From Guyparkeria hydrothermalis (GTDB taxonomy: Bacteria; Pseudomonadota; Gammaproteobacteria; Halothiobacillales; Halothiobacillaceae), in assembly GCF_023555385.1 (NCBI RefSeq), contig NZ_JAJSED010000001.1, positions 2,028,311 to 2,092,310 of the forward strand: a stretch of DNA of 64,000 nucleotides. Reading direction: 5' to 3'. Position numbers and translations under genes: made by a program. The notes below the pieces were generated by a model, which was not told where the DNA came from, did not search any database, and saw nothing but the letters and a program-made list of their open reading frames with translations. Below are positions 1 to 64,000 of this stretch, one piece after another (positions within the stretch are counted from its first letter, which is position 1; every line of letters begins with the position of its first letter).

Positions 1-2439
1 GCCGGCCAGAACCGCATGACTGGTGCCGGCCTGATCGAGACCGAAGGCCCGCGCCTCTATCTGCGTGTCGGGCCGGGGTTCGATGCCGAGGGGGCGGCGA
101 CGATCAAGCGCATCGCCGCCACGCCCCTGAATATCGACGGCCGGGTGCTGCGCCTCTCGGATATCGCCGACATCTCGCGGCGGCTGGCCGACCCGCCGGG
201 CTTCGTGGTGGAGAACAACGGCGAGCGGGCACTGATGGTCGGCGTGATCATGGCCGAGAACATCAACGGCCTGAAGCTCGGCGAGCGGCTGGCGGCCTTC
301 GAGGAGCGGGTCGCTGCCGACCTGCCGGTCGGGGTGGAGCTGGAGAAGGTCACCAACCAGGCCGACGCGATTTCTCTGGCGGTCGACACCTTCCAGATCA
401 AGTTCCTGCTCGCCCTGGGCGTGGTCATGCTGGTGGGGTTTCTTGCCCTGGGTCTGCGTGCCGGGCTGGTGGTGGCCTTTGCCGTGCCGCTGACCCTGGC
501 GATGACCTTCGTCGTCATGCAGATCACCGGCAAGAACCTCGACCGGATCACGCTGGGTGCACTGATCCTGTCGCTGGGTCTGCTGGTCGATGACGCCATC
601 ATCGCCATCGAGATGATGCTGGTGAAGCTCGAGGAGGGCGCCGAGCGGACCGTGGCCGCCGCGCATGCCTGGACGGTCACCGCCATGCCGATGCTGGTGG
701 GCACGCTGGTGACCGTGGTCGGTTTCGTGCCAATCGGCTTCGCCCAGTCGAACGTCGGCGAGTACGCCGGCAACATCTTCTGGATCCTGGGGATCTCGCT
801 GATCGCCTCCTGGTTTGTCGCGGTGGTGTTCACCCCCTATCTGGGCGTGAAGCTCTTGCCGCGCATCGAGCCCTCATCCCCCGACAATATGTACAACAGC
901 CGCAGCTACCGGGCGCTGCGCGGCGTAATCACCGCCTGCGTGGCGCACCGCTGGTGGGTGGTCGGGGCCACCCTGATCCTGTTCGTCGCCTCCGCGGTGC
1001 TGATGGGCCAGGGCGTGGCCAAGCAGTTCTTCCCCAGCTCCGATCGCCCCGAGCTGCTGATCGACATCCAGTTACCCGAGGGCAGCTCGGTCGAGGCGAC
1101 CCAAGCGGTGGCCGAGCGGGTGGCCGCGGCAATCGAGGACGACCCGGCGCTCGAGTCGCTTTCCACCTACATCGGTCGTGGAGCGCCGCGCTTCTTCCTC
1201 GCGCTCAATCCGGAGCTGCCCGACCCGGCCTTCGCCAAGATCATCGCCGTCACCCACGATGCGAAGGCACGTCAGGCCCTGCGCGAGCGGATGGAGTCGA
1301 TGATCAGTGAGGGCGCCTTTCCCGAGGCGCGCGTGCGCCCGCACCCGCTGCTCTACGGCCCGCCGGTGGTCTGGCCGGTGCAGTTCCGGGTCATGGGCCC
1401 GGAGGTCAGCCAGCTGACGGCCATCGGTGAACAGGTGCGCGAGATCATGGCGGGGAACCCGCACCTGGTCGATCCGCACCTCGAGTGGGGGCGACAGGTG
1501 CCGGCGCTGCGCCTCGCGCTCGATCCGGGACGGCTGGCCGCGCTGGGCGTGACGCCGGTCGAGGTCCAGTCGCAGCTGGCCGAACTGATAAACGGCCGTG
1601 CCGCGACCCAGCTACGCGAGGGTATCCGCGGCGTGGACGTGATCGTGCGCGCCGAGCCGGGCGTGGCCCGCGACCCGGCCCAGCTCGCCCGCCTGCCGAT
1701 TCGTATCGTCGAGGGGCGGACCGTGCCGCTCGAGCAACTGGGCGAGATCGCGGTCGAGAACGAGCTGCCGGTATTCAAGCGGCGCAACCAGACCCCGTAT
1801 CTCAACGTGAACGCCGAGATCCGCGGTGCCCAGCCGCCGGATGCCACCTTCGCCAGCTGGGACGACCTCGCCGAGTTGAGGGCCTCGCTGCCTGCCGGCT
1901 ACCGGCTCGAGATCGGCGGCACGGTGGAGCAGTCGGCCAAGGCGCAGGACTCGCTGAAGGTAGTCATGCCGCTGATGGTGGTACTGATGCTCACCCTGCT
2001 GATGTTCAACATGCGTTCGTTCCCCGGGTTGTTCATGGTGCTGCTGACCGCACCGCTGGGCCTGATCGGGGCGGCCGGTGCGCTGGCACTGTTCAACCAG
2101 CCGTTCGGCTTCGTCGCGCTGCTGGGCCTGATCGGTCTGGCCGGGATACTGATGCGCAATACCCTGATCCTGGTGGGGCAGATCGACGAGAACCGCCGTG
2201 CCGGCGACGATCGCCACACCGCGGTGATCGAGGCGACCATCCGTCGCGCACGACCGGTCGTGCTCACGGCGCTGGCCGCCGTGCTGGCCTTCGTGCCGCT
2301 GACGGCCAGCACCTTCTGGGGGCCGCTGGCGGTCACACTGATCGGCGGGATTGCCGCCGGCACGGTGCTCACCATCGTGTTCCTGCCGGCCATGTATGCC
2401 CTGTGGTTCCGGGTGAGGCCGCCGCATGAAACCGCCTGA
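1..2439 (+). CDS. RND-family efflux transporter permease, 3' part (5' end outside window)
   Basis: This is the C-terminal ~810 residues of an inner-membrane proton-driven RND pump of the AcrB/MdtB/CusA superfamily, which exports drugs, solvents or metals through a periplasmic adaptor and outer-membrane channel. The reading frame is open from base 1, so the true start lies upstream and the Met at base 16 is internal. Visible features are a membrane helix cluster after about residue 130, the proton-relay segment GLLVDDAIIAIEMM with the paired aspartates, a large periplasmic loop with the porter and docking repeats, and a second helix cluster ending in ALAAVLAFVPLTAS. Substrate class cannot be decided because the N-terminal half is missing. 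The gene downstream, pstS, has its own regulatory region, so the pump gene is the last of its unit. Confidence 0.9.
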   Translation, partial: AGQNRMTGAGLIETEGPRLYLRVGPGFDAEGAATIKRIAATPLNIDGRVLRLSDIADISRRLADPPGFVVENNGERALMVGVIMAENINGLKLGERLAAFEERVAADLPVGVELEKVTNQADAISLAVDTFQIKFLLALGVVMLVGFLALGLRAGLVVAFAVPLTLAMTFVVMQITGKNLDRITLGALILSLGLLVDDAIIAIEMMLVKLEEGAERTVAAAHAWTVTAMPMLVGTLVTVVGFVPIGFAQSNVGEYAGNIFWILGISLIASWFVAVVFTPYLGVKLLPRIEPSSPDNMYNSRSYRALRGVITACVAHRWWVVGATLILFVASAVLMGQGVAKQFFPSSDRPELLIDIQLPEGSSVEATQAVAERVAAAIEDDPALESLSTYIGRGAPRFFLALNPELPDPAFAKIIAVTHDAKARQALRERMESMISEGAFPEARVRPHPLLYGPPVVWPVQFRVMGPEVSQLTAIGEQVREIMAGNPHLVDPHLEWGRQVPALRLALDPGRLAALGVTPVEVQSQLAELINGRAATQLREGIRGVDVIVRAEPGVARDPAQLARLPIRIVEGRTVPLEQLGEIAVENELPVFKRRNQTPYLNVNAEIRGAQPPDATFASWDDLAELRASLPAGYRLEIGGTVEQSAKAQDSLKVVMPLMVVLMLTLLMFNMRSFPGLFMVLLTAPLGLIGAAGALALFNQPFGFVALLGLIGLAGILMRNTLILVGQIDENRRAGDDRHTAVIEATIRRARPVVLTALAAVLAFVPLTASTFWGPLAVTLIGGIAAGTVLTIVFLPAMYALWFRVRPPHETA

Positions 2440-2479
2440 ATGCATATTCGGATGTAGGTGTTATCGAACCGTTGTCATA

Positions 2480-2497
2480 TCGTCACAAACCTGTCAC
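2480..2497 (+). promoter_or_regulatory. Putative PHO box upstream of pstS
   Basis: The 18 bases TCGTCAC-AAAC-CTGTCAC form two 7-bp direct repeats spaced by 4 bp (11-bp period). This is the architecture of the PhoB box (CTGTCAT-N4-CTGTCAC type). An extra half-site TTGTCAT lies just upstream at 2472-2478. The site is about 65 bases before the pstS start, a suitable place for activation under phosphate limitation. No clear sigma-70 -35 is seen, as is usual for PhoB-activated promoters where PhoB replaces it. The PhoB assignment is inference from the motif and the gene it precedes. Confidence 0.7.
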
Positions 2498-2560
2498 AAA
2501 GGATCACCAGACTGCGTTCCTGCAATCACGTTGTACTGAACATCAACCGAGGTTTTCCTG

Positions 2561-3577
2561 ATGAAACGTTTTGCCGTAACCAGTATTGGTCTGGCCACCG
2601 CGATGGTCGCGACCATGGGCACCGCTCAGGCGCGTGACCAGGTCCGCATCGTCGGTTCCTCCACCGTCTTCCCGTTCGCCAGCTACGTCGCCGAGGAGCT
2701 GGGCGCGACCACCAAGTGGCCGACCCCGGTGATCGAGTCGACCGGTTCGGGTGGCGGCATGAAGCTGTTCTGCGAAGGCAACGGCATGGACACCCCGGAC
2801 ATCACCAACGCCTCGCGTCGGATGAAGACCTCAGAGTTCGAGCGCTGCCAGGAAAACGGCGTTACCGACATCACCGAGGCCATGGTCGGCTACGACGGCA
2901 TCGCGTTCGCCCAGAGCAACACCAACGACGCGGTCAGCGTGACCCGCGAGCAGATTGCCCTGGCGCTGCTGGAGAAGGTGCCGCAGGACGGCGAGCTGGT
3001 TAAGAACCCGTACAAGAAGTGGAGCGAGATCGATTCTTCCCTTCCGGACCGCGAGATCCGCGTCTACGGTCCGCCGACCACTTCCGGCACCCGTGACGCC
3101 TTCGAGGAGCTGGTGCTCGAGGCCGTGACCGAGGAGATGGACGCCTTTGGTGGCGAGGGCTACACAAACATCCGCAAGGATGGTGCTTACATCGACGCCG
3201 GTGAGAACGACAACCTGATCGTCCAGAAGCTGCAGAACGACACCGATGCCTTCGGCATCTTCGGCTACTCCTTCCTCGAAGAGAACGCCGGCAAGCTGTC
3301 CGGCGCGAGCATCGACGGCGTCAAGCCGGAGCCGGAAGCGATCGGTTCGGGTGAGTACCCGGTTTCTCGCTCGCTGTGGTTCTACATCAAGAACAGCCAC
3401 GCCGAGGACGTCCCGGCCATGGGCGACTACGTCGAGCTCTTCATGAGCGACAAGATGATCAGCGATCTGGGCTACCTCAAGGGTATCGGCCTGATCCCGA
3501 TGCCGCAGGACCTGCTCAAGGAGTGGCAGACCAATGTGGCCGATCGCAAGCAGCTCGAACTGTCCGATCTGAAGTAA
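2561..3577 (+). CDS. pstS: Phosphate ABC transporter, periplasmic phosphate-binding protein PstS
   Basis: The 338-residue protein captures inorganic phosphate in the periplasm and delivers it to PstC-PstA. A signal peptide is clear: MKRF, then a hydrophobic stretch ending AQA at about residue 24. The mature protein opens with RIVGSSTVFPF, matching the conserved G-S-(S/T)-T phosphate-binding loop of PBP-like phosphate binders. STGSGGGMKLFC and the GPPTTSGTRD loop supply further phosphate ligands. The protein is of the sulfur-bacterial/alphaproteobacterial PstS type rather than the Escherichia coli type. It is the first gene of pstSCAB, with a PHO-box-like site upstream and a terminator-like hairpin after the stop, which should make pstS message more abundant than the permease genes. 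Confidence 0.95.
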   Translation: MKRFAVTSIGLATAMVATMGTAQARDQVRIVGSSTVFPFASYVAEELGATTKWPTPVIESTGSGGGMKLFCEGNGMDTPDITNASRRMKTSEFERCQENGVTDITEAMVGYDGIAFAQSNTNDAVSVTREQIALALLEKVPQDGELVKNPYKKWSEIDSSLPDREIRVYGPPTTSGTRDAFEELVLEAVTEEMDAFGGEGYTNIRKDGAYIDAGENDNLIVQKLQNDTDAFGIFGYSFLEENAGKLSGASIDGVKPEPEAIGSGEYPVSRSLWFYIKNSHAEDVPAMGDYVELFMSDKMISDLGYLKGIGLIPMPQDLLKEWQTNVADRKQLELSDLK

Positions 3578-3606
3578 GCGCCAACGGCGCACTCCCAGGG
3601 ACGGGA

Positions 3607-3640
3607 AAGGCCGGCGGGCGTGGCTCGCCGGCCTTCTCTT
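3607..3640 (+). terminator. Terminator-like hairpin after pstS
   Basis: A 10-bp perfect stem (AAGGCCGGCG, 3607-3616, with CGCCGGCCTT, 3626-3635) encloses a 9-base loop and is followed by CTCTT. The T-tract is short and interrupted, so it may be a partial terminator or a 3'-end stabilising hairpin within the pst operon. Confidence 0.6.
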
Positions 3641-3801
3641 GTCGCAAGCGTTTGGTTGAATTCATGCCGAATGCTTGCAACAGGAGTCAGGTTGCCAATA
3701 ATGGGCCGCTTTGACGGCCTTAACGGGCCGACCCGAGGCCTTGGCCGGCACAGCCGCCCGATGGATGCCGACACCGTGATCCAAGACGGAATAGCGCAGA
3801 C

Positions 3802-5061
3802 ATGCAGACCGACCACATATTGATGACGTTCTTCGCCGGGGTGCTGCTCCTCGGGGCGCTGGGGTTCTACCTCGGGCGAGCCAAGGCAACGCGGACGCGC
3901 GCAGGCGGGGTGCACATGCATTCCCAGCCGGATCAGTACGCGTGGTTCGCGGTGCTCAGTTCGGCCGGCCCCGCCGTGGTCGTCGCCTTCCTGGCCGCGA
4001 TCGTGCTGGGCGTATTCGAGAACGTCTTCCCCAGCTGGCTGGCGGTTGTCGGCGCCCTGGGGTTGGGCGCTTTCGGCCTGTTTGTCGGCCTGAACCGCAT
4101 CCGCCCCGAGCTGCGCGCCCGCGATTCGCTTGAGCGGTCGGTGCGGTGGACGCTGCTGGCAGCGGCCTCCGTCTCGGTCCTGACCACCTTCGGTATCCTG
4201 TTCTCCATCCTGTTCGAGGCGATCCGCTTCTTCCAGATGGAGAGCTTCTGGTACTTCATCACCGGGACCAACTGGGCCCCGGGCGACTCGTTCCTCGAGG
4301 CCGCCGGCCGGGCCGAGGGCGGCGAAGGGCCATCCGGCAACTTCGGCGCACTGCCGCTGTTCGCTGGCACCTTCATGATCACCGCGATCGCCATGCTGGT
4401 GGCCGTCCCCATCGGCGTCTCCGCGGCGATCTACATGTCCGAGTACGCGCCCAATTCGGTACGCACGGTCGCCAAGCCCGTGCTCGAGGTGCTGGCGGGC
4501 ATTCCGACGGTTGTCTACGGCTTCTTCGCCGCGATCACCGTCGCGCCGCTGATCGTCACGGCAGCCGGTTCGGTTGGCCTGGACGCCTCGTTCAACAACG
4601 CCCTCGCCCCCGGGATCGTGATGGGCATCATGATCATCCCGTTCATTTCCTCGCTCTCGGACGACGTGATCAGCTCGGTGCCCACGGCGATGCGCCAGGG
4701 CTCACTGGCACTGGGCACCACGCGCAACGAGACCATCCGCCACGTGGTGCTGCCCGCGGCACTGCCGGGGATCATCTCGGCGACGCTGCTGGGCGTCTCG
4801 CGCGCCCTGGGCGAGACCATGATCGTGGTGATGGCAGCCGGCATGCGGCCGAACCTCACCGCGAATCCTCTCGAGGACATGACGACGGTGACCGTCAGCA
4901 TCGTCTCCGCACTCACGGGTGACAACGAGTTCGAGTCGGCCGCGACGCTGTCGGCATTCGCGCTGGGGCTGATGCTGTTCGTGGTCACGCTGGTGCTCAA
5001 CTTCGTCTCGGTGTTGATGATCCGTCGCTTCCGTCGGAAGTACGCGGTCAACAACCTGTAA
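3802..5061 (+). CDS. pstC: Phosphate ABC transporter permease PstC
   Basis: The 419-residue inner-membrane permease subunit pairs with PstA to form the phosphate channel. It has an extended N-terminal membrane region (helices near residues 6-23, 45-65 and 72-90), then the canonical binding-protein-dependent transport domain from about residue 190. The EAA-type cytoplasmic loop ends with LGVSRALGETMIVVMAAG, the typical PstC signature. The chosen start is ATG 3802; an alternative in-frame ATG lies at 3823. It is separated from pstS by 224 bases containing a hairpin and nothing else recognised, and from pstA by 25 bases, so pstC-pstA-pstB are probably co-transcribed. Confidence 0.95.
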   Translation: MQTDHILMTFFAGVLLLGALGFYLGRAKATRTRAGGVHMHSQPDQYAWFAVLSSAGPAVVVAFLAAIVLGVFENVFPSWLAVVGALGLGAFGLFVGLNRIRPELRARDSLERSVRWTLLAAASVSVLTTFGILFSILFEAIRFFQMESFWYFITGTNWAPGDSFLEAAGRAEGGEGPSGNFGALPLFAGTFMITAIAMLVAVPIGVSAAIYMSEYAPNSVRTVAKPVLEVLAGIPTVVYGFFAAITVAPLIVTAAGSVGLDASFNNALAPGIVMGIMIIPFISSLSDDVISSVPTAMRQGSLALGTTRNETIRHVVLPAALPGIISATLLGVSRALGETMIVVMAAGMRPNLTANPLEDMTTVTVSIVSALTGDNEFESAATLSAFALGLMLFVVTLVLNFVSVLMIRRFRRKYAVNNL

Positions 5062-5086
5062 ACAGTCCAATCGGAAGCTTCCTGTC

Positions 5087-6253
5087 ATGGCCCAGTCCCT
5101 GGACGACATCTCCCGTCAGCTGAAAAAGCGCCACCGCAAGTCGGCACGCATGAAGTGGCTGTCGATGGCGGCGCTGCTTGCCGCAGGCGCCTTCCTGGTG
5201 CTGTTTCTCATCGACATGCTGGTCAAGGGGCTGCCGGCCTTCCAGCAGGCCTACATCCAGGTGGAGATCGACTACAGCGAGCGGGCCAGCGAGTTGCCGC
5301 TGGCGGCGGTGGAGGCCGATGTGCGCGAGCTGGTCAGCCGCGGTTATCTGCGCCTGATCCCCAATCGCATGAAAGAGAACCCCGACCTGCTTGGCACCAA
5401 GCGCATGGAGTGGGTGCTGGCCGACGACGCGGTCGACCAGCATCTGAAGGGGCGTGACACCCGCCTGCGCGACAAGCAGAAGGCGGTGATCGATCGGCTG
5501 GTCGAGGCGGGCAACGCCGAACTGCGCTTCAACACCGGCTTCTTCACCAACGGCGACTCCAAGCTGCCGGAGATGGCAGGCCTGGCCTCGGCGGCCGTGG
5601 GGTCGGTGCTGGTACTGATCGTCACCCTGGCCTTCGCCTTCCCGGTGGGCGTGATGACGGCGGTCTACCTCGAGGAGTTCGCGCCGGACAATCGCTTCAC
5701 GCGCTTTCTAGAGATCAACATCAACAACCTCGCCGCGATCCCGTCGATCCTGTTTGGTCTGCTGGGTCTGGCCATATTCATCAACTTCTTCGGCGCACCG
5801 CGCTCCTCGGCGCTGGCCGGCGGTCTGACGCTGGGTCTGATGACGCTGCCGATCATCATCATTACCTCGCGTGCCGCCCTGCGCGCCGTACCCGACTCGA
5901 TCCGCCAGGCGGCCTTCGGCGTCGGGGCGACCCGCTGGCAGACCGTGCGTGATCACGTGTTGCCGCTGTCGATGCCGGGTATCCTGACCGGCTCGATCAT
6001 CGGCTTGGCGCAGGCGCTGGGCGAGACCGCGCCGCTGATCATCATCGGCATGATCGCCTACATCCCGGACGCCCCGGGCAGTTTCACCCAGGCGGCCACC
6101 GTGCTACCGGCACAGATCTTCACCTGGGCGGGTATGCCGGAGTCGGCCTACGTCGAGCGTACCGCTGCCGGTATCATCGTGCTGCTGTCCGTGCTGATCA
6201 CGCTGAATGCGACCGCGGTCTATCTGCGCAAGAAATTCGAGCACCGCTGGTAA
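5087..6253 (+). CDS. pstA: Phosphate ABC transporter permease PstA
   Basis: The 388-residue second permease subunit of the phosphate importer begins with a cytoplasmic basic segment and one membrane helix (about residues 25-45). A long periplasmic insertion of roughly 110 residues follows before the transport domain. The EAA loop contains GLAQALGETAPLIIIGM, diagnostic for PstA. The insertion makes it longer than the ~296-residue E. coli PstA, a form seen in several other proteobacteria. It lies between pstC and pstB in the same direction. Confidence 0.95.
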   Translation: MAQSLDDISRQLKKRHRKSARMKWLSMAALLAAGAFLVLFLIDMLVKGLPAFQQAYIQVEIDYSERASELPLAAVEADVRELVSRGYLRLIPNRMKENPDLLGTKRMEWVLADDAVDQHLKGRDTRLRDKQKAVIDRLVEAGNAELRFNTGFFTNGDSKLPEMAGLASAAVGSVLVLIVTLAFAFPVGVMTAVYLEEFAPDNRFTRFLEININNLAAIPSILFGLLGLAIFINFFGAPRSSALAGGLTLGLMTLPIIIITSRAALRAVPDSIRQAAFGVGATRWQTVRDHVLPLSMPGILTGSIIGLAQALGETAPLIIIGMIAYIPDAPGSFTQAATVLPAQIFTWAGMPESAYVERTAAGIIVLLSVLITLNATAVYLRKKFEHRW

Positions 6254-6313
6254 GCCCGGCGGGCCAGACAGCCTTTTCCACCGAACGCCACATAACGAAC
6301 AGGTACGGCGAGC

Positions 6314-7132
6314 ATGACAACCAAACTCGCGGCTTCACCGGGCGCCCCGGTCAACTTCAACCAGCAGACGACCCACGATCTGGCGCTGACCGTTCGGGAT
6401 CTCAAGCTCTGGTACGGCGAGAAGCAGGCGCTGCACGGCATCGACCTGGACGTCTACCAGAACAACATCACGGCCCTGATCGGCCCGTCCGGCTGTGGCA
6501 AGTCGACCTTCCTGCGCTGCATGAACCGCATGAATGACCTGATCCCCACGGTGCGCACCGAGGGTGAGGTCATGATGGAAGGAAGGAACGTGCTTTCCCG
6601 CCAGGTCGACGAGGTCGCCCTGCGCAAGAAGGTCGGCATGGTGTTCCAGAAGCCGAACCCGTTCCCGAAGAGCATCTACGAGAACGTCGCCTACGCGCCG
6701 CGCATGCACGACCTGGTGAGCAAGGGCGCGGAGCAGGACGAACTGGTGGAGCAGTCGCTGCGTTCGGCCGGCCTGTGGGACGAGGTCAAGGATCAGCTCG
6801 ACAAGCCGGGGACATCGCTTTCCGGCGGTCAGCAGCAGCGCCTGTGCATCGCCCGGGCGATCGCCGTGCAGCCGAGCGTGATCCTGATGGATGAGCCGAC
6901 CTCCGCGCTCGACCCGATCTCCACGGCGACCGTCGAGGAGCTGATGTACGACCTCAAGCGCGAGTACACCATCGTCGTGGTCACCCACAACATGCAGCAG
7001 GCCGCGCGGATTGCCGATTACACTGCCTTCTTCCACCTGGGCAACGTGATCGAGTACAACGACACCGCGACCATGTTCTCCACGCCGGAGCACAAGAAGA
7101 CCGAGGACTACATCACCGGTCGCTACGGCTGA
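6314..7132 (+). CDS. pstB: Phosphate ABC transporter ATP-binding protein PstB
   Basis: The 272-residue cytoplasmic ATPase energises PstCA. It has Walker [11 protein letters not shown]-loop [10 protein letters not shown], signature LSGGQQQR, Walker [14 protein letters not shown] and switch His in [12 protein letters not shown]. The C-terminal YITGRYG ending is characteristic of PstB. It is the last gene of pstSCAB here; no phoU follows in this window. A strong bidirectional terminator closes the unit. Confidence 0.97.
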
Positions 7133-7173
7133 TCGCCGCATCATCGGTCCGCCCGCCCCGATCGGGCGGGCAC

Positions 7174-7206
7174 AAAAAAGCCCCGCGACGAAACGCGGGG
7201 CTTTTT
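7174..7206. terminator. Bidirectional intrinsic terminator between pstB and fbp
   Basis: The stem CCCCGCG/CGCGGGG, extended by flanking A and T runs, has an ACGAAA loop, with six A on the left and CTTTTT on the right. It therefore works for the plus-strand pst operon and the minus-strand fbp. A second GC hairpin without a T-run (7151-7171) precedes it. Confidence 0.9.
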
Positions 7207-7230
7207 CGTGTCCGGGGTCCCGGAAGGCGC

Positions 7231-8235
7231 TTAGCCTTCCTTGTGGTAGTCCCAGATGCGCTGGACTTCGTTCTTGGAGCCCAGGATGACCGGTACGCGC
7301 TGGTGCAGCTTTTCCGGGTCGATGGTCATGATCCGGTCCGGGCCGGTGATCGACAGGCCGCCGGCCTGCTCGACGATCATGGACATCGGGTTCGCCTCGT
7401 ACATCAGGCGCAGCTTGCCGCCGCGCTCGCGGTGCTTGCTGTCGATCGGGTACATGAACACGCCGCCACGAACCAGGATGCGGTGCACTTCGGCGACCAT
7501 CGAGGCAACCCAGCGCATGTTGAAGTCCTTGTCGCGCTCGCCTTCCTTGCCGGCGAGGCACTCGTCGACGTAGCGCTTGACCGGGGCATCCCAGAAACGC
7601 ATGTTCGACATGTTGATGGCGAACTCGGCGGTGTCTTCCGGGATGGTCATGTTCGGATGGGTCAGCTTGAACTCGCCGACCGAGCGATCCAGCGTGAAGC
7701 CGTCGACGCCGTCACCGATGGTCAGGACCAGGATGGTGGACGGGCCGTAGGTCACGTAACCGGCGGCGACCTGCTCGGTGCCCGGCTGCATGAAGTCTTC
7801 CTCGGTCGGGTTCTCCTTGCCGGTGGGGGCCTTGAGGACCGAGAAGATGGTGCCGACGGTTACGTTGACGTCGATGTTCGACGAGCCGTCCAGCGGATCG
7901 TAGGTGCACAGGTACGGGCCGCGGTGCTTGCCGGCCGGCAGGTCGTAGACCTCGTCCATTTCCTCGGAGGCGAGGCCGGCAGTGTGGCCGCCCTCGGTGA
8001 GGATGTCGGTGAACTCGTCGTTCGAGATGATATCGAGCTTCTTCTGGGTCTCGCCCTGAACGTTCTCGGTCTCTGCAGAGCCCAGCAGGCCGATGAGGTT
8101 GCCGCGGCCGACCTGGTCGGCAATCAGCTTGCAGCCGGAGGCAACGTCGTTGATCAGGCCGACGAAGTCGGCGTCGACGCGGCCCTGGCGCTGGTGCTCG
8201 GCCAGGTACTGCGAAAGTCGCTTGGCATCAGACAT
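7231..8235 (-). CDS. fbp: Fructose-1,6-bisphosphatase class I
   Basis: The 334-residue cytoplasmic enzyme hydrolyses fructose-1,6-bisphosphate to fructose-6-phosphate. It is needed for gluconeogenesis and for regenerating ribulose-1,5-bisphosphate in the Calvin cycle. The metal-binding signature [11 protein letters not shown] and [11 protein letters not shown] are present. The C-terminal half has GGVFMYPID and [19 protein letters not shown], typical of FBPase class I. It is a single gene transcribed away from the structured repeat element upstream. No CbbR site was recognised. Confidence 0.97.
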
Positions 8236-8760
8236 GGAAAAGTCCTCTGTGTCAGTCGAATGGGTAAACGAAAAATCGGGGACAGGAAGTCTTTGAATGC
8301 GCTAGGGAAGGTCTGCTCGATTCGATAGTGCCTCTGCGGGCCGCCAAGGGCCCAGTTGCAAGGCGCAGTTCGCCGTGAATGACGCTACCTTCACAAGAAC
8401 TGCAACGCCGCAAATGGGTCCTTGGCGGCCCGCCCGAATGGGGCTGGCGGGTTTGCCCGCACTCGGCGTTGCCGCACCTCGCCGGGCAATGAGCCCGACG
8501 TCGGCACGGCGCCTTGATTGCGCACAAACCCGCCAGCCAGAGGCGCCATCGAATCGAGCAGACCTTCCCGACATTCAGAGCCGCCCTGTCCGGCAATCCG
8601 GTGTTCAGCGGCCGCCTATGGTAACCGATCGCCCGCGGCAACCGAACCGGAGCGCGTCCGGCCCGCCCCGGCGCCATCCGCGATGGCTGCAGGGTGGGGG
8701 GAAGTTGGGTATCCTTACGAACGCCCCGGCTCGGGTGACAAGCGCGCCCGGGCGAAATCC
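8236..8760. other. Gene-free divergent intergenic region holding a structured repeat
   Basis: These 525 bases lie between the divergently transcribed fbp and the PilZ gene. The central 8294-8577 is the three-way-junction inverted-repeat element described separately. The rest should contain the promoters for both genes, but no convincing -35/-10 pair was picked. Reading frames through it have no conserved protein character. Confidence 0.7.
8294..8577. repeat. Composite inverted-repeat element with two internal hairpins (three-way junction)
   Basis: Outer arms 8305-8336 and 8538-8569 are inverted copies matching at 30 of 32 bases, with a further TGAATG/CATTCA match outside them (8294-8299 and 8572-8577). 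Inside are two independent long hairpins. Hairpin A has 8336-8354 pairing with 8415-8433 (18 of 19), with inner paired segments. Hairpin B has 8442-8455 pairing with 8525-8538 (14 of 14). Together they fold as a closed stem with two arms. There is no ORF of its own, no transposase and no T-run. It may be a non-autonomous repeat element or a structured RNA or cruciform. Confidence 0.8.
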
Positions 8761-9489
8761 ATGGATTCGGAGTCATTGGTCTTGGACGATCAGGACATCA
8801 AAATTATCCGCGCGCCGCGTGCCATCCAGCGCGCGCTCGCCAGCCTGTTCGAGTCGCGCGCCCATGCGTGGCTGATCCCCGATGACGACCCGGATTTCCA
8901 GGGGCAGGTCCAGGTGGTCGGCAACGACGTCGATACGGGGCGCCTGGTCTTCGACTGCCCGGACCCGGTGGTGTTGCGTCACGTGCGTGCCGCAGGCGAG
9001 GTGCGGGTCCAGGCAGTCATCGACGGTCTGTTGAGCTGGTTCTACACTAGCGACGTCAAGGCCGATCGCGATGGCGACGACTGCTATCTCGGCATCGGCT
9101 ACCCGGAGAAGATGAAGCGCCTGCAGCGCCGCTCCGCCTTCCGCATCGACCTGCCGCCTGACGTGCCCGGCACGCTTGCCTTCTGTCTTCCCGAGCGCCG
9201 CGAGGTGGCCTCCGGCGAGGTGGTCAATATCTCGGCGACCGGCTGCGCGGTGAGCTTCACTCAGAAGAACGACCCGCGTTTTGCCCTCGGTGACGAGGTC
9301 AATGCCGCGCGCCTGAAGGTGGGCGAGCAGATCGATGCCCGTCTGGAATTCGTCGTCCGTAACCGGCGCCCGGGCGTGGGCAGCAGCGTTGTCTATGGTC
9401 TCGAGTTCAACGCCCTGCCGCCGCTCGAGAGTCAGGCGATCGATCGGGCCGTGATGCGCCTGCAGCGGCTGCGGCTCACTCGCGGCTGA
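8761..9489 (+). CDS. YcgR-like PilZ-domain protein (c-di-GMP effector)
   Basis: The 242-residue cytoplasmic protein has an N-terminal YcgR/PilZN-like beta domain (about residues 10-105) and a C-terminal PilZ domain. The c-di-GMP-binding motifs are visible: RRSAFR at the domain junction, matching RxxxR, and NISATGC, matching (D/N)xSxxG. The start was placed at ATG 8761 because upstream in-frame sequence runs into the repeat element and is low-complexity. The length then equals that of YcgR (~244 residues). In known family members the protein slows flagellar rotation or regulates surface behaviour when c-di-GMP is high. No flagellar genes are nearby, so the output here is unknown. Confidence 0.8.
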   Translation: MDSESLVLDDQDIKIIRAPRAIQRALASLFESRAHAWLIPDDDPDFQGQVQVVGNDVDTGRLVFDCPDPVVLRHVRAAGEVRVQAVIDGLLSWFYTSDVKADRDGDDCYLGIGYPEKMKRLQRRSAFRIDLPPDVPGTLAFCLPERREVASGEVVNISATGCAVSFTQKNDPRFALGDEVNAARLKVGEQIDARLEFVVRNRRPGVGSSVVYGLEFNALPPLESQAIDRAVMRLQRLRLTRG

Positions 9490-9506
9490 CGATCGGGTGC
9501 GTTGCC

Positions 9507-9812
9507 TCAGGTCCGCAGCAGGCCGTTGTCCCCGGTCCCGAAGGGGTTGGGCACGTAGCCGTCGGCGGCCTCGTCGTTATCCCAGTGCTCGTCGTCCACC
9601 AGGTAGCGGAACGCGTATTCGCCGGAGACCGGCAGGTTCAGCGTCACCCGATAACTGCCGTCGCGCTGGCGCTTGAGGGGCAGGGCATCCTTGCCCCAGT
9701 CGTTGAAATCACCTCGGAGCTCGACGCGGTGCCTCGCCTCGTCGCCCGGTCGATAGGTGAAGGTGACGCGGCATTCGGGCCGCACCTTGAGCGCCTTTTT
9801 CGTGATCGACAT
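9507..9812 (-). CDS. Small stand-alone CBM48/isoamylase-N (glycogen-binding-like) protein
   Basis: The 101-residue protein is essentially one early-set beta-sandwich domain related to the glycogen-binding module of AMPK beta and branching enzymes. Visible are VTFTYRPGD, VELRGDFNDWG, GSYRVTLNLPVSGEYAFRYLVDDEHW and the terminal Asn-rich NPFGTGDN. The start at 9812 is preceded by GAGAGGG at proper spacing; the longer in-frame ATG is less likely. Similar orphan domains occur in many proteobacteria. Binding to glycogen or another polysaccharide is plausible but unproved. It converges on the PilZ gene. Confidence 0.75.
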   Translation of the reverse strand: MSITKKALKVRPECRVTFTYRPGDEARHRVELRGDFNDWGKDALPLKRQRDGSYRVTLNLPVSGEYAFRYLVDDEHWDNDEAADGYVPNPFGTGDNGLLRT

Positions 9813-9979
9813 GCCAGAACCCTCTCGTGAGTTGAACACGCAAAGCCGGTCGGGCGCCTCGGTGCCGCCCGCTTGCCAAAGACCATTTAGGCCATGGCGG
9901 GCCCCGTGGCAACCCCGGTCAATGCCTGTTTACGGAAAGGTTCTTACGATCGTGTGACGACGCCCGTGATCCGGCCGGT

Positions 9980-10339
9980 TCAGCGGGGCAGGTTCTTCTC
10001 CAGCACGCGCATCAGCCGGCCCTCGCTCACCAGTCCGGCAGTCACGAAGGCGAGCAGCAGCAGGACGAGCAGGCCGACGGCGAGGAACAGCATCGGCGCG
10101 GTGACGGCGAGCAGGGCCTGGGTGGCCGAGTCGAGGTTGCCGCTCTGCATCAGTTCGAGCACGTGCAGCGGGTTGACCAGGATCGGCTGGTGGAAGAACG
10201 CCCAGCTGTAGAAGCCGACGGTTACCGCGGCAAGCAGCAGGGCGATGGCCGGCCAGACGCGGATCAGGCGGCGTCGACGGGAGATGATCTGGCGCATTTC
10301 GCTCCGAGGCGTGGTTTTCCCGCGCTTGTCGTTCGCCAT
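9980..10339 (-). CDS. Small two-helix membrane protein of unknown function
   Basis: The 119-residue protein has a basic cytoplasmic N-terminus (RRRRLIR), a first membrane helix at about residues 28-48, a ~30-residue loop and a second helix at about 80-103, ending in a basic tail. No family was recognised. Its Shine-Dalgarno GGAGG overlaps the final Gly-Gly codons of the preceding moaD, so the two are probably translationally coupled. No clear role in molybdopterin synthesis can be stated. Confidence 0.65.
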   Translation of the reverse strand: MANDKRGKTTPRSEMRQIISRRRRLIRVWPAIALLLAAVTVGFYSWAFFHQPILVNPLHVLELMQSGNLDSATQALLAVTAPMLFLAVGLLVLLLLAFVTAGLVSEGRLMRVLEKNLPR

Positions 10340-10342
10340 GAC

Positions 10343-10570
10343 TTAGCCTCCGGTAACCGGGGGGAAGAAGGCGACCTCGTCACCATCCGAGAGGGGGTGG
10401 TCGAGATCGACGTGCTCGTGGTTGACGGCGGCCAGCGTATTGCCGGGACGCTCGATGTCTGTGACCTGTTGCCAGGCCTCGGCCACGGTCGCCGGCGTCT
10501 GGTCGAGTCGGGTCTCGTCGAAGCCGATGCGTTCGCGCAGGCTGGCAAACAGGCGGACGGTAATGCTCAT
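10343..10570 (-). CDS. moaD: MoaD/ThiS-family sulfur carrier, molybdopterin synthase small subunit
   Basis: The 75-residue beta-grasp protein begins MSITVRLFASLRERIG and ends FFPPVTGG. The terminal Gly-Gly is the site that is adenylated and thiocarboxylated before sulfur donation to the molybdopterin precursor. Length and the DGDEVAFFPPVTGG ending are typical of MoaD. No moaE, moaA or moeB lies next to it in this window, so its partner must be elsewhere. Assignment to MoaD rather than another carrier rests on the VRLFASLRE start. Confidence 0.85.
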   Translation of the reverse strand: MSITVRLFASLRERIGFDETRLDQTPATVAEAWQQVTDIERPGNTLAAVNHEHVDLDHPLSDGDEVAFFPPVTGG

Positions 10571-10774
10571 GGTGTTCGTATCGCTTGCGGTGTATGTCGG
10601 CGGTGGCTCGGGGTTCGGGCCGCAGCGCCGCGCCCGGGGAAAACGCCCGGTCTGACTGGATATATTGTCTGCTAAAGTCTGTTTCAATCCTAGTCCGGAT
10701 TGGCTAGCCCGGGCGGCGCGACGCGTCGCCCGGCGTCCGCCGTTCCGATCATCGATTTTCGAGGACCTCGCCGC

Positions 10775-13168
10775 ATGAAATGGATTAAGCGACTCGGCCT
10801 GCTTTTCGTCGCGCTCGTCATGGTTGCCATCCTGGCTGCCACCGCGTTCGTACTCACCTTCGACCCGAACGACTACAAGCCGCAGATCGCCGCGCAGGTC
10901 GAGGAGCAGACCGGTCGGAGCATCCAGTTCAACGGCGACCTGTCGGTGACGGTCTTCCCGTGGCTCGGCGCGGCCACCGAGGACGTGGTGCTTGCCAATG
11001 CCGACGGATTCGAACCCGAGGCCATGATCACGGTCGAGCGCCTCGAGGCCCAGGCCGCCTTGCTGCCGCTGCTGCGCGGCGAGTTCGAGATCGGCACGCT
11101 CCTCCTGGAAGGCGCGCGCATCAATCTGGCCCGCCACGAGGACGGCACCACCAACTGGGATGACCTGGTCGCCCGCCAGTCTGCCGATGCGGCCGGAGCA
11201 GGCGAGCCCGATACCGTCGAACCGCAGGACGGCCAGGGGCCGGCCATGCGGCTGACGGTCGGTGGCGTGGAAATTACCGACGCCACCGTGCACTGGCGCG
11301 ACGAGCTGGCCGGTCAGGAAATCACCGTCGAAGGGCTCGACCTGACCACCGGCGAGCTGGCCGACGGCGAGCCCACCGACGTCGAGCTGGTGTCCGACTT
11401 CCGCGTCGTCCTGCCCGACACGCCGCCGCTTTCAGGCAGCCTTGATCTGACCACCGAGGCTCAGGTCTGGTTCGATCGCCAGGATGTGATTCTCGAGGAT
11501 GTGGTCTTCAACCTGATCGCGATCCGCGAGGACAAGGCTGACTCCACCCTGCCCGAGCGCGTCGAGGTGATGCTGGAGCTCGACAAGGCCGACCTGCGGT
11601 TGGCCAAGTCGCAGGCCCGCCTCGACGGGGTCGTGCTTGACCTCAAGGGCAAGGCCGTCGGTCCGCTGAGTTATCTCGAGAGCCGGCTCAAGACCGTGGT
11701 CGAGGCCGACTGGGCGGCCGGTCGCTACGAGCTGCCGGGCCTGACCCTGAGTGCCGACATCCGAGGACTGCCTGAGGTCGACGACACGGTCAGCGTGTCG
11801 AGCAACGCGAACGTCAGCGCCGACCTGGCCGCCGGCACCGCCACCATCGACGACTTCGTGCTTGCCTCCGACCCGGTCCGGGGCTCGGCGCAGATCGAGG
11901 TCAGCGGGCTGGAATCGGGTGAAATCGTCGCCAGCGGTCCGGTGAAGATTGCCGCCTTCGATCCGCACGAACTCGCCGACCAGCTGGGCGTGACCCTGCC
12001 CGCCATGCGTGGCGACGATGCGTTGCGTGAATTCGCATTGGACGGGCAGCTCGACGTCACGCCGACTCGGGCGATGTTCGACAAGCTCAAGATCTCGCTC
12101 GACGGGCGCGATCTGACCGGGCGGGCCGGCATCGACGACCTCGAGAGCGGCCGGCTGTTCGCGCGCCTCGAGGGCGGCGAGTTCGATCTCAACCCGTATC
12201 TCGCACCGAAACCCGACGGGGACAAGAGCGAGGAGAAGAAGAAAGCCGCTGGAGGTGGAGGTGCCGGCGGGTCGTCCGCGGCCGGCTCGGCGGAGATCGA
12301 TCTGCCGACCGAGACCCTGCGCGGGCTCAACCTCGACGCCCGACTGGCGCTGGCCAGCCTGCGCTACGAGGAGTACCTGCTGAAGAAGCCCGTCGTGCAC
12401 CTTACCGCGGCCGGCGGCCGGATCCGGCTGGCCGAGCTGGCAGCGAATGCCTTCGATGGCCAGATCAACGGCAGCGGCTCGCTCGACGTCCGCGGCGAGG
12501 TGCCGAGCTACGCCGGCAAGGGTCGCGTCCAGGGCGTGTCGCTGCAGCCGCTGCTGATGGCCCTGATGGACGAGGATCGCCTGATTGGCAAGGGCGATAT
12601 CGCCTTCGACGTGGCCACGCAGGGCAAGCGGGTCGACCAGCTCAAGTCGGGGCTCGACGGTAACGCCGAGATGGCCCTGCGCGACGGCAAGATCAAGGGC
12701 TTCGATATCGGCTACCAGCTGCGTCGCGCCCAGGCGAAGATCGACGGCCGTACCGAGCCGGAGCCGGAGGAGAAGTCGACCGACTTCACCGCGATTACCG
12801 GTACAGCCAACATCCGCAACGGCGTGGTGCGCAACGACGATCTGGCCGGTGCCTCGCCGCTGCTGCGCGTCGCCGGCAAGGGCGAGGTGGACCTGCCGCG
12901 TGACCAGATCGACTATCGCCTGACTGCCACCGTGGTCAATACGGCCACCGGTCAGGGCGGCAAGGACCTCGAGCGGCTCAAGCAGGTGCCGGTGCCGATC
13001 CGCATCAAGGGGGCGCTCGCCGACCCGTCGATCACGCTCGATCTCGAGTCGCTGGCCAAGGGCGCGGCCAAGAGCAAGGTCAAGGAGCGCGTCGACGAGG
13101 AGCTCGACAAGCGGCTTGGCGACGATGCCGCGCCGGTCAAGGAACTGCTCAAGGGGTTGGGGCTGTGA
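10775..13168 (+). CDS. AsmA-family protein
   Basis: The 797-residue protein has one N-terminal membrane anchor (residues about 5-30) and a long periplasmic region of repeated beta structure. This is the AsmA/TamB-like (VPS13-like) fold implicated in phospholipid transport and outer-membrane assembly. The start fits the family: DPNDYKPQIAAQVEEQTGR follows the anchor, and C-terminal AsmA motifs such as FDVATQGKR and VDQLKSGLDGNAEM are present. A Lys/Gly/Ala-rich linker (about residues 485-510) splits the two halves. ATG 10775 was chosen because the helix starts immediately after it; a longer in-frame ATG at 10700 adds non-conserved sequence. mutY follows 40 bases later. Confidence 0.9.
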   Translation: MKWIKRLGLLFVALVMVAILAATAFVLTFDPNDYKPQIAAQVEEQTGRSIQFNGDLSVTVFPWLGAATEDVVLANADGFEPEAMITVERLEAQAALLPLLRGEFEIGTLLLEGARINLARHEDGTTNWDDLVARQSADAAGAGEPDTVEPQDGQGPAMRLTVGGVEITDATVHWRDELAGQEITVEGLDLTTGELADGEPTDVELVSDFRVVLPDTPPLSGSLDLTTEAQVWFDRQDVILEDVVFNLIAIREDKADSTLPERVEVMLELDKADLRLAKSQARLDGVVLDLKGKAVGPLSYLESRLKTVVEADWAAGRYELPGLTLSADIRGLPEVDDTVSVSSNANVSADLAAGTATIDDFVLASDPVRGSAQIEVSGLESGEIVASGPVKIAAFDPHELADQLGVTLPAMRGDDALREFALDGQLDVTPTRAMFDKLKISLDGRDLTGRAGIDDLESGRLFARLEGGEFDLNPYLAPKPDGDKSEEKKKAAGGGGAGGSSAAGSAEIDLPTETLRGLNLDARLALASLRYEEYLLKKPVVHLTAAGGRIRLAELAANAFDGQINGSGSLDVRGEVPSYAGKGRVQGVSLQPLLMALMDEDRLIGKGDIAFDVATQGKRVDQLKSGLDGNAEMALRDGKIKGFDIGYQLRRAQAKIDGRTEPEPEEKSTDFTAITGTANIRNGVVRNDDLAGASPLLRVAGKGEVDLPRDQIDYRLTATVVNTATGQGGKDLERLKQVPVPIRIKGALADPSITLDLESLAKGAAKSKVKERVDEELDKRLGDDAAPVKELLKGLGL

Positions 13169-13208
13169 TGCCCGGCGCCCGTCACGTCACTCGGCCCCTC
13201 GGCGGGTC

Positions 13209-14258
13209 GTGACGGCCCCCTTCGCCGAACGGCTGCTGGCCTGGTTCGACCACCACGGCCGTCACGACCTGCCGTGGCAGCATCCGCGTACGCCCTACCG
13301 GGTGTGGCTCTCGGAGATCATGCTGCAGCAGACCCAGGTGGCCACGGTCATCCCGTACTTCGAGCGCTTCCTCGAGCGCTTTCCCGACCTCGATGCCCTG
13401 GCCGCCGCCGAGACCGACGAGGTACTGGCGCTGTGGTCGGGGCTGGGCTACTACGCCCGGGCCCGGAACCTGCACCGTGCGGCACAACAGATGGTCGATG
13501 CGGGCGTTCCCGCGACCGTCGAGGGCTGGGCGGAGTTGCCGGGCGTGGGGCCGTCGACCGCCGCGGCGATCGTCGCCCAAGCGTTCGATGAGCGCGCGGT
13601 GATCCTCGACGGCAACGTCAAGCGCGTGCTGGCCCGCCATGCCGCGGTGGACACACCCCAGGAAGCGGCCGCCACCCAGCGAGAGCTCTGGGCGCTGGCC
13701 GAGGCATGCACCCCGGCCGATCGCGCCGCCGACTACACCCAGGCGATCATGGATCTGGGCGCGACCGTCTGCCGTCGCGGCACGCCCCGTTGCGAGCAGT
13801 GCCCGGTCGCGGATGACTGCCGGGCTCGCATCGAGGGGCGGACCGCCGAGCTGCCGGTGCGTCGCAGGCGCAAGGCCCGCCCTGTGCGCGAACGTGTGCT
13901 GCTGTGGCTGGAGGACGGCGAGGGGCGGCTGTTCCTGGAAAAGCGCCCGCCGAGCGGTATCTGGGGCGGACTCGCCAGCCTGCCTGTGAGCAAGACCTCG
14001 GATGGTGCCGACTCGCGGCTGGCGGAGCTCGGCATGCAGCGCAGCGGCGACTGGCACTCGCTTGGGCAGGTACGCCACGCCTTCAGTCATTTCGAGCTGG
14101 CCGCCGAGGTGCAGGGCGCAGCGGTCAGTCACGCGGCCGTGGCCGAGTTGCCCGGTGAGTGGCATGCGATCGAGCGGCTGGTCGATGAGCCGCCAGTGGG
14201 GCTGCCGGCACCGGTGCAGCGGCTGATCCGCGAGCGCGGCGCGCCGGCCTTCGCCTGA
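13209..14258 (+). CDS. mutY: A/G-specific adenine DNA glycosylase MutY
   Basis: The 349-residue DNA repair enzyme removes adenine mispaired with 8-oxoguanine. The helix-hairpin-helix and catalytic segment are present ([13 protein letters not shown], then the catalytic Asp in [13 protein letters not shown]). The C-X6-C-X2-C-X5-C iron-sulfur cluster motif ([17 protein letters not shown]) and a C-terminal NUDIX-like 8-oxoG-recognition domain (residues ~225-349) follow. No ATG fits; GTG 13209 gives the family length (E. coli 350), while longer starts overlap the asmA gene in another frame. It is followed by yggX as in E. coli. Confidence 0.92.
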
Positions 14259-14332
14259 GGGCGTCCGCGGGGGCGGCACGGCGCTGTTATCATCCCGGTC
14301 ACATTTCGAATCGACGCGCCAACGAGGTTTTC

Positions 14333-14614
14333 ATGAGCGAACGCACCGTTTTCTGCCAGCGCCTGCAGTGCGAGGCCGAGGCCTTGCCGAAGCCGCCGTA
14401 TCCGGGCGAGCTGGGCGAGCGCATCTACAACAACATCTCCAAGGCGGCCTGGCAGCAGTGGCTGTCGCACCAGACCATGCTGATCAACGAGTACCGCCTG
14501 ACGCCGATCGACCCCAAGGCGCGCGAATTTCTGGTCCGCGAGATGGAGCGCTTCCTTTTCGAGGGCAAGGATGAGAAGCCGGAGGACTACGTCCCGCCGA
14601 GCGAGAGCGAGTAA
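14333..14614 (+). CDS. yggX: Probable Fe(2+)-trafficking protein YggX
   Basis: The 93-residue protein begins [18 protein letters not shown] and has [21 protein letters not shown], the defining YggX sequence. The family protects iron-sulfur enzymes against oxidative damage and is linked to labile iron handling. The conserved N-terminal Cys is present. It sits directly after mutY, an iron-sulfur enzyme gene, in the order conserved in gammaproteobacteria. Confidence 0.95.
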
Positions 14615-14666
14615 GCCGGCATATCCGGGCGAACCTCGCCCGAGCGGCCATCCCGTCGGGACGGCT

Positions 14667-15389
14667 TCAGTCGGTGGTCAACTCGCGCGTGGCGCCGAGG
14701 AAATCGTCCAGCGCGACGAACGGCGCGGTATCCATCGGCTCGCCTTGGCTGTTGGGTCGCGTGATCGCCCGCAGGTGGCGGATGCCGAAATCTTCGGCAG
14801 CGGCCAGCGCGACGAGATTGTCGTCGACCAGCAGGGTGCGGTCGGGATCGAAGTGCAGCTGCCGGTCGAGTTGTTCCCAGAAGCGGGGGGATTCCTTGGC
14901 CGCGCCGATTTCGTGGGCGTTGAAGATGCGGTCGAGTCGCCGGGGCAGGTCGACGTGCTCGAACTTGAGATCCACGCTCGCCGGATGGGCGTTGGTCACC
15001 AGCACGCGCTGCTTGCCGGCCGCGCCCAGGCGTTCGAGGAAGTCCGGTACGCCGTGGCGGTAGCAGATGTGCTGGGCCAGCTCGCGCTTGAGGGCGACCA
15101 GATCCAGCTCGTCACGGCAGTCGGGCGCCAGCGCCCGGTGCCAGTCGTCAAGGCAATACCAGGCGAGTTGCCCCTTGAGGCCTTCGAAACGTGCCTCGAG
15201 CCGGGCTCGCGCTTCGTCCGTCGACAGTCCGCTAAGCTCGACATAGCGCTGCGGGAAGTGCTCCTTCCAGAAGCGGGTGTCGAAGTTCAGATCGAGCAGG
15301 GTGCCATCCATGTCCAAGAGGACGGTGTCGATCTCGCCCCACGGCAGGGCGAGGGGTGCTGGGGAGTCGGCCCGGGGTGTTTCGCTCAT
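14667..15389 (-). CDS. HAD-family GMP/IMP nucleotidase, YrfG-like
   Basis: The 240-residue HAD hydrolase has motif I DTVLLDMDGTLLDLNFD with the nucleophile and acid-base aspartates. Motif II is VLVTNA, the motif III lysine is in GAAKESPRFW, and motif IV is TLLVDDN. The start ATG 15389 leaves about 19 residues before motif I. Overall sequence, including FWKEHFPQRYVELSGLS, resembles YrfG, which dephosphorylates GMP and IMP. It converges on yggX; only weak hairpins without T-runs (14625-14670) lie between them. Confidence 0.82.
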   Translation of the reverse strand: MSETPRADSPAPLALPWGEIDTVLLDMDGTLLDLNFDTRFWKEHFPQRYVELSGLSTDEARARLEARFEGLKGQLAWYCLDDWHRALAPDCRDELDLVALKRELAQHICYRHGVPDFLERLGAAGKQRVLVTNAHPASVDLKFEHVDLPRRLDRIFNAHEIGAAKESPRFWEQLDRQLHFDPDRTLLVDDNLVALAAAEDFGIRHLRAITRPNSQGEPMDTAPFVALDDFLGATRELTTD

Positions 15390-15502
15390 GGGTATCGGCA
15401 CGGAATATTGAATGGGGTCGGCCGGCTCACGACCGGCCCCGGAGTCTACCAAGAGAGACCATCGAGCCGGAGTGACGGTTCCGGTGATGGAGGAGAACGA
15501 GG

Positions 15503-15718
15503 ATGGCTGAATCGACGGTCCGCATCGAGCTCAACGGCGAGCCGCGCGACGTGCCCGAGGGCACCACGCTTGAGGCGCTGGTGACGATCGCCGGTACCCG
15601 CGGCAAACGCTACGCGATCGAGCTCAACGGCGAGATCTGCCCGCGCGCCGAGCACGCGAGTCAGGTGGTTGCCGACGGCGACCGGGTCGAGATCGTGCAG
15701 GCGATCGGCGGGGGCTGA
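15503..15718 (+). CDS. thiS: ThiS sulfur carrier protein
   Basis: The 71-residue beta-grasp carrier has IELNGEPRDVPEGTTLEAL, the internal RYAIELNGEICPR and ends VEIVQAIGGGG-like with terminal Gly-Gly. This is the ThiS C-terminus that becomes the thiocarboxylate for thiazole synthesis. A strong GGAGG sits upstream of the ATG. The usual neighbour thiG is absent; instead ggt starts two bases after the stop. No TPP riboswitch structure was recognised before it. Confidence 0.9.
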   Translation: MAESTVRIELNGEPRDVPEGTTLEALVTIAGTRGKRYAIELNGEICPRAEHASQVVADGDRVEIVQAIGGG

Positions 15719-15720
15719 AC

Positions 15721-17424
15721 GTGAATCCGCTGCGCCGGCTGACGATCGCGCTGCTCCTGGCGCTGCCGTGGGTAGTCGCCCAGGCCGGTTCCGTGGCCGC
15801 GCCCGGTCAGGCGGCCATCGCCACCGCTCATCCGGCAGCCACCGCGGCCGGTCGCGAGGTGCTCGAGTCTGGCGGCAATGCCTTCGACGCGGCGGTCGCC
15901 ATCACCGCCGCGCTCGCGGTGGTCGAGCCCTACAGCTCCGGGCTGGGTGGGGGCGGTTTCTACCTGCTCCACGAGGCAGAAAGCGGCCGCGACGTGATGC
16001 TCGATGCCCGCGAGCGCGCCCCGGGGGAGGCGAGTCGCGACATGTATCTCGATGCCGACGGCAACCCGCAGCCGAAGCTCTCGGTGGACGGGGCACTCGC
16101 CGCCGGCATCCCCGGCATCCCCGCCGCGCTCGATCACCTCGCCGGCGGCTATGGCCAGTTGCCGCTTGCCACCAGCCTCGATCCGGCCATTCGTGCTGCC
16201 CGCGAGGGCTTCGCGGTCACGCCCATGTACCGCGATCTCGCCGGCTTTCGTCAGGAGGTGCTGGCCGCCGACCCGGTCAGCCGCGAAGTCTTCCTCGATG
16301 ACGGCGACGTGCCGGCAATCGGCCACGTGATCCGCCAACCGGCGCTGGCCGAGACCCTCGGACGCATTGCCGCCGAGGGTCGCGACGGTTTCTACCGTGG
16401 CGAACTCGCCGGCCGGCTGGCCGACGGGGTGCGCGAGGCCGGCGGCATCTGGTCCCGCTCGGATCTCGCCGACTACCGCGTGGTCGAGCGCGAGCCGGTG
16501 GTCAGCGGCTTTCGCGGCTTCGAGGTCGTCTCCGCCGCGCCGCCGTCCTCCGGCGGGGTGGCGATTGCCGAGATCCTCAACACCTACGGCTGGCTCGAGC
16601 GTCGTGCCGGCTCTCTCGACGATGCCTCCGTGCTCGGCCTGCACTACCGCATCGAGGCCATGCGGCGTGCCTACCGCGATCGGGCTGAGTACCTGGGCGA
16701 CCCGGATTTCGTCGACGTGCCGGTCGCGCGGCTGACCAGCCCGGATTACGCTGCCGGGCTGGCGGTGGGCATCTCGCCGACCGACGCCACGCGCTCCTCG
16801 ATGCTCGCGCCGGTGGTCACCGAACCCGAGGGGCCACACACCACCCATTTCTCGGTGTTGGATGCGCAGGGCAACTACGTCGCCGCGACGCTCTCGATCA
16901 ACTACCCCTTCGGTGCGGCGGTGACCGTGCCCGGTACCGGCGTGCTGCTCAACGACGAGATGGACGACTTCTCGCAGAAGCCCGGCGTGCCGAACGTCTA
17001 CGGTCTGATCGGCGCGGAGGCCAACGCGGTCCAGCCGGGCAAGCGGCCGCTGTCGAGCATGTCGCCGACCTTCGTGCGCAACGACGAACTGGTCGGGGTG
17101 TTGGGCACGCCGGGCGGCTCGCGCATCATCACCATGGTCCTCGGCGGGGTGCTGGCGGCCACGCGCGGCGAGCCGGTGGCCGACTGGGTCGCCGAGCCGC
17201 GCATCCACCACCAGTACCTGCCCGACCGGGTCGAGGTCGAGCCCGAGCGATTGAGCGAGGAGCAACGCGCCGAGCTCGAGTTGATGGGCCATCGCATCGA
17301 GACCAATGACGGCTTCGGCAACATGCAGGCGGTCGCCTGGTGGCGGGACGAGGGCCGGCTCGAGGCGGCTAGCGATCCGCGCGGCGAGGGCGAAGCGGCG
17401 GTGTTCGCCACGGAGGCCCCATGA
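15721..17424 (+). CDS. ggt: Gamma-glutamyltransferase (periplasmic)
   Basis: The 567-residue precursor of gamma-glutamyltranspeptidase transfers or hydrolyses the gamma-glutamyl group of glutathione in the periplasm. A signal peptide (residues 1-~22, ending AQAG) is followed by the family body with SSGLGGGGFYLLHE. The autocleavage site lies before the catalytic Thr in HTTHFSVLDAQGN, and the oxyanion-hole segment is PLSSMSPTFV. The small subunit ends normally at GFGNMQAVAW. The start is GTG, two bases after thiS, so the two genes are likely co-translated. The 3' end overlaps the next gene by ATGA. Confidence 0.93.
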   Translation: MNPLRRLTIALLLALPWVVAQAGSVAAPGQAAIATAHPAATAAGREVLESGGNAFDAAVAITAALAVVEPYSSGLGGGGFYLLHEAESGRDVMLDARERAPGEASRDMYLDADGNPQPKLSVDGALAAGIPGIPAALDHLAGGYGQLPLATSLDPAIRAAREGFAVTPMYRDLAGFRQEVLAADPVSREVFLDDGDVPAIGHVIRQPALAETLGRIAAEGRDGFYRGELAGRLADGVREAGGIWSRSDLADYRVVEREPVVSGFRGFEVVSAAPPSSGGVAIAEILNTYGWLERRAGSLDDASVLGLHYRIEAMRRAYRDRAEYLGDPDFVDVPVARLTSPDYAAGLAVGISPTDATRSSMLAPVVTEPEGPHTTHFSVLDAQGNYVAATLSINYPFGAAVTVPGTGVLLNDEMDDFSQKPGVPNVYGLIGAEANAVQPGKRPLSSMSPTFVRNDELVGVLGTPGGSRIITMVLGGVLAATRGEPVADWVAEPRIHHQYLPDRVEVEPERLSEEQRAELELMGHRIETNDGFGNMQAVAWWRDEGRLEAASDPRGEGEAAVFATEAP

Positions 17425-17939
17425 GCGCCTTGTCCGGCGAGCGGCGTTTCGTTCGCGGTTGCTTCCGCCGCGCAAGCGGCCCGAATGGTGCCGGCTCACT
17501 GTTCGGCGTGCCCGCTGCGGTGCGCCGGCTGGCGGCGACGTCGGGATCGTTCACCCGTGCCCTGCATCGGCAGACTGGCCACCCCGTGATCGTCCGCCCA
17601 CTCCTGGAAGGCTGGGGCGCGTTCGAGGCCGATAGCTGGCCCGTCCCGCGAGCCACCCGCGTCTGGCAACGGCTCGTGCGCCTGGAGAGCGGCGATGCCC
17701 GGATCGAGGCGATGACCGAGGTGGCCGGGGTCAACGGCCCCATCCCGCCGAAGCTGCATCGTGCGATCGCCGGGCTGGGCGATGTTCCCCTCATGGAAGT
17801 GCTCGCCCGCCAGTCGCGCTGCCGCCGGCTGAGCTTTCGGGTCCGCCGCGAGGGAAACCTGATCACCCGCGAGACCGTCTACCGTATCCATCTGGCCCGG
17901 GTGCGGGTCACCGAGTGGTTCGACATCGACCTGCGTTGA
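17421..17939 (+). CDS. Chorismate pyruvate-lyase-like protein (UbiC family, probable)
   Basis: The 172-residue protein overlaps ggt by four bases. UbiC makes 4-hydroxybenzoate from chorismate in ubiquinone synthesis. Resemblance is seen in GSFTRALHRQTGHPVIVRPL (the GSLTxxL start of the family) and in WQRLVRLESG. The loop GLGDVPLMEVLAR and the C-terminal VTEWFDIDL with a conserved Glu also match. Some usual arginines are hard to align, so identity is likely rather than certain. If correct, it is unusually placed with ggt and not with ubiA. Confidence 0.65.
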   Translation: MSALSGERRFVRGCFRRASGPNGAGSLFGVPAAVRRLAATSGSFTRALHRQTGHPVIVRPLLEGWGAFEADSWPVPRATRVWQRLVRLESGDARIEAMTEVAGVNGPIPPKLHRAIAGLGDVPLMEVLARQSRCRRLSFRVRREGNLITRETVYRIHLARVRVTEWFDIDLR

Positions 17940-17963
17940 GGTCAGGTCGGTCATCCGCACACG

Positions 17964-18003
17964 AAAAAGCCGCGCCCGGTATCGCTCCGGAGCGCGGCTT
18001 TTC
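17964..18003. terminator. Bidirectional intrinsic terminator
   Basis: GCCGCGC (17969-17975) pairs with GCGCGGC (17992-17998). The left side is preceded by AAAAA and the right side followed by TTTTC. It serves the ubiC-like gene on the plus strand and the flavin reductase on the minus strand. Confidence 0.85.
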
Positions 18004-18026
18004 TGCGTTCGGCCGGCGATGCGGCT

Positions 18027-18689
18027 TTAGCCGAATTCCATGCTGCGGGTGTTGCCGCCCAGCTCGCCCAGGGTCTTCTTGACTTGCTGGGTGAACGCCG
18101 GCGGGCCGCAGACGTAGAACTCCTCGTTGAGATCGCGTACGTGCTCGTGCAGGTAGGCCTCGTCGACGTGGCCGAAGTGGGTGCACAGCGGCGAGCTCTC
18201 GCGGGTGCAGACGAAGTGGGCGTTCTCGCCGAAGGCTGCCTCCAGTTCGCGCTGCTGGATGATGTCGTCGGCGGTCTTGTTGGAGTAGATCAGCTTCTGG
18301 TTCGCCAGCTCGCCGCGGTCGGCCAGATCGCGGATGATGGCGAGGAACGGCGTGATGCCGGCACCGGCGGCGATGAACCAGCCCGAGCCCTCGTAGGTGA
18401 AGCTGTCGAACGGCTCGGAGAGGAGCAGCTTCTGCCCCGGCTGCGACTTGCCCAGCGTCTGCGTCATGCCGTCGTGATCGCCGTAGCTCTTGATCATCAG
18501 TTCCAGTACGCGATCGTCGACCCGGTTGGTGAGCGTGAACGGCCGGGCCTGGTCGCGCCACTTCGGCTCGTCGATGGCCATCTCGATCGCCTGTCCGGGC
18601 GTGAACGAGAAGCCCTCGGGCTTGGCCAGGATGTAGCGCTGAACATCGTGGGTGACGAATTCGCGCAGCAGCAATTCGGTCTGGAACAT
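18027..18689 (-). CDS. FAD-dependent ferredoxin/flavodoxin-NADP reductase-like oxidoreductase
   Basis: The 220-residue protein has a flavin-binding barrel with RPFTLTNR, matching the RxYS/T FAD motif. An NAD(P)-binding domain follows, with FIAAGAGITPFLAII and the C-terminal YVCGPPAF loop. It is similar in size to the minimal flavodoxin/cytochrome-b5-type reductases. There is no [2Fe-2S] domain and no signal peptide, so it is a soluble cytoplasmic enzyme. The electron partner is not indicated by neighbours. Confidence 0.85.
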   Translation of the reverse strand: MFQTELLLREFVTHDVQRYILAKPEGFSFTPGQAIEMAIDEPKWRDQARPFTLTNRVDDRVLELMIKSYGDHDGMTQTLGKSQPGQKLLLSEPFDSFTYEGSGWFIAAGAGITPFLAIIRDLADRGELANQKLIYSNKTADDIIQQRELEAAFGENAHFVCTRESSPLCTHFGHVDEAYLHEHVRDLNEEFYVCGPPAFTQQVKKTLGELGGNTRSMEFG

Positions 18690-18810
18690 AGTGGTATCGG
18701 GAATGCTTTCAGCTGGAAATGAGACGCGATTCTAGCTGATTTGAGCGTCCCCCGCCGCGCCACCGCGTATTCGAGAGCGTCGTCGCGGGCGCGATCGCCA
18801 CGCCTTCTCC

Positions 18811-18839
18811 TTAAAAAATCGGGCGAAATCCGGTACATT
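18811..18839 (+). promoter_or_regulatory. Weak candidate sigma-70 promoter for rpe-gph
   Basis: TTAAAA and TACATT are spaced by 17 bases, each matching the consensus at four of six positions, about 104 bases before the rpe start. This is the only well-spaced pair noticed in the gap and is offered at low confidence. Confidence 0.3.
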
Positions 18840-18942
18840 GAGCGCCAGTTTCCGCGCGTGTGCCCGTGACACCGGTCCCGAATTCGGCGATCGGCCCGGC
18901 CGCTGCGCAACCGAATTTTCCCAAGTATCCGAGGACCGCGAG

Positions 18943-19632
18943 ATGAGCGACTACATCATTGCCCCGAGTATCCTGTCGGCCGACTTTGCCCGCCTGGGCG
19001 AGGAAGTGGACAACGTCCTGAAGTCCGGCGCCGACTGGGTGCACTTCGACGTGATGGACAACCACTACGTGCCGAACCTGACCATCGGCCCGCTGGTCTG
19101 CGACGCGCTGCGCAAGCACGGCGTCACCGCCCCGATCGACGTCCACCTGATGGTCAAGCCGGTCGATCGCATCATCCCGGACTTCGCCAAGGCCGGTGCG
19201 ACCTCGATCACCTTCCACCCGGAAGCCTCCGAGCACGTCGACCGCAGCCTGCAGCTGATCCGCGACCAGGGCTGCCAGTCCGGCCTGGTATTCAACCCGG
19301 CCACTCCGCTGGACGTGCTCGAGTGGGTGATCGACAAGGTCGACATCGTCCTGCTGATGTCGGTCAACCCGGGCTTCGGCGGCCAGAAGTTCATCCCGGC
19401 GACCCTCGAGAAGGCCCGCCAGGCGCGCGAGATCATCGACCGCTCCGGCCGTGACATCCGCCTCGAGATCGACGGTGGCGTCAACGCCGACAACATCGGC
19501 GAGATCGCCGCGGCCGGCGTCGACACCTTCGTCTCCGGCTCCGCGCTGTTCGGCAAGGGTCAGGATTCCGACCCGAACCGCTACGACAGCATCGTCAAGG
19601 CGATGCGCGACGAGCTGGCCAAGGTCAAATAA
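18943..19632 (+). CDS. rpe: Ribulose-phosphate 3-epimerase
   Basis: The 229-residue TIM-barrel enzyme interconverts ribulose-5-phosphate and xylulose-5-phosphate in the pentose phosphate and Calvin cycles. The characteristic start [15 protein letters not shown] is present, with the HFDVMD metal-binding motif, [20 protein letters not shown] and the C-terminal phosphate loop [11 protein letters not shown] 18943 follows GAGGACC. Its stop overlaps the start of gph (TAATG), so translation is coupled. Confidence 0.97.
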
Positions 19633-20306
19633 TGGCCCGGTTCACGCCGCGCATGGTGCTGTTCGATCTGGACGGCACCCTGGTCGATTCGGTTCCGGAC
19701 CTGCACGTGGCGGTCAACGCCATGCAGGCCGAGCTCGGCAACCCCGAGCGGACCGATGCCGACGTGCGCACCTGGGTGGGCAACGGCATCGAGCGACTGG
19801 TCGAGCGCGCGCTCACCAACGACCTCGACGGCAAGCCCGACCCGGCCGACTTCGACAAGGCCCTGCCTGTATTCAAGCGGGCCTACGCCGAGAGCAACGG
19901 CAAGCACTCCAAGCTGTTCGACGGCGTGACCCAGGGGCTGGACTTTGTCCGGTCGCTGGGCCTGTCGATGGGCTGCGTGACCAACAAGGCCTCGGCTTTC
20001 ACCCTGCCGCTTCTCGAGCAGACCGGGCTGAAGGACTACTTCGAGGTCATCATCAGCGGCGACACCCTGCCGCTGAAGAAACCGGACCCGGCGCCGCTGA
20101 TCTACTCGGCGGGCTGGTTCCACGTGCATCCCTCCGAGGCGCTGATGATCGGCGACTCGATTTCCGACGTGAAGGCCGCGCGCGCCGCGGGCTTCTCGAT
20201 CGTCTGCATGAGCTACGGCTACAACCACGGCAAGGACATCCGGGACTACGACCCGGACGCCGTGATTGATTCGATGACCGAGCTTGCGGGGCTCGTCGGC
20301 AGGTAA
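19632..20306 (+). CDS. gph: Phosphoglycolate phosphatase
   Basis: The 224-residue HAD phosphatase removes phosphate from 2-phosphoglycolate, the toxic product of RuBisCO oxygenation and of DNA repair. Motif I is LFDLDGTLVDSVPDL, motif II is CVTNKA, motif III is the Lys in PLKKPDPAPL and motif IV is MIGDSISDVKAARAAG. It is translationally coupled to rpe and followed by trpE, the rpe-gph-trpE order common in gammaproteobacteria. In a carbon-fixing host this fits Calvin-cycle housekeeping. Confidence 0.95.
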   Translation: MARFTPRMVLFDLDGTLVDSVPDLHVAVNAMQAELGNPERTDADVRTWVGNGIERLVERALTNDLDGKPDPADFDKALPVFKRAYAESNGKHSKLFDGVTQGLDFVRSLGLSMGCVTNKASAFTLPLLEQTGLKDYFEVIISGDTLPLKKPDPAPLIYSAGWFHVHPSEALMIGDSISDVKAARAAGFSIVCMSYGYNHGKDIRDYDPDAVIDSMTELAGLVGR

Positions 20307-20338
20307 GCATGATGGGGGCAACAGGGACGTTCCGATGG

Positions 20339-20379
20339 CGGCGACGATGGCGTAGCTAACGCCCACGTCGCCGTTTGTC
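20339..20379 (+). terminator. Long hairpin between gph and trpE (terminator or trp attenuator candidate)
   Basis: CGGCGACG (20339-20346) pairs perfectly with CGTCGCCG (20366-20373). Inside it GGCGT (20349-20353) pairs with ACGCC (20359-20363) around an AGCTA loop, and the stem is followed by TTTGTCGTTT. It could end rpe-gph transcription or attenuate trpE. No leader peptide with clustered Trp codons was recognised, so attenuation by the classical mechanism is not supported. Confidence 0.5.
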
Positions 20380-20403
20380 GTTTACCCCCTTCCGGAGCCC
20401 GTC

Positions 20404-21918
20404 ATGCCCAACCGTTTCCAGCCCTACCAGCCCACCCGCGTCGACCTCGAGACGCTCGCCGCCGAGGGCTACAACCGAGTCCCCGTCACCCGCCGCGTGC
20501 TGGGCGACTACGACACGCCGCTGTCCGTCTACCGCAAGCTGGTGGAAGGCCCGTTCGGCTATCTGTTCGAGTCGGTCACCGGCGGCGAGCGCTGGGGGCG
20601 CTACTCGATCATCGGCCTGCCCTCGCCGACGGTCCTCACCGTCCACGGCCACCGCGCGGTGGTCAAGAAGAACGGCGAGGTGGTCGAGGACGAGACCGTC
20701 GACGACCCGCTTGCCTGGATCGAGACCTTCAAGGCCCGCTACCGCGTCTATGAGCCGGCCGACATGCCGCGCTTTCACGGCGGGCTGGTGGGCTACTTCG
20801 GTTTCGAGACCATCGGCTACATCGAGCCGCGCCTGGCGAACTTCGACGCCGACGACCCGCTGGGCGTGCCCGACATCCTGCTGATGGCAAGCGAAGAGGT
20901 GGTCGTGGTCGACAACCTCTCCAGCGAGCTGTTGCTGGTGACGCTGATCGACCCTTCAGAGACCGGCGCGCTCGATCTGGCCAACGTGCGCCTCGACACG
21001 CTCGCCCGTCGCCTGCGCGAGCCGGTGGCCCACTACGGCTCCTCCGCCCCGGGCAAGCCGATCGACGAGAACGACTTCACCGCCACCTTCACCCGCGAGG
21101 GCTACGAGAACGCCGTGCGCGCCATCCGCGAGTACATCGCGGCGGGCGATGTCATGCAGGTGGTGCCCAGCCAGCGGATGAGCATCGAGTTCGGTGCTGC
21201 GCCCATCGACCTCTACCGGGCGCTGCGCTCGATCAACCCCTCGCCGTACATGTACTTCATCGACGCCGGCGAGTTCACCGTGGTCGGCTCCAGCCCCGAG
21301 ATCCTCGCCCGCCTCGAGGACGGCACCGTCACCGTGCGCCCGATTGCCGGCACCCGCCCGCGCGGTGCCACGGAAGCCGAGGACAAGGCCCTCGAGCAGG
21401 ACCTGTTGAGCGATCCGAAGGAGATCGCCGAGCACGTCATGCTGATCGATCTCGGGCGCAACGACACCGGCCGTGTCGCCAAGGTCGGCAGCGTCAAGCT
21501 CGAGGAGCGCATGATCATCGAGCGCTACTCGCACGTCATGCACATCGTCTCGCAGGTCACCGGCCAGCTCGAGGAGGGCTACAACGCCATGGACGTCCTG
21601 CGCGCGACCTTCCCCGCCGGCACCGTCTCGGGTGCACCGAAGATCCGCGCACTGGAAATCATCCAGGGGCTCGAGCCCGTCAAGCGTGGTGTCTACGCCG
21701 GGGCGGTGGGTTACTGGGCCTGGAATGGCAACATGGATACGGCCATCGCCATCCGTACCGGGGTGATCAAGGACGAGCAGCTGCACGTTCAGGCTGGGGG
21801 CGGGATCGTCGCCGACTCCGTGCCTGCTACCGAGTGGGAGGAGACGCTCAACAAGCGTAGGGCGTTATTCCGGGCGGCGAATATGGCTAGTCGGGGGTTG
21901 GATGCTGCGGACGGCTAA
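20404..21918 (+). CDS. trpE: Anthranilate synthase component I
   Basis: The 504-residue enzyme converts chorismate to anthranilate with ammonia supplied by TrpG. The N-terminal regulatory domain begins [16 protein letters not shown] and contains [16 protein letters not shown], part of the Trp feedback site. The C-terminal chorismate-binding domain has [26 protein letters not shown] (read in pieces), [24 protein letters not shown] and [12 protein letters not shown]. The expected trpG does not follow. The next 2.3 kb is an AT-rich ATPase gene and a non-coding palindrome. Confidence 0.97.
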
Positions 21919-22033
21919 CGTGAGTTATTCGACCGATCAGTTTCGGTTCCCCTAAGTTGTACCCGCCAGTGTTTTCATTATCACCTTCCTGTCATGTGCT
22001 GGCGGCGCATTCTCAGCCCCGAAGAGGTTTTTA

Positions 22034-23308
22034 ATGTTTTTCAGAAAGAGCCCGGAAGAAGTTTTTACTCCTCGCGTCAAGGATGTCAATGATGACATGT
22101 ATATTCACCGGGAGGGTCTTGAGAGGGCATTGAGTCGGGCAATAAGAAAGCACAAGAATATCGTGGTGCACGGGGAAAGCGGCACTGGGAAAACATGGCT
22201 TTATAAGAAAATATTTTCTGAGCTCGATGTTTACTATGAAGTTCTAAATTGCGCAACTGTGAATCAGTGTGGCTCCGTAAGTGATGCAATTGGTTACTTG
22301 GTCGCGAGGCTAGAGCCCAATGAGAAGGTGGGCCACGAAGAAGCTAAAGGAGCTGAAGGGAACGCAGGTTTTGCTAAGGGTCACCTCGAGCACACGAGTC
22401 AGTACCGGAAAAGCGCGCCTGACAACTATCTGAAATTGGTTCGTCTTATACGGAAGAGGGCTAAATCTAAAAAGGCATTTCTTGTTGTTGAAAACTTGGA
22501 GCACATTGTTCGGGATAAAGACAAGATTAGTGAGCTTTCGTCTCTTTTGCTCTACCTTGATGATGAGGTATATGCAGAAAGCAATGTCAGGATCTTGCTG
22601 GTTGGAACCCCTAACAACCTGCGAGATTATTTTGCAGAAGTGGATGAGACCCAGACCATAATAAATAGGTTGCAGGAGATACCGGAAGTTTCCGCGCTTT
22701 CCAAGCATGACGTGGTTGAGTTGGCAAAAAAGGGGTTGTTTAAAATATTGCGTCTCGATTTTGTTGAGGACCGGCCGAGGAACTTTACCGAGTGGTATTT
22801 TCTAAATGCCATTTCTTGGTTTTCTATCAATATCCCGCAGTATGTCCACGATATTTGCCTTGAAGTGGCTCTCGAGGCATCGGATGATGGGGGAAGGATA
22901 ACCAGAAAAGGGTACACTCAGGCCTTGAGGAATTGGGTTCAGGAAGCCTTGGTTGCTGAGAACTCAAGGCTTGAGAAGAATATAAATTCTAAGGAAACTA
23001 GGCATGGGAGAAGGAACCAGGTTATTTATACTACGGGGGTTCTGTCGCAAAATGAGTTTTCAAATGCTGAAGTGGAGGAGAGCTTGCGGGAACACTTCCC
23101 AACCAGTACCGAAGGGAAGACACTCAATGTATCTTCAAATCTGATTGAGCTCTCAAATGGGACTCATCCAATTCTGTCTAAGACGCCGAAAGGAAATCGG
23201 TATCGTTTCATTGATCCGAAAATAAAGATAATGATTCGCTGGATGTTGCAGAAGAATGATGATGAACGGTTGGTTGTGAAGAAGTTTGATGAAAGTATCA
23301 AGTTTTAG
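22034..23308 (+). CDS. AAA+ ATPase of unknown function, horizontally acquired
   Basis: The 424-residue protein has one P-loop ATPase domain. Walker A is GESGTGKT (residues 47-54), a Walker B-like strand KAFLVVEN (147-154) has Glu then Asn instead of Asp-Glu, and a sensor-1-like strand is ILLVGTPNN (187-195). The region after residue ~215 is helical, and the C-terminal part (about 330-410) could be a winged helix with YRFIDPKIKIMIRW. It resembles Orc/TniB-like or STAND-related AAA modules, but no family was firmly recognised. The start follows GAAGAGG at six bases. Codon use is strikingly AT-rich compared with all neighbours, and a giant inverted repeat follows. This suggests transfer and possibly a defence or mobile-element role, which is inference. 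Confidence 0.75.
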   Translation: MFFRKSPEEVFTPRVKDVNDDMYIHREGLERALSRAIRKHKNIVVHGESGTGKTWLYKKIFSELDVYYEVLNCATVNQCGSVSDAIGYLVARLEPNEKVGHEEAKGAEGNAGFAKGHLEHTSQYRKSAPDNYLKLVRLIRKRAKSKKAFLVVENLEHIVRDKDKISELSSLLLYLDDEVYAESNVRILLVGTPNNLRDYFAEVDETQTIINRLQEIPEVSALSKHDVVELAKKGLFKILRLDFVEDRPRNFTEWYFLNAISWFSINIPQYVHDICLEVALEASDDGGRITRKGYTQALRNWVQEALVAENSRLEKNINSKETRHGRRNQVIYTTGVLSQNEFSNAEVEESLREHFPTSTEGKTLNVSSNLIELSNGTHPILSKTPKGNRYRFIDPKIKIMIRWMLQKNDDERLVVKKFDESIKF

Positions 23309-23382
23309 GTTTCCCCGCCTTAAGGACCGGACCTAGACCCTGCGGGGTCGGACCTGACCAACTGCTTGATACAACAGCCTTA

Positions 23383-23404
23383 GCCCCTCTGATGAGGGGC
23401 TTTT
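23383..23404 (+). terminator. Intrinsic terminator of the AAA+ gene
   Basis: GCCCCTC (23383-23389) and GAGGGGC (23394-23400) form a 7-bp stem with a TGAT loop followed by TTTT. It is compact and well formed. Confidence 0.85.
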
Positions 23405-23479
23405 CACGTCTTAGAGCGGCATTTTTGCCATCAAAACTGACCCCTCAAGAGGTTGCTCTTGTTCCCCGCTTCGAAGCGT

Positions 23480-24154
23480 GGTGGATCGGTTTCACGCGCT
23501 CGTTGTGTCAGGTGGCAACGGTTTGGCTCCGTGCCTGGCGCGCGAGTCGGTTTTCTTGCTTGTCCAAGAAAACCGACGAAAAGAAGGACACCCCGACGCC
23601 TTGGCCCTGCGGACCTGATCGCTGCGCGATCAGCCTCGCGAACGGGCAATCGCGGACGGGTCGGTTCGACGCGACGTCGTGTCGCGGCGAACCTCGGGCT
23701 TGCGTCCATGCAAGCCCGACCCTGCGATTCCCCGCTCGCGAGGCAAGGCGTAAGGGGGCTCACCCTTCGATTTGCTTCGTTCAGGGATTCAAGCGCGCGA
23801 CTTGTCTCGCAGCTGGGATGGAGTGAGCGCTTGCCGGTCGGCACGACGGTTAACGAAGGCCTTCCCCCTGTCGGCTTGCCTCACGGCCCGCAGATGGCCG
23901 GGGTCGGAGCGACAGGGACGTCGCTCCGAGGCTCAGCGCGACACGACGTCGCGTCGAGCCGGACCCGAAAGCCAGCCGCCGGCCGTGAGGCTTCGAGGTC
24001 GGACTGTGTCCGACCTCGAAGGCCCGAAGGGCCAAGCCGTGGGGTGTCTTTCTTTTCGGGTCTTTTCTTGGACAAGCAAGAAAAGGCCCTCGCGCGCGTG
24101 GCAGGGCAGTGGCTATTGCCCGCCCCACGCAACAGGCGTGCGAAACGATCCACC
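23480..24154. repeat. Giant imperfect inverted repeat (~675 bp) rich in secondary hairpins
   Basis: The right half is an inverted, diverged copy of the left half, centred near 23817. Exact inverted matches include a 22-mer (23551-23572 with 24063-24084) and a 19-mer (23668-23686 with 23937-23955). The outer ends also match (GGTGGATCG at 23480 against CGATCCACC ending at 24154), as do GACACCCC/GGGGTGTC and GAGGCAAG/CTTGCCTC. Each arm also contains local hairpins, e.g. TTTTCTTG...CAAGAAAA and CGGGCTTGCGTCCATGCAAGCCCG-type stems (23695-23718). No transposase or ORF is supported. Similar sequence is partly present at 25991-26040, so it belongs to a repeat family in this genome. Confidence 0.85.
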
Positions 24155-24208
24155 TAGGTATTTCCGCGCGGACTGGAATCCCTGCCGCGCTCTGGCATGC
24201 TTCGCGTC

Positions 24209-25273
24209 ATGTCTGATGAAACCCAATTGCTCTTTCTTACCCGAGCCGGCTACGAGGGCGACTGCGCCGCCCAGGTGCAGACGGTCGCCGCCGAGGCGGG
24301 CGTCCACGGCTTCTGCAAGGCCAAGTCCGATACCGGCTACCTGACCTTCATTGCCCACGACCCCGAGGCACTGGCCCATTGGTTCGAGGCGCTTGCCCTC
24401 GATGAGCTGATCTTTGCCCGACAGCTTTGCCTGGCCGGCGAGACACTGGACGACCTGCCGGCGGACAACCGGCTGGGGCCGATCCTCGCCGCGATCGAGG
24501 GGCAGGAGTTTGGTGGGGTCTATGTCGAGACGCCGGATGCCGAGGCGACCCGGCCGCTGATGCGGTTATGCCGCAAGTTCACCAAGCCGCTGGAGCAGTC
24601 GATGCGCAAGCGCGGCCTGCTCGACCCGGGAAATCCGGATCTGCCGCGGCTGCATCTCACCTTCACCGACACCACCACCGTGATTCCTGGCTGGTCGCAT
24701 CCGGGGCAGGCCGCCCCGCAGCCGATGGGCATCCCGCGCCTCAAGCTTGCCAAGGACGCACCCAGCCGTTCGGCGCTCAAGCTCGAGGAGGCGCTGATCA
24801 CCTTCCTCTCGCCCGAGGAGCGCAAGGACCTGCTGCGCGCCGGGCTCGAGGCGGTTGACCTGGGTGCGGCGCCCGGCGGCTGGACCTGGCAGCTGGTGCG
24901 CGACGGGCTGATCGTCACCGCCGTCGACAACGGCCCGATGGCGGACGTGTTCACCGGGCACGTCTCCGTCGAGCATCGCCGCGAGGACGGTTTCACCTTC
25001 CGCCCCGAGCGGCCGGTGGAGTGGCTGGTCTGCGACATGGTGGAAAAGCCCTCGCGCGTCGCCGACCTGATGGCCGACTGGATGGCGCGCGGCGACTGCC
25101 AGCGGGCGATCTTCAACCTCAAGCTGCCGATGAAGAAGCGTCAGCAGGCGGTGATGGATGCGGTCGAGCGGATCGCGGATCGGTTGGAGGATGCCGAGGT
25201 CGACTTCGATATCGACATTCGGCAGCTGTATCACGATCGGGATGAGGTGACGGCTTACCTGCGGCGGGTATAG
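24209..25273 (+). CDS. rlmM: 23S rRNA (cytidine-2'-O)-methyltransferase RlmM
   Basis: The 354-residue enzyme methylates the 2'-hydroxyl of C2498 of 23S rRNA. An N-terminal THUMP-like domain begins LLFLTRAGYEGDCAAQV and includes GFCKAKSDTGYLTF. The C-terminal Rossmann domain has the SAM motif DLGAAPGGWTWQLV, VEWLVCDMVEKPSRVADLM and FNLKLPMKKR, carrying the catalytic Lys/Asp positions of the RrmJ type. ATG 24209 gives MSDETQLLFL; an ATG four codons upstream (24197) is the alternative. It begins about 55 bases after the giant inverted repeat. Confidence 0.93.
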   Translation: MSDETQLLFLTRAGYEGDCAAQVQTVAAEAGVHGFCKAKSDTGYLTFIAHDPEALAHWFEALALDELIFARQLCLAGETLDDLPADNRLGPILAAIEGQEFGGVYVETPDAEATRPLMRLCRKFTKPLEQSMRKRGLLDPGNPDLPRLHLTFTDTTTVIPGWSHPGQAAPQPMGIPRLKLAKDAPSRSALKLEEALITFLSPEERKDLLRAGLEAVDLGAAPGGWTWQLVRDGLIVTAVDNGPMADVFTGHVSVEHRREDGFTFRPERPVEWLVCDMVEKPSRVADLMADWMARGDCQRAIFNLKLPMKKRQQAVMDAVERIADRLEDAEVDFDIDIRQLYHDRDEVTAYLRRV

Positions 25274-25326
25274 CCGTTGCGGGGCCGACCCGATCGGGCC
25301 AGACGGATGCGTGTCCGCCAAAGAGC

Positions 25327-25348
25327 AAAACGCCCCGTGAAGGGGCGT
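25327..25348 (-). terminator. Intrinsic terminator of sodC
   Basis: ACGCCCC (25330-25336) and GGGGCGT (25342-25348) pair around a 5-base loop. On the minus strand the stem is followed by TTTTGCTCTT, so it terminates sodC. Confidence 0.8.
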
Positions 25349-25368
25349 CCGCTCGATCCGGTCACGGC

Positions 25369-25920
25369 TTATTCCACAACGCCACACGCAACGCGCGCGC
25401 CGCCGCCACCCAGAGGCTTCGGCTGGTCGGCGAAGTTGTCGCCGTCCGCGTGGATCATCAGCGAGCGATTGCGGATATCCGCCAGCTTCAGGCGCGGCGC
25501 GGTCACGGTCATGTCCACGCTGCCCTTGGCGCTGGCCTTGAGCGGCGGCAAGTCGCCGAGGTGCCCCTCACCGGCAGGCCCCTCGTGCTTGCCAGTGCCT
25601 TGTGGATCGTAATGTCCTCCGGCGGCCAGCGCAGGCACGATCTCGCCATTTTTTTCCTTTGGCTCGCAGGAAGGGTTCTCGTGGACATGGAAGCCATGTG
25701 CTCCGGGCGTCAGGCCCTGCAACTTCGCCTGTAGAACAACCCCGTTTTCGCTCTTTTGGGCGTGGATGACGCCAACCTGCTGGCCAGGGCCCGTAGGCGT
25801 GGCCGCGTACATGGGAACGTCGATCCCCTTGCCGTCAGCCATGCCGCCGTCGGCCGCGGTCGTGTAACCCGCAGCCAACAGGGTGAACAGGGAGGTTGCT
25901 GCAAGTACGGTCGTTTTCAT
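25369..25920 (-). CDS. sodC: Copper/zinc superoxide dismutase, periplasmic
   Basis: The 183-residue precursor dismutates superoxide in the periplasm. The signal peptide begins MKTTVLAATSLFTLLAAG and the mature part starts near ADGGMADG. Metal ligands are visible: HGFHVHE (Cu), GGHYDPQGTGKH...GHLGDLP (bridging and Zn ligands) and LMIHADGDNF (Cu). The disulfide cysteines CEP and VACGVVE and the C-terminal Arg in GGGGARVACG are present. ATG 25920 is preceded by GGAG. Confidence 0.95.
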   Translation of the reverse strand: MKTTVLAATSLFTLLAAGYTTAADGGMADGKGIDVPMYAATPTGPGQQVGVIHAQKSENGVVLQAKLQGLTPGAHGFHVHENPSCEPKEKNGEIVPALAAGGHYDPQGTGKHEGPAGEGHLGDLPPLKASAKGSVDMTVTAPRLKLADIRNRSLMIHADGDNFADQPKPLGGGGARVACGVVE

Positions 25921-25990
25921 GCCGGGCTCCTTGTCATGCGGATGGTGGATTTGCGTCGGCAATACACTTGCATAGTAGCCAGCACGGTTC

Positions 25991-26040
25991 CCTGCAATCC
26001 CCCGCTCGTGAGGCAAGGCGCCGCGGGGTTGTCCCTCCGA
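25991..26040. repeat. Fragment related to the giant inverted repeat
   Basis: These 50 bases align without gaps to 23721-23770 of the giant inverted repeat, matching at 39 of 50 positions, including CCCGCTCG and AGGCAAGGCG. It lies in the 191-base gap between sodC and the TolA-C-like gene. It shows that the element at 23.5-24.2 kb has at least one dispersed partial relative. Confidence 0.65.
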
Positions 26041-26111
26041 TACCGCCCCGTTATCGCATTAGGTGCGGTGGCGCCTTCGTTGATTGGAGCAGCGGGCAGC
26101 AGGCCGGGGCG

Positions 26112-26525
26112 CTACTCGTGTTTGAAGTTGAGGCGGATTTTCTCTTGCCAGACGGCGCTGATGGCCGGGCGGGGAAGAGGTGAGGCGGCGTCGATGGCCA
26201 ACCAGATGGAGTCCCTGAAGGCTGACGTGCCGTCGCATTGGTCGATGGCGATTGTCTTCACGTCGCCTGACGGCTCCATCTGGATGGTCGCGGTGCATGT
26301 CCAGTCCACGACGGCATCGTCAGGCCGATCCCAGTTGTCGACGATTTTCTTGCGGACGGCCAGGGCCCAGTGGGTCAGGGCTTCGTGGCGCATCTTCGCG
26401 TTCTCGGCGAGCAGTTCCCGTTTCGTTCGGTCGTCGTCCGTGACGTCGGTCGCCGAGGCGGGATTGCTGAGGGTGATCACGAGGCCGATGGCAACGTGAG
26501 TCGCAATGGATCGGATGGGCATCAT
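26112..26525 (-). CDS. Exported protein with TonB/TolA C-terminal-like domain
   Basis: The 137-residue protein has a signal peptide (MMPIRSIATHVAIGLVITL, cleaved near ASA) and a C-terminal domain resembling that of TolA. This includes WALAVRKKIVDNWDRP, a CTATIQMEPSGDVKTIAI strand, CDGTSAFRDSIWLAI and ASPLPRP. TolA itself is a longer inner-membrane protein of the Tol-Pal system; here the domain is alone and apparently free in the periplasm. ATG 26525 was chosen because the signal peptide starts there. No tol genes are nearby, so the partner is unknown. Confidence 0.7.
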   Translation of the reverse strand: MMPIRSIATHVAIGLVITLSNPASATDVTDDDRTKRELLAENAKMRHEALTHWALAVRKKIVDNWDRPDDAVVDWTCTATIQMEPSGDVKTIAIDQCDGTSAFRDSIWLAIDAASPLPRPAISAVWQEKIRLNFKHE

Positions 26526-26733
26526 GGCAGCGCTTCCCTGGCTTTGATGATTGGCATTGAGTCTGGGCGAGTCGTCCTTGGTGCTGATCGCCGGCAGTGA
26601 TTTTATCGCGTTGCCATTCGTCCCGCTGGGCATGTCATCCTGATGTCTGCCCGTTCCTGTCGGAGAACCCCGCCACTCGTGGTTATATTCTCCTCATGCC
26701 ACTCGAAACGGATTCACGCAGGCAATCACCCCG

Positions 26734-28104
26734 ATGATCCCCAGCGAAACCATCGAACGACTCGCCGACCTCCTCGCCCGCTTCGAACACGACGAGATCG
26801 AGGCCGATGCCCTTTGCGACGATCTGGCTGCCGTCCGCGACCAGGACATCGCCCGTGCGATGGCGGGGCTGTCGACTGAGGGCGTGGTTCGGGTGCTCGA
26901 CCTGCTGCCGCACGAGCGCCGCGTCGGCGTGTTCGGCTTTCTCGAACCCGAGACGCAGTACGCGCTGGTCGAGTCCCTCGACGAGGGACGGGCGCGCGAG
27001 CTGCTGGAAGCGCTTCGCCCGGACAATCTGACCGCGCTGCTGGAACATCTCGGTACCGAGGAAGGTGAGGCGGTGGTCCGCCGTTTGAGCCCGCACCGGG
27101 TGCAGCAGGCGTTGCGGTTGCTGGGGTATCCGCGGGAGAGTGCCGGCCGGCTGATGACGCCGGAGTTCATCGCCCTGCGCCCGGACTGGACGCTGGCCTA
27201 CGCGCTCGAACACGTGCAGCAGCACGCCGGGCGCAGCGAGACCATCGACACGCTCTACGTCACCGACGCGCACGGCCGGCTGCTCGGCTGGACCGGGTTG
27301 CGCAAACTGGTATTGGGCGATCCCAAGGCGACGGTGGAATCCCTGATGGACGCCGAGCCGGTGCATGCCGTGGTTGGCGACGACCGCGAGGAGGTCGCCC
27401 GCCAGATCCAGCACTACGATCTCACCGCGCTGCCGGTGGTCGACGAGGCCGGCGTGCTGCTGGGCATGGTGACCATCGACGACGTCATGGACGTGGTCGA
27501 GGAGGAGGCCACCGAGGATATCCACAAGCTTGGCGGTTTGGGGGCGAAGCAGGTGAGTTTGCGCGGGGCGTCGATCCTCGAGCTGTTCAAGAAGCGCATC
27601 GGCTGGCTGCTGATGCTGGTGTTCCTGGCCATCTTCGCCGCCGGGGCGGTCTCGGCGTTCGAGGAGACGCTCGAGGCGGCGGTGGTGTTGAGCTTCTTCC
27701 TGCCGCTGATCATCGGCTCGGGCGGCAATGCCGGCTCGCAGGGAGCGACGATGATGGTGCGGGCGCTGGCGACCGGGGATGTCTCCTCCGGCGACTGGAT
27801 GCGCCTGTGGCTGCGCGAACTCGGCGTGGCCACGGCGCTGGGCCTGACCATGGGGGCGGCGGCCTGGGGCATCGGCCTGTTCTACGGCGGCACCATGCTG
27901 GCCAACGTGGTGTTCCTGTCGATGATCGCCGTGGTGGTGTTCGGCAGCATGGTCGGCATGCTGCTGCCGTTCGTGCTGACGCGTTTTCGCCTCGACCCGG
28001 CCACGGCCTCCACTCCGCTGATCAGTTCGATTGCCGACATCGGCGGCATCCTGATCTACTTCGGCATCGCCACGGCCTGGATCCACGCGACGCCGGCGGG
28101 CTGA
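26734..28104 (+). CDS. mgtE: Magnesium transporter MgtE
   Basis: The 456-residue Mg2+ channel has an N-terminal MgtE cytoplasmic superhelical domain (about residues 25-135). Two CBS domains follow (about 140-260; HYDLTALPVVDEAGVLLGMVTIDDVMDV), then a membrane part of five helices from about 290. The pore signature SFFLPLIIGSGGNAGSQ is present. The cytoplasmic domains sense Mg2+ and gate the pore. No M-box riboswitch was recognised in the ~100-base upstream gap. It converges on the polyphosphate kinase gene with only 25 bases between. Confidence 0.95.
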   Translation: MIPSETIERLADLLARFEHDEIEADALCDDLAAVRDQDIARAMAGLSTEGVVRVLDLLPHERRVGVFGFLEPETQYALVESLDEGRARELLEALRPDNLTALLEHLGTEEGEAVVRRLSPHRVQQALRLLGYPRESAGRLMTPEFIALRPDWTLAYALEHVQQHAGRSETIDTLYVTDAHGRLLGWTGLRKLVLGDPKATVESLMDAEPVHAVVGDDREEVARQIQHYDLTALPVVDEAGVLLGMVTIDDVMDVVEEEATEDIHKLGGLGAKQVSLRGASILELFKKRIGWLLMLVFLAIFAAGAVSAFEETLEAAVVLSFFLPLIIGSGGNAGSQGATMMVRALATGDVSSGDWMRLWLRELGVATALGLTMGAAAWGIGLFYGGTMLANVVFLSMIAVVVFGSMVGMLLPFVLTRFRLDPATASTPLISSIADIGGILIYFGIATAWIHATPAG

Positions 28105-28129
28105 TTCTCGCGGCACTGACCGGGCGGCT

Positions 28130-29644
28130 TCAGCCCTTGTCCGCGGCTTTCTTCTTTGCCTTCACGTCCCGCTTGACCGCCTCGGCGGCGATCCGCATCA
28201 CCTCGATGCGCGCGTAGCGCTTGTCGTTGGCCGGGATGATGTGCCACGGCGCGTACTCGGTGCTGGTGCGAATCACCATCTCGTTGACGGCGGCCTTGTA
28301 GTTGTCCCACTTCTCGCGGTTGCGCCAGTCGTCGTCGGTGATCTTGTGCTGCTTGTAGGGCGTCTCCTGGCGCGCCTCGAAGCGCTGAAGCTGTTCTTCC
28401 GGCGTGATGTTGAGCCAGAACTTGAGCAGGGTGACGCCGTGCTCGGCCAGCTGCTCCTCGAAGGTGTTGATCTCGTGGTAGGCGCGCGCCCACTCCGGCT
28501 GCGAGGCGAAGCCCTCGACCCGCTCGACCAGCACGCGGCCGTACCAGGAGCGGTCGAAGATGGTCCAGTAGCCGTCGCGCGGCAGCTGGCGCCAGAAGCG
28601 CCACAGGTAGTGGTGCGCCGCCTCCTCGTCGGTCGGTTCGGCGATCGGGATGACGTTGTAGAGGCGCGCGTCGAGCGCCTCGGTCAGCCGCCGGATGGCG
28701 CCGCCCTTGCCGGCGGCATCCCAGCCCTCGAACACCGCCACCACCGGGTGGCGCGCCGTGAACCCTTCCCAGCCGAGCCGGTTGAGCGTCCCGTCGAGGC
28801 TGCGCTTGTGCTTCTTGTAGTCGTCCCTCGACAGGACCAGGTCCGCGTCGACGTGATCGACGATGGTCCGCCGCGCGGTCTCGGCCTCGGGCAGGGCCGG
28901 GGCGTGCGAGACCTTGGTCGGTGCCGGGCCGTTGCCGGCCTCCAGGCGCGTGTCGATGGCGCGTCGCAGGGTCTTGCCGACGGTCAGGTCGCGGAAGGGG
29001 CGATCGGTCGCCTCGATCAGGAACCACGGCGCCTCGCCGGTATCGGTCTCGCGCACCACCCGGGTGGCCAGTTCGACAAACGCGTCGTAGTGGTTGGCCT
29101 CGTGGGCGGTTTCCGGGGCCATGCGCCAGTGGCTCTTGGGGTCCTTGCGGCGTGCCTCGACGCGACGGGCCTGTTCCTCGGCCGGCAGGTGCAGCCAGAA
29201 CTTCACCAGCAGGGCGCCGCCGTTGATCAGCATCTGCTCGACCTGGCGGATGCGGTCGAGCTCGCCCTCGATACCGTCCTCGCCCAGTCGACCGTGGCGG
29301 GCATCCTCGATCAGTCGCGCGTACCAGCCGCCGAACAGGATGCCGATCTCGCCGGCCGCGGGCATGGCGCGCCAGTAGCGCCACCAGCGCGGGCGCTGCT
29401 TTTCCTCGTCGGTCTCGTCCCAGAACACATGGGTGCGCACGTTGCGCGAGTCGAGCCACTCGTGCAGCCGGTTGACCAGCTCGCCCTTGCCGGCGCCGGC
29501 CACGCCGGTGATCAGCAGCAGCACCGGCAGGCCGGCCGCGCGGGCACGGCGCTGGGCGCCCAGCAGCCGGGCGCGCAGTTCCGGTTCGGCTTCGCGGTAG
29601 TCGGCCTTGGACAGGCGGCGGCCGAGCTCGGCAGCTTCGAACAT
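28130..29644 (-). CDS. Two-domain PPK2, probable polyphosphate:AMP phosphotransferase
   Basis: The 504-residue protein has two tandem PPK2 domains. The C-terminal half is canonical: Walker A FEGWDAAGKGGAI, FDRSWYGRVLVERVEG, and a lid region with FWLNITPEEQLQRFEAR. The N-terminal half has a modified P-loop GVAGAGKGEL and FGGWYAR in place of the FDRSWY motif, so it is probably not catalytic. The two-domain arrangement is that of class II PPK2, which phosphorylates AMP to ADP with polyphosphate. Strong AAGGAA lies before the ATG. Together with the Pst system in this window it points to active phosphate storage and reuse. Confidence 0.88.
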   Translation of the reverse strand: MFEAAELGRRLSKADYREAEPELRARLLGAQRRARAAGLPVLLLITGVAGAGKGELVNRLHEWLDSRNVRTHVFWDETDEEKQRPRWWRYWRAMPAAGEIGILFGGWYARLIEDARHGRLGEDGIEGELDRIRQVEQMLINGGALLVKFWLHLPAEEQARRVEARRKDPKSHWRMAPETAHEANHYDAFVELATRVVRETDTGEAPWFLIEATDRPFRDLTVGKTLRRAIDTRLEAGNGPAPTKVSHAPALPEAETARRTIVDHVDADLVLSRDDYKKHKRSLDGTLNRLGWEGFTARHPVVAVFEGWDAAGKGGAIRRLTEALDARLYNVIPIAEPTDEEAAHHYLWRFWRQLPRDGYWTIFDRSWYGRVLVERVEGFASQPEWARAYHEINTFEEQLAEHGVTLLKFWLNITPEEQLQRFEARQETPYKQHKITDDDWRNREKWDNYKAAVNEMVIRTSTEYAPWHIIPANDKRYARIEVMRIAAEAVKRDVKAKKKAADKG

Positions 29645-29741
29645 GGTGTTTCCTTGTGAAACGGGTTGGTTGCAAGCCTAGCACTGCCGACCGCATTCCC
29701 GTCCCGCCTGTGCCATCCTCGATGTCCACGCGAGGTGACCC

Positions 29742-32078
29742 ATGCCCATGCTTCTTCCGCTGCCGCTGTCGAACCGTTTTCCGGCCGTCCTGGTCGGGCT
29801 GCTGTTCGTGTGCGCCGGTGGGCTAGCCGAGCCGGCCGCAGCCGAGAACCGGCTTTCCGACACCACCTCGGACTACCTGCGCGATCACGCCGACAACCCG
29901 GTCGACTGGTATCCTTGGGGCGAGGCGGCGCTCGAACGCGCCCGGCGCGAGGACAAGCCGATCTTCGTCTCGGTGGGCTATTCCACCTGCTACTGGTGCC
30001 ACGTCGCCGAGCGCGAGCTCTACGATAGCCCCGAGATCGCCGCGCGGATGAACGCGGGCTTCGTCAACATCAAGGTCGACCGCGAGCAGCGCCCCGACCT
30101 CGACCGGGTGCTGATGCAGGCCACCGAGGCGCTCGGCGGCGGTGGCGGCTGGCCCAACAACGTCTTTCTCACCCCGGACCTGCAGCCGTTCTTCGCCGGC
30201 AGCTACTTCCCGCCCGAGCCGCTGCCCGGGCGAGAGAGCTTCCCGCAGATCCTCGAACGGCTCTCGACCCAGTGGCGCAACGACCGCGAGCCGCTGATCG
30301 AGCGGGCCGAGACCATCGCCGCGGCACTGCGCGAGCAGTCGGCTGCCAGCGGCATCGACCCCGAGCGACTCGATCCGGTCGCCTGGCGCGAGCAGGCGGT
30401 CGAGTCGCTGGGGCAGACCTTCGACCCGCTGGTCGGCGGCTTCGCCCCGCCCGGGCAGTCGAGCCGCTTTCCGCAGTCGCCGAAACTGTCGCTGCTGCTT
30501 TCGGCCATGGAGGCGGGGGACGACTCGGCCCGCGAGATGTTCGACCAGACGCTTGCGGCGATGAGCATCGGCGCGCTGTTCGATCACGTCGGCGGCGGCT
30601 TTCATCGCTACACCGTCGACCCGCAATGGCAGGTGCCGCACTTCGAGAAGATGCTGCTCGACAACGCGCAACTCATCGGCCTGTATGCCGGCGCTGCCGA
30701 GCGGCTGGGGCAGCCGTGGTACGCCCGCGTCGCCGAGCGGAGCATCGACTACCTCGAGCGTCGGCTGTGGGCCGAGGCAGGTGGTCTCTTTACCGCCGAG
30801 AGCGCGTCGCTGGACGGCATCGAGGGCAAGAGCTACGTCTTCACGCCGGCCGAGATCCGCTCGGCGCTGGGTGAGCGGGCGACCGACTTTCTCGACTGGC
30901 ACGAGCTGGTACCGCTGCCCGAGAGCCGCATCGACCACGAGCTGCCCGACGGCGGGGTGGTCAACCTGCGTCCGGGCCGGGCGCTTGATGCACTCGAAGG
31001 CAACAGCCTGGCCGAGGCGATGACGGGGCTGGAGGACGACTATGCCGCCCTGCTGGCCCAACGGCAGGAGCGCGGCCAGCCCAGCCGGGATCGCAAGCAG
31101 GTGGCCGAGTTCAATGCCCTGGCCGGGCTAGGGTTGCTGGCCGCCGCGCAGCCTCTCGGTCGCGGCGATGCCGCCGATCGCGCGGCCGAGGTGGGCGAGT
31201 GGTTGTGGGACACGCTCTGGGATCGGTCGACGGGGCGCCTGCACCGGCAGGCCTATGCCGAACAGGTCAGCGGCGAGGCCTTCCTTGCCGACTACGCCGC
31301 GACCGGGCGGCTGATGCTGGCGCTGTACGGTCATCAGCACGAGCTGAAGTGGCTTTTCCGCGCCCAGCGGATCGCGCAGGCGATCGAGGCGCGCTTTGTT
31401 GACGATGCGGGTCGGCTGCTGGAGCGGGCACTGACCGACGAGCGGCCCGGCCTGCCGGTCACCCCGCCGTTGGTCGGCGATGAGGTCGGGCCGTCCGGGC
31501 ACAGTCAGGCGGTGGTGTTCCTGCTCGATCTGGGCCTGCTGATGGATGCCCCGTTGCGGCAGCAGCGTGCGGTGGCGGCGTTGGCCGGGTTTGCCGGCGA
31601 GGTGGCGGCCGATCCCGAGGCGTGGGGCTGGCTGGTTGGCGAGCTGGCACGTCCGTCGCGTGCCGAGGCGGTGGGCCGGTTCGCCGCCGAACTGGCCGCG
31701 CCGGCTGCCGTCGGTCCGGGTGCCTCACGCGATCACGTCGCGGTGAGCGCCCGCCAAGTTGAGCAGGGGCAGACGATCGTGGTGCAGTTGCGCATCGATG
31801 CGGGCTTTCATATCAACGCCAACCCGGCCAGTGCGGACTATCTGGTGCCGACGCGGGTCACGGCCGTGGATGGCAAGATCGGCCCGATCGACTATCCGCC
31901 GGGCAAGCCGTTCCGCGCCGAGTTCGCGACCGAAGCCATCGACGTCTACGAGGGTGAACTGACCCTGCGGGCGCCGGTGGCCGGTGCGGTACCGGAGGGC
32001 TTGCGGATCGAGATTCAGGCCTGCAACGACGAGGTCTGCCTGGCGCCGGACACGATCGAGGTGCCGGTGGGGCGCTAG
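29742..32078 (+). CDS. Exported DUF255 thioredoxin-domain protein fused to a DsbD-alpha-like domain
   Basis: The 778-residue protein begins with a signal peptide (hydrophobic to about residue 34, ending AAA). The YyaL/SSP411 (DUF255) module follows with [18 protein letters not shown] and the redox motif STCYWCH at about residues 80-87. A six-hairpin glycosidase-like helical domain contains [15 protein letters not shown] and [12 protein letters not shown]. The last ~110 residues ([16 protein letters not shown], then [19 protein letters not shown]) resemble the periplasmic N-terminal domain of DsbD with its two cysteines. Family members are usually cytoplasmic and lack this tail, so this one probably acts in periplasmic thiol chemistry. 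GAGGTGA precedes the ATG. Confidence 0.82.
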
Positions 32079-32091
32079 GGCACCAAACGAA

Positions 32092-32129
32092 ACGGGCCGC
32101 GACCGACCGTTGGGTCAGTCGCGGCCCGT
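32092..32129. terminator. Strong hairpin between convergent DUF255 gene and bioB
   Basis: ACGGGCCGCGAC (32092-32103) pairs perfectly with GTCGCGGCCCGT (32118-32129), and GACC/GGTC pair inside. T-runs are short on both sides, so it is a stable 3'-end hairpin and possible bidirectional terminator. Confidence 0.55.
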
Positions 32130-32152
32130 ATGAGCCGTCCGCGGCGCTCCGA

Positions 32153-33151
32153 TCAGGCCGAGGCGGGAGCCGGTGCGCTGTCGGCCGGCTCGTCGAGCTG
32201 GCAGCCCTCGGGGATCAGCGGGGTGAGACCGAGCTTGGCGAACATCGCCTCGTCGGCTTCGGCATCGGCGTTCTCCGTGGTCAGGAGCTTCTCGCCGTAG
32301 AAGATGCTGTTCGCCCCGGCGAAGAAGCACCAGGCCTGGATCGCCTCGCTCAAGCCCTCGCGGCCGGCGGACAGGCGCACGTGCGAGCTGGGCATCATGA
32401 TGCGGGCGACGGCGATGGTGCGGATGAACTCGATCGGGTCGAGCGCCGGCACGTCGGCCATCGGCGTGCCCGGGATGCGCACCAGCATGTTCAGCGGCAC
32501 GGATTCCGGCGCGCGCTCGAGGTTGGCGAGCGTGTTCAGGAACGAGGCGCGGTCCTCGCGGGACTCGCCCATGCCGAGGATGCCGCCGGAGCAGACGTTG
32601 ATGCCCGCGTCGCGGACGTGGTCGAGCGTCTCGAGGCGGTCCTCGATCGAGCGGGTGGTGATCACCTGGTCGTAGTACTCGGCCGAGGTGTCGATGTTGT
32701 GGTTGTAGTAGTCGAGCCCGGCCTCCTTGAGGCGGGTGGCCTGGTGCGGCTCGAGCATGCCGAGCGTCACGCAGGCCTCCATGCCGGTCTGCTTGACCAC
32801 GTGCACCATGTCGATGACGCGCTCGAGCTGCTTGTCGGTGGGGTTGCGCCAGGCCGCGCCCATGCAGAAGCGCGAGGCGCCCTTGTCGCGCGCCCGGCGG
32901 GCGGCGGTGCGCACCTCGTCGAGCGGCAGCAGGCGCTCGCGCTCCAGGCCCGTGTCGTAGCGGGCGCTCTGCGAGCAGTACTTGCAGTCTTCCGGGCAGG
33001 CGCCGGTCTTGATCGACATCAGGGTGCTGACCTGCACCTTGTTGGGGTCGAAGTGCTCGCGATGCACCGTCTGCGCCTGGAACAGCAGGTCGTTGAAGGG
33101 CTTGTCGAACAGGTCGAGCGCTTCCTGTTTGCTCCAGCGCGGACGGGTCAT
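32153..33151 (-). CDS. bioB: Biotin synthase
   Basis: The 332-residue radical-SAM enzyme inserts sulfur into dethiobiotin. The radical-SAM cluster motif is [16 protein letters not shown] (C-X3-C-X2-C). [25 protein letters not shown] and the [2Fe-2S]-ligand segment [32 protein letters not shown] (in pieces) are present. ATG 33151 fits the family start and lies four bases after the stop of the preceding membrane-protein gene. bioF lies about 29 kb away in this window, so the biotin genes are dispersed. Confidence 0.96.
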
Positions 33152-33155
33152 GGGA

Positions 33156-33587
33156 TCAGTTATCCTCGAACGATTCGGGCGGGTCGGTGAAGGTATCTTC
33201 CCATGTATCTTGCTTGATTCGGTACAGGTCGTAAAGCGACCACGGCACAACGATGAGTGCCGAAATCGCCCACAGAATCAGGTAGAAATTGATACTTGGC
33301 GGGGCGAAAGCGCCGACGGCAACGGTCGTCCCGGCCACCGCGTAGAAGCGGTAGGCGGCCCACTGGGTATAGTGGCCCACCTTGGGGTTGGGGTGGTGCT
33401 TGTTCAGGGCGTAGACCAGCATGGACATGCCGGCCCAGAAGATCGCCAGCGGCAGCGGGATGGCCATGGCGACGATGTTGCCCCAGTTGAACCAGGTGGC
33501 GGCCCGTTGAGCCGACCGGCCGGAAATGCGGGTCGGCGTATGTTCGGTGTCCGACTCGGGCGACTGGGCGGACGTTTCCTGGCTCAT
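33156..33587 (-). CDS. Small membrane protein of unknown function, coupled to bioB
   Basis: The 143-residue protein has a polar N-terminus (residues 1-35, Ser/Thr/Glu-rich), a membrane helix at about 36-60, two further helices at about 78-120 and an acidic C-terminus (DPPESFEDN). No family was recognised. Its stop is four bases before the bioB start, and it is divergent from comF. Confidence 0.65.
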
Positions 33588-33629
33588 GATCGTTCAGCCT
33601 CTAAATATGCAGATGGAATGCAGGTTACC

Positions 33630-34337
33630 ATGGAATGGTTTTCGTCGCGACGGGGGCGCTGGTTCGATGCGCCCTGTCACCTCTGTCGACGCGACACGGT
33701 CGACCCGACCGGACTTTGCGTCGACTGTCTTGCCGAGTGGCATGCCTTGCTGGGCAGGCCGCGCTGCATTTCCTGCGGGCTGACCCTCCCCGATCCGGAC
33801 GAGGGCATGACCTGCGGGGCATGCTCGGCCAGGCCCTGGCCGTTCGACGGGGTGGTCTCGGCCGTGGACCTGGTGCCTTCGGTGCGCGAGCTGGTCCATC
33901 GGCTCAAGTATCGTCAGGATTTCAGTGTCCTGCCGTTGTTGCAAGAGACGCTGACCGCCGCGCTAGGCGGCTTCCCGGATATTATGCCCTTGCCGGAGGT
34001 GCTGGTGCCCATGCCGCTGCACCCGGCCCAGCGTCGTCGGCGCGGCTTCAACCAGGCATGGTTGCTGGCCGCCGGTCTGGGACGGGCGATCGACAGGCCG
34101 GTGCACAAGCGGGGCGTGCGCCGCGTGCGCGATACCGGTTCGCTGACGACGCAGTCGGCCCGCGAGCGCCGCCGGGCCCTCAAGGGGGCGTTCGCGGTGG
34201 CCGGAGACATGCCCCGTCGGGTGGCGATCGTCGACGACGTGCTCACCACCGGCGCCAGTGCCCGGGCTCTGGCCACCGAATTGCGACGTGGCGGGGCCGA
34301 GTCGGTGATCGTCTGGTCGTTGGCGCGCACGCCCTGA
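33630..34337 (+). CDS. comF: ComF/GntX-family phosphoribosyltransferase-like protein
   Basis: The 235-residue protein has an N-terminal zinc-finger-like part (CHLCRRD, CVDC, CISCG, CGACSARPWPFD). A phosphoribosyltransferase fold follows, with LVPMPLHPAQRRRRGFNQAWLLA (in pieces) and the PRPP-binding loop VAIVDDVLTTGASARALA. Family members are needed for DNA uptake in competent bacteria. In gammaproteobacteria comF is often divergent from bio genes, as here. ATG 33630 is chosen; ATG 33618 is an in-frame alternative. dprA is also in this window. Confidence 0.9.
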   Translation: MEWFSSRRGRWFDAPCHLCRRDTVDPTGLCVDCLAEWHALLGRPRCISCGLTLPDPDEGMTCGACSARPWPFDGVVSAVDLVPSVRELVHRLKYRQDFSVLPLLQETLTAALGGFPDIMPLPEVLVPMPLHPAQRRRRGFNQAWLLAAGLGRAIDRPVHKRGVRRVRDTGSLTTQSARERRRALKGAFAVAGDMPRRVAIVDDVLTTGASARALATELRRGGAESVIVWSLARTP

Positions 34338-34367
34338 ACGGATACCGGCCAAAGCGGGGCATATGGC

Positions 34368-34396
34368 TTGTGCCGTGCGAGGAGTTTGGGTAGAAT
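34368..34396 (+). promoter_or_regulatory. Candidate sigma-70 promoter of rpmE2
   Basis: TTGTGC (34368-34373) and TAGAAT (34391-34396) are separated by 17 bases, about 170 bases before the ribosomal protein start. The -10 matches at five of six positions; the -35 is weak. Confidence 0.45.
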
Positions 34397-34565
34397 CTCG
34401 CGCCTTGGCCGTCCCGGCCGCGTTCGCCCGTGGTGATTTTCCGACGTGGCCGGCGGGCCGGACGGCAGCCCCCGTCGGGGGACGAACACGAAGACGATCA
34501 ACTTGAGATGCGGCCCCGGCGGCATCCGACCCAACTTTCGAACCTTTACCAGGGGCAGAATCGAG

Positions 34566-34817
34566 ATGAAAGAAGGCATTCACCCGAACTACCAGCCGGT
34601 GGTGTTCCAGGACGTCGCGGCAGACTTCGCCATCCTGACCCGCTCGACCATGAAGTCGAGCGAGACCATCAAGTGGGAAGACGGTAACGAGTACCCGCTG
34701 GTCAAGGTCGACGTTTCCTCCGCGAGCCACCCGTTCTTCACGGGCAAGCGCTCCGAGGGCAGCATGGCCAAGCAGGTGGACAAGTTCCGCAACCGTTACG
34801 GTCAGAAGAAGAAGTAA
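34566..34817 (+). CDS. rpmE2: 50S ribosomal protein L31 type B
   Basis: The 83-residue protein begins [20 protein letters not shown] and contains [11 protein letters not shown] and [11 protein letters not shown], all typical of L31. It has no cysteines, so it is the zinc-independent (C-) type B form. Such paralogues often replace the zinc form under zinc limitation, but whether a zinc form exists elsewhere cannot be seen here. A terminator-like hairpin follows within the next gene. Confidence 0.95.
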
Positions 34818-34825
34818 GACTGTCG

Positions 34826-35665
34826 ATGGTCGCGTTCCTGCCATTCGGCCGGACGCTGCAAGAGGGCACCGTGGGTCTTCCCGGTGCCCTTTTTCGTGTC
34901 TGGCTGGTTCTGCTTGTCCTGATTGCCGCGCCGCTGGCGGCCGCCGATTGTCGGCCAGCCGGCGCCGAGGGGCGCTCGGCGACAGTCGGCTACGTCAATG
35001 ACGGCGACACGGTGCGTCTTACCAGCGGCGAACGCGTGCGGTTGGTGGGCATCGATACCCCCGAGATCGGCTACGACGGCAATCCGGACGAGTCGCTCGC
35101 CCGCGAGAGCCGCCAGGCACTGCAGGCCGTCCTCGCCGGCTCGCAGAACCGGGTCGAGGTGGTGCCGGCCCGCGAGGAGGAGGACCGTTACGGCCGGACG
35201 CTCGCCTACCTCTATCTCCCCGGTGGTGCCTCGGTGCAGGGGCATCTGCTCGAGGAAGGCATGGCGATGGCCGTGTTCGTCGCGCCGAACCTGGCGTTGG
35301 CCGACTGCCTGATGGCCCGCGAGCGGGTTGCGCGCGAGGAGCGCCGCGGCATCTGGTCGCTGCCGGCCTACGAACCCGGCTTGCCGAGCGCGGATGGCAT
35401 TCCCGAGGAGGTGCAGGGTGCGGCCATCGTGCGGGGGCGGGTGGTCTCGGTGGGCGAGAGCCGCCGCAATATCTGGATCAACCTCGAGGGACGCGTGGCC
35501 GTGCGCATCGACAAGGCCGATCGCGAGCACTTCCCGGGCTGGGACTTCGACTCGCTCGAGGGCGAGCGACTGCGCGTGCGCGGTTGGATCGTCCACCACA
35601 GCAACCGCTACCAGGACTGGTTCATCCCGGTCGACTCGGCGCACGCACTGGAGCGACTGGACTGA
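34826..35665 (+). CDS. Exported SNase-like (thermonuclease-family) nuclease
   Basis: The protein is 279 residues from ATG 34826, or 264 from GTG 34871. A hydrophobic signal segment (WLVLLVLIAAPLAAADC) is followed by a staphylococcal-nuclease domain with DGDTVRL, VRLVGIDTPE and DRYGRTLAYL. These carry the Asp/Arg/Glu catalytic and calcium-binding residues. A C-terminal OB-like region contains VRGRVVSVGESRRNIWINL. The intrinsic terminator of rpmE2 lies inside the first codons, so most transcription from rpmE2 should stop here and the true start is uncertain. It is probably a periplasmic or secreted nuclease. Confidence 0.82.
   Translation: MVAFLPFGRTLQEGTVGLPGALFRVWLVLLVLIAAPLAAADCRPAGAEGRSATVGYVNDGDTVRLTSGERVRLVGIDTPEIGYDGNPDESLARESRQALQAVLAGSQNRVEVVPAREEEDRYGRTLAYLYLPGGASVQGHLLEEGMAMAVFVAPNLALADCLMARERVAREERRGIWSLPAYEPGLPSADGIPEEVQGAAIVRGRVVSVGESRRNIWINLEGRVAVRIDKADREHFPGWDFDSLEGERLRVRGWIVHHSNRYQDWFIPVDSAHALERLD
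34864..34894 (+). terminator. Intrinsic terminator of rpmE2, inside the 5' end of the nuclease gene
   Basis: GGGCACCG (34864-34871) pairs with CGGTGCCC (34882-34889), followed by TTTTT. It is a classic terminator shape, yet it lies in frame within the region coding the nuclease signal peptide. Confidence 0.8.
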
Positions 35666-35684
35666 CGAACGCGCAGGTGGAATG

Positions 35685-35716
35685 AAAAAGGGCGAACCTC
35701 AAGGTTCGCCCTTTTT
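35685..35716. terminator. Bidirectional intrinsic terminator between the nuclease gene and hemF
   Basis: A near-perfect stem AAAAAGGGCGAACCT/AGGTTCGCCCTTTTT with a minimal loop gives T-runs in both directions. Confidence 0.9.
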
Positions 35717-35737
35717 CGTGGTGGCGCTGTGAGCGGC

Positions 35738-36682
35738 TTAGCCCTTGGACAGCCAGTCGCGCGGACGGAGAAACTCGTCGTAGAGGCGCGCTTCCTCGCT
35801 GCCCGGCTCGGGGTGGTAGTCGTAGCGCCAGGCGGCGCGCGGCGGCATCGACATCAGGATCGACTCGGTGCGTCCCCCCGACTGCAGCCCGAACAGGGTG
35901 CCGCGGTCATAGACCAGGTTGAACTCGACGTAGCGGCCGCGACGGTAGGCCTGGAAGTCGCGCTCGCGCTCACCAAACGGTGTGTCCTTGCGCTTTTCCA
36001 CCAGCGGCAGGTAGGCCGGCAGGTAGTGGTCGCCCACCGAGCGCATGAAGCCGAAGCCGGTGTCGAAGTCGACCTGGCCGTCGGCGCCGTAGTCATCGAA
36101 AAACAGGCCGCCCACGCCGCGCGGCTCGTTGCGGTGCTTGAGCCAGAAATACTCGTCGCACCACTGCTTGAAACGCGGGTAGTGATCGTCGCCGAACGGC
36201 CGGCAGGCGGCCTCGGCCTGCTCGTGCCAGTGAACGGCGTCCTCGGTAAAGCCGTAGTAGGGCGTGAGATCGAAGCCGCCACCGAACCACCAGACCGGCT
36301 CCACGCCTTCCTTCTGTGCCTGGAAGAAGCGCACGTTGGCATGCGAGGTGGGTACGTACGGGTTGCGGGGGTGGATCACCAGCGAGACGCCCATCGCCTC
36401 GAACGAGCCGCCGGCGAGATCCGGCCGGTGGGCGGTGGCCGACGGCGGCAGCTTGTTGCCGGTGACGTGCGAGAAGTTGATGCCCGCGCGTTCGAAGGTC
36501 GTGCCGTCCTCGAGAATCCGCCCGCGGCCCTCGCCGTTGAGGTGGTCGCCCGGCGGACGCTTCCAGTCGTCGTGCAGGAAGCGGGTGCCGTCTTCCTGGC
36601 TCTCGAGGCCGGCGACGATCCGGTCCTGCAGGTCGATGAGGTAATCACGAACGGCCTGGAGGTCCGCCTGCGTATCCGCCAT
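35738..36682 (-). CDS. hemF: Coproporphyrinogen III oxidase, oxygen-dependent
   Basis: The 314-residue enzyme decarboxylates coproporphyrinogen III with oxygen in heme synthesis, implying an aerobic lifestyle. Signatures are RGGISLVIHP-like [47 protein letters not shown] (exactly 20 residues) and [14 protein letters not shown]. It lies two bases after tsaC, with AGGAGC before its start, at the end of the smg-topA-tsaC-hemF series. Confidence 0.97.
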
Positions 36683-36684
36683 TG

Positions 36685-37245
36685 TCAGCTCCTGATGATC
36701 CTGCCGGTGGGCCAGTGGATGATCTGCGAGGGGCGGGCGCGCCGATCGACGTCACCCGGGATGATCTGGACGTCCGCCCGGCCGAACTGGCGTCGGGCGG
36801 CGAGCGCGTCGCGTGCCGCCGGCCGGCCGCTGATGTTCGCGCTGGTCGAGACGATTGGCCCGCCGAAGGCACGGCTGATGGCGCGCGCGGTCGCGTGGGC
36901 CGGCACGCGCAGGGCGATCTCGTCGCGCCCGCCCGTCAGCCAGCCCGGCACGCCCTCGGCGGCCGGCACGATCACCGTGCGCGCGGCCGGCCAGTCGGCG
37001 GCCAGTTTGTCCCATTCCCCGGCCGGCACCGCTGCGTACGGCTGCAGCATCTCGGGAGTGTCGGCGATCAGGATCAGCCCTTTGTCGATGTCGCGCCGCT
37101 TGAGCGTCAGGAGACGCATCACCGCGAACGGGTCGAGCGGATCGCAGCCCAGGCCGAAGACCGCCTCGGTGGGATAGGCGATCAGCCCGCCCTCGTCGAG
37201 GTGGCGGGCGATCTCACGCAGGCGGAAGGGCGAGAGCCCGCTCAC
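36685..37245 (-). CDS. tsaC: Threonylcarbamoyl-AMP synthase (TsaC/YrdC)
   Basis: The 186-residue YrdC-domain protein makes threonylcarbamoyl-AMP for the t6A modification of ANN-decoding tRNAs. It shows [47 protein letters not shown] and a basic nucleotide-binding face. The start is GTG and overlaps the topA stop (GTGA), so the two are translationally coupled. Confidence 0.94.
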
Positions 37246-39677
37246 GCCTCCTTGCCTCCCGAAGCGCTTTTCGGGGCGCTCTTCTTCGTCGTGGTCTTCT
37301 TGGCGGCCGCCTTCTTCGCTGTCGACTTCTTGGCCGTCGACTTGGTCGCGGTCTTCTTCGCCGCGGTCTTGGGTGCCGCCTTGCGGCCGCGGCCCTTGCG
37401 TTCCGGTGCTTGGGCGATCATCTCGATCGCCTGCTCGTGCGTGATCGTCTTCGGATCGGTGTCCTTGGGGATCTTGGCGTTCTTCTTGCCGTTTGACACG
37501 TACGGCCCGTAACGGCCGTTAAGCACCTGGATGCCGTCGCCGAAGTCGTTGATGATGCGGTTCTTCTCCGCGAGCTTCTTGACCTCGATGATCTCGAGCG
37601 CGCGCGGCAGCTCGATGGTGTACGGGTCATCGTCCTTGCCCAGGGAGGCGAACTTGTTGCCGAACTTCACGTAGGGGCCGAAGCGGCCGATGTTGGCCTG
37701 TACCGGCTCGCCCTCGGGGGTCTCGCCCAGCTCTCGCGGCAGCTTGAAGAGCTCCATCGCCTCGTCGAGGGTAATGGTGGCGATGCTCTGGTGCGGGCGC
37801 AGCGAGGCGAACTTGGGCTTTTCCTCGTCGTCCTTGGTGCCGATCTGCACGAACGGCCCGAAGCGGCCCAGGCGGGCGACTACCGGCTTGCCGCTCTTGG
37901 GGTCGACACCCAGTTCGCGGCCCTGGGCAGCCTCCTGGCGCGAGACGTTTTTGGCGGTGTCCTCGATGCGCTCGGAGAATGGCTCCCAGAACTCGCGCAG
38001 CAGCGGCACCCAGTCCATCTCGCCGCGCGAGACGGCGTCGAGCTCGTCCTCGAGCTTGGCGGTGAACTCGTAGTCGACCACGTCGCGGAAGTACTCGGTC
38101 AGAAAGCCGTTGACCACGCGACCCATGTCGGTGGGGCGGAAACGGCGCTGTTCGAGTTCGACGTATTCGCGCGAGCGCAGTGTCGAGATGATGCTGGCAT
38201 AGGTCGACGGTCGACCGATGCCGTACTGCTCGAGCGTCTTGACCAGGCTCGCTTCGGTGTAGCGCGGCGGCGGCTCGGTGAAGTGTTGCGTGGCCTTGAT
38301 CTCGGCGAGATCGATCTCCTGACCTTCCTCCAGCGGCGGCAGGCGACGGTCGTCGTCCTTGTCGCTGGCCTGGTCGTCCTCGTCCTCGCGGTAGGCGGCG
38401 ATGAAGCCCGGGAACTTGAGGGTCGAGCCGGTGGCACGGAAGCTGTGCTCGTCGCCGGCGGCGAGATCCACGGAGACCTGGTCGAAGATCGCCGGGGTCA
38501 TCTGCGAGGCCAGCGTCCGCTTGAAGATCATCTCGTAGAGGCGGAACTGGTCGCGATTGAGGAAGGCGCGCACCTTGTCCGGCGTGTTGGCGATCGAGGT
38601 CGGGCGGACGGCCTCGTGCGCCTCCTGGGCGTTCTTCGACTTGGTGCGGTAGCGGTTGGGGCTTTCCGGAACGTAGTCGCCGCCGTAGCTCTCGCCGATG
38701 TGCGAGCGGATCTCGCCGATCGCGTCGTTCGACAGGTTGACCGAGTCGGTCCGCATGTAGGTGATCAGGCCCACCGTGCCCTGGCCGATGTCGACGCCCT
38801 CGTAGAGCTCCTGGGCGACGCGCATGGCACGCGAGGCGGACAGGCCAAGCTTGCGCACGGCCTCCTGCTGGAGCGTCGAGGTGGTGAACGGCGGCGCGGC
38901 GTGACGCTTGCGCTCGCGACGGTCGACCTTGGCGACCTTGAGCGTGCCGTTCGCCGCCGCATCGAGGCGTTCACGCGCGGCGGTGGCGCTGGCCTCGTCC
39001 TCGAGGGTGAACTGCCCGACCTTTTTGCCGTCGAGCTGATAGAGGCGGGCGGAGAACGGCTGTTCGCCGGTGCGGCAGTCGGCGGCGATCGACCAGTATT
39101 CGCGCGGCTTGAAGGCTTCGATCTCTTCCTCGCGCTCGACAATCATACGCAGTGCCGGGCTCTGCACACGGCCGGCCGACAGGCCCGGGTTGATCTTTTT
39201 CCACAGCAGCGGCGAGAGGTTGAAGCCCACCAGGTAGTCCAGCGCGCGCCGCGCCTGTTGGGCGTCGATCAGCTCCTGCGACAGCTCGCGCGGGTGGGCG
39301 ATGGCCTCTTGCACGGCGCGCTTGGTGATCTCGTAGAACACCACGCGCTTGGCGTCCCGGTCGTCGAGCAGGCCGCTGTCCTTCAGCAGCTCGTAGAGGT
39401 GCCAGGAGATGGCCTCGCCTTCGCGGTCGGGGTCAGTCGCCAGCAGCAGGGTGTCGGCCTTCTTCAGTGCCTTCTTGATCGCATCGACGTGCTTCTTGTT
39501 CTTGTCGATGACCGTGTAGTTCATCGCGAAGCCGTGCTCGGGGTCGACGGCGCCGTTTTTCGGCACCAGGTCGCGCACGTGCCCGTAGGAGGCCAGCACT
39601 TCGTAGCCGGGGCCGAGATATTTCTTGATCGTCTTGGCCTTGGCGGGCGATTCGACGATGACGAGATTTTCGCTCAT
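37242..39677 (-). CDS. topA: DNA topoisomerase I (zinc-finger-less type, Lys/Ala-rich tail)
   Basis: The 811-residue type IA topoisomerase relaxes negative supercoils. The Toprim domain starts LVIVESPAKAKTIKKYLG and contains ATDPDREGEAISWHL; the active-site Tyr lies in TYMRTDSVNLS. After about residue 580 come repeated topoisomerase C-terminal modules (e.g. PVVARLGRFGPFVQIG, VQANIGRFGPYVKFG, LNGRYGPYVSNGKKNAKIPK). The last ~50 residues are an AKKTA/KKS-repeat, histone-H1-like basic tail. Only one Cys is present, so the zinc fingers of E. coli TopA are absent. Confidence 0.95.
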   Translation of the reverse strand: MSENLVIVESPAKAKTIKKYLGPGYEVLASYGHVRDLVPKNGAVDPEHGFAMNYTVIDKNKKHVDAIKKALKKADTLLLATDPDREGEAISWHLYELLKDSGLLDDRDAKRVVFYEITKRAVQEAIAHPRELSQELIDAQQARRALDYLVGFNLSPLLWKKINPGLSAGRVQSPALRMIVEREEEIEAFKPREYWSIAADCRTGEQPFSARLYQLDGKKVGQFTLEDEASATAARERLDAAANGTLKVAKVDRRERKRHAAPPFTTSTLQQEAVRKLGLSASRAMRVAQELYEGVDIGQGTVGLITYMRTDSVNLSNDAIGEIRSHIGESYGGDYVPESPNRYRTKSKNAQEAHEAVRPTSIANTPDKVRAFLNRDQFRLYEMIFKRTLASQMTPAIFDQVSVDLAAGDEHSFRATGSTLKFPGFIAAYREDEDDQASDKDDDRRLPPLEEGQEIDLAEIKATQHFTEPPPRYTEASLVKTLEQYGIGRPSTYASIISTLRSREYVELEQRRFRPTDMGRVVNGFLTEYFRDVVDYEFTAKLEDELDAVSRGEMDWVPLLREFWEPFSERIEDTAKNVSRQEAAQGRELGVDPKSGKPVVARLGRFGPFVQIGTKDDEEKPKFASLRPHQSIATITLDEAMELFKLPRELGETPEGEPVQANIGRFGPYVKFGNKFASLGKDDDPYTIELPRALEIIEVKKLAEKNRIINDFGDGIQVLNGRYGPYVSNGKKNAKIPKDTDPKTITHEQAIEMIAQAPERKGRGRKAAPKTAAKKTATKSTAKKSTAKKAAAKKTTTKKSAPKSASGGKEA

Positions 39678-39692
39678 AGGGTGTCTTCGTTG

Positions 39693-40166
39693 TCAGTGCA
39701 GGACGGCGGCGTCGTCGAAGACGAGGTCTTCCATCCAGGCAAAGGCCTGCTCCTCACCGGGTTTGGCGAACAGGACCAGTAGCACGATCCATTTCAGGCG
39801 CTCGACGTCGATTTCGTCCTCGCCGAGAGCCATGGCGCGCTCGATGACGGTCTCGCGGCTCGACGGCGACAGTACGCCGATCTGCTCGAGCTGCATGAGA
39901 AAGCCTCGGGCATCGGTGTCGAGCATCATTTGCTCGTCGTCACTGTAGACCCTGAAGGCCTGGTCGCGTTCAGGGCCGGCGACGCCGCCCTGCTCGAGCA
40001 CGCCCTCGAGCCAGCCGAAGGCATGCTCGATCTCGTCGTGGTCGAAACCGGCCTCCAGCAGCTTCATCTGCAGCCCGGCGCGCTCGTTTTGCGGGGGGAA
40101 GTGGTCCTCGTCTTCCATGTAATTCTCGAAGAGGAACATCAACAGGTCGAGAACGGTCTCTTTCAT
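39693..40166 (-). CDS. smg: Smg/DUF494 family protein
   Basis: The 157-residue acidic protein begins MKETVLDLLMFLFENYM and has GLQMKLLEAGFDHDEIEHAFGWL (in pieces), RGFLMQLEQIGVLSP and a C-terminal LLVLFAKPGEEQAFAWMEDL. These are the Smg/DUF494 features. It sits between dprA and topA, as in most gammaproteobacteria. Its biochemical role is not established. ATG 40166 matches the family start. Confidence 0.93.
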   Translation of the reverse strand: MKETVLDLLMFLFENYMEDEDHFPPQNERAGLQMKLLEAGFDHDEIEHAFGWLEGVLEQGGVAGPERDQAFRVYSDDEQMMLDTDARGFLMQLEQIGVLSPSSRETVIERAMALGEDEIDVERLKWIVLLVLFAKPGEEQAFAWMEDLVFDDAAVLH

Positions 40167-40266
40167 CGGCTCACCGGGACATGATGGCTTGAGCCTGCAC
40201 ACGCGAGCAGGGATTCACGAGGGCGGTGGCAGGTGCGGGTGGCGGGTGCCGTTGGTGGCCTCCGGG

Positions 40267-41430
40267 TCAGGCGGAGCCGACCGTCTGGCTCGTCCGGACA
40301 TAGAGTCCGCCGGGCAGGGTGGATACCTCTCCCGCCAATTCAAGCATGAGGAGGATGGAGGAAACCTCACCGGCGGTCAATCCGCTCGCCTCGATAAGGG
40401 TGTCCGCGGACTGGGGGTCGTGCCCGAGCAGTTCCAGGATGCGCTCTTGCTCGGGGTCGCGCTTCGTCGGCGCCGGTTTGCCCGTTGGCGAGGCGCTTTC
40501 TGGTGGCGTGTCGATGGCTTCGAGCTGGCGGCGCAGGGTCGGGGCCAGTTCCTCGAGGACGTCCTGGCCGGTCTCGACCAGCTTGGCGCCCTGACGGATC
40601 AACCGGTGACAGCCGCGTGCCAGCGGGTTGTGGATCGAGCCGGGGATGGCGAAGACGTCGCGACCCTGTTCGCCGGCCAACCGGGCGGTGATCAGCGAAC
40701 CGCTCTGTATCGAGGCCTCTACCACCAGCACGCCGCTCGCCAGCCCGCTGATCAGGCGGTTGCGCCGCGGGAAGTGCCCGCGACGTGGTTCGGTGCCGGG
40801 CAGCCACTCGGACAGGATCAGGCCGCCCGCGGCGACGATCTGTTCGGCCAGTTCGGCGTGTTCCGGGGGGTAGAGCCGATCGATGCCGGAGCCGAGCACC
40901 GCGATGGTGGTCCCTTGGGTGTCGAGCGCGCCCCGATGTGCTTCCCCGTCAACCCCGAGGGCAAGCCCGCTGGTGATCCCCAGCCCCTGGCCGGCAAGGT
41001 GCCGGGCGAAGGCGCGTGCATTCTGGCGTCCGCCGGTGGTCGGGGTGCGTGACCCCACCATGGCCACTTGCGGTTCACGCAGGGCGGCAAGCCGACCGCG
41101 GGCAAACAGCGCCGCCGGCGCATCGGGCAGGTCGTTCAGGGCGTCGGGGAAGCCCGGTTCGCCGCGGGCCACCAGGTGATGCGTGGGGTCGGCGTCGAGC
41201 CAGTCACGGATGGCCGCGCTGCGTTCGGGGTCCGGTCGGGACTGGGTCAGTCCCACCGGCAGGCCGGCGCGCTGCCACTCGTCCCGCGGGGCATCCAGGG
41301 CCTGGCGGGGCGAGTCGAAGTGCGACAACAGCGAGTCGAGCCGCCGTGGTCCCATGCCGCGGATCGAGAGCAGTTCGATCAGCGCGGCGTGCGGAGACTC
41401 GCTTCCGGTGGGGGCTGGCGCGACAGGCAC
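40267..41430 (-). CDS. dprA: DNA-processing protein DprA
   Basis: The 387-residue protein loads RecA on incoming single-stranded DNA during natural transformation. The Rossmann-like core has VAMVGSRTPTTGGRQNARAF, GLGITSGLALGVDGEAHRGAL, FPRRNRLISGLASGVLVVEAS and RDVFAIPGSIHNPLARGCHRLI, read in pieces. An N-terminal helix-hairpin-helix-like segment and a C-terminal winged helix (about residues 315-380, ILELLGHDPQSADTLIEASGL) flank it. The start is GTG, three bases after the LysM-protein stop. comF also lies in this window. Confidence 0.95.
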   Translation of the reverse strand: MPVAPAPTGSESPHAALIELLSIRGMGPRRLDSLLSHFDSPRQALDAPRDEWQRAGLPVGLTQSRPDPERSAAIRDWLDADPTHHLVARGEPGFPDALNDLPDAPAALFARGRLAALREPQVAMVGSRTPTTGGRQNARAFARHLAGQGLGITSGLALGVDGEAHRGALDTQGTTIAVLGSGIDRLYPPEHAELAEQIVAAGGLILSEWLPGTEPRRGHFPRRNRLISGLASGVLVVEASIQSGSLITARLAGEQGRDVFAIPGSIHNPLARGCHRLIRQGAKLVETGQDVLEELAPTLRRQLEAIDTPPESASPTGKPAPTKRDPEQERILELLGHDPQSADTLIEASGLTAGEVSSILLMLELAGEVSTLPGGLYVRTSQTVGSA

Positions 41431-41433
41431 CCG

Positions 41434-42618
41434 TCAGCGACTGTTGTCCTGCGTCGGGGTCTGCGCCAGGTCGCCGGCATGGACCGGCTTGCTGGCCTGG
41501 ATCACCAGCGCGTAGCTGACCCGCTCGTAGACACGGAAGACCATGGCGGTGCCGATCGGGTAGTCCGGCAGGCGGACGGCTGGGCCATGCATGGCCTCGC
41601 GACCGTTTTCGGTGGTTTCCTTTGGCGCGAAGCGATCCTCGACGACGCGCCCGCGCTTGCTGATCTGCAGCAGGTCGCCTGCGGAGACCCCAGCCTCCGC
41701 GCCGCGGTCGATGATGATCACCTGCTGGTTGCCGACCTGTGTGATCGCGTCCGGCAGCAGGATGATGCGGGCATCGATCGGGAACGCCGGGATCTGCGGG
41801 GCGACGTCGCTGGTGAAGGCCTCCGGCGTCATTTCGACCAGGCGGTTGCCCGCCTCGACTTCGCGCACCGTGTCGCGCAGTTCCAGCGTGGCCGGATCGC
41901 CGGCCTCGATCAGGCTGGCTTCACCCTTGAAGATGGCGCGGTAGCCCAGCAGTTCGTCGGTGCGACCGTCACGCAACTCCTTGCCCTGTTCCACCACGGC
42001 GAAATGCTGTCGTTCGCCGTCGAGGCCAGGCCGGGCGTAGATGGTGTCACCGGTGCTCGCGTTCAACGACCCTTCGCGATTGGCCAGGATGTACGGGGCG
42101 GCTTCGAAGTCCTCCTCGTTCAGCACCTGGTCGTAGCTGAGGAACGGGCGCACCAGCTCGAGCGGTACGGCGGAAACGGCCGGCGGTAGCGCCTCGTAGC
42201 GGATGTGCGGGCGCAGGCCCACGGCCAGCCGCGGCCGGTCGCCGACGAACACGATGCTGATGTGGTCGCCCGGGTAGATGCGGTGCGGGTTGGCGATGTC
42301 CGGGTTGGCGTACCAGATCTCCGGCCAGTAGTACGGGTCCTTGAGGAAGTGGTTGGCGATCGACCAGAGGGTGTCGCCTTCCTTGACCACGTAATCCTTG
42401 GCGGAGAGGTCGCGGAATTGGTCGCGGGTTTCCTCGGCGGTCAGCGTGCGCTTGACCGGGCCGCGCTCGGCGCCCAACGGCAAGGCCTCGGCCGCGTGGG
42501 GCTCTCGCGGGTTGATGACATCGTCTTCGTCGATGCCGGCGCAGCCTGAAAGGATTGCGGTGAACGGCACGAGGCCCGCGAGCGCGAGTGCCAGGGGGAG
42601 TCCTTTGGTCGATCTCAT
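41434..42618 (-). CDS. LysM-domain lipoprotein
   Basis: The 394-residue protein has a lipoprotein signal ending in the lipobox AILSGC. A LysM peptidoglycan-binding domain follows (about residues 75-125: YVVKEGDTLWSIANHFL, WYANPDIANPHRIYPGD), then a long beta-rich C-terminal region of the type seen in LysM proteins that precede dprA. ATG 42618 starts the signal peptide. It leads the minus-strand block and is divergent from def. It probably acts in cell-wall maintenance. Confidence 0.88.
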   Translation of the reverse strand: MRSTKGLPLALALAGLVPFTAILSGCAGIDEDDVINPREPHAAEALPLGAERGPVKRTLTAEETRDQFRDLSAKDYVVKEGDTLWSIANHFLKDPYYWPEIWYANPDIANPHRIYPGDHISIVFVGDRPRLAVGLRPHIRYEALPPAVSAVPLELVRPFLSYDQVLNEEDFEAAPYILANREGSLNASTGDTIYARPGLDGERQHFAVVEQGKELRDGRTDELLGYRAIFKGEASLIEAGDPATLELRDTVREVEAGNRLVEMTPEAFTSDVAPQIPAFPIDARIILLPDAITQVGNQQVIIIDRGAEAGVSAGDLLQISKRGRVVEDRFAPKETTENGREAMHGPAVRLPDYPIGTAMVFRVYERVSYALVIQASKPVHAGDLAQTPTQDNSR

Positions 42619-42812
42619 CGTTACAACGTCCTTGGTATCCGGTCGAGAGCAACCCGGCGGCGGGTTGTCCCCCATGATTGTCGACATGCATCTGGGTTCT
42701 GCCGAGTGCTGGCGTACAATGTATCCCCAAATATGGCTTGTTGTAAAAGATTTCGCCCCTACCGTCCAGTCGGCATCGGGGCGATGCTGCCCCCTTTTCC
42801 GGTGATTGACGT

Positions 42813-43319
42813 ATGAGTCTGCGAGACATCCTCATCTACCCCGACGAGCGACTGCGCGAGATCGCCCGTCCAGTCGACTCCTTCGAGCCGGCACTGGCCG
42901 AGCTGGTCGACGACATGTTCGAGACCATGTATCAGGAGCGTGGCATCGGTCTCGCTGCCACGCAGATCGACGAGCACCGCCGGCTGTTCGTTGCCGACGT
43001 GAGCGAGGATCGCAGCGGTGCCTTGGCGTTCGTCAACCCGGAGATCCTCGCCCGCGAGGGCACGGTCGAGTCGGAGGAGGGCTGCCTGTCGATTCCCGGC
43101 ATCAACGAGACCATCGCCCGGGCCGAGCGGATCCGCGTGCGCGCCCAGGACGCGAAAGGCAAGACCTTCGAGCAGGACCTGGAGGGGCTGCTGGCGATCT
43201 GCTTTCAGCATGAGCTCGATCACCTCGAGGGGCGCCTGTTCATCGACTATCTCTCGCCGCTCAAGCAGCAGCGCATTCGCAAGAAGATGCAGAAGGCCGC
43301 GCGCCGGGAGCGCGTATGA
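42813..43319 (+). CDS. def: Peptide deformylase
   Basis: The 168-residue metalloenzyme removes the formyl group from nascent peptides. All three motifs are present: GIGLAATQ (GxGLAAxQ), EEGCLSIPG with the metal-binding Cys, and QHELDHLEG with the two His ligands and catalytic Glu. It overlaps fmt by ATGA, the usual def-fmt order. Confidence 0.97.
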   Translation: MSLRDILIYPDERLREIARPVDSFEPALAELVDDMFETMYQERGIGLAATQIDEHRRLFVADVSEDRSGALAFVNPEILAREGTVESEEGCLSIPGINETIARAERIRVRAQDAKGKTFEQDLEGLLAICFQHELDHLEGRLFIDYLSPLKQQRIRKKMQKAARRERV

Positions 43320-44269
43320 CCCTTCGTGTCGTTTACTGCGGGACGCCGGACTTCGCCGTGCCCGCGCTGGAGGCCTTGGCGCGCCTCGACGAGGTCGCCG
43401 GCGAACCCGTCGAACTGGTCGCCGCCTACACCCAGCCGGATCGACCGGCGGGACGTGGCAAGAAGCTTACCGCCTCGCCGGTCAAACAGGCTGCGCTCGG
43501 GCTCGACCTACCGGTGGAGCAGCCGCTCTCGCTGCGCGACGAGGATGCCCAGGCCCGTCTGGCCGAGTATCGCCCCGATCTGCTGGTCGTTGCCGCCTAC
43601 GGGCTGATCCTGCCACAGAGCGTGCTCGACCTGCCGCGCCTCGGCGCGATCAACATCCACGCCTCGCTGCTGCCGCGCTGGCGGGGTGCGGCACCGATCA
43701 ACCGTGCCATCGAGGCGGGTGATACCGAGACCGGCATCACCATCATGCAGATGGAGGCCGGGCTGGATACGGGACCGATGTGGCACAAGCTGCCCGAACC
43801 GATCCACGCCGACGACACGGCCGCCACCCTGCACGACCGGCTTGCGCCCCTGGGTGCCACGGCACTGATCGAGGCATTGCCGCGCATCGTGCGCGGTGAA
43901 GGCGCGCCGGAGCCGCAGGATGACGCGGAGAGCTGCTATGCCGCCAAGCTCGCCAAGGCGGAAGGGCGCGTCGACTGGCGCGAGCCGGCCGAGCTGATCG
44001 AGCGTCGGGTGCGCGCTTTCAATCCCTGGCCGGTCGCTCAGACGATGCTCGAGGGTCAGCCGCTGCGCCTTTGGGGTGCGCGCCTTGCCGATGGCAGTGA
44101 TGGCGTGACGCCGGGCGAAGTTGTCGCGGTCACGGCAGACGGTATCGTCGTCCAGACGGGGCGTGGCGGCCTCGAGTTGACCCGCGTACAGCGGGCGGGC
44201 GGCCGACCGATCGCCGCGGCGGATTTCGCGCGTGGACGGTCTCTGGAGGGGGTGCGGCTTGGCGAATAG
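43316..44269 (+). CDS. fmt: Methionyl-tRNA formyltransferase
   Basis: The 317-residue enzyme formylates initiator Met-tRNA. The start VVYCGTPDFAVPALEAL, the catalytic block NIHASLLPRWRGAAPINRAIEAG (in pieces, with Asn and His) and the Asp region MQMEAGLDTGPM are typical. A C-terminal OB-fold is present from about residue 205. It overlaps def upstream; a Shine-Dalgarno for rsmB lies within its final codons. Confidence 0.96.
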   Translation: MTLRVVYCGTPDFAVPALEALARLDEVAGEPVELVAAYTQPDRPAGRGKKLTASPVKQAALGLDLPVEQPLSLRDEDAQARLAEYRPDLLVVAAYGLILPQSVLDLPRLGAINIHASLLPRWRGAAPINRAIEAGDTETGITIMQMEAGLDTGPMWHKLPEPIHADDTAATLHDRLAPLGATALIEALPRIVRGEGAPEPQDDAESCYAAKLAKAEGRVDWREPAELIERRVRAFNPWPVAQTMLEGQPLRLWGARLADGSDGVTPGEVVAVTADGIVVQTGRGGLELTRVQRAGGRPIAAADFARGRSLEGVRLGE

Positions 44270-45668
44270 CGGAGATGTCGAGCAGTCGAAGGGGGAGCGC
44301 CGGGAGCCGGGGCGTGATCGGCAGCGACGGCGTCGTCCTCCCGCTGGCGGAGGCCGCGCCCGCTCGCCCGAGGCGCTGGTGGCCGAGGGGCTGTTGCAGG
44401 TGGTGCAGCAGGGCCGCTCGCTCGACCATGTGTTGCCCGATCTGACCGGGCGCGCCCAGGCTGCGCACCGCAGCGTGATTCAGGCGATGAGCTACGAGGT
44501 GTTGCGTCATTACGAGCAGCTCGCCTGGTGGCGTGATCAGTTGCTCGACCGACCGCTCAATCCCCGGGCTGCCGAGGTGGGCATGCTGCTGCTGGTCGGC
44601 CTGGAGCGCCTGACCGGTTCCAAGCGCGAACCGTCGCGGGTGGTCAACGCCGCCGTGCACGCTGCCCGCGAGCTGAATCACAACTGGGCCACGGGCCTGG
44701 TCAACGCGGTGCTGCGTCGGGCGGTCCGGCAGGTCCAGGCCGGCGAGACGCCGTTGCCGGAAGCCCCGCCGGCCGTGCGGGCCCGATTGCCGGACTGGCT
44801 GTTCGGCATGCTGTCCAAGGACTGGGGCGAGGAGCGGGCCGTCGAGCTGGGCGAGCGGCTGGCGACGCACCCGCCCATGACACTGCGCGTCAGCGCCGTC
44901 GAAGAGAGCGTTTCGGCCTATCTCGAGCGCCTCGCCGAGCAGTCGGTGGCTGCCTCGGCCACCCGCCACGCCTCCCATGGTGTCGCCCTGGCGTCGCCTC
45001 TGGACGTCGAGCGTCTGCCCGGTTTCCACCAAGGCGTGGTGTCGGTGCAGGACGAGGCGGCGCAGCTGGTCGTCGACCTGATGGATCTGGCCCCTGGGCA
45101 GCGGGTGCTCGACGCCTGTTGCGCGCCCGGCGGCAAGACGCTGGCCATGCTGGACAGCGAGCCGTCGGTGGCCATGACCGCCGTCGACATCGACGTTACC
45201 CGGCTGGCGCGCGTGCAGGACAACCTCGAGCGGGCCGGACGCTTCGCCGAGCTCGTCTGCGCCGACCTGACCTCCCAGTCGATCGACCCGCCGAACTCCT
45301 TTGATCGGATTCTTGCCGACGTGCCCTGTTCGGCCACCGGTGTGATCCGGCGTCACCCGGACATCAAGCGCCTGCGTCGCCCCGATGACCTAGATGCGCT
45401 GGTGAAGCGCCAGCGCGAGATCCTCGAACGCCTCTGGGGGTTGCTGCGCCCCGGCGGCCGGCTCGTCTACGCGACCTGCTCGATCCTCAAGCGCGAAAAC
45501 GTCGAGCAGGTCGAGGCGTTCCTTCAGGCTCATCCGGACGCCATCGCCGTGCCAATGGACGTCGACTGGGGCGAGCCGCAGGCCGTGGGGCGGCAGCTGT
45601 TCCCCGAGGTCGATGGCCCGGACGGTTTTTACTACGCCGTGCTGGAAAAACGGTCGGAGGCGGGATGA
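44259..45668 (+). CDS. rsmB: 16S rRNA (cytosine-5)-methyltransferase RsmB
   Basis: The 469-residue SAM-dependent enzyme methylates C967 of 16S rRNA. An N-terminal NusB-like RNA-binding domain (about residues 40-170) is followed by the methyltransferase, with VLDACCAPGGKTLAML, PCSATGVIRRHPDIKRL (first catalytic Cys) and VYATCSILKRENVEQVE (second Cys). The start is taken as TTG 44259 because GGAGGGGG lies six bases upstream; GTG 44232 is an alternative with a poorer ribosome site. The first ~35 residues are Arg-rich and not conserved. It overlaps fmt and the next gene. Confidence 0.92.
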   Translation: MANSGDVEQSKGERREPGRDRQRRRRPPAGGGRARSPEALVAEGLLQVVQQGRSLDHVLPDLTGRAQAAHRSVIQAMSYEVLRHYEQLAWWRDQLLDRPLNPRAAEVGMLLLVGLERLTGSKREPSRVVNAAVHAARELNHNWATGLVNAVLRRAVRQVQAGETPLPEAPPAVRARLPDWLFGMLSKDWGEERAVELGERLATHPPMTLRVSAVEESVSAYLERLAEQSVAASATRHASHGVALASPLDVERLPGFHQGVVSVQDEAAQLVVDLMDLAPGQRVLDACCAPGGKTLAMLDSEPSVAMTAVDIDVTRLARVQDNLERAGRFAELVCADLTSQSIDPPNSFDRILADVPCSATGVIRRHPDIKRLRRPDDLDALVKRQREILERLWGLLRPGGRLVYATCSILKRENVEQVEAFLQAHPDAIAVPMDVDWGEPQAVGRQLFPEVDGPDGFYYAVLEKRSEAG

Positions 45669-46243
45669 GTCGCGCCCGCGGCCCGCTGCTCCGCTGGCTG
45701 CTGGCGCTCGTCGCCGGTCTCGGCGTCGCATGCGGGACGGCGGGCGCGGAAACCCGCGTGATCGACGTGCATGCCGAGGTGCGCGAGCACGCCGTGTTCC
45801 TCGACGCGGACCTCGAGGTGCATCTGGGCACCGAGGTGATCGAGGCGCTACGCAACTCCATCGCGCTGAATCTGGTGGTCGAGGTCGAGCTGGTCGCTCC
45901 GCGTGAGTGGCTATGGGACCGTCGCCTGCTCTCGGATCAGCGCGCCTTGCGTCTCGAATATCATGCCCTGTCGCGTACCTGGATGGTGACGGATCTGACC
46001 GGGCGCGAGACACACACGTTCTCGAAACTGGCTGGTGCGGTCGAGTCGCTCTCGCGCATCCGCGCCTGGCGGCTGGGTTCGTCGGAGACGCTGACCGGCG
46101 AGTCGCGCGTGCTCGGCAAGCTGCGGGTCAAGCTGGACATCAACAAGCTGCCCCTGCCGCTCCGGGTGCCGGCGCTGGTGCGCGAGGACTGGGATCTCGA
46201 CAGCGACTGGTTCCTGTGGGGGCTTTCGGAGGCGAGGCGATGA
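45665..46243 (+). CDS. DUF4390 exported protein
   Basis: The 192-residue protein has an N-terminal signal sequence (LLRWLLALVAGLGVACGTAGAE). The DUF4390 pattern follows: DVHAEVREHAVFLDADLEV, RNSIALNLVVEVEL, WLWDRRLLSDQ and a C-terminal WDLDSDWFLWGL. The family is found between rsmB and ntrY in many proteobacteria and has no assigned biochemical function. It overlaps both neighbours by ATGA. Confidence 0.88.
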   Translation: MSRARGPLLRWLLALVAGLGVACGTAGAETRVIDVHAEVREHAVFLDADLEVHLGTEVIEALRNSIALNLVVEVELVAPREWLWDRRLLSDQRALRLEYHALSRTWMVTDLTGRETHTFSKLAGAVESLSRIRAWRLGSSETLTGESRVLGKLRVKLDINKLPLPLRVPALVREDWDLDSDWFLWGLSEARR

Positions 46244-48549
46244 TCGGGGTGGGACGTCGATTGCAGCGCTGGGTGCGTCGGGCGATTGCGCCCATCAGCG
46301 GCATGGTCGTGGTGCTGCTGCTGGTGCTCCTGTATCTCGTCTCCGACTCGCTGCGGGCCGTCGATCAGCCCGAGGGGCTGTTCCTCGCGCTGCTGGGCAT
46401 CAGCGCGGTGGGGCTGCTGTTCCTCGCCCTGGTGGTCCTGTGGCACATCGTCCGACTGATTCGTGACTACCGCCGGGGCGCGCCGGGGGCGCGACTGACC
46501 GCCCGGCTGGTGGTGACCTTCGTTGCCCTGGCCCTGGTGCCGGTCGCGATCGTCTTCTACTTTTCGCTGACGTTCGTCCAGCGCGGCATCGATTCGTGGT
46601 TCGATGTGCAGGTCGAGCAGGCGATGACCGATGCCCTGTCGCTCTCGCAGATGGCCTTCGACGGTCGCATGCGCCAGGCGCTGGACGAGACCAAGCGGGC
46701 CGCCGAGGAGCTGAGCGACGGCGCCTCGGAACTGGTCGCGCTCGAGCTTGCCGAGGTGCGCCGGACCACCGGCGCGGAGGAAATGACCATCCTCGGCCAA
46801 CGCAATCTGATCGTCGCCTCGTCGTCGGACGATGCCACCAGCATCGTGCCGGCTCGGGCGGACGAGACCGCCCTGGCTCATGCGCGTTCCGGGCGCGACT
46901 TCATCGGGCTCGATCCCGGTGGTGACGGCAACCTGCAGATCCGGGTCGTGGTGCCGATGGAGGCGGGGCTGACCAGCGACGGCGGCAAGCGCGTGCTCCA
47001 GGCCCTCTACGACGTGCCCGACGAGGCCAACGAGCTCTCCAAGGGCGTGCAGGCCGCCTACAACGACTACCGGGAGCTCGTCTATCTGCACAGCTCGCTC
47101 AAGCAGACGTTCACTCTTGCCCTGACGCTCGCGCTACTGCTCTCCTTGCTTACTGCCGTGTGGCTCGCGTTTCTCGCCGCGCGCCGACTTCTCAGCCCGA
47201 TCCGCGAACTGGCAGCCGGGACCCGCGCAGTTGCCGAGGGCGACTACAGCCTGCGTCTGCCGGTCGACCGTCGCGACGATCTCGGCCAGCTGGTCCAGTC
47301 GTTCAACACCATGACCGCTCGGGTGCGCCGCGCCCACGAGGTCATGCGCGAGCTCCAGGAGCTGGCGGACAAGGAGCGCGACTATCTCGACACCGTCATC
47401 CAGCACCTGTCGTCCGGCGTGCTGACGCTTTCCTACGATGGCCGGATCATCAGCGGCAACTCGGCCGCCCAGCAGATACTCGGTGTATCGTCCGACGAAC
47501 TGTTCGAGGGCTCCCTGCAGGAGGTCTGCCGCGAGCACGCCTCTCTGCTGCCCCTGTGCGAGGCGTTCCTCGACCGGCTGGGCGCGGCAGGGCCGCCGCC
47601 GGGAGAGACCATCGAGGCGCAGGTGCGCATCATGAACGGCAGTGGCCGCAAGGTCCTGCTTGCCAGGCTGGCCGCCCTGCCGCCCGACGGCGACGTGGAG
47701 GCCGGTGGCTACGTGATGGTGCTCGAGGACGTCACCGCCCTGATCCAGGCGCAGCGTGATGCGGCCTGGTCGGAGGTCGCTCGCCGACTGGCGCACGAGA
47801 TCAAGAACCCGCTGACACCGATCGGCCTGTCGGCCGAGCGCCTGCGCCGGCGGATCCTGCCGCAGCTTGACGAAGGGCACGCGCCGATCCTCGACCGGGC
47901 GACGTCGACCATCATCGCCCAGGTCGATGCGATGAAGCAGATGGTCAACGAGTTCGCGGAGTACGCCCGCAGCCCCCGCGCGGAGCTCGAGCGGCTTGAC
48001 CTGCGCGAGTTGGCAGGACAGACCGTCGAGCTCTATCGTGGCAATACCAGCGTGAAGGTGCGCTATGTGGCCGAGGTCGCGGAACCCGTCTGGATCGAGG
48101 GCGATGCCAACCGGCTGCGGCAATTGCTGCACAACCTGATCCGCAACGCGAGTCAGGCCCTGCATGAGCGGGGCACGGAGGCCGGTGAGCCGCTGGTGCT
48201 GGTCGAGTTGCGCGTCGTCGGCGAAGCGGGTCACTGCCTGGCTGAACTGATGGTCGCGGATAACGGCCCTGGCTTCCCGGCGGAAATGCTCGATCGGCTG
48301 TTCGAGCCCTACGCGACCACCCGTCCCAAGGGGTCGGGGCTTGGGCTCGCCATCGTCAAGAAGATCGTCGAAGAGCATGCCGGGGCCGTTCACGCGTGGA
48401 ATGCCGCCGAGCAGCCCACGGTGGACGACAGCGAGGCCGGACAGCGGCTTGCCAATCACGGTGCACGCGTTACGATTCGCCTACCCTTGGAATCGGGGCG
48501 CTGCCAGGCGCAGAGCAGCGAACCCAACGGAAAAACGGGAATTTCCTGA
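46240..48549 (+). CDS. ntrY: NtrY-like membrane sensor histidine kinase
   Basis: The 769-residue kinase has an N-terminal membrane region (helices near residues 17-40, 48-70 and 88-112), a ~170-residue periplasmic sensor and another helix near 300. HAMP and PAS domains follow (YLDTVIQHLSSGVLTL begins the PAS). The His-kinase core has H-box RRLAHEIKNPLTPIGLSAERLRRR (phospho-His in AHEIKNP), N-box LLHNLIRNASQAL and G-boxes ADNGPGFP, GSGLGLAI. NtrY-NtrX pairs respond to nitrogen, redox or envelope cues. It is coupled to the DUF4390 gene by ATGA and lies three bases from ntrX. Confidence 0.93.
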   Translation: MIGVGRRLQRWVRRAIAPISGMVVVLLLVLLYLVSDSLRAVDQPEGLFLALLGISAVGLLFLALVVLWHIVRLIRDYRRGAPGARLTARLVVTFVALALVPVAIVFYFSLTFVQRGIDSWFDVQVEQAMTDALSLSQMAFDGRMRQALDETKRAAEELSDGASELVALELAEVRRTTGAEEMTILGQRNLIVASSSDDATSIVPARADETALAHARSGRDFIGLDPGGDGNLQIRVVVPMEAGLTSDGGKRVLQALYDVPDEANELSKGVQAAYNDYRELVYLHSSLKQTFTLALTLALLLSLLTAVWLAFLAARRLLSPIRELAAGTRAVAEGDYSLRLPVDRRDDLGQLVQSFNTMTARVRRAHEVMRELQELADKERDYLDTVIQHLSSGVLTLSYDGRIISGNSAAQQILGVSSDELFEGSLQEVCREHASLLPLCEAFLDRLGAAGPPPGETIEAQVRIMNGSGRKVLLARLAALPPDGDVEAGGYVMVLEDVTALIQAQRDAAWSEVARRLAHEIKNPLTPIGLSAERLRRRILPQLDEGHAPILDRATSTIIAQVDAMKQMVNEFAEYARSPRAELERLDLRELAGQTVELYRGNTSVKVRYVAEVAEPVWIEGDANRLRQLLHNLIRNASQALHERGTEAGEPLVLVELRVVGEAGHCLAELMVADNGPGFPAEMLDRLFEPYATTRPKGSGLGLAIVKKIVEEHAGAVHAWNAAEQPTVDDSEAGQRLANHGARVTIRLPLESGRCQAQSSEPNGKTGIS

Positions 48550-48552
48550 CGA

Positions 48553-49950
48553 ATGAGTATCGGACACATCCTGGTCGTCGATGACGAGAGCGAGATCCGC
48601 AATCTGCTGGTTGACGTTCTGGAAGACGAGGGATTCACCGTCAGCAGTGCGGCCGACGCGGTCGAGGCGCGCGCCTCGATCGCCGTGCGGCGCCCGGACC
48701 TGATCCTGCTGGATATCTGGATGCCGGGTACCGACGGCATCGGCCTGCTACGGGAATGGCACGAACACGACCAGCTGGTCTGGCCGGTGATCATGATGTC
48801 CGGCCACGGCACGGTGGAGACCGCGGTCGAGGCGACCCGGCTGGGTGCCTTCGACTTCATCGAGAAGCCCATTTCGCTGGACAAGCTCCTGCTGTTGATC
48901 GAGCACGCGCTCGACAATCGCCGTCTGGCGCAGGAGAACGCGGCACTCAAGCGTGGCGAGATCGACCCGCTCGACTTGATCGGCGACTCCGAGTACATGC
49001 AGGAGCTGCGCGAGCAGGCGAAGAAGATCGCCAGCCACGACGCCTGGGTGCTGATCTCCGGCGAGCCCGGCACCGGCAAGCAGGCGCTGGCCCGGTTCAT
49101 CCACCGGCATTCGGCCCGCCGGCATTTCCCGTTCGTCGACACCGGCGGCAGCGCGGTCTCCGGCCGGCAGAATGCCGCCGTGGAGCTGTTTGGCGCCGAG
49201 GAGGAGGGACGGATCCGTTACGGCCTGCTCGAGCAGGCCAACGGCGGCACGCTGTTCATCGCCGAGGCGGCGGACATGGACGAGCAGACCCAGATGCAGC
49301 TGATCTCGGCGCTGGAGAGCCAGTCGTTCTTCCGCGTCGGCGGCAACGAGCCGGTGCGCGTCGACGTGCGCGTGATCGCCGCCACGCGCAAGGATCTCGA
49401 GGCCGAGGTGCGTGCCGGCAACTTCCGCGAGGACCTCTACTACCACCTGTCGGTGGTCCCGGTGCACATCGAGCCGCTGCGGGAGCACCCGGAGGATATC
49501 CCGGTGCTGCTCGCCCATTACCTGGATACCGCGCACACCGTTGAGGGGTTGCCGCGGCGCGACCTGACCATCGGTGCGCGCAACCTGCTGCGCTATCACC
49601 ACTGGTCCGGTAACGTCCGCGAGCTGAAGAACCTGGTGCAGCGCCTGCTGATCCTCGGCAGCGGCGAGGTGATCGACGAGCAGGAAGTGCAGCGCGCGCT
49701 GGGCCTTGCGCCGGTGGACGAGGCCGATGCCGACAACGGGCCTGCGCTGGTGTCGCTGAACCTCGATCTGCCGCTGCGTGAGGCGCGCGACGAGTTCGAG
49801 CGACGCTACCTGCTCGCGCAACTGAAGAACGTCGAGGGCTCGATGACCGAGCTCTCGCGTCGCACCGGCATGGAGCGCACCAACCTCTATCGCAAACTCA
49901 AGTCGCTGGGCATCCAGGCCAGCGAGCGCGCGTCGGGGACGAACTCGTGA
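48553..49950 (+). CDS. ntrX: NtrX-like response regulator with degenerate AAA+ domain
   Basis: The 465-residue regulator has an intact receiver domain (D10/D11, phospho-acceptor D54, K104), an AAA+ domain and a C-terminal Fis-type helix-turn-helix (MTELSRRTGMERTNLYRKLKSLG, in pieces). Walker A is GEPGTGKQ (169-176). The region that should hold GAFTGA reads ELFGAEEEGRIRYGLLEQ. Walker B reads LFIAE, with Ala at residue 236 in place of Asp, and the arginine-finger segment FREDLYYHL has His where Arg is usual. It is therefore unlikely to activate sigma-54 and may act as a DNA-binding regulator with sigma-70. It is paired with ntrY and followed by trkA. Confidence 0.92.
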   Translation: MSIGHILVVDDESEIRNLLVDVLEDEGFTVSSAADAVEARASIAVRRPDLILLDIWMPGTDGIGLLREWHEHDQLVWPVIMMSGHGTVETAVEATRLGAFDFIEKPISLDKLLLLIEHALDNRRLAQENAALKRGEIDPLDLIGDSEYMQELREQAKKIASHDAWVLISGEPGTGKQALARFIHRHSARRHFPFVDTGGSAVSGRQNAAVELFGAEEEGRIRYGLLEQANGGTLFIAEAADMDEQTQMQLISALESQSFFRVGGNEPVRVDVRVIAATRKDLEAEVRAGNFREDLYYHLSVVPVHIEPLREHPEDIPVLLAHYLDTAHTVEGLPRRDLTIGARNLLRYHHWSGNVRELKNLVQRLLILGSGEVIDEQEVQRALGLAPVDEADADNGPALVSLNLDLPLREARDEFERRYLLAQLKNVEGSMTELSRRTGMERTNLYRKLKSLGIQASERASGTNS

Positions 49951-49984
49951 CCGCCCTGCGGACCAAGCCAGTACAGGTGACTCG

Positions 49985-51364
49985 ATGAAGGTAATCGTTC
50001 TCGGCGCGGGGCAGGTTGGCGGCTCGGTCGCCACCGCGCTGGCCAACGAGACCAACAACTCGGTCACGGTGGTCGACACCGACGCCGATTCGCTCAACTG
50101 GCTGCAGGAGCGCCTCGACATCCGCACGGTCACGGGTTTGGGTTCCCGCCCCAGCGTGCTGGCGGAGGCCGGCGCGGCCGATGCCGACATCCTGATCGCG
50201 GTGACGCAGTCCGACGAGACCAACATGCTGGCGTGCCAGGTGGCGTGGACGCTGTTCCACACGCCCACCAAGATCGCGCGGATCCGGGCGACCGACTACC
50301 AGGATCACCCGGCTCTGTTCGACAACGCTGCCATCCCGGTCGATTTCATCATCAGCCCCGAACGGCTGATCAAGAACTACATCGCCCGCCTGATCGAGTA
50401 CCCGGACGCGCTGCAGGTGCGCGAGTTCGGCGACGGCAAGCTTTTGCTGATCGGCATGGAGGTCGATCGCGGCGGGCCGATGGTGGGCGAGCCCATCCAC
50501 CGCCTGCGCGAGCTTCTGCCCGGCATCGAGGCCCGCGTGGCGGCGATCTATCGCCACGAGACCTCGGTGCCGCCCGAGGGCGACACGCGCCTGCTCGCCG
50601 GCGACGAGGTGTTCTTCCTCGCCCGCGCCGGCGCCGACATCCGCCGCGTGATGAGCGTGATGCGTCCCCTGGACAAGCCCTATCAGCGCATCATGATCGC
50701 TGGGGGCGGCAATGTCGGTGGCGCGCTGGCCGCCCGCCTGGAGGACGAGTACCAGGTCAAGCTGATCAGCCACAATCCGCGCCGGGCACGCGAGCTGTCC
50801 GCCTCGCTCGATCGCAGCATCGTGCTCTCCGGGAGTGCCTCGGACACCGAGCTGCTCGAGGAGGAGAACATCGAGGACATGGACGTGTTCCTCGCCCTGA
50901 CCAACGACGACGAGGACAACATCCTCGCCTCGATGCTCGCCAAGCGGCTGGGGGCCCGGCGGGCGATGTGCATCGTCAACCGCACCGAGTACGTCGACCT
51001 GATCGAGATGGGCACCATCGACATCGCCCTCTCGCCGCACCAGATCACCATCGGCGAGGTCCTGACCCACCTGCGTCGCGGCGACATGGTCAGCGTCCAC
51101 TCGCTGCGCCGTGGCGCGGCCGAGGCGATCGAGATCATTGCCCGCGGTGACGAGAGCACCTCGCGTGTGGTGGGTCGGCGCATCGAGGCGCTCGATCTGC
51201 CGCGCGGCACCACCATCGGCGCGATCCTGCGCGACGACGAACTCCTGATCGCCCACCACGACACGGTGATCCAGTCGGACGACCACGTGGTGCTGTTCCT
51301 GACCGACAAGCGCCGCATCGGCGAGATCGAGCAGCTGTTCTCGGTCGGCTTCGGCTTCTTCTAG
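49985..51364 (+). CDS. trkA: Trk potassium transporter NAD-binding component TrkA
   Basis: The 459-residue cytoplasmic protein contains two RCK modules. The first nucleotide-binding motif is VIVLGAGQVGGSVATAL and the second IMIAGGGNVGGALAARL, each followed by a TrkA-C domain. It gates the TrkH channel in response to nucleotides. AGGTGA precedes the start. It is followed by trkH after 21 bases; ntrYX-trkAH is a common order. Confidence 0.96.
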   Translation: MKVIVLGAGQVGGSVATALANETNNSVTVVDTDADSLNWLQERLDIRTVTGLGSRPSVLAEAGAADADILIAVTQSDETNMLACQVAWTLFHTPTKIARIRATDYQDHPALFDNAAIPVDFIISPERLIKNYIARLIEYPDALQVREFGDGKLLLIGMEVDRGGPMVGEPIHRLRELLPGIEARVAAIYRHETSVPPEGDTRLLAGDEVFFLARAGADIRRVMSVMRPLDKPYQRIMIAGGGNVGGALAARLEDEYQVKLISHNPRRARELSASLDRSIVLSGSASDTELLEEENIEDMDVFLALTNDDEDNILASMLAKRLGARRAMCIVNRTEYVDLIEMGTIDIALSPHQITIGEVLTHLRRGDMVSVHSLRRGAAEAIEIIARGDESTSRVVGRRIEALDLPRGTTIGAILRDDELLIAHHDTVIQSDDHVVLFLTDKRRIGEIEQLFSVGFGFF

Positions 51365-51385
51365 GGCGGACGGTACGGGCACCCG

Positions 51386-52837
51386 ATGCAACTACTGATC
51401 GTCATCCGCATTCTCGGCATCCTGCTGATGGTGTTCGGCCTGGCCTTCGTGCCGCCGTGGTTCGTCGGCTGGCTGATGGGCGATGCCGACCTGACCCCGT
51501 TCGTCCTCAGCTTCGTCATCAGCGTCTCGATCGGCGGGGTGTTCTGGGGTCTGACGCGCCAGTACCGGCGCGAGATGAAGTTGCGCGACGGGCTGTTGAT
51601 CGTGGTGTCGTTCTGGGTCGTGCTGGGGTTGATCGGGGCGACGCCGATCTATCTGCAGCCCGAGCTGGGGCTGAGCTTCTCGCAGGCGGTGTTCGAGTCG
51701 GTCTCGGGCATTACCACCACCGGGGCGACCGTGATCACGGGGCTGGACGAGCTGCCGCGTTCGCTGTTGTTCTATCGCCAGCAGCTGCAGTGGCTGGGCG
51801 GTCTCGGGATCATCGTGCTGGTGGTCGCCTTCCTGCCGCTGCTGGGCGTTGGCGGCATGCAGCTCTACAAGAGCGAGATGACCGGGCCGATCAAGGACTC
51901 GCGCCTGTCCGGTCGTATCTCCGAAACCGCCAAGGCGCTGTGGCTGGTCTACACCGGCATTACGGTGCTGTGTGCGCTGGTCTACAAGATCGAGGGCATG
52001 ACCTGGTTCGATGCCGTCAGCCATGCCTTCACCACCGTGGCCACCGGCGGGTTCTCGACCCACGACGCCAGTTTCGGTCACTTCGACAATCCCACCATGG
52101 AAGTGACCGCCATGGTGTTCATGATTCTCGGTGCGACCCCGATGGCACTGCACTTCATCGCGCTGCGTCGCGGCACGCTGCAGGGGTACTTCAACAGCGC
52201 CGAGGTGCGTTTCTATTTTCTCTGGATGGCAGCCGTGGCGGTGTTGGCGGTCGCCTTCTTCCTGGTCCACCTGCCCGAGGGCAGCTGGCTTGCCGACCTG
52301 CGCCACGTGCTGTTCAACCTGGTCTCGTTCGCCACCACGACGGGCTATACCGCGGCGGACCATACCCAGTGGGGCGCGTTCCTGATGCTGCTGCTGGTGT
52401 TCACGGCGATCATCGGCGGCTGTGCCGGTTCGACCACCGGCGGGATGAAGTCGGTGCGGGTGATGCTGCTCGGCCGGCAGGGGCTCAACGAGGTGCGCCG
52501 CCTGGTCCATCCGCACGCCGCCTTCGTCATCCGCCTCGGCGGCCGGCCGCTCGACCCGAGCGTGATCGCGGCGGTGTGGGCCTTCTTCGCGGCATGGATG
52601 TTCACCTTCGTGGTGTTCTTCTTCGCCATGCTGTTCACCGGCATGGACCTGACCTCGGCCCTGGGCGCGGTGCTGGCGACGCTGACCAACCTCGGCCCGG
52701 GCATCGGCTCGGTCGCCAGCAATTTCGCCGGCGAGTCGACCACCGTGCTGTGGATCGCGATGCTGGCGATGATCCTCGGGCGCCTCGAGATCTTCACGGT
52801 GCTCGCCATCCTGTTGCCGATGTTCTGGCGCCGATGA
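51386..52837 (+). CDS. trkH: Trk potassium uptake protein TrkH
   Basis: The 483-residue membrane protein conducts potassium. Four pore-loop repeats are seen as selectivity-filter-like sequences: FESVSGITTTGATV, HAFTTVATGGFS, SFATTTGYTAAD and ATLTNLGPGIG. About ten to twelve helices are visible. In halophilic bacteria Trk uptake supports osmotic adaptation. The stop overlaps the next gene's ATG (ATGA). Confidence 0.96.
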   Translation: MQLLIVIRILGILLMVFGLAFVPPWFVGWLMGDADLTPFVLSFVISVSIGGVFWGLTRQYRREMKLRDGLLIVVSFWVVLGLIGATPIYLQPELGLSFSQAVFESVSGITTTGATVITGLDELPRSLLFYRQQLQWLGGLGIIVLVVAFLPLLGVGGMQLYKSEMTGPIKDSRLSGRISETAKALWLVYTGITVLCALVYKIEGMTWFDAVSHAFTTVATGGFSTHDASFGHFDNPTMEVTAMVFMILGATPMALHFIALRRGTLQGYFNSAEVRFYFLWMAAVAVLAVAFFLVHLPEGSWLADLRHVLFNLVSFATTTGYTAADHTQWGAFLMLLLVFTAIIGGCAGSTTGGMKSVRVMLLGRQGLNEVRRLVHPHAAFVIRLGGRPLDPSVIAAVWAFFAAWMFTFVVFFFAMLFTGMDLTSALGAVLATLTNLGPGIGSVASNFAGESTTVLWIAMLAMILGRLEIFTVLAILLPMFWRR

Positions 52838-53772
52838 GCGACCTGTCCGCGACCGCTGTCTTCCGGCGCTTTCGCTGGTCCTTCCTCGCGCCGCAGCACT
52901 GGCCGACGTGGCTGGGGCTGGGGCTCTTGTGGCTGCTCTCGTTCGTCGGGCATCGCCTGCGCTGGCGCCTGGCGCGCGGGCTGGCGCGGGTCTACCGGCG
53001 CGTCAATCCGCGCCGTGTCGGCATCATGGCGACCAACCTCGCGCTGTGTTTCCCCGAGGAGAGCGAAGCGACCCGTGCGCGCTGGCTCGAGCGCCACCTG
53101 GTGCTGCATGTGCTGGCATTGCTCGATCTCGGCCGCCTGCATCGTGCCCGTCGCGGTGAGCTGACCGAAGAGGCGGAGATCGTCGACGAGGCGTTGCTGG
53201 AGCGACTGTGGGCCGAGCCGGGCGTGATCCTCACCGTGCACAGCGTCGGGCTGGAATGGGCGGCGGCCATGCTGGCCGAGACCGTGCCCGGCTCGACCAT
53301 CTACAAGCCGTTCGCGAAGAACCCGGTGCTCGACTGGTGGTTCGCCGGCATGCGCAGCCGCCACGGCACCCTGATCCAGCCGCGCGACCGCGGCATGAAG
53401 CCGCACATGCGCGCCCTGCGCGAGGGCAAGAGCTTCTTCTATATCGCCGACGAGGATCTGGGCGCGACCCATGGGGTGTTCGCGCCGTTCTTCGGCGTGG
53501 AGAAGGCGACCCTGCCGCTGGCGGGCAAGATCGCGAAGGCGACCCGGCGGCCGGTCTACCCTGTGATCGGTCAGCTCGACGAACAGACGGGGCGCTACCG
53601 CCTACGGCTGTTCGAGCCGGTCACGCTCCCCGCGACGGCCGATCGCGAAGCGGCGACGGCCATCAATCGGGTGATCGAGACCATGGTCCGCGAGGATCCG
53701 GTCCAGCTGATGTGGTCGCTCAAGTACTTCAAGACCACCCCGCCGGGGGACGAGGACCGGTATCGTCACTGA
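52834..53772 (+). CDS. LpxL/LpxM-family lipid A acyltransferase-like protein
   Basis: The 312-residue inner-membrane protein has an N-terminal membrane helix (THWP-like HWPTWLGLGLLWLLSFVGHR, 20 residues). The HX4E catalytic motif is HSVGLEW, and DRGMKPHMRALREGKSFFYIADEDLG is read in pieces. PFFGVEKATLPLAGKIA is typical of late lipid A acyltransferases. The start is ATG 52834 overlapping trkH. It converges with a second, different family member across 15 bases, so this organism has two acyltransferases here, perhaps adding two secondary chains. Confidence 0.88.
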   Translation: MSDLSATAVFRRFRWSFLAPQHWPTWLGLGLLWLLSFVGHRLRWRLARGLARVYRRVNPRRVGIMATNLALCFPEESEATRARWLERHLVLHVLALLDLGRLHRARRGELTEEAEIVDEALLERLWAEPGVILTVHSVGLEWAAAMLAETVPGSTIYKPFAKNPVLDWWFAGMRSRHGTLIQPRDRGMKPHMRALREGKSFFYIADEDLGATHGVFAPFFGVEKATLPLAGKIAKATRRPVYPVIGQLDEQTGRYRLRLFEPVTLPATADREAATAINRVIETMVREDPVQLMWSLKYFKTTPPGDEDRYRH

Positions 53773-53787
53773 GCCGGTGGGGCCGGC

Positions 53788-54723
53788 TCACTCGCCCTGC
53801 TGCAAACGCCGGGCCCGGCCGCTCGACTGGCGACGGAAGCGGCGGTAGGTCCACTGGTACTGTTCCGGCTTCTCGCGGACGACTCGTTCAACCTCACGGT
53901 TAAGTGCCGCGGCGGCCTCGTCGGGGTCGTCGGCGTCGACGGGCTCGGTGGCGGGGGCATAGTGGATGCGAAAGCCCGCCGCATCGGGCAGGCGCTCGGC
54001 CCAGCCGGTGAACGCCGGCGCGCCGGTGCGGCGCGAGAGCGTCCGGATGAGCGTCATGGTCAGTGCCGGGTGACCGAAGAAGGGGGCCAGCACGCCTTCG
54101 CCCTTCCGAGGCGCCTGGTCGGGGAGGATGGCCACCAGCTCGCCGCGCTTGAGGGCCCGCAGCGCCTGACGTACGCCGCGCAGGTTGGCGGGGGCCATGT
54201 CGGCCCCGAAGCGCGACCGTGCCTCGTTCAGCAGCGATTCGAGCGCCGGCTCGCGGGGCGGGCGGTACATGATGGTCGTCCGGGTCCGCGCGGCCGTTGC
54301 CAGCCCACCGAGCTCCCAGTTGCCCATGTGCGGTGCGAGCAGGATCGCTCCTCGTCCTGCCTCGATGGCTTGCTCGATCGCCTCGAAGCCGGGCATGCCC
54401 TTGACTACCGCGTCGACCTTTTCGCGGTTCCAGTTCCAGACGGGGGCGGTCTCGATCAGTCCCATGCCCGTCTCGATCAGCGTCCGTCGTGCCAGCTTTT
54501 CTCGTTCGTCGGCTCCCAGATCCGGGAGGCATCGCGCCAGGTTGTCCTCGACGATTCGGCGTGTCTTGCTGTTGGCGAGCCAGAAGCTTCGTCCCAGCAG
54601 GCGGCCCAGTCGCTGCGCGTTGCTCAGCGAGAGCCGGCCGAGGGACCACAGCAGGCTGCGGGCGAGCGCCAGGCGAAGTCGGCCCCGCAATGGGCGCGCT
54701 CGAGCCTTGCCCGAATCGTTCAC
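53788..54723 (-). CDS. LpxL/HtrB-family acyltransferase-like protein
   Basis: The 311-residue protein has RRIVEDNLARCLPDL, the HX4E motif HMGNWEL, and later MYRPPREPALESLLNEAR and AILPDQAPRKGEGVLAPFFG (20 residues). A QYQWTYRRFRRQ C-terminus is also typical of the family. It differs clearly from the convergent neighbour. It overlaps the 3' end of ttcA by ATGA, so expression is coupled to ttcA. Substrate could be lipid A or an ornithine/other lipid. Confidence 0.88.
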   Translation of the reverse strand: MNDSGKARARPLRGRLRLALARSLLWSLGRLSLSNAQRLGRLLGRSFWLANSKTRRIVEDNLARCLPDLGADEREKLARRTLIETGMGLIETAPVWNWNREKVDAVVKGMPGFEAIEQAIEAGRGAILLAPHMGNWELGGLATAARTRTTIMYRPPREPALESLLNEARSRFGADMAPANLRGVRQALRALKRGELVAILPDQAPRKGEGVLAPFFGHPALTMTLIRTLSRRTGAPAFTGWAERLPDAAGFRIHYAPATEPVDADDPDEAAAALNREVERVVREKPEQYQWTYRRFRRQSSGRARRLQQGE

Positions 54724-55592
54724 GAGGTGCGTTCCGCCGGCAGCGGGCGAGCGTGTGCCAGCGCGTGGTCGACGGCGCGGTCGAGCCCGTCGGCAACCAA
54801 CGGTGCCATGGCCGACTTGAGCGAGTGGAACAGCTGGCCGTTGCCCTGTTCCTCGTTCGCCAGCAGCGTCTTGAAGTGCTCGCGCTGGGTGGGCATGGCG
54901 AAACAGGCCGGGCAGTTGTCCGGGATGACCGGCAGGGCGTTGCGGCGGGCGAAGTCGGTCAGAGCCGATTCGCGCACGTCGACCAGCGGTCGGATGATGC
55001 GCACGTCACCGGCATCGTTGAGGTAGTGGGCCTTCATGGTGTTGAGCTTGCCTCCATGGAAGGCGCTCATCAGGAAGCTCTCGGCCAGGTCGTCGAGGTG
55101 CTGGGCCAGCGCCAGCACGTTGAAGCCCTTGTCTCGCGCCAGCCGGTAGATCAGGCCGCGCTTGAGCCGTGAGCAGAACGAGCAGTAGGAATCGCCGCTC
55201 ATGTGCTCCTCGGCCAGTCCGACGATGTCCTCGCGGACGCGGTAGTGGCGTACGCCCAGCTCAGCGAGGTAGTCACTCATCGGGCCGGGGTCGAAGCCGG
55301 GCACCATCGGGTCGACGGTGATGGCGGCCAGTTCAAAGTCGATCGGCGCGCGGCGCTGGATGTGCCGCAGGATATGCAGCAGCGAGAGGGAGTCCTTGCC
55401 ACCCGACAGGCCCAGCAGCACCCGGTCGCCGTGGTGCAGCATCTGGTAGTGCATTACCGCCCGGGCGACCTGTTTCTGCAGGCCGCGGCCCGGCGTGATC
55501 CAGCCGGCGCGACTGGCGATGGCATCCGTGACGGGTTGGTTCTCGACGATGGCGTGCATGCGGCGGACGCGTTTGGTTAATGGGGGCGTCAT
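54720..55592 (-). CDS. ttcA: tRNA 2-thiocytidine biosynthesis protein TtcA
   Basis: The 290-residue PP-loop ATPase thiolates C32 of certain tRNAs. The ATP-binding PP-loop is LLGLSGGKDSLSLL; the cysteines that hold the iron-sulfur cluster are in CSFCSRLKRG and CPAC. AQHLDDLAESFLMSAFHGG and HYLNDAGDVRIIRPL fit TtcA. ATG 55592 is taken; the next ATG (55559) also fits. It is followed by the acyltransferase gene with overlap. Confidence 0.92.
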   Translation of the reverse strand: MTPPLTKRVRRMHAIVENQPVTDAIASRAGWITPGRGLQKQVARAVMHYQMLHHGDRVLLGLSGGKDSLSLLHILRHIQRRAPIDFELAAITVDPMVPGFDPGPMSDYLAELGVRHYRVREDIVGLAEEHMSGDSYCSFCSRLKRGLIYRLARDKGFNVLALAQHLDDLAESFLMSAFHGGKLNTMKAHYLNDAGDVRIIRPLVDVRESALTDFARRNALPVIPDNCPACFAMPTQREHFKTLLANEEQGNGQLFHSLKSAMAPLVADGLDRAVDHALAHARPLPAERTS

Positions 55593-55633
55593 CTTACCAG
55601 CCCCCCGTGCGTTGCCCACGGCCAGTCGTTGCG

Positions 55634-55891
55634 TTATTCGTCGAAGATTGGTCGTCCCCGGTAGTAGCCGCGGATGCGCCGGGTCTCGCCTTCGTCGGGT
55701 GTGGATTCCGGCGCGTCGGGAGTCTCGAGGCGGCGGACCAAGGCCGCCACGTCCGGATTGCCGCTGGCCTGAGCCAGCCGCAGCAGGCGCTGCTTCACCC
55801 CGAAGCGGTCCATGTCGATGGTGATGCCCATGTCGCGTTCCAGCGCTCGTTTCAACTCGATCAGGGATCGCATCTCTTCGCGTTGTGACAT
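55634..55891 (-). CDS. Small conserved-looking protein of unknown function
   Basis: The 85-residue, charged, soluble protein has a helical N-terminal part (MSQREEMRSLIELKRALERD). A region DMDRFGVKQRLLRLAQASG and a proline/acidic linker lead to YYRGRPIFDE. No family was recognised. A strong GGAGG is nine bases before ATG 55891; the longer in-frame ATG is not supported. It precedes ttcA in the same direction (42 bases), so co-transcription is likely. Confidence 0.65.
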   Translation of the reverse strand: MSQREEMRSLIELKRALERDMGITIDMDRFGVKQRLLRLAQASGNPDVAALVRRLETPDAPESTPDEGETRRIRGYYRGRPIFDE

Positions 55892-56125
55892 GGGCTTACC
55901 TCCGGTGAATTTCACGACCTGCCAAGCAATAAGCGCACCATGGCGCCGAATGGCGTGATGTCGCGATGTAACGGAGTTGATTATGTGGTGGGGTGCACCA
56001 GGCGGGGGCACGCCGCCAGCCTCGCCGCTGTCTCACAGGGCAGTCACGGACAGACGCGCTACACTGGGCGCGCTGCGGTTGCCGCGGCGATCGGATACCA
56101 CCAACCGCTCACGAGGTCGGTCCAC

Positions 56126-57094
56126 ATGCGCACGCTCTATCCGCCAGTCGAATCCCTGCTCAATCACAGCTTCCCGGTCGGCGACGGGCACGTGCTTCAT
56201 GTCGAGGAGTGCGGACGGCTCGACGGCATTCCCGCGCTGTTCCTGCACGGTGGTCCGGGTGCCGGCTGCACGCCGATGCATCGTCGTTTCTTCGATCCCG
56301 ACCGCTACCGGGTGATTCTTCCCGACCAGCGTGGTGCCGGCGGCTCAACGCCGCACGCCGGGCTGGAGGCGAATACCACGCCCGATCTGATCGCTGATCT
56401 CGAGCGGATCCGCGAGGCACTCGAGATCGAGCGCTGGCTGGTGTTCGGCGGCTCCTGGGGGTCGACCTTGGCGCTCGCCTATGCGCAGGCTCATCCCGAG
56501 CGCGTGACCGGCCTGATCCTTCGTGGCATTTTTCTCTGCCGCGAGCAGGATATCCGCTGGTTCTATCAGGACGGGGCGAGCCACGTCTTTCCCGATTACT
56601 GGGAGGACTACCTCGAGCCGATCCCGGAGCACGAGCGCGATGACCTGGTCGCCGCCTATCATCGGCGCCTCAATGGACAGGACGAGATCGCCCGCCTGAA
56701 TGCCGCCCGTGCCTGGTCGGTCTGGGAGGGTCGCTGCGCCACCCTGCGCCCGGAACCTGCCGTGGTCGACTATTTCGCAAACGCGCACCACGCTTTGTCG
56801 ATCGCTCGCATCGAGAACCATTACTTCAGCCATGACTCCTTCCTCGAACGTCCCTTGCTCGAGGGAATGGAGTCGCTGGCGGATATTCCCGGGCACATCG
56901 TCCATGGCCGCTACGACATGGTCTGCCCGATCGACCAGGCCTTCGCCTTGAAGGAGCGTTGGCCGGCAGCCGGCCTCGAGGTGATCGACGATGCCGGCCA
57001 TGCGGCCAGCGAGCCCGGCATCGTGGATGCGCTCGTGCGAGCCACCGACCGGTTCGCCGACGACTGGCAGCGCCGCAGTGGAGGTGGGGCGTGA
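56126..57094 (+). CDS. pip: Proline iminopeptidase (prolyl aminopeptidase)
   Basis: The 322-residue alpha/beta-hydrolase removes N-terminal proline from peptides. Oxyanion-hole HGGPGAGC, nucleophile elbow VFGGSWGSTLALAYAQAHP and DQRGAGGSTPHA are diagnostic of the S33 family. The catalytic Asp lies in HGRYDMVCPID and the His in DDAGHAASEPG. ATG 56126 is preceded by GAGG. It overlaps dtd by GTGA, the pip-dtd pairing seen in other gammaproteobacteria. Confidence 0.94.
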   Translation: MRTLYPPVESLLNHSFPVGDGHVLHVEECGRLDGIPALFLHGGPGAGCTPMHRRFFDPDRYRVILPDQRGAGGSTPHAGLEANTTPDLIADLERIREALEIERWLVFGGSWGSTLALAYAQAHPERVTGLILRGIFLCREQDIRWFYQDGASHVFPDYWEDYLEPIPEHERDDLVAAYHRRLNGQDEIARLNAARAWSVWEGRCATLRPEPAVVDYFANAHHALSIARIENHYFSHDSFLERPLLEGMESLADIPGHIVHGRYDMVCPIDQAFALKERWPAAGLEVIDDAGHAASEPGIVDALVRATDRFADDWQRRSGGGA

Positions 57095-57540
57095 TCGCAC
57101 TGATTCAGCGTGCCCGTCATGGCGCGGTTCGCGTCGACGACGACGTCATTGGTGAGATCGGTCCGGGATTGGTCTGCCTGGTGGGGGTGGGCCAGGGTGA
57201 TGGTTCGCCTCAGGCGAAACGGCTTGCCGAGCGTGTCCTCAATTACCGGGTATTCCCGGACGACGAGGGGCGAATGAACCGTTCGGTCCGTGATGTCGTG
57301 GGTGGGGTGCTCGCGGTGCCCCAGTTCACGCTCGCGGCGGATACGCGTCGCGGCAACCGGCCGAGCTTCACGCCGGCGGCCGACCCGGGTGATGCCGAGG
57401 CCCTGTTCGACCGGTTCGTGGCCGAGTTGCAGGCCATGCACCCGGGCAAGGTGGCGACAGGCCGATTCGGTGCCGACATGCAGGTGGAGCTGGTCAACGA
57501 CGGGCCGGTGACCTTCTGGCTGGAGGCGCGACCGGGCTAG
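57091..57540 (+). CDS. dtd: D-aminoacyl-tRNA deacylase
   Basis: The 149-residue enzyme hydrolyses D-aminoacyl-tRNAs. It begins VIALIQRARHGAVRVDD and shows the two motifs VPQFTLAADTRRGNRPSF (SQFTL-like, Thr active site) and the NDGPVTFWLE C-terminus (NxGPV). The start is GTG overlapping the pip stop, with GGAGGTG immediately upstream. A terminator follows. Confidence 0.94.
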   Translation: MIALIQRARHGAVRVDDDVIGEIGPGLVCLVGVGQGDGSPQAKRLAERVLNYRVFPDDEGRMNRSVRDVVGGVLAVPQFTLAADTRRGNRPSFTPAADPGDAEALFDRFVAELQAMHPGKVATGRFGADMQVELVNDGPVTFWLEARPG

Positions 57541-57572
57541 CTGGCCCGGGTCGTTCGTGTTTTGGACAGGCA

Positions 57573-57603
57573 CAAAAAAAGCCCGCCGGAAGGCGGGCTT
57601 TTT
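57573..57603. terminator. Bidirectional intrinsic terminator between dtd and soxZ
   Basis: GCCCGCC (57581-57587) and GGCGGGC (57592-57598) pair around a GGAA loop, flanked by seven A on the left and TTTTT on the right. Confidence 0.9.
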
Positions 57604-57626
57604 CGATCGGGGCTTGTCAGCCTGCC

Positions 57627-57932
57627 TTAGGCAGCCTTGGTAGCCTCGTCGGACTCGTCGGTGTTGGAGGACCAAGAGATCTTGACCTCGTCACCCTTCT
57701 TGCCCGGTACCTTGATGTTCAGGTACGGGTTCTTGGAAACGGCTTCCGACAGGTTGCCGTCCATGACGGTCTCACCGTTGACTTCGACCATCAGCTTTTG
57801 GATGTAGTTGGCCGGAATCTTCTTGCCGGTGGACTTGTCTTCGCGGTTGCCAGACTCCATCGGGTGACGGATCAGGGCCTTCACGTCCAGAACGTCGCCG
57901 GCCGGAGAGATGCGCATGCGGATAGTAGACAT
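57627..57932 (-). CDS. soxZ: Thiosulfate oxidation carrier complex protein SoxZ
   Basis: The 101-residue protein forms the SoxYZ heterodimer that carries sulfur intermediates during periplasmic thiosulfate oxidation. It shows MRISPAGDVLDVKALIRHPM, PANYIQKLMVEVNGETVMDG (20 residues) and VPGKKGDEVKISWSSN, the SoxZ pattern. As usual for SoxZ it has no signal peptide and is exported with SoxY. It lies 60 bases after soxY. No soxA, soxX or soxB follows, so the sox genes are split in this genome. Confidence 0.96.
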   Translation of the reverse strand: MSTIRMRISPAGDVLDVKALIRHPMESGNREDKSTGKKIPANYIQKLMVEVNGETVMDGNLSEAVSKNPYLNIKVPGKKGDEVKISWSSNTDESDEATKAA

Positions 57933-57992
57933 AATCTATACCTCTTGGGTTATCTGTCTGTAATCAATGACTTCGGTCTATCAGAGGCTCGA

Positions 57993-58463
57993 TTAGCCGC
58001 CGCAGCCACCGATGGTTACCTTGACTTCCTTGGATGCGGAGTACAGCTTGCCGCCTGCCTCTACAACGCCGGTGACGTCGTCGGTCTCGCCCATACGGAT
58101 ACGGGTGGAGACGAACGGGTTGGCACCAGACAGATCGAAAGAAGCGACCAGCGGGGTCGGGTTCTTCGAAACGAAGATGGCGACCTTCTTGGCCTCGGCG
58201 ATGGAGGACTCGACGGTAACCGGAACAACAGCACCGTTCTCAGCGATGTCCGGAGCCTTGACGGAAACGTCGCCGGACTCGGTTACGTCACCAGAGCCGA
58301 ACAGCTCGGTCAGAGCAGCGTCCATCTTGGTGGCATCGAACGCAGCGGTCGGCCACTCGGAGGCCAGAACGGTACGCGGCGAGAGCAGGCCAGCACCAAC
58401 GGCCAGACCAGCAGCACTGGCAGCAAGGCTGCCCTTCAGAAATACGCGACGCTTGGTTTGCAT
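57993..58463 (-). CDS. soxY: Thiosulfate oxidation carrier protein SoxY
   Basis: The 156-residue precursor has a Tat-type signal (KRRVFLKGSLAASAAGLAVG) and the SoxY body. The C-terminal swinging arm is GGCGG, in which Cys154 is the covalent sulfur attachment site. GAGGAG lies seven bases before the ATG. A near-consensus sigma-54 promoter sequence is upstream, followed further up by a 20-bp palindrome and the genes for an NtrC-type regulator pair. This supports controlled induction of soxYZ. Confidence 0.97.
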   Translation of the reverse strand: MQTKRRVFLKGSLAASAAGLAVGAGLLSPRTVLASEWPTAAFDATKMDAALTELFGSGDVTESGDVSVKAPDIAENGAVVPVTVESSIAEAKKVAIFVSKNPTPLVASFDLSGANPFVSTRIRMGETDDVTGVVEAGGKLYSASKEVKVTIGGCGG

Positions 58464-58506
58464 ATCTTAACTCCTCGTTAATGTGTGGTTGTCCACGCCC
58501 CATCTG

Positions 58507-58523
58507 TAGCACGCCCTGTGCCA
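58507..58523 (-). promoter_or_regulatory. Putative sigma-54 (-24/-12) promoter of soxYZ
   Basis: Read on the minus strand: TGGCAC-AGGGC-GTGCTA. GG (58522-58521) and GC (58510-58509) are exactly ten bases apart, and the sequence differs from the consensus TGGCACRNNNNTTGCW at only one position (G for T). It lies about 45 bases before the soxY start, and a sigma-54 activator gene is adjacent. Confidence 0.7.
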
Positions 58524-58573
58524 GCTTTATAAGTGGTTGAAACAAATGGTTTTGGCGGCGTTTTGGTGCGGAG

Positions 58574-58593
58574 TTGCAGATTGCAATCTGCAA
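58574..58593. promoter_or_regulatory. Perfect 20-bp palindrome, candidate activator-binding site
   Basis: TTGCAGATTGCAATCTGCAA is a perfect palindrome centred about 62 bases upstream of the -24 element of soxYZ, with an extra ATTGCAG half-site at 58610-58616. It lies between the activator gene and soxY. Its position suits an enhancer or operator for the adjacent regulator, although somewhat close for a sigma-54 enhancer. Confidence 0.6.
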
Positions 58594-58645
58594 TTTTTCG
58601 GCGGGGTGGATTGCAGTGGCGAACCGGGCGGCCGGCCACGACCGC

Positions 58646-59995
58646 TCACTTCTTCTCGTAACTCTGCAGCTTGCGCCAGAGGGTCGACTTGTTGATGCCG
58701 AGAATGCCGGCCGTCCGCTCGCGGTTGCCCTCGGCGTGGGCAAGGGTCTTCTCGATGTAACGGCGTTCGAGCACCTCGAGAGTGGGGTGGTCGGCATCGA
58801 TGGCTGATCCATCGGAGACGCTGCTGGCGGTGTCGTCGCTGCCGAGCTGCAGGTCGATTTCCTCGCTGTCGGAGAGTGCGACGGCTCGCTCGACGGCGTT
58901 CTTGAGCTCGCGCACGTTGCCCGGCCAGGGGTAGTCGAGGATCGCCTTGGATGCGCGTTCGGTCAGCTGGGTGGCCGGCCGTCGGAACCGCTCGGCGAAC
59001 TCGTCGATGAAGTGTTGGGCCAGTACCGGGATGTCGTCGGGGCGATCGCGCAGGGGCGGCATCTGCAGGCGGACCACGTTGAGTCGGTGGTAGAGGTCGT
59101 GGCGGAATGTCCCCTCGCGCACCATCTCGGTCAGGTTGCGGTTGCTCGCGACGATGAAGCGCACGTCGATGGGAATACTCTGCACGCCGCCGACGCGGGT
59201 GATTTCCTGCTCCTGTACCACGCGCAGCAGCTTGACCTGCATCGCGTCGGAGATGTTGCCGATCTCGTCGAGGAAGACCGTGCCGCCGCTGGCGACCTCG
59301 AGCAGGCCCGGCTTGCTGTTGGTGGCGCCGGTGAACGCCCCTTTCTCGTGACCGAACAGCTCGTTTTCCAGCAGGGTGTCGGTCAGGGCGCCGCAGTCGA
59401 TGACGATGTACGGCGTGTGGGCAAAGTCGGAACGTTCATGGGTCGCCCGGGCCGCCAACTCCTTGCCCGACCCGGATTCGCCCTCGATCATCACGTTGAT
59501 GCGCACGTCGTGGATCTTGTCGATGATGCGGTAGACCGCCTCGATGGCGGGTGAATGCCCCATCATCGCCCGTTCGTTGGTATCCGGCGCCTCGGCCGGA
59601 CTGGGCGCCTCGTCGCCGAGCAGGCGATGCACCAGGGCGATCAGTTCTTCCGGGTCGTAGGGCTTCTTGACGAAGTCGCTCGCCCCCAGGCGCAAGGCCT
59701 GAATGGCGTTGTCGATGGTCGAGTAGCCGGTGATCAGGATCGCCGGCAGCTTCGGCCAGCGTTCGCGCAGCCACTCGAGGAATTCCAGGCCGTTCATGCC
59801 CGGCATCTTCAAGTCGGAGATCACCAGGTCGACCGGGTGTTCGAGTAGCCACTGCTGGGCCGCCTCGACCGACTGGAAGCCGTGCACCGTCAGCCCCTCG
59901 GTGCGCGCATAGCGGGTGAACAGGTCCGAGGCGCGTTCGTCGTCGTCGACAAAGGCGATGATGGGCGGGTTGTCGCTTGAGCGTTCTGTCGTCAT
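58646..59995 (-). CDS. NtrC-family sigma-54-dependent response regulator
   Basis: The 449-residue regulator has a receiver domain (acidic pocket DDD, phospho-acceptor D61 in SDLKMPG, Lys in FVKKPYD). The AAA+ domain has Walker A GESGSGKE (172-179), intact GAFTGA (219-224), Walker B FLDE (241-244) and arginine-finger [10 protein letters not shown] Fis-type DNA-binding domain ends the protein ([21 protein letters not shown], in pieces). All parts needed to activate sigma-54 are present. It is coupled to the sensor kinase by ATGA and lies upstream of soxYZ. Regulation of sox genes by this pair is inferred from position and promoter type. Confidence 0.93.
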
Positions 59996-62001
59996 GACTG
60001 CGTGATCGAGTGACCGGAATCGTGATTCGAATGAGTGACGCGCGGACGGGCCTTGTGCCGCGGCAGCTCGACGCGTGCGAGCACGCCGCGGGCGCCTGGT
60101 TCGCCGGCGTCACGGCGATTTTCCAGGCTGAGGTCGCCGCCGTGATATTGGACGATGCCGAGGCTGATCGACAGGCCGAGGCCCGTGCCGCGATCGACCG
60201 CCTTGGTGGTGAAGAACGGGTCGAAGATCTGGTCGACCACGTCCGGCGGCAGGCCGCTTCCTTCGTCGCGGATCTCGACGCGAATCGATTCTTCCAGGCA
60301 TTCGGCCTGAATCAGTATATGCCCGCCCACCGGGCTTGCGTGGATGGCGTTGCGGATCAGGTTGGTGATGACCTGCTCCATCTGCCCGGGGTCGAACTCG
60401 GCCTCGCAGTGGGCCGTAGCGCTGAGCAGGGCCAGGTGCACGTCTGCCTCCATCGCCTCGGGTTCCATGCGATCGACCACTTCCTGCAGCCATTCGGCCA
60501 GGCGCACGGTCCGGTGTTCGGGCGGCAGCTGGCGGGCGAAATTCATCACGCCGCGCACGATCCGGCTGGCCCGGTGGGCCTCGGCGCGCAGGTCGGCCAT
60601 GTCCGTTTGCACCCCCGTGTCGTCCGGCAGTTGCCGTTCGATCAGCCGTGTCAGGGTCAGGATGTTGTTGAGCGGGTTGTTGATCTCGTGCCCGATGCCG
60701 GCGGCCATCTCGCCGATCGAGGCCAGCTTGGCCTGCTGGAGCGCCTTGCGCTCGGCACGGTTGCGTCGGCGCGCCTCCTCGGCGAGTTGCGCGGTGAGAT
60801 AGCGGAACGAGGTCTGCAGTTCCTGCACCTCGGTCGTGCGCGAGTCGGCCGGAATGGGTTCGTCCCGGTCGCCGTCGGCGAACCGCTTGAGCCGCTCGGA
60901 CAGGTTGATGATCGGCCGCGAGAAGTAGCGTGCCCCCAGGCCGGCGATCAACAGGCTCATCACCAGAGCGAGCAGCCCGAAGCCGAACAGGCTCAGGCGG
61001 ATGTCGCGGAACGGCTCGGTCGTGATGTTGGCGGGCAGCTTCACCGCCACGAACCAGGAGGCGAGGCTGTTCGGGTAGGGGTGGTATTCCTGGTAGTAGT
61101 AGCGGCTCTTGCCGACGCTATCCAGGTAGGCGCCGTTCGACTGCGCGACGGCGTCTTTCCAGAACTTGCCGCCATCGATGTGCTGGGCGTATCGCTGCGG
61201 TGGTTCGTCGCCGTTCTCGAACGGGCTGATGAAGCTCAGGTCGGTTTCGTCGTTGTAGAGCATCAGGCCGTCGCGGGCGGGGTGTCCCGGGTTGTGCTCG
61301 ATCACCATCATCTTGCCGTCGCGGGGGCGCGGCGAGAACGACAGGATCTGGTCGAGCTGCTCGCCGAAGGTATTCACCACCACGTACCCCGCCGTACGGT
61401 CGTCGACGTTGCGCAGCGGGCGCACGGCGTAAAGCGTGCTGGGCTCGCGTTCCTCCAGCGTGTCGCCGAAGGCCAGCGGCAGCGTCATGAAGCTGATCTG
61501 GTCGGACGGCAGTTCCTTCAGGCGCTCGAGGAAGCGGTTGTTATCGAACTCTTCCTCGACGTAGTTCACCTGCCCGAGACTTTCGAAAGCCGGCGAGGCG
61601 ACGCGCCCCAGGGTGACCTTGATGACCGTGTTGCCGGCCGCATCGAGAATGCGGATACTGCCGAGCCCGGGGATCGTGCGCTGCAGCCCGGCGAGAAACC
61701 GGTTGGCGTTGATGCGCATCGAGGTCAATTCGGGGTGGCGGATGCCCATGGCCGAGGCCATCAGGGCATTGAGCATGGTCTGGATTTCCTGGGCCTGGCC
61801 GATGCCCTCGACCACCTCGCGCTCGTAGCGCATCCGGTTGCTCATCTCGCCGATCAGCGAGTCGACGTTCTCGTCGACCTCGCGGCTGATCTCCTTCTGC
61901 AGCCGTTGCTCGCTGTAGGTGGTCACACCCCAGACGAGCAGCACCAGCGGTACCACCGTGGCGGTGAAGGTCCACAGGAAGATGCTGACCGGCAGACGCA
62001 T
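59992..62001 (-). CDS. Membrane sensor histidine kinase with large periplasmic domain
   Basis: The 669-residue kinase has a first helix at about residues 6-28, a periplasmic sensor of roughly 290 residues (double-Cache-like), a second helix at about 320-345 and a HAMP domain. The kinase core has H-box [12 protein letters not shown] (His438), N-box NLIRNAI (547-553) and G-boxes DEGSGLPP and GTGLGLSI. It is the partner of the sigma-54 regulator, whose start overlaps its stop. The ligand is unknown; a reduced-sulfur signal is possible given soxYZ next door but is not shown by sequence. Confidence 0.9.
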
Positions 62002-62162
62002 GGAAATCGGGCCTCGGGGCGCTCCCGACGGGGCGGGCGCATGGAATTAATGATGAAGGTGACGCTATCACAAAGCACGACTGGACACAGTGGCTGGCCC
62101 GGCAGGATGACGCCGGTCTCACCCGGCGTCTGACGGTCGCCGATTCGCCGCAGGGGCCGCGG

Positions 62163-63230
62163 ATGCGTATCGACGATCGCGATCGTCTGACCTTCTGCAG
62201 TAACGACTACCTCGGGCTGTCGGCCGACCCGCGGCTGGCCGAGGCGATGTGCGGCGCGGCGACGCGTTACGGGGTGGGGGCCGGCGCCGCCCATCTGATC
62301 AATGGCCATTTCACCCCGCATCAGCGTCTCGAAGAAGAACTGGCCGAGTGGCTCGGCGTGGCGACAGCGCGTCTGTTCTCCACTGGCTACATGGCCAACC
62401 TCGGCGTTGTCGGTTCGCTGGTGGGGCGTGGCGATACCGTGATTGCCGACCGGCTCAACCACGCCTCGTTGATCGACGCGGTGCAGCTGTCCGGCGCGCG
62501 CCTGTCGCGCTATCGGCACAACGACCTCGACGAGCTCGAGGCACGGCTGTCGCGGGCGAAGGGCGAGCGGCTGATCCTCACCGACGGCGTGTTCTCCATG
62601 GATGGCGATGCCGCGCCGCTTGCGGAACTGGTCGAACTGGCCGAGCGCTTCGATGCGTGGCTGGTGGTGGACGAGGCGCATGCCTTCGGTGTGCTCGGCG
62701 AGGCCGGCCGCGGCAGCTTCGAGGCGGCGGGGCTGGTGCCGGGCGAGCGTGTGTTGCGGGTTGGCACGCTGGGCAAGGCCTTCGGCACTGCCGGGGCCTT
62801 CGTGGCGGGCGCGGCCGAGCCGCTCGAGGTGCTGCTGCAGCGGGCGCGGACCTACCTGTTCACCACCGCCCAGCCGCCGGCGGTGGCCGAGGCCTCGCGC
62901 GCGGCCCTTGCGATCGTCCGGTCGGAAGGCTGGCGGCGCGAGCGTTTGCAGTCGCTGGTCGCGGCCTTCCGCGAGGCGGCTTCCGTCCTTGACGGGGTCG
63001 AGCTGATGCCCTCGGCCACGCCGATCCAGCCGCTGGTCGTGGGGGAGGCCTCGCGGGCCGTGGCCATGGCCCATCGGCTGGCGGATCGCGGCCTGCTCGT
63101 TCCGGCGATTCGCCCGCCCACGGTACCCCGGGGAAGCTCCCGGCTGAGAGTGACGTTCAGCGCCGCCCACGAGGATGACGACTTGAGCCAACTCCTGTCA
63201 GGACTGCGTGAATGCACTACCATCCGCTGA
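62163..63230 (+). CDS. bioF: 8-amino-7-oxononanoate synthase, N-terminus uncertain
   Basis: This PLP enzyme condenses pimeloyl-thioester with alanine in biotin synthesis. LTFCSNDYLGLS, the glycine-rich and VVDEAHAFGVLG Asp/His region, and the PLP-Lys in VGTLGKAFGTAGAFV are present. The first in-frame ATG is 62163, giving 355 residues, about 30 short of the family. The missing N-terminal sequence continues in frame upstream (HDWTQWLARQDDAGLTRRL from about 62076), but no ATG, GTG or TTG precedes it. AAGGTGA at 62056-62062 could serve a rare ATC start (62067). The true start may be non-canonical or the sequence altered. Confidence 0.88.
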   Translation: MRIDDRDRLTFCSNDYLGLSADPRLAEAMCGAATRYGVGAGAAHLINGHFTPHQRLEEELAEWLGVATARLFSTGYMANLGVVGSLVGRGDTVIADRLNHASLIDAVQLSGARLSRYRHNDLDELEARLSRAKGERLILTDGVFSMDGDAAPLAELVELAERFDAWLVVDEAHAFGVLGEAGRGSFEAAGLVPGERVLRVGTLGKAFGTAGAFVAGAAEPLEVLLQRARTYLFTTAQPPAVAEASRAALAIVRSEGWRRERLQSLVAAFREAASVLDGVELMPSATPIQPLVVGEASRAVAMAHRLADRGLLVPAIRPPTVPRGSSRLRVTFSAAHEDDDLSQLLSGLRECTTIR

Positions 63231-63421
63231 CAGGGCCGCGGCATGTTTGTGCCGCGGGCTGTCGATGCGAACAGGGAGCCGCAAGTGACTCGGAGGCGAG
63301 GGAAGGGCGACTCCGGACGCGAACCTGTCGCGCATCGCGTTGTCACAACGGGTAATCGGCGCCCGCTGGTCTCAAGCGCGGCGCCATCCGATTTCTGACC
63401 ATTTCTCAAGGAGTGATAACA

Positions 63422-64000
63422 ATGAAACACCTTAGTCTGATTGCCGTTCTTGCCGCCACGCTAGTGGCTGCCGGCTGTGCCCAGAACCCCTACACCGGGG
63501 AAAATCGCAAGACCGCGACCGGGGCGACCGTCGGCGCCGGTGCCGGTGCGCTTCTCGGCAACGTGATTGCGCCGAGCGGCAACCGTACCGGCGGTACCCT
63601 GATTGGTGCCGCCGTCGGCGCCACGGTTGGTGGCCTGATCGGTCGCCAGATGGACAAGCAGGAGCAGCAGCTTCGTCAGGACATGCAGGGCACCGGCGTT
63701 GACGTCCAACGCCAGGGCGACACCATCCGCCTGCAGGCGCCTGAGTCGATTACCTTCCAGACCGACAGCGCCGAAATCCAACCGCAGTTCCGCCGCACGC
63801 TGAACGACATCGCCGCCTCGATCCAGCAGTACCCGAACACCGTGGTGCGCGTCGAGGGGCATACCGACTCGACCGGTTCGGCGAGCTACAACCAGGACCT
63901 GTCGGTCAATCGCGCGCAGAGCGTCGCCAGCTACCTGGCTCAGAGCGGCGTGAGTTCGTCGCGCGTTCAGGCCATCGGCTACGGCGAGAGCCGTCCGATC
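63422..64000 (+). CDS. OmpA-family lipoprotein with glycine-zipper domain, 3' end outside window
   Basis: The first 193 residues are present and the frame is still open at base 64000. A lipoprotein signal (MKHLSLIAVLAATLVAAGC) is followed by a glycine-zipper region (GATVGAGAGALLGNVIAP and GAAVGATVGGLIG) and an OmpA-C domain. The latter has ITFQTDSAEIQPQF, VEGHTDSTGSASYNQDLS and RAQSVASYL, which bind peptidoglycan. This is the YiaD/YfiB type of outer-membrane lipoprotein. AAGGAGTG precedes ATG 63422. Confidence 0.93.
   Translation, partial: MKHLSLIAVLAATLVAAGCAQNPYTGENRKTATGATVGAGAGALLGNVIAPSGNRTGGTLIGAAVGATVGGLIGRQMDKQEQQLRQDMQGTGVDVQRQGDTIRLQAPESITFQTDSAEIQPQFRRTLNDIAASIQQYPNTVVRVEGHTDSTGSASYNQDLSVNRAQSVASYLAQSGVSSSRVQAIGYGESRPI

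Follow-up and report, generated by a model that had tools for sequence, protein, structure and literature searches.

A giant structured palindrome of a multi-copy repeat family borders variable low-GC gene slots in Guyparkeria

Minimal mobile elements (Saunders and Snyder 2002; definition as quoted in PMC3082526) place different whole-gene cassettes between the same two conserved genes, and defence islands and hotspots (PMC10121019) are fixed chromosomal locations with a changing set of defence genes. REPs are units of 20–40 bp with GTAG/CGTC tags (PMC3733652). TwoAYGGAY is an orphan motif judged to be probably an RNA and not cis-regulatory (Weinberg 2010, PMC2864571). It is also established that long palindromes are cleaved by SbcCD in E. 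coli (PMC3315005). Here we describe a giant palindrome in a 64,000-nucleotide stretch of the Guyparkeria hydrothermalis genome (contig NZ_JAJSED010000001.1, positions 2,028,311 to 2,092,310), hereafter the window. The layout of its site resembles minimal mobile elements and defence hotspots; what is new is that several sites share a giant palindrome as their border. As in minimal mobile elements, each genome carries a different whole-gene cassette between two conserved genes (trpE/rlmM and dnaE sites), and the cargo is of low GC, includes restriction–modification (R–M) genes and brings no recombinase of its own in the scanned slots. In contrast, one border here is a giant repeated palindrome shared by several slots, and homologous recombination is a route that we infer. 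The difference from defence hotspots lies in single-gene slots that share a structured repeat as their border and in which neither integrase nor prophage genes were seen. Like integron cassettes, single genes are followed by a structured palindrome towards which they read; unlike them, each site holds one cargo with no arrays, and the palindrome stays while the cargo changes. Integron membership was rejected because no IntI exceeded the TIGR02249 curated cut-off in any genome, where only ordinary tyrosine recombinases were found. With REPs, REPINs and BIMEs the palindrome shares an extragenic position at gene 3' ends and occurrence both as inverted dimers and as single units, and RAYT-like Y1 genes are present in some congeners; it differs in its arms of ~300 bp and its few, orthologous copies, and an alignment of 25 full copies contains no 20–40 bp REP unit with a tetranucleotide tag. 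A RAYT as the required mover was dismissed, since two carriers of the palindrome (G000 and G005) have no Y1_Tnp gene. With regard to MITEs and DNA transposons, the palindrome copies were found to be orthologous across species. In the passages of a Guyparkeria pangenome paper that match the searched terms, which concern CRISPR only, such a repeat is not mentioned.

The giant imperfect palindrome with nested hairpins described in the original prediction was confirmed by an inverted-repeat scan, folding, alignment and the consensus fold. It spans 675 bp from 23480 (GGTGGATCG) to 24154 (CGATCCACC), and its termini match each other. Every copy consists of two arms of ~300 bp, A and B, in inverted orientation; in the window the arms match at 67% over 596 bp (self-BLAST). 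The main arms (23529–23594 and 24041–24106) match at 82% over 66 nt, with more paired blocks within each arm. A 22-mer (TTTTCTTGCTTGTCCAAGAAAA and TTTTCTTGGACAAGCAAGAAAA) is directly readable in both halves, and a second matching block of about 21 nt is TCGACGCGACGTCGTGTCGCG. No protein-coding function is visible in 23480–24154, as had been proposed, and the long ORFs across the palindrome are due to its GC-rich symmetry. Since the same orthologous sites are occupied in independent assemblies of ten Guyparkeria genomes, the palindrome is not an assembly artefact.

The consensus structure, built on the alignment of 25 full copies, reveals an ornate architecture. Outer hairpin A (23492–23545, helix 1) is mirrored by A' (24090–24143, helix 17), and hairpin B (GTCGGTTTTCTTG-CTTGTC-CAAGAAAACCGAC; 23546–23577, helix 2), also detected by the inverted-repeat scan, is mirrored by B' (24058–24089, helices 15–16). 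An inter-arm helix of 32 pairs (helix 3) joins 23579–23615 to 24021–24057. Arm A then carries hairpin D (23616–23632, helix 4), arm B carries hairpin E (23991–24021, helix 14; inverted-repeat scan), and each arm contains one TwoAYGGAY multi-branch domain. The arm A domain (23631–23746, minus strand, helices 5–8) matches RF01731 with 59.9 bits, and the arm B domain (23878–23991, helices 10–13) contains a match at 23899–23967 on the plus strand with 48.9 bits; the two are oppositely oriented and both exceed the 43-bit gathering threshold. The palindrome centre between these domains is unstructured and variable, with a small hairpin (23751–23768, helix 9) at its edge. Both arms share with TwoAYGGAY a multi-branch fold with two hairpins bearing AYGGAY-like loops. 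The Rfam model, with 168 model positions, covers the inner part only, whereas in the palindrome this part makes up a single domain of a symmetric 675-bp dimer with additional outer hairpins and a long inter-arm helix. Because RF01731 lies within each arm, the motif is a fragment of a larger symmetric element. An orphan whose function has been unassigned since 2010 is thereby placed in an element with a testable genomic role.

Compared with dinucleotide shuffles, the fold energy has z-scores of −16.2 (plus strand) and −21.3 (minus strand) as RNA and −16.6 as DNA. Stem covariation across species is present: among the 181 pairs of the consensus, 30 show compensatory double changes in the 25 full copies, compared with 17.6 in shuffles, a count to be read with the structure being taken from the same alignment as was tested and with kinship among the sequences inflating covariation. 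Cells are paired in 98.3% of cases in these copies versus 94.6% after shuffling, and none of 500 shuffles reached the observed pairing or double-change count. The TwoAYGGAY domains have a conserved fold with covariation. The inter-arm helix is 98% paired with no double changes and varies on one side only, so it is compatible with covariation and not proven by it.

The palindrome belongs to a multi-copy family of non-coding repeats, with the A/B inverted dimer as its unit. Family members occur both as full pairs and as single halves. In the 2.39-Mb, single-contig genome of the window there are three near-full copies plus half copies, some paired in inverted orientation, and nearly all congeners have 8–29 BLAST matches, with none in a fragmentary, 64%-complete genome; the Guyparkeria set includes MAGs labelled Halothiobacillus (pattern scan). 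Outside the genus, relatives are more distant and scattered among gammaproteobacteria: BLAST matches are weak in two sister genera and in a handful of distant families, and absent from a third sister genus. The weak relatives keep the architecture, with a CTTTTCTTGCTTGTCCAAGAAAAG-type hairpin, a GCCC-GGGC hairpin, a double AYGGAY-loop domain and a terminal GCGAAAC, and often occur as inverted pairs. Of 185 genomes sampled from the class, 13 contain RF01731, frequently more than once. Searches of plasmids, phages and viral contigs for the palindrome returned no match. A tree of 110 arms separates A arms from B arms across almost all sites, indicating that the dimer spread as a whole and that the arms were not homogenised. 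Judging from this tree, the arms diverged before the pair spread, and the age that had been read from arm divergence is borne out by the separate A and B lineages. As copies occupy orthologous sites, the element is now largely immobile. The suggestion of a mobile palindrome family accordingly holds for the family and only partly for its mobility: copies stay at orthologous sites, and no transposase could be tied to them.

Across Guyparkeria species, the loci group into about ten orthologous sites. Some of these sites contain a single slot that follows the 3' end of a housekeeping gene and is closed on its downstream side by the palindrome. In the window, the left border is the 3' end of trpE (ORF 20404–21918, plus strand; orthologous site in 10 genomes), and the conserved right neighbour is rlmM (ORF 24197–25273, plus strand; orthologous in congeners). 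The cargo slot lies between housekeeping gene and palindrome at the trpE, dnaE, lysS, nrdB-like and S9 sites, about half of the palindrome sites, and its content is species-specific and of low GC. At the first four of these sites it is one foreign, species-unique and often defence-type gene or operon with 39–51% GC. At sites S5, S7 and S8 the palindrome never has cargo, so it is not sufficient for cargo; copies from these sites form their own clades in the arm tree. Flanks below 55% GC were found on the A side of 24 of 58 copies versus the B side of 3 of 56 (Fisher p 5e-6). By an independent measure, that of DNA shared with no other genome, most trpE and dnaE copies have 0.57–3.1 kb on the A side against about 0 on the B side, and both sides are near zero at S5, S7 and S8. 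In the genome of the window, five of the six palindrome loci adjoin a low-GC stretch, whereas the 400-kb sample of this genome from which the background was estimated has no palindromes and a single genuine low-GC island, a second one being N-masked. The automatic gap measure overlooked cargo at five loci (L037, L040, L047, L070 and L073), where the ORF/GC listing shows it. In 25 loci the cargo points towards the palindrome; in four, all at S9, it points away. In G005 the slot of the dnaE site is without cargo, the gene there almost directly abutting the palindrome. On the other side of the palindrome, four congeners have a conserved 353-aa protein (MLDALEAGLKAWLWPG...) before rlmM (L041 3769–4830, L051 6021–7085, L054 4286–5347 and L083 1064–2125), which is missing in the genome of the window.

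The variable low-GC defence cargo beside the palindrome is the most informative feature of the locus and was invisible to the original prediction. The slot of the window contains an AAA ATPase of 424 aa (22034–23308, plus strand, GC 0.44), which is unique to this genome among congeners and weakly matches the candidate defence model PDC-S59. The trpE site instead holds an N6/N4 methylase with an XcyI-type endonuclease (R–M) in G003, AIPR/AbiU in G002, an OLD/AriA-like ATPase in G005, a reverse transcriptase of PADLOC class RT-Toprim_I-C in G007 and a 246-aa protein with no assigned family in G001. Cargo at other sites includes OLD/AriA-like, nucleotidyltransferase, NERD/SEC-C, HARE-HTH, HNH and PIN proteins, PDC-S11 and PDC-M43B-like proteins and several without a family. 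Many cargo genes have no known defence homologue. Cargo proteins are essentially non-homologous between genomes, and two OLD-type proteins share 21%. No recombinase was found in the cargo scanned by Pfam; an IS3-type transposase pair adjoins one palindrome copy (L042). Species exchange single defence genes at sites marked by the repeat, which can therefore serve as a signpost for new defence genes. Several cargo genes are without a recognised family. In other gammaproteobacterial lineages, low-GC cargo beside TwoAYGGAY was not seen in the 20 regions examined, with the one exception of a low-GC ORF near a copy in G165 (L164 5430–6248).

The upstream housekeeping gene is conserved to its last codons, where homology ends. 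Codon adaptation over the last 20 codons is 0.20 for trpE, the lowest among 26 reference genes, and 0.26 for dnaE, compared with a 26-gene mean of 0.65 (sd 0.16). The 3' ends of trpE (21800–21918) and dnaE (L038) use, genus-wide, rare G- and T-ending codons (TTG, CGG, GGG and AAT). Fourfold-site divergence is raised at trpE codons 460–485 in Guyparkeria and not in a sister genus lacking the repeat. The flanking genes show no general gradient of falling identity towards the cargo, so introgression tracts are not clearly seen. A TTATYCCGGGCGGCG-like stretch near the trpE and dnaE 3' ends, noticed by eye, was considered as a common att-like sequence and rejected, as it lies within coding sequence and fails at the lysS and nrdB-like sites. 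The spacer between cargo and palindrome contains the motif GGGGTCGGACC (23344–23354, plus strand), which recurs at many of the joints between cargo and palindrome and which congeners also have next to Y1 (RAYT-like) transposase genes. The sequence GGGGTCGGACCNNNNNAA is rare, with 15 occurrences in five genomes and one in the genome of the window, about half of them at cargo/palindrome junctions. One Y1 gene (L206, gene 4917–5654) has the core motif on both sides in inverted orientation (4185 plus and 5724 minus), and the motif adjoins a second Y1 gene (L123). Between an XcyI-type R–M cargo and the palindrome, GGGGTCGGACC is repeated three times in tandem with 45-bp spacing (L048 2710–2840). 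The same spacer in the window contains a putative terminator hairpin, CCCCTCTGATGAGGGGCTTTT (23384–23404, plus strand), read by eye and common to most trpE-site copies; the automatic scan did not flag it. At the dnaE site of Guyparkeria sp. SCN-R1, cargo and palindrome are separated by DNA that includes a sequence resembling a tRNA 3' end (GGTTCGAATCCTTCCCTCCACACCA; L053 3040–3260).

The explanation we favour, to which we give even chances, is that the palindrome, a structured repeat that has been domesticated, forms the border of "docking sites" which behave as minimal mobile elements do, with the exchange route being one that we infer. Recombination of incoming DNA would take place within the conserved housekeeping gene upstream of the slot and, downstream of it, within the conserved stretch of spacer, palindrome and next gene, so that the cargo would be swapped whole. 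The palindrome would then be a structured spacer tolerated at gene 3' ends and, recurring at several sites, a homology anchor; it may persist partly because the genus has no recognisable SbcCD. ComEC, found in all 10 genomes tested, permits natural uptake and is no demonstration of it. Against this explanation stand the missing identity gradient in the flanking genes, the cargo-free palindromes at S5, S7 and S8, the lack of such cargo beside TwoAYGGAY in the regions examined from other gammaproteobacterial lineages, the Y1-transposase motif at the junction, which hints at a different route, and the many cargo genes with no counterpart among known defence genes. The palindrome might instead be a neutral bystander, a repeat of gene 3' ends that is selfish or structural in nature (resembling a giant REP/BIME or a MITE) and has no part in exchange, while foreign genes gather at operon 3' ends as tolerant hotspots. 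The common cargo-free copies at S5, S7 and S8, the plain intergenic repeats without cargo in other lineages, and the persistence of the palindrome as orthologous while the cargo was exchanged all agree with such a bystander. Yet low-GC islands are almost lacking in the random 400-kb sample and touch five of six palindrome loci, and the strict one-sidedness, the cargo orientation and the split between cargo and non-cargo subfamilies each need an extra reason; we regard the bystander as unlikely, if worth keeping in mind. An active cassette mechanism is a rather improbable alternative, in which a Y1 (RAYT-like) transposase recognising GGGGTCGGACC would insert single-stranded DNA cargo and the palindrome would be its preferred landing structure. 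The junction bias of GGGGTCGGACCNNNNNAA and the core motifs at the Y1 genes point towards it. It is opposed by cargo in the two genomes that lack Y1_Tnp, by the absence of a matching left-end motif at the trpE or dnaE joints, and by the motif-containing spacer at the trpE site, which is common to copies whatever their cargo. In a bolder form, a new kind of single-gene defence cassette would land and be exchanged on the palindrome folded as single-stranded DNA, with the help of a HUH (Y1) enzyme acting in trans and recognising this motif. This form has a slim chance; if true, it would amount to an integron-like defence library on giant hairpins in place of attC sites.

The strong conserved fold with covariation, the GU/GC exchanges in the inter-arm helix and the published judgement on TwoAYGGAY would suit an element transcribed as a large, ornate RNA or as a source of double-stranded RNA, possibly serving the neighbouring defence genes. 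However, selection on single-stranded DNA or a cruciform predicts the same double changes, the structure is nearly strand-symmetric, promoter-like sites in or near the palindrome do not exceed chance, and the terminator-like hairpin lies upstream of the palindrome at the trpE site; a functional RNA of this kind therefore seems doubtful. Cleavage of a cruciform by a nuclease, which would make double-strand breaks and hence promote recombination, was another of the proposed roles, and the precedent in E. coli speaks for it. It did not find support here: the SbcD model has no match in any of six near-complete Guyparkeria genomes, whereas 13 of 14 controls are positive, and the SbcC matches are weak, short and within long, SMC-looking frames. 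We consider this role extremely improbable. The apparent lack of SbcD fits the survival of long palindromes and removes the usual route from palindrome to breaks. A class-wide link between SbcD absence and the motif was not useful, as SbcD exceeded the cut-off in only 21 of 185 genomes of the class sample; its absence, being common in the class, is permissive for long palindromes and not diagnostic. Guyparkeria offers a natural example of 675-bp palindromes stably kept in a bacterial chromosome.

Some copies of the repeat have decayed or been invaded. A decayed remnant of a second palindrome lies at 25989–26041 (plus strand), its full-length counterpart being located between rlmM and mgtE in congeners, and it shows decay of the repeat by large deletion. 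A MITE-like element of ~295 bp with ~30-bp terminal inverted repeats (GGGAAGGTCTGCTCGATTCGAT...) lies at 8286–8580 in the window. Relatives of this element, at ~83%, are found inside the palindrome at one position (equivalent to 23965/23971) in four congeners, and the loaded palindromes (L042, L048, L053 and L054) occupy different sites. The shared position suggests either a target preference or the copying of a loaded palindrome between sites.
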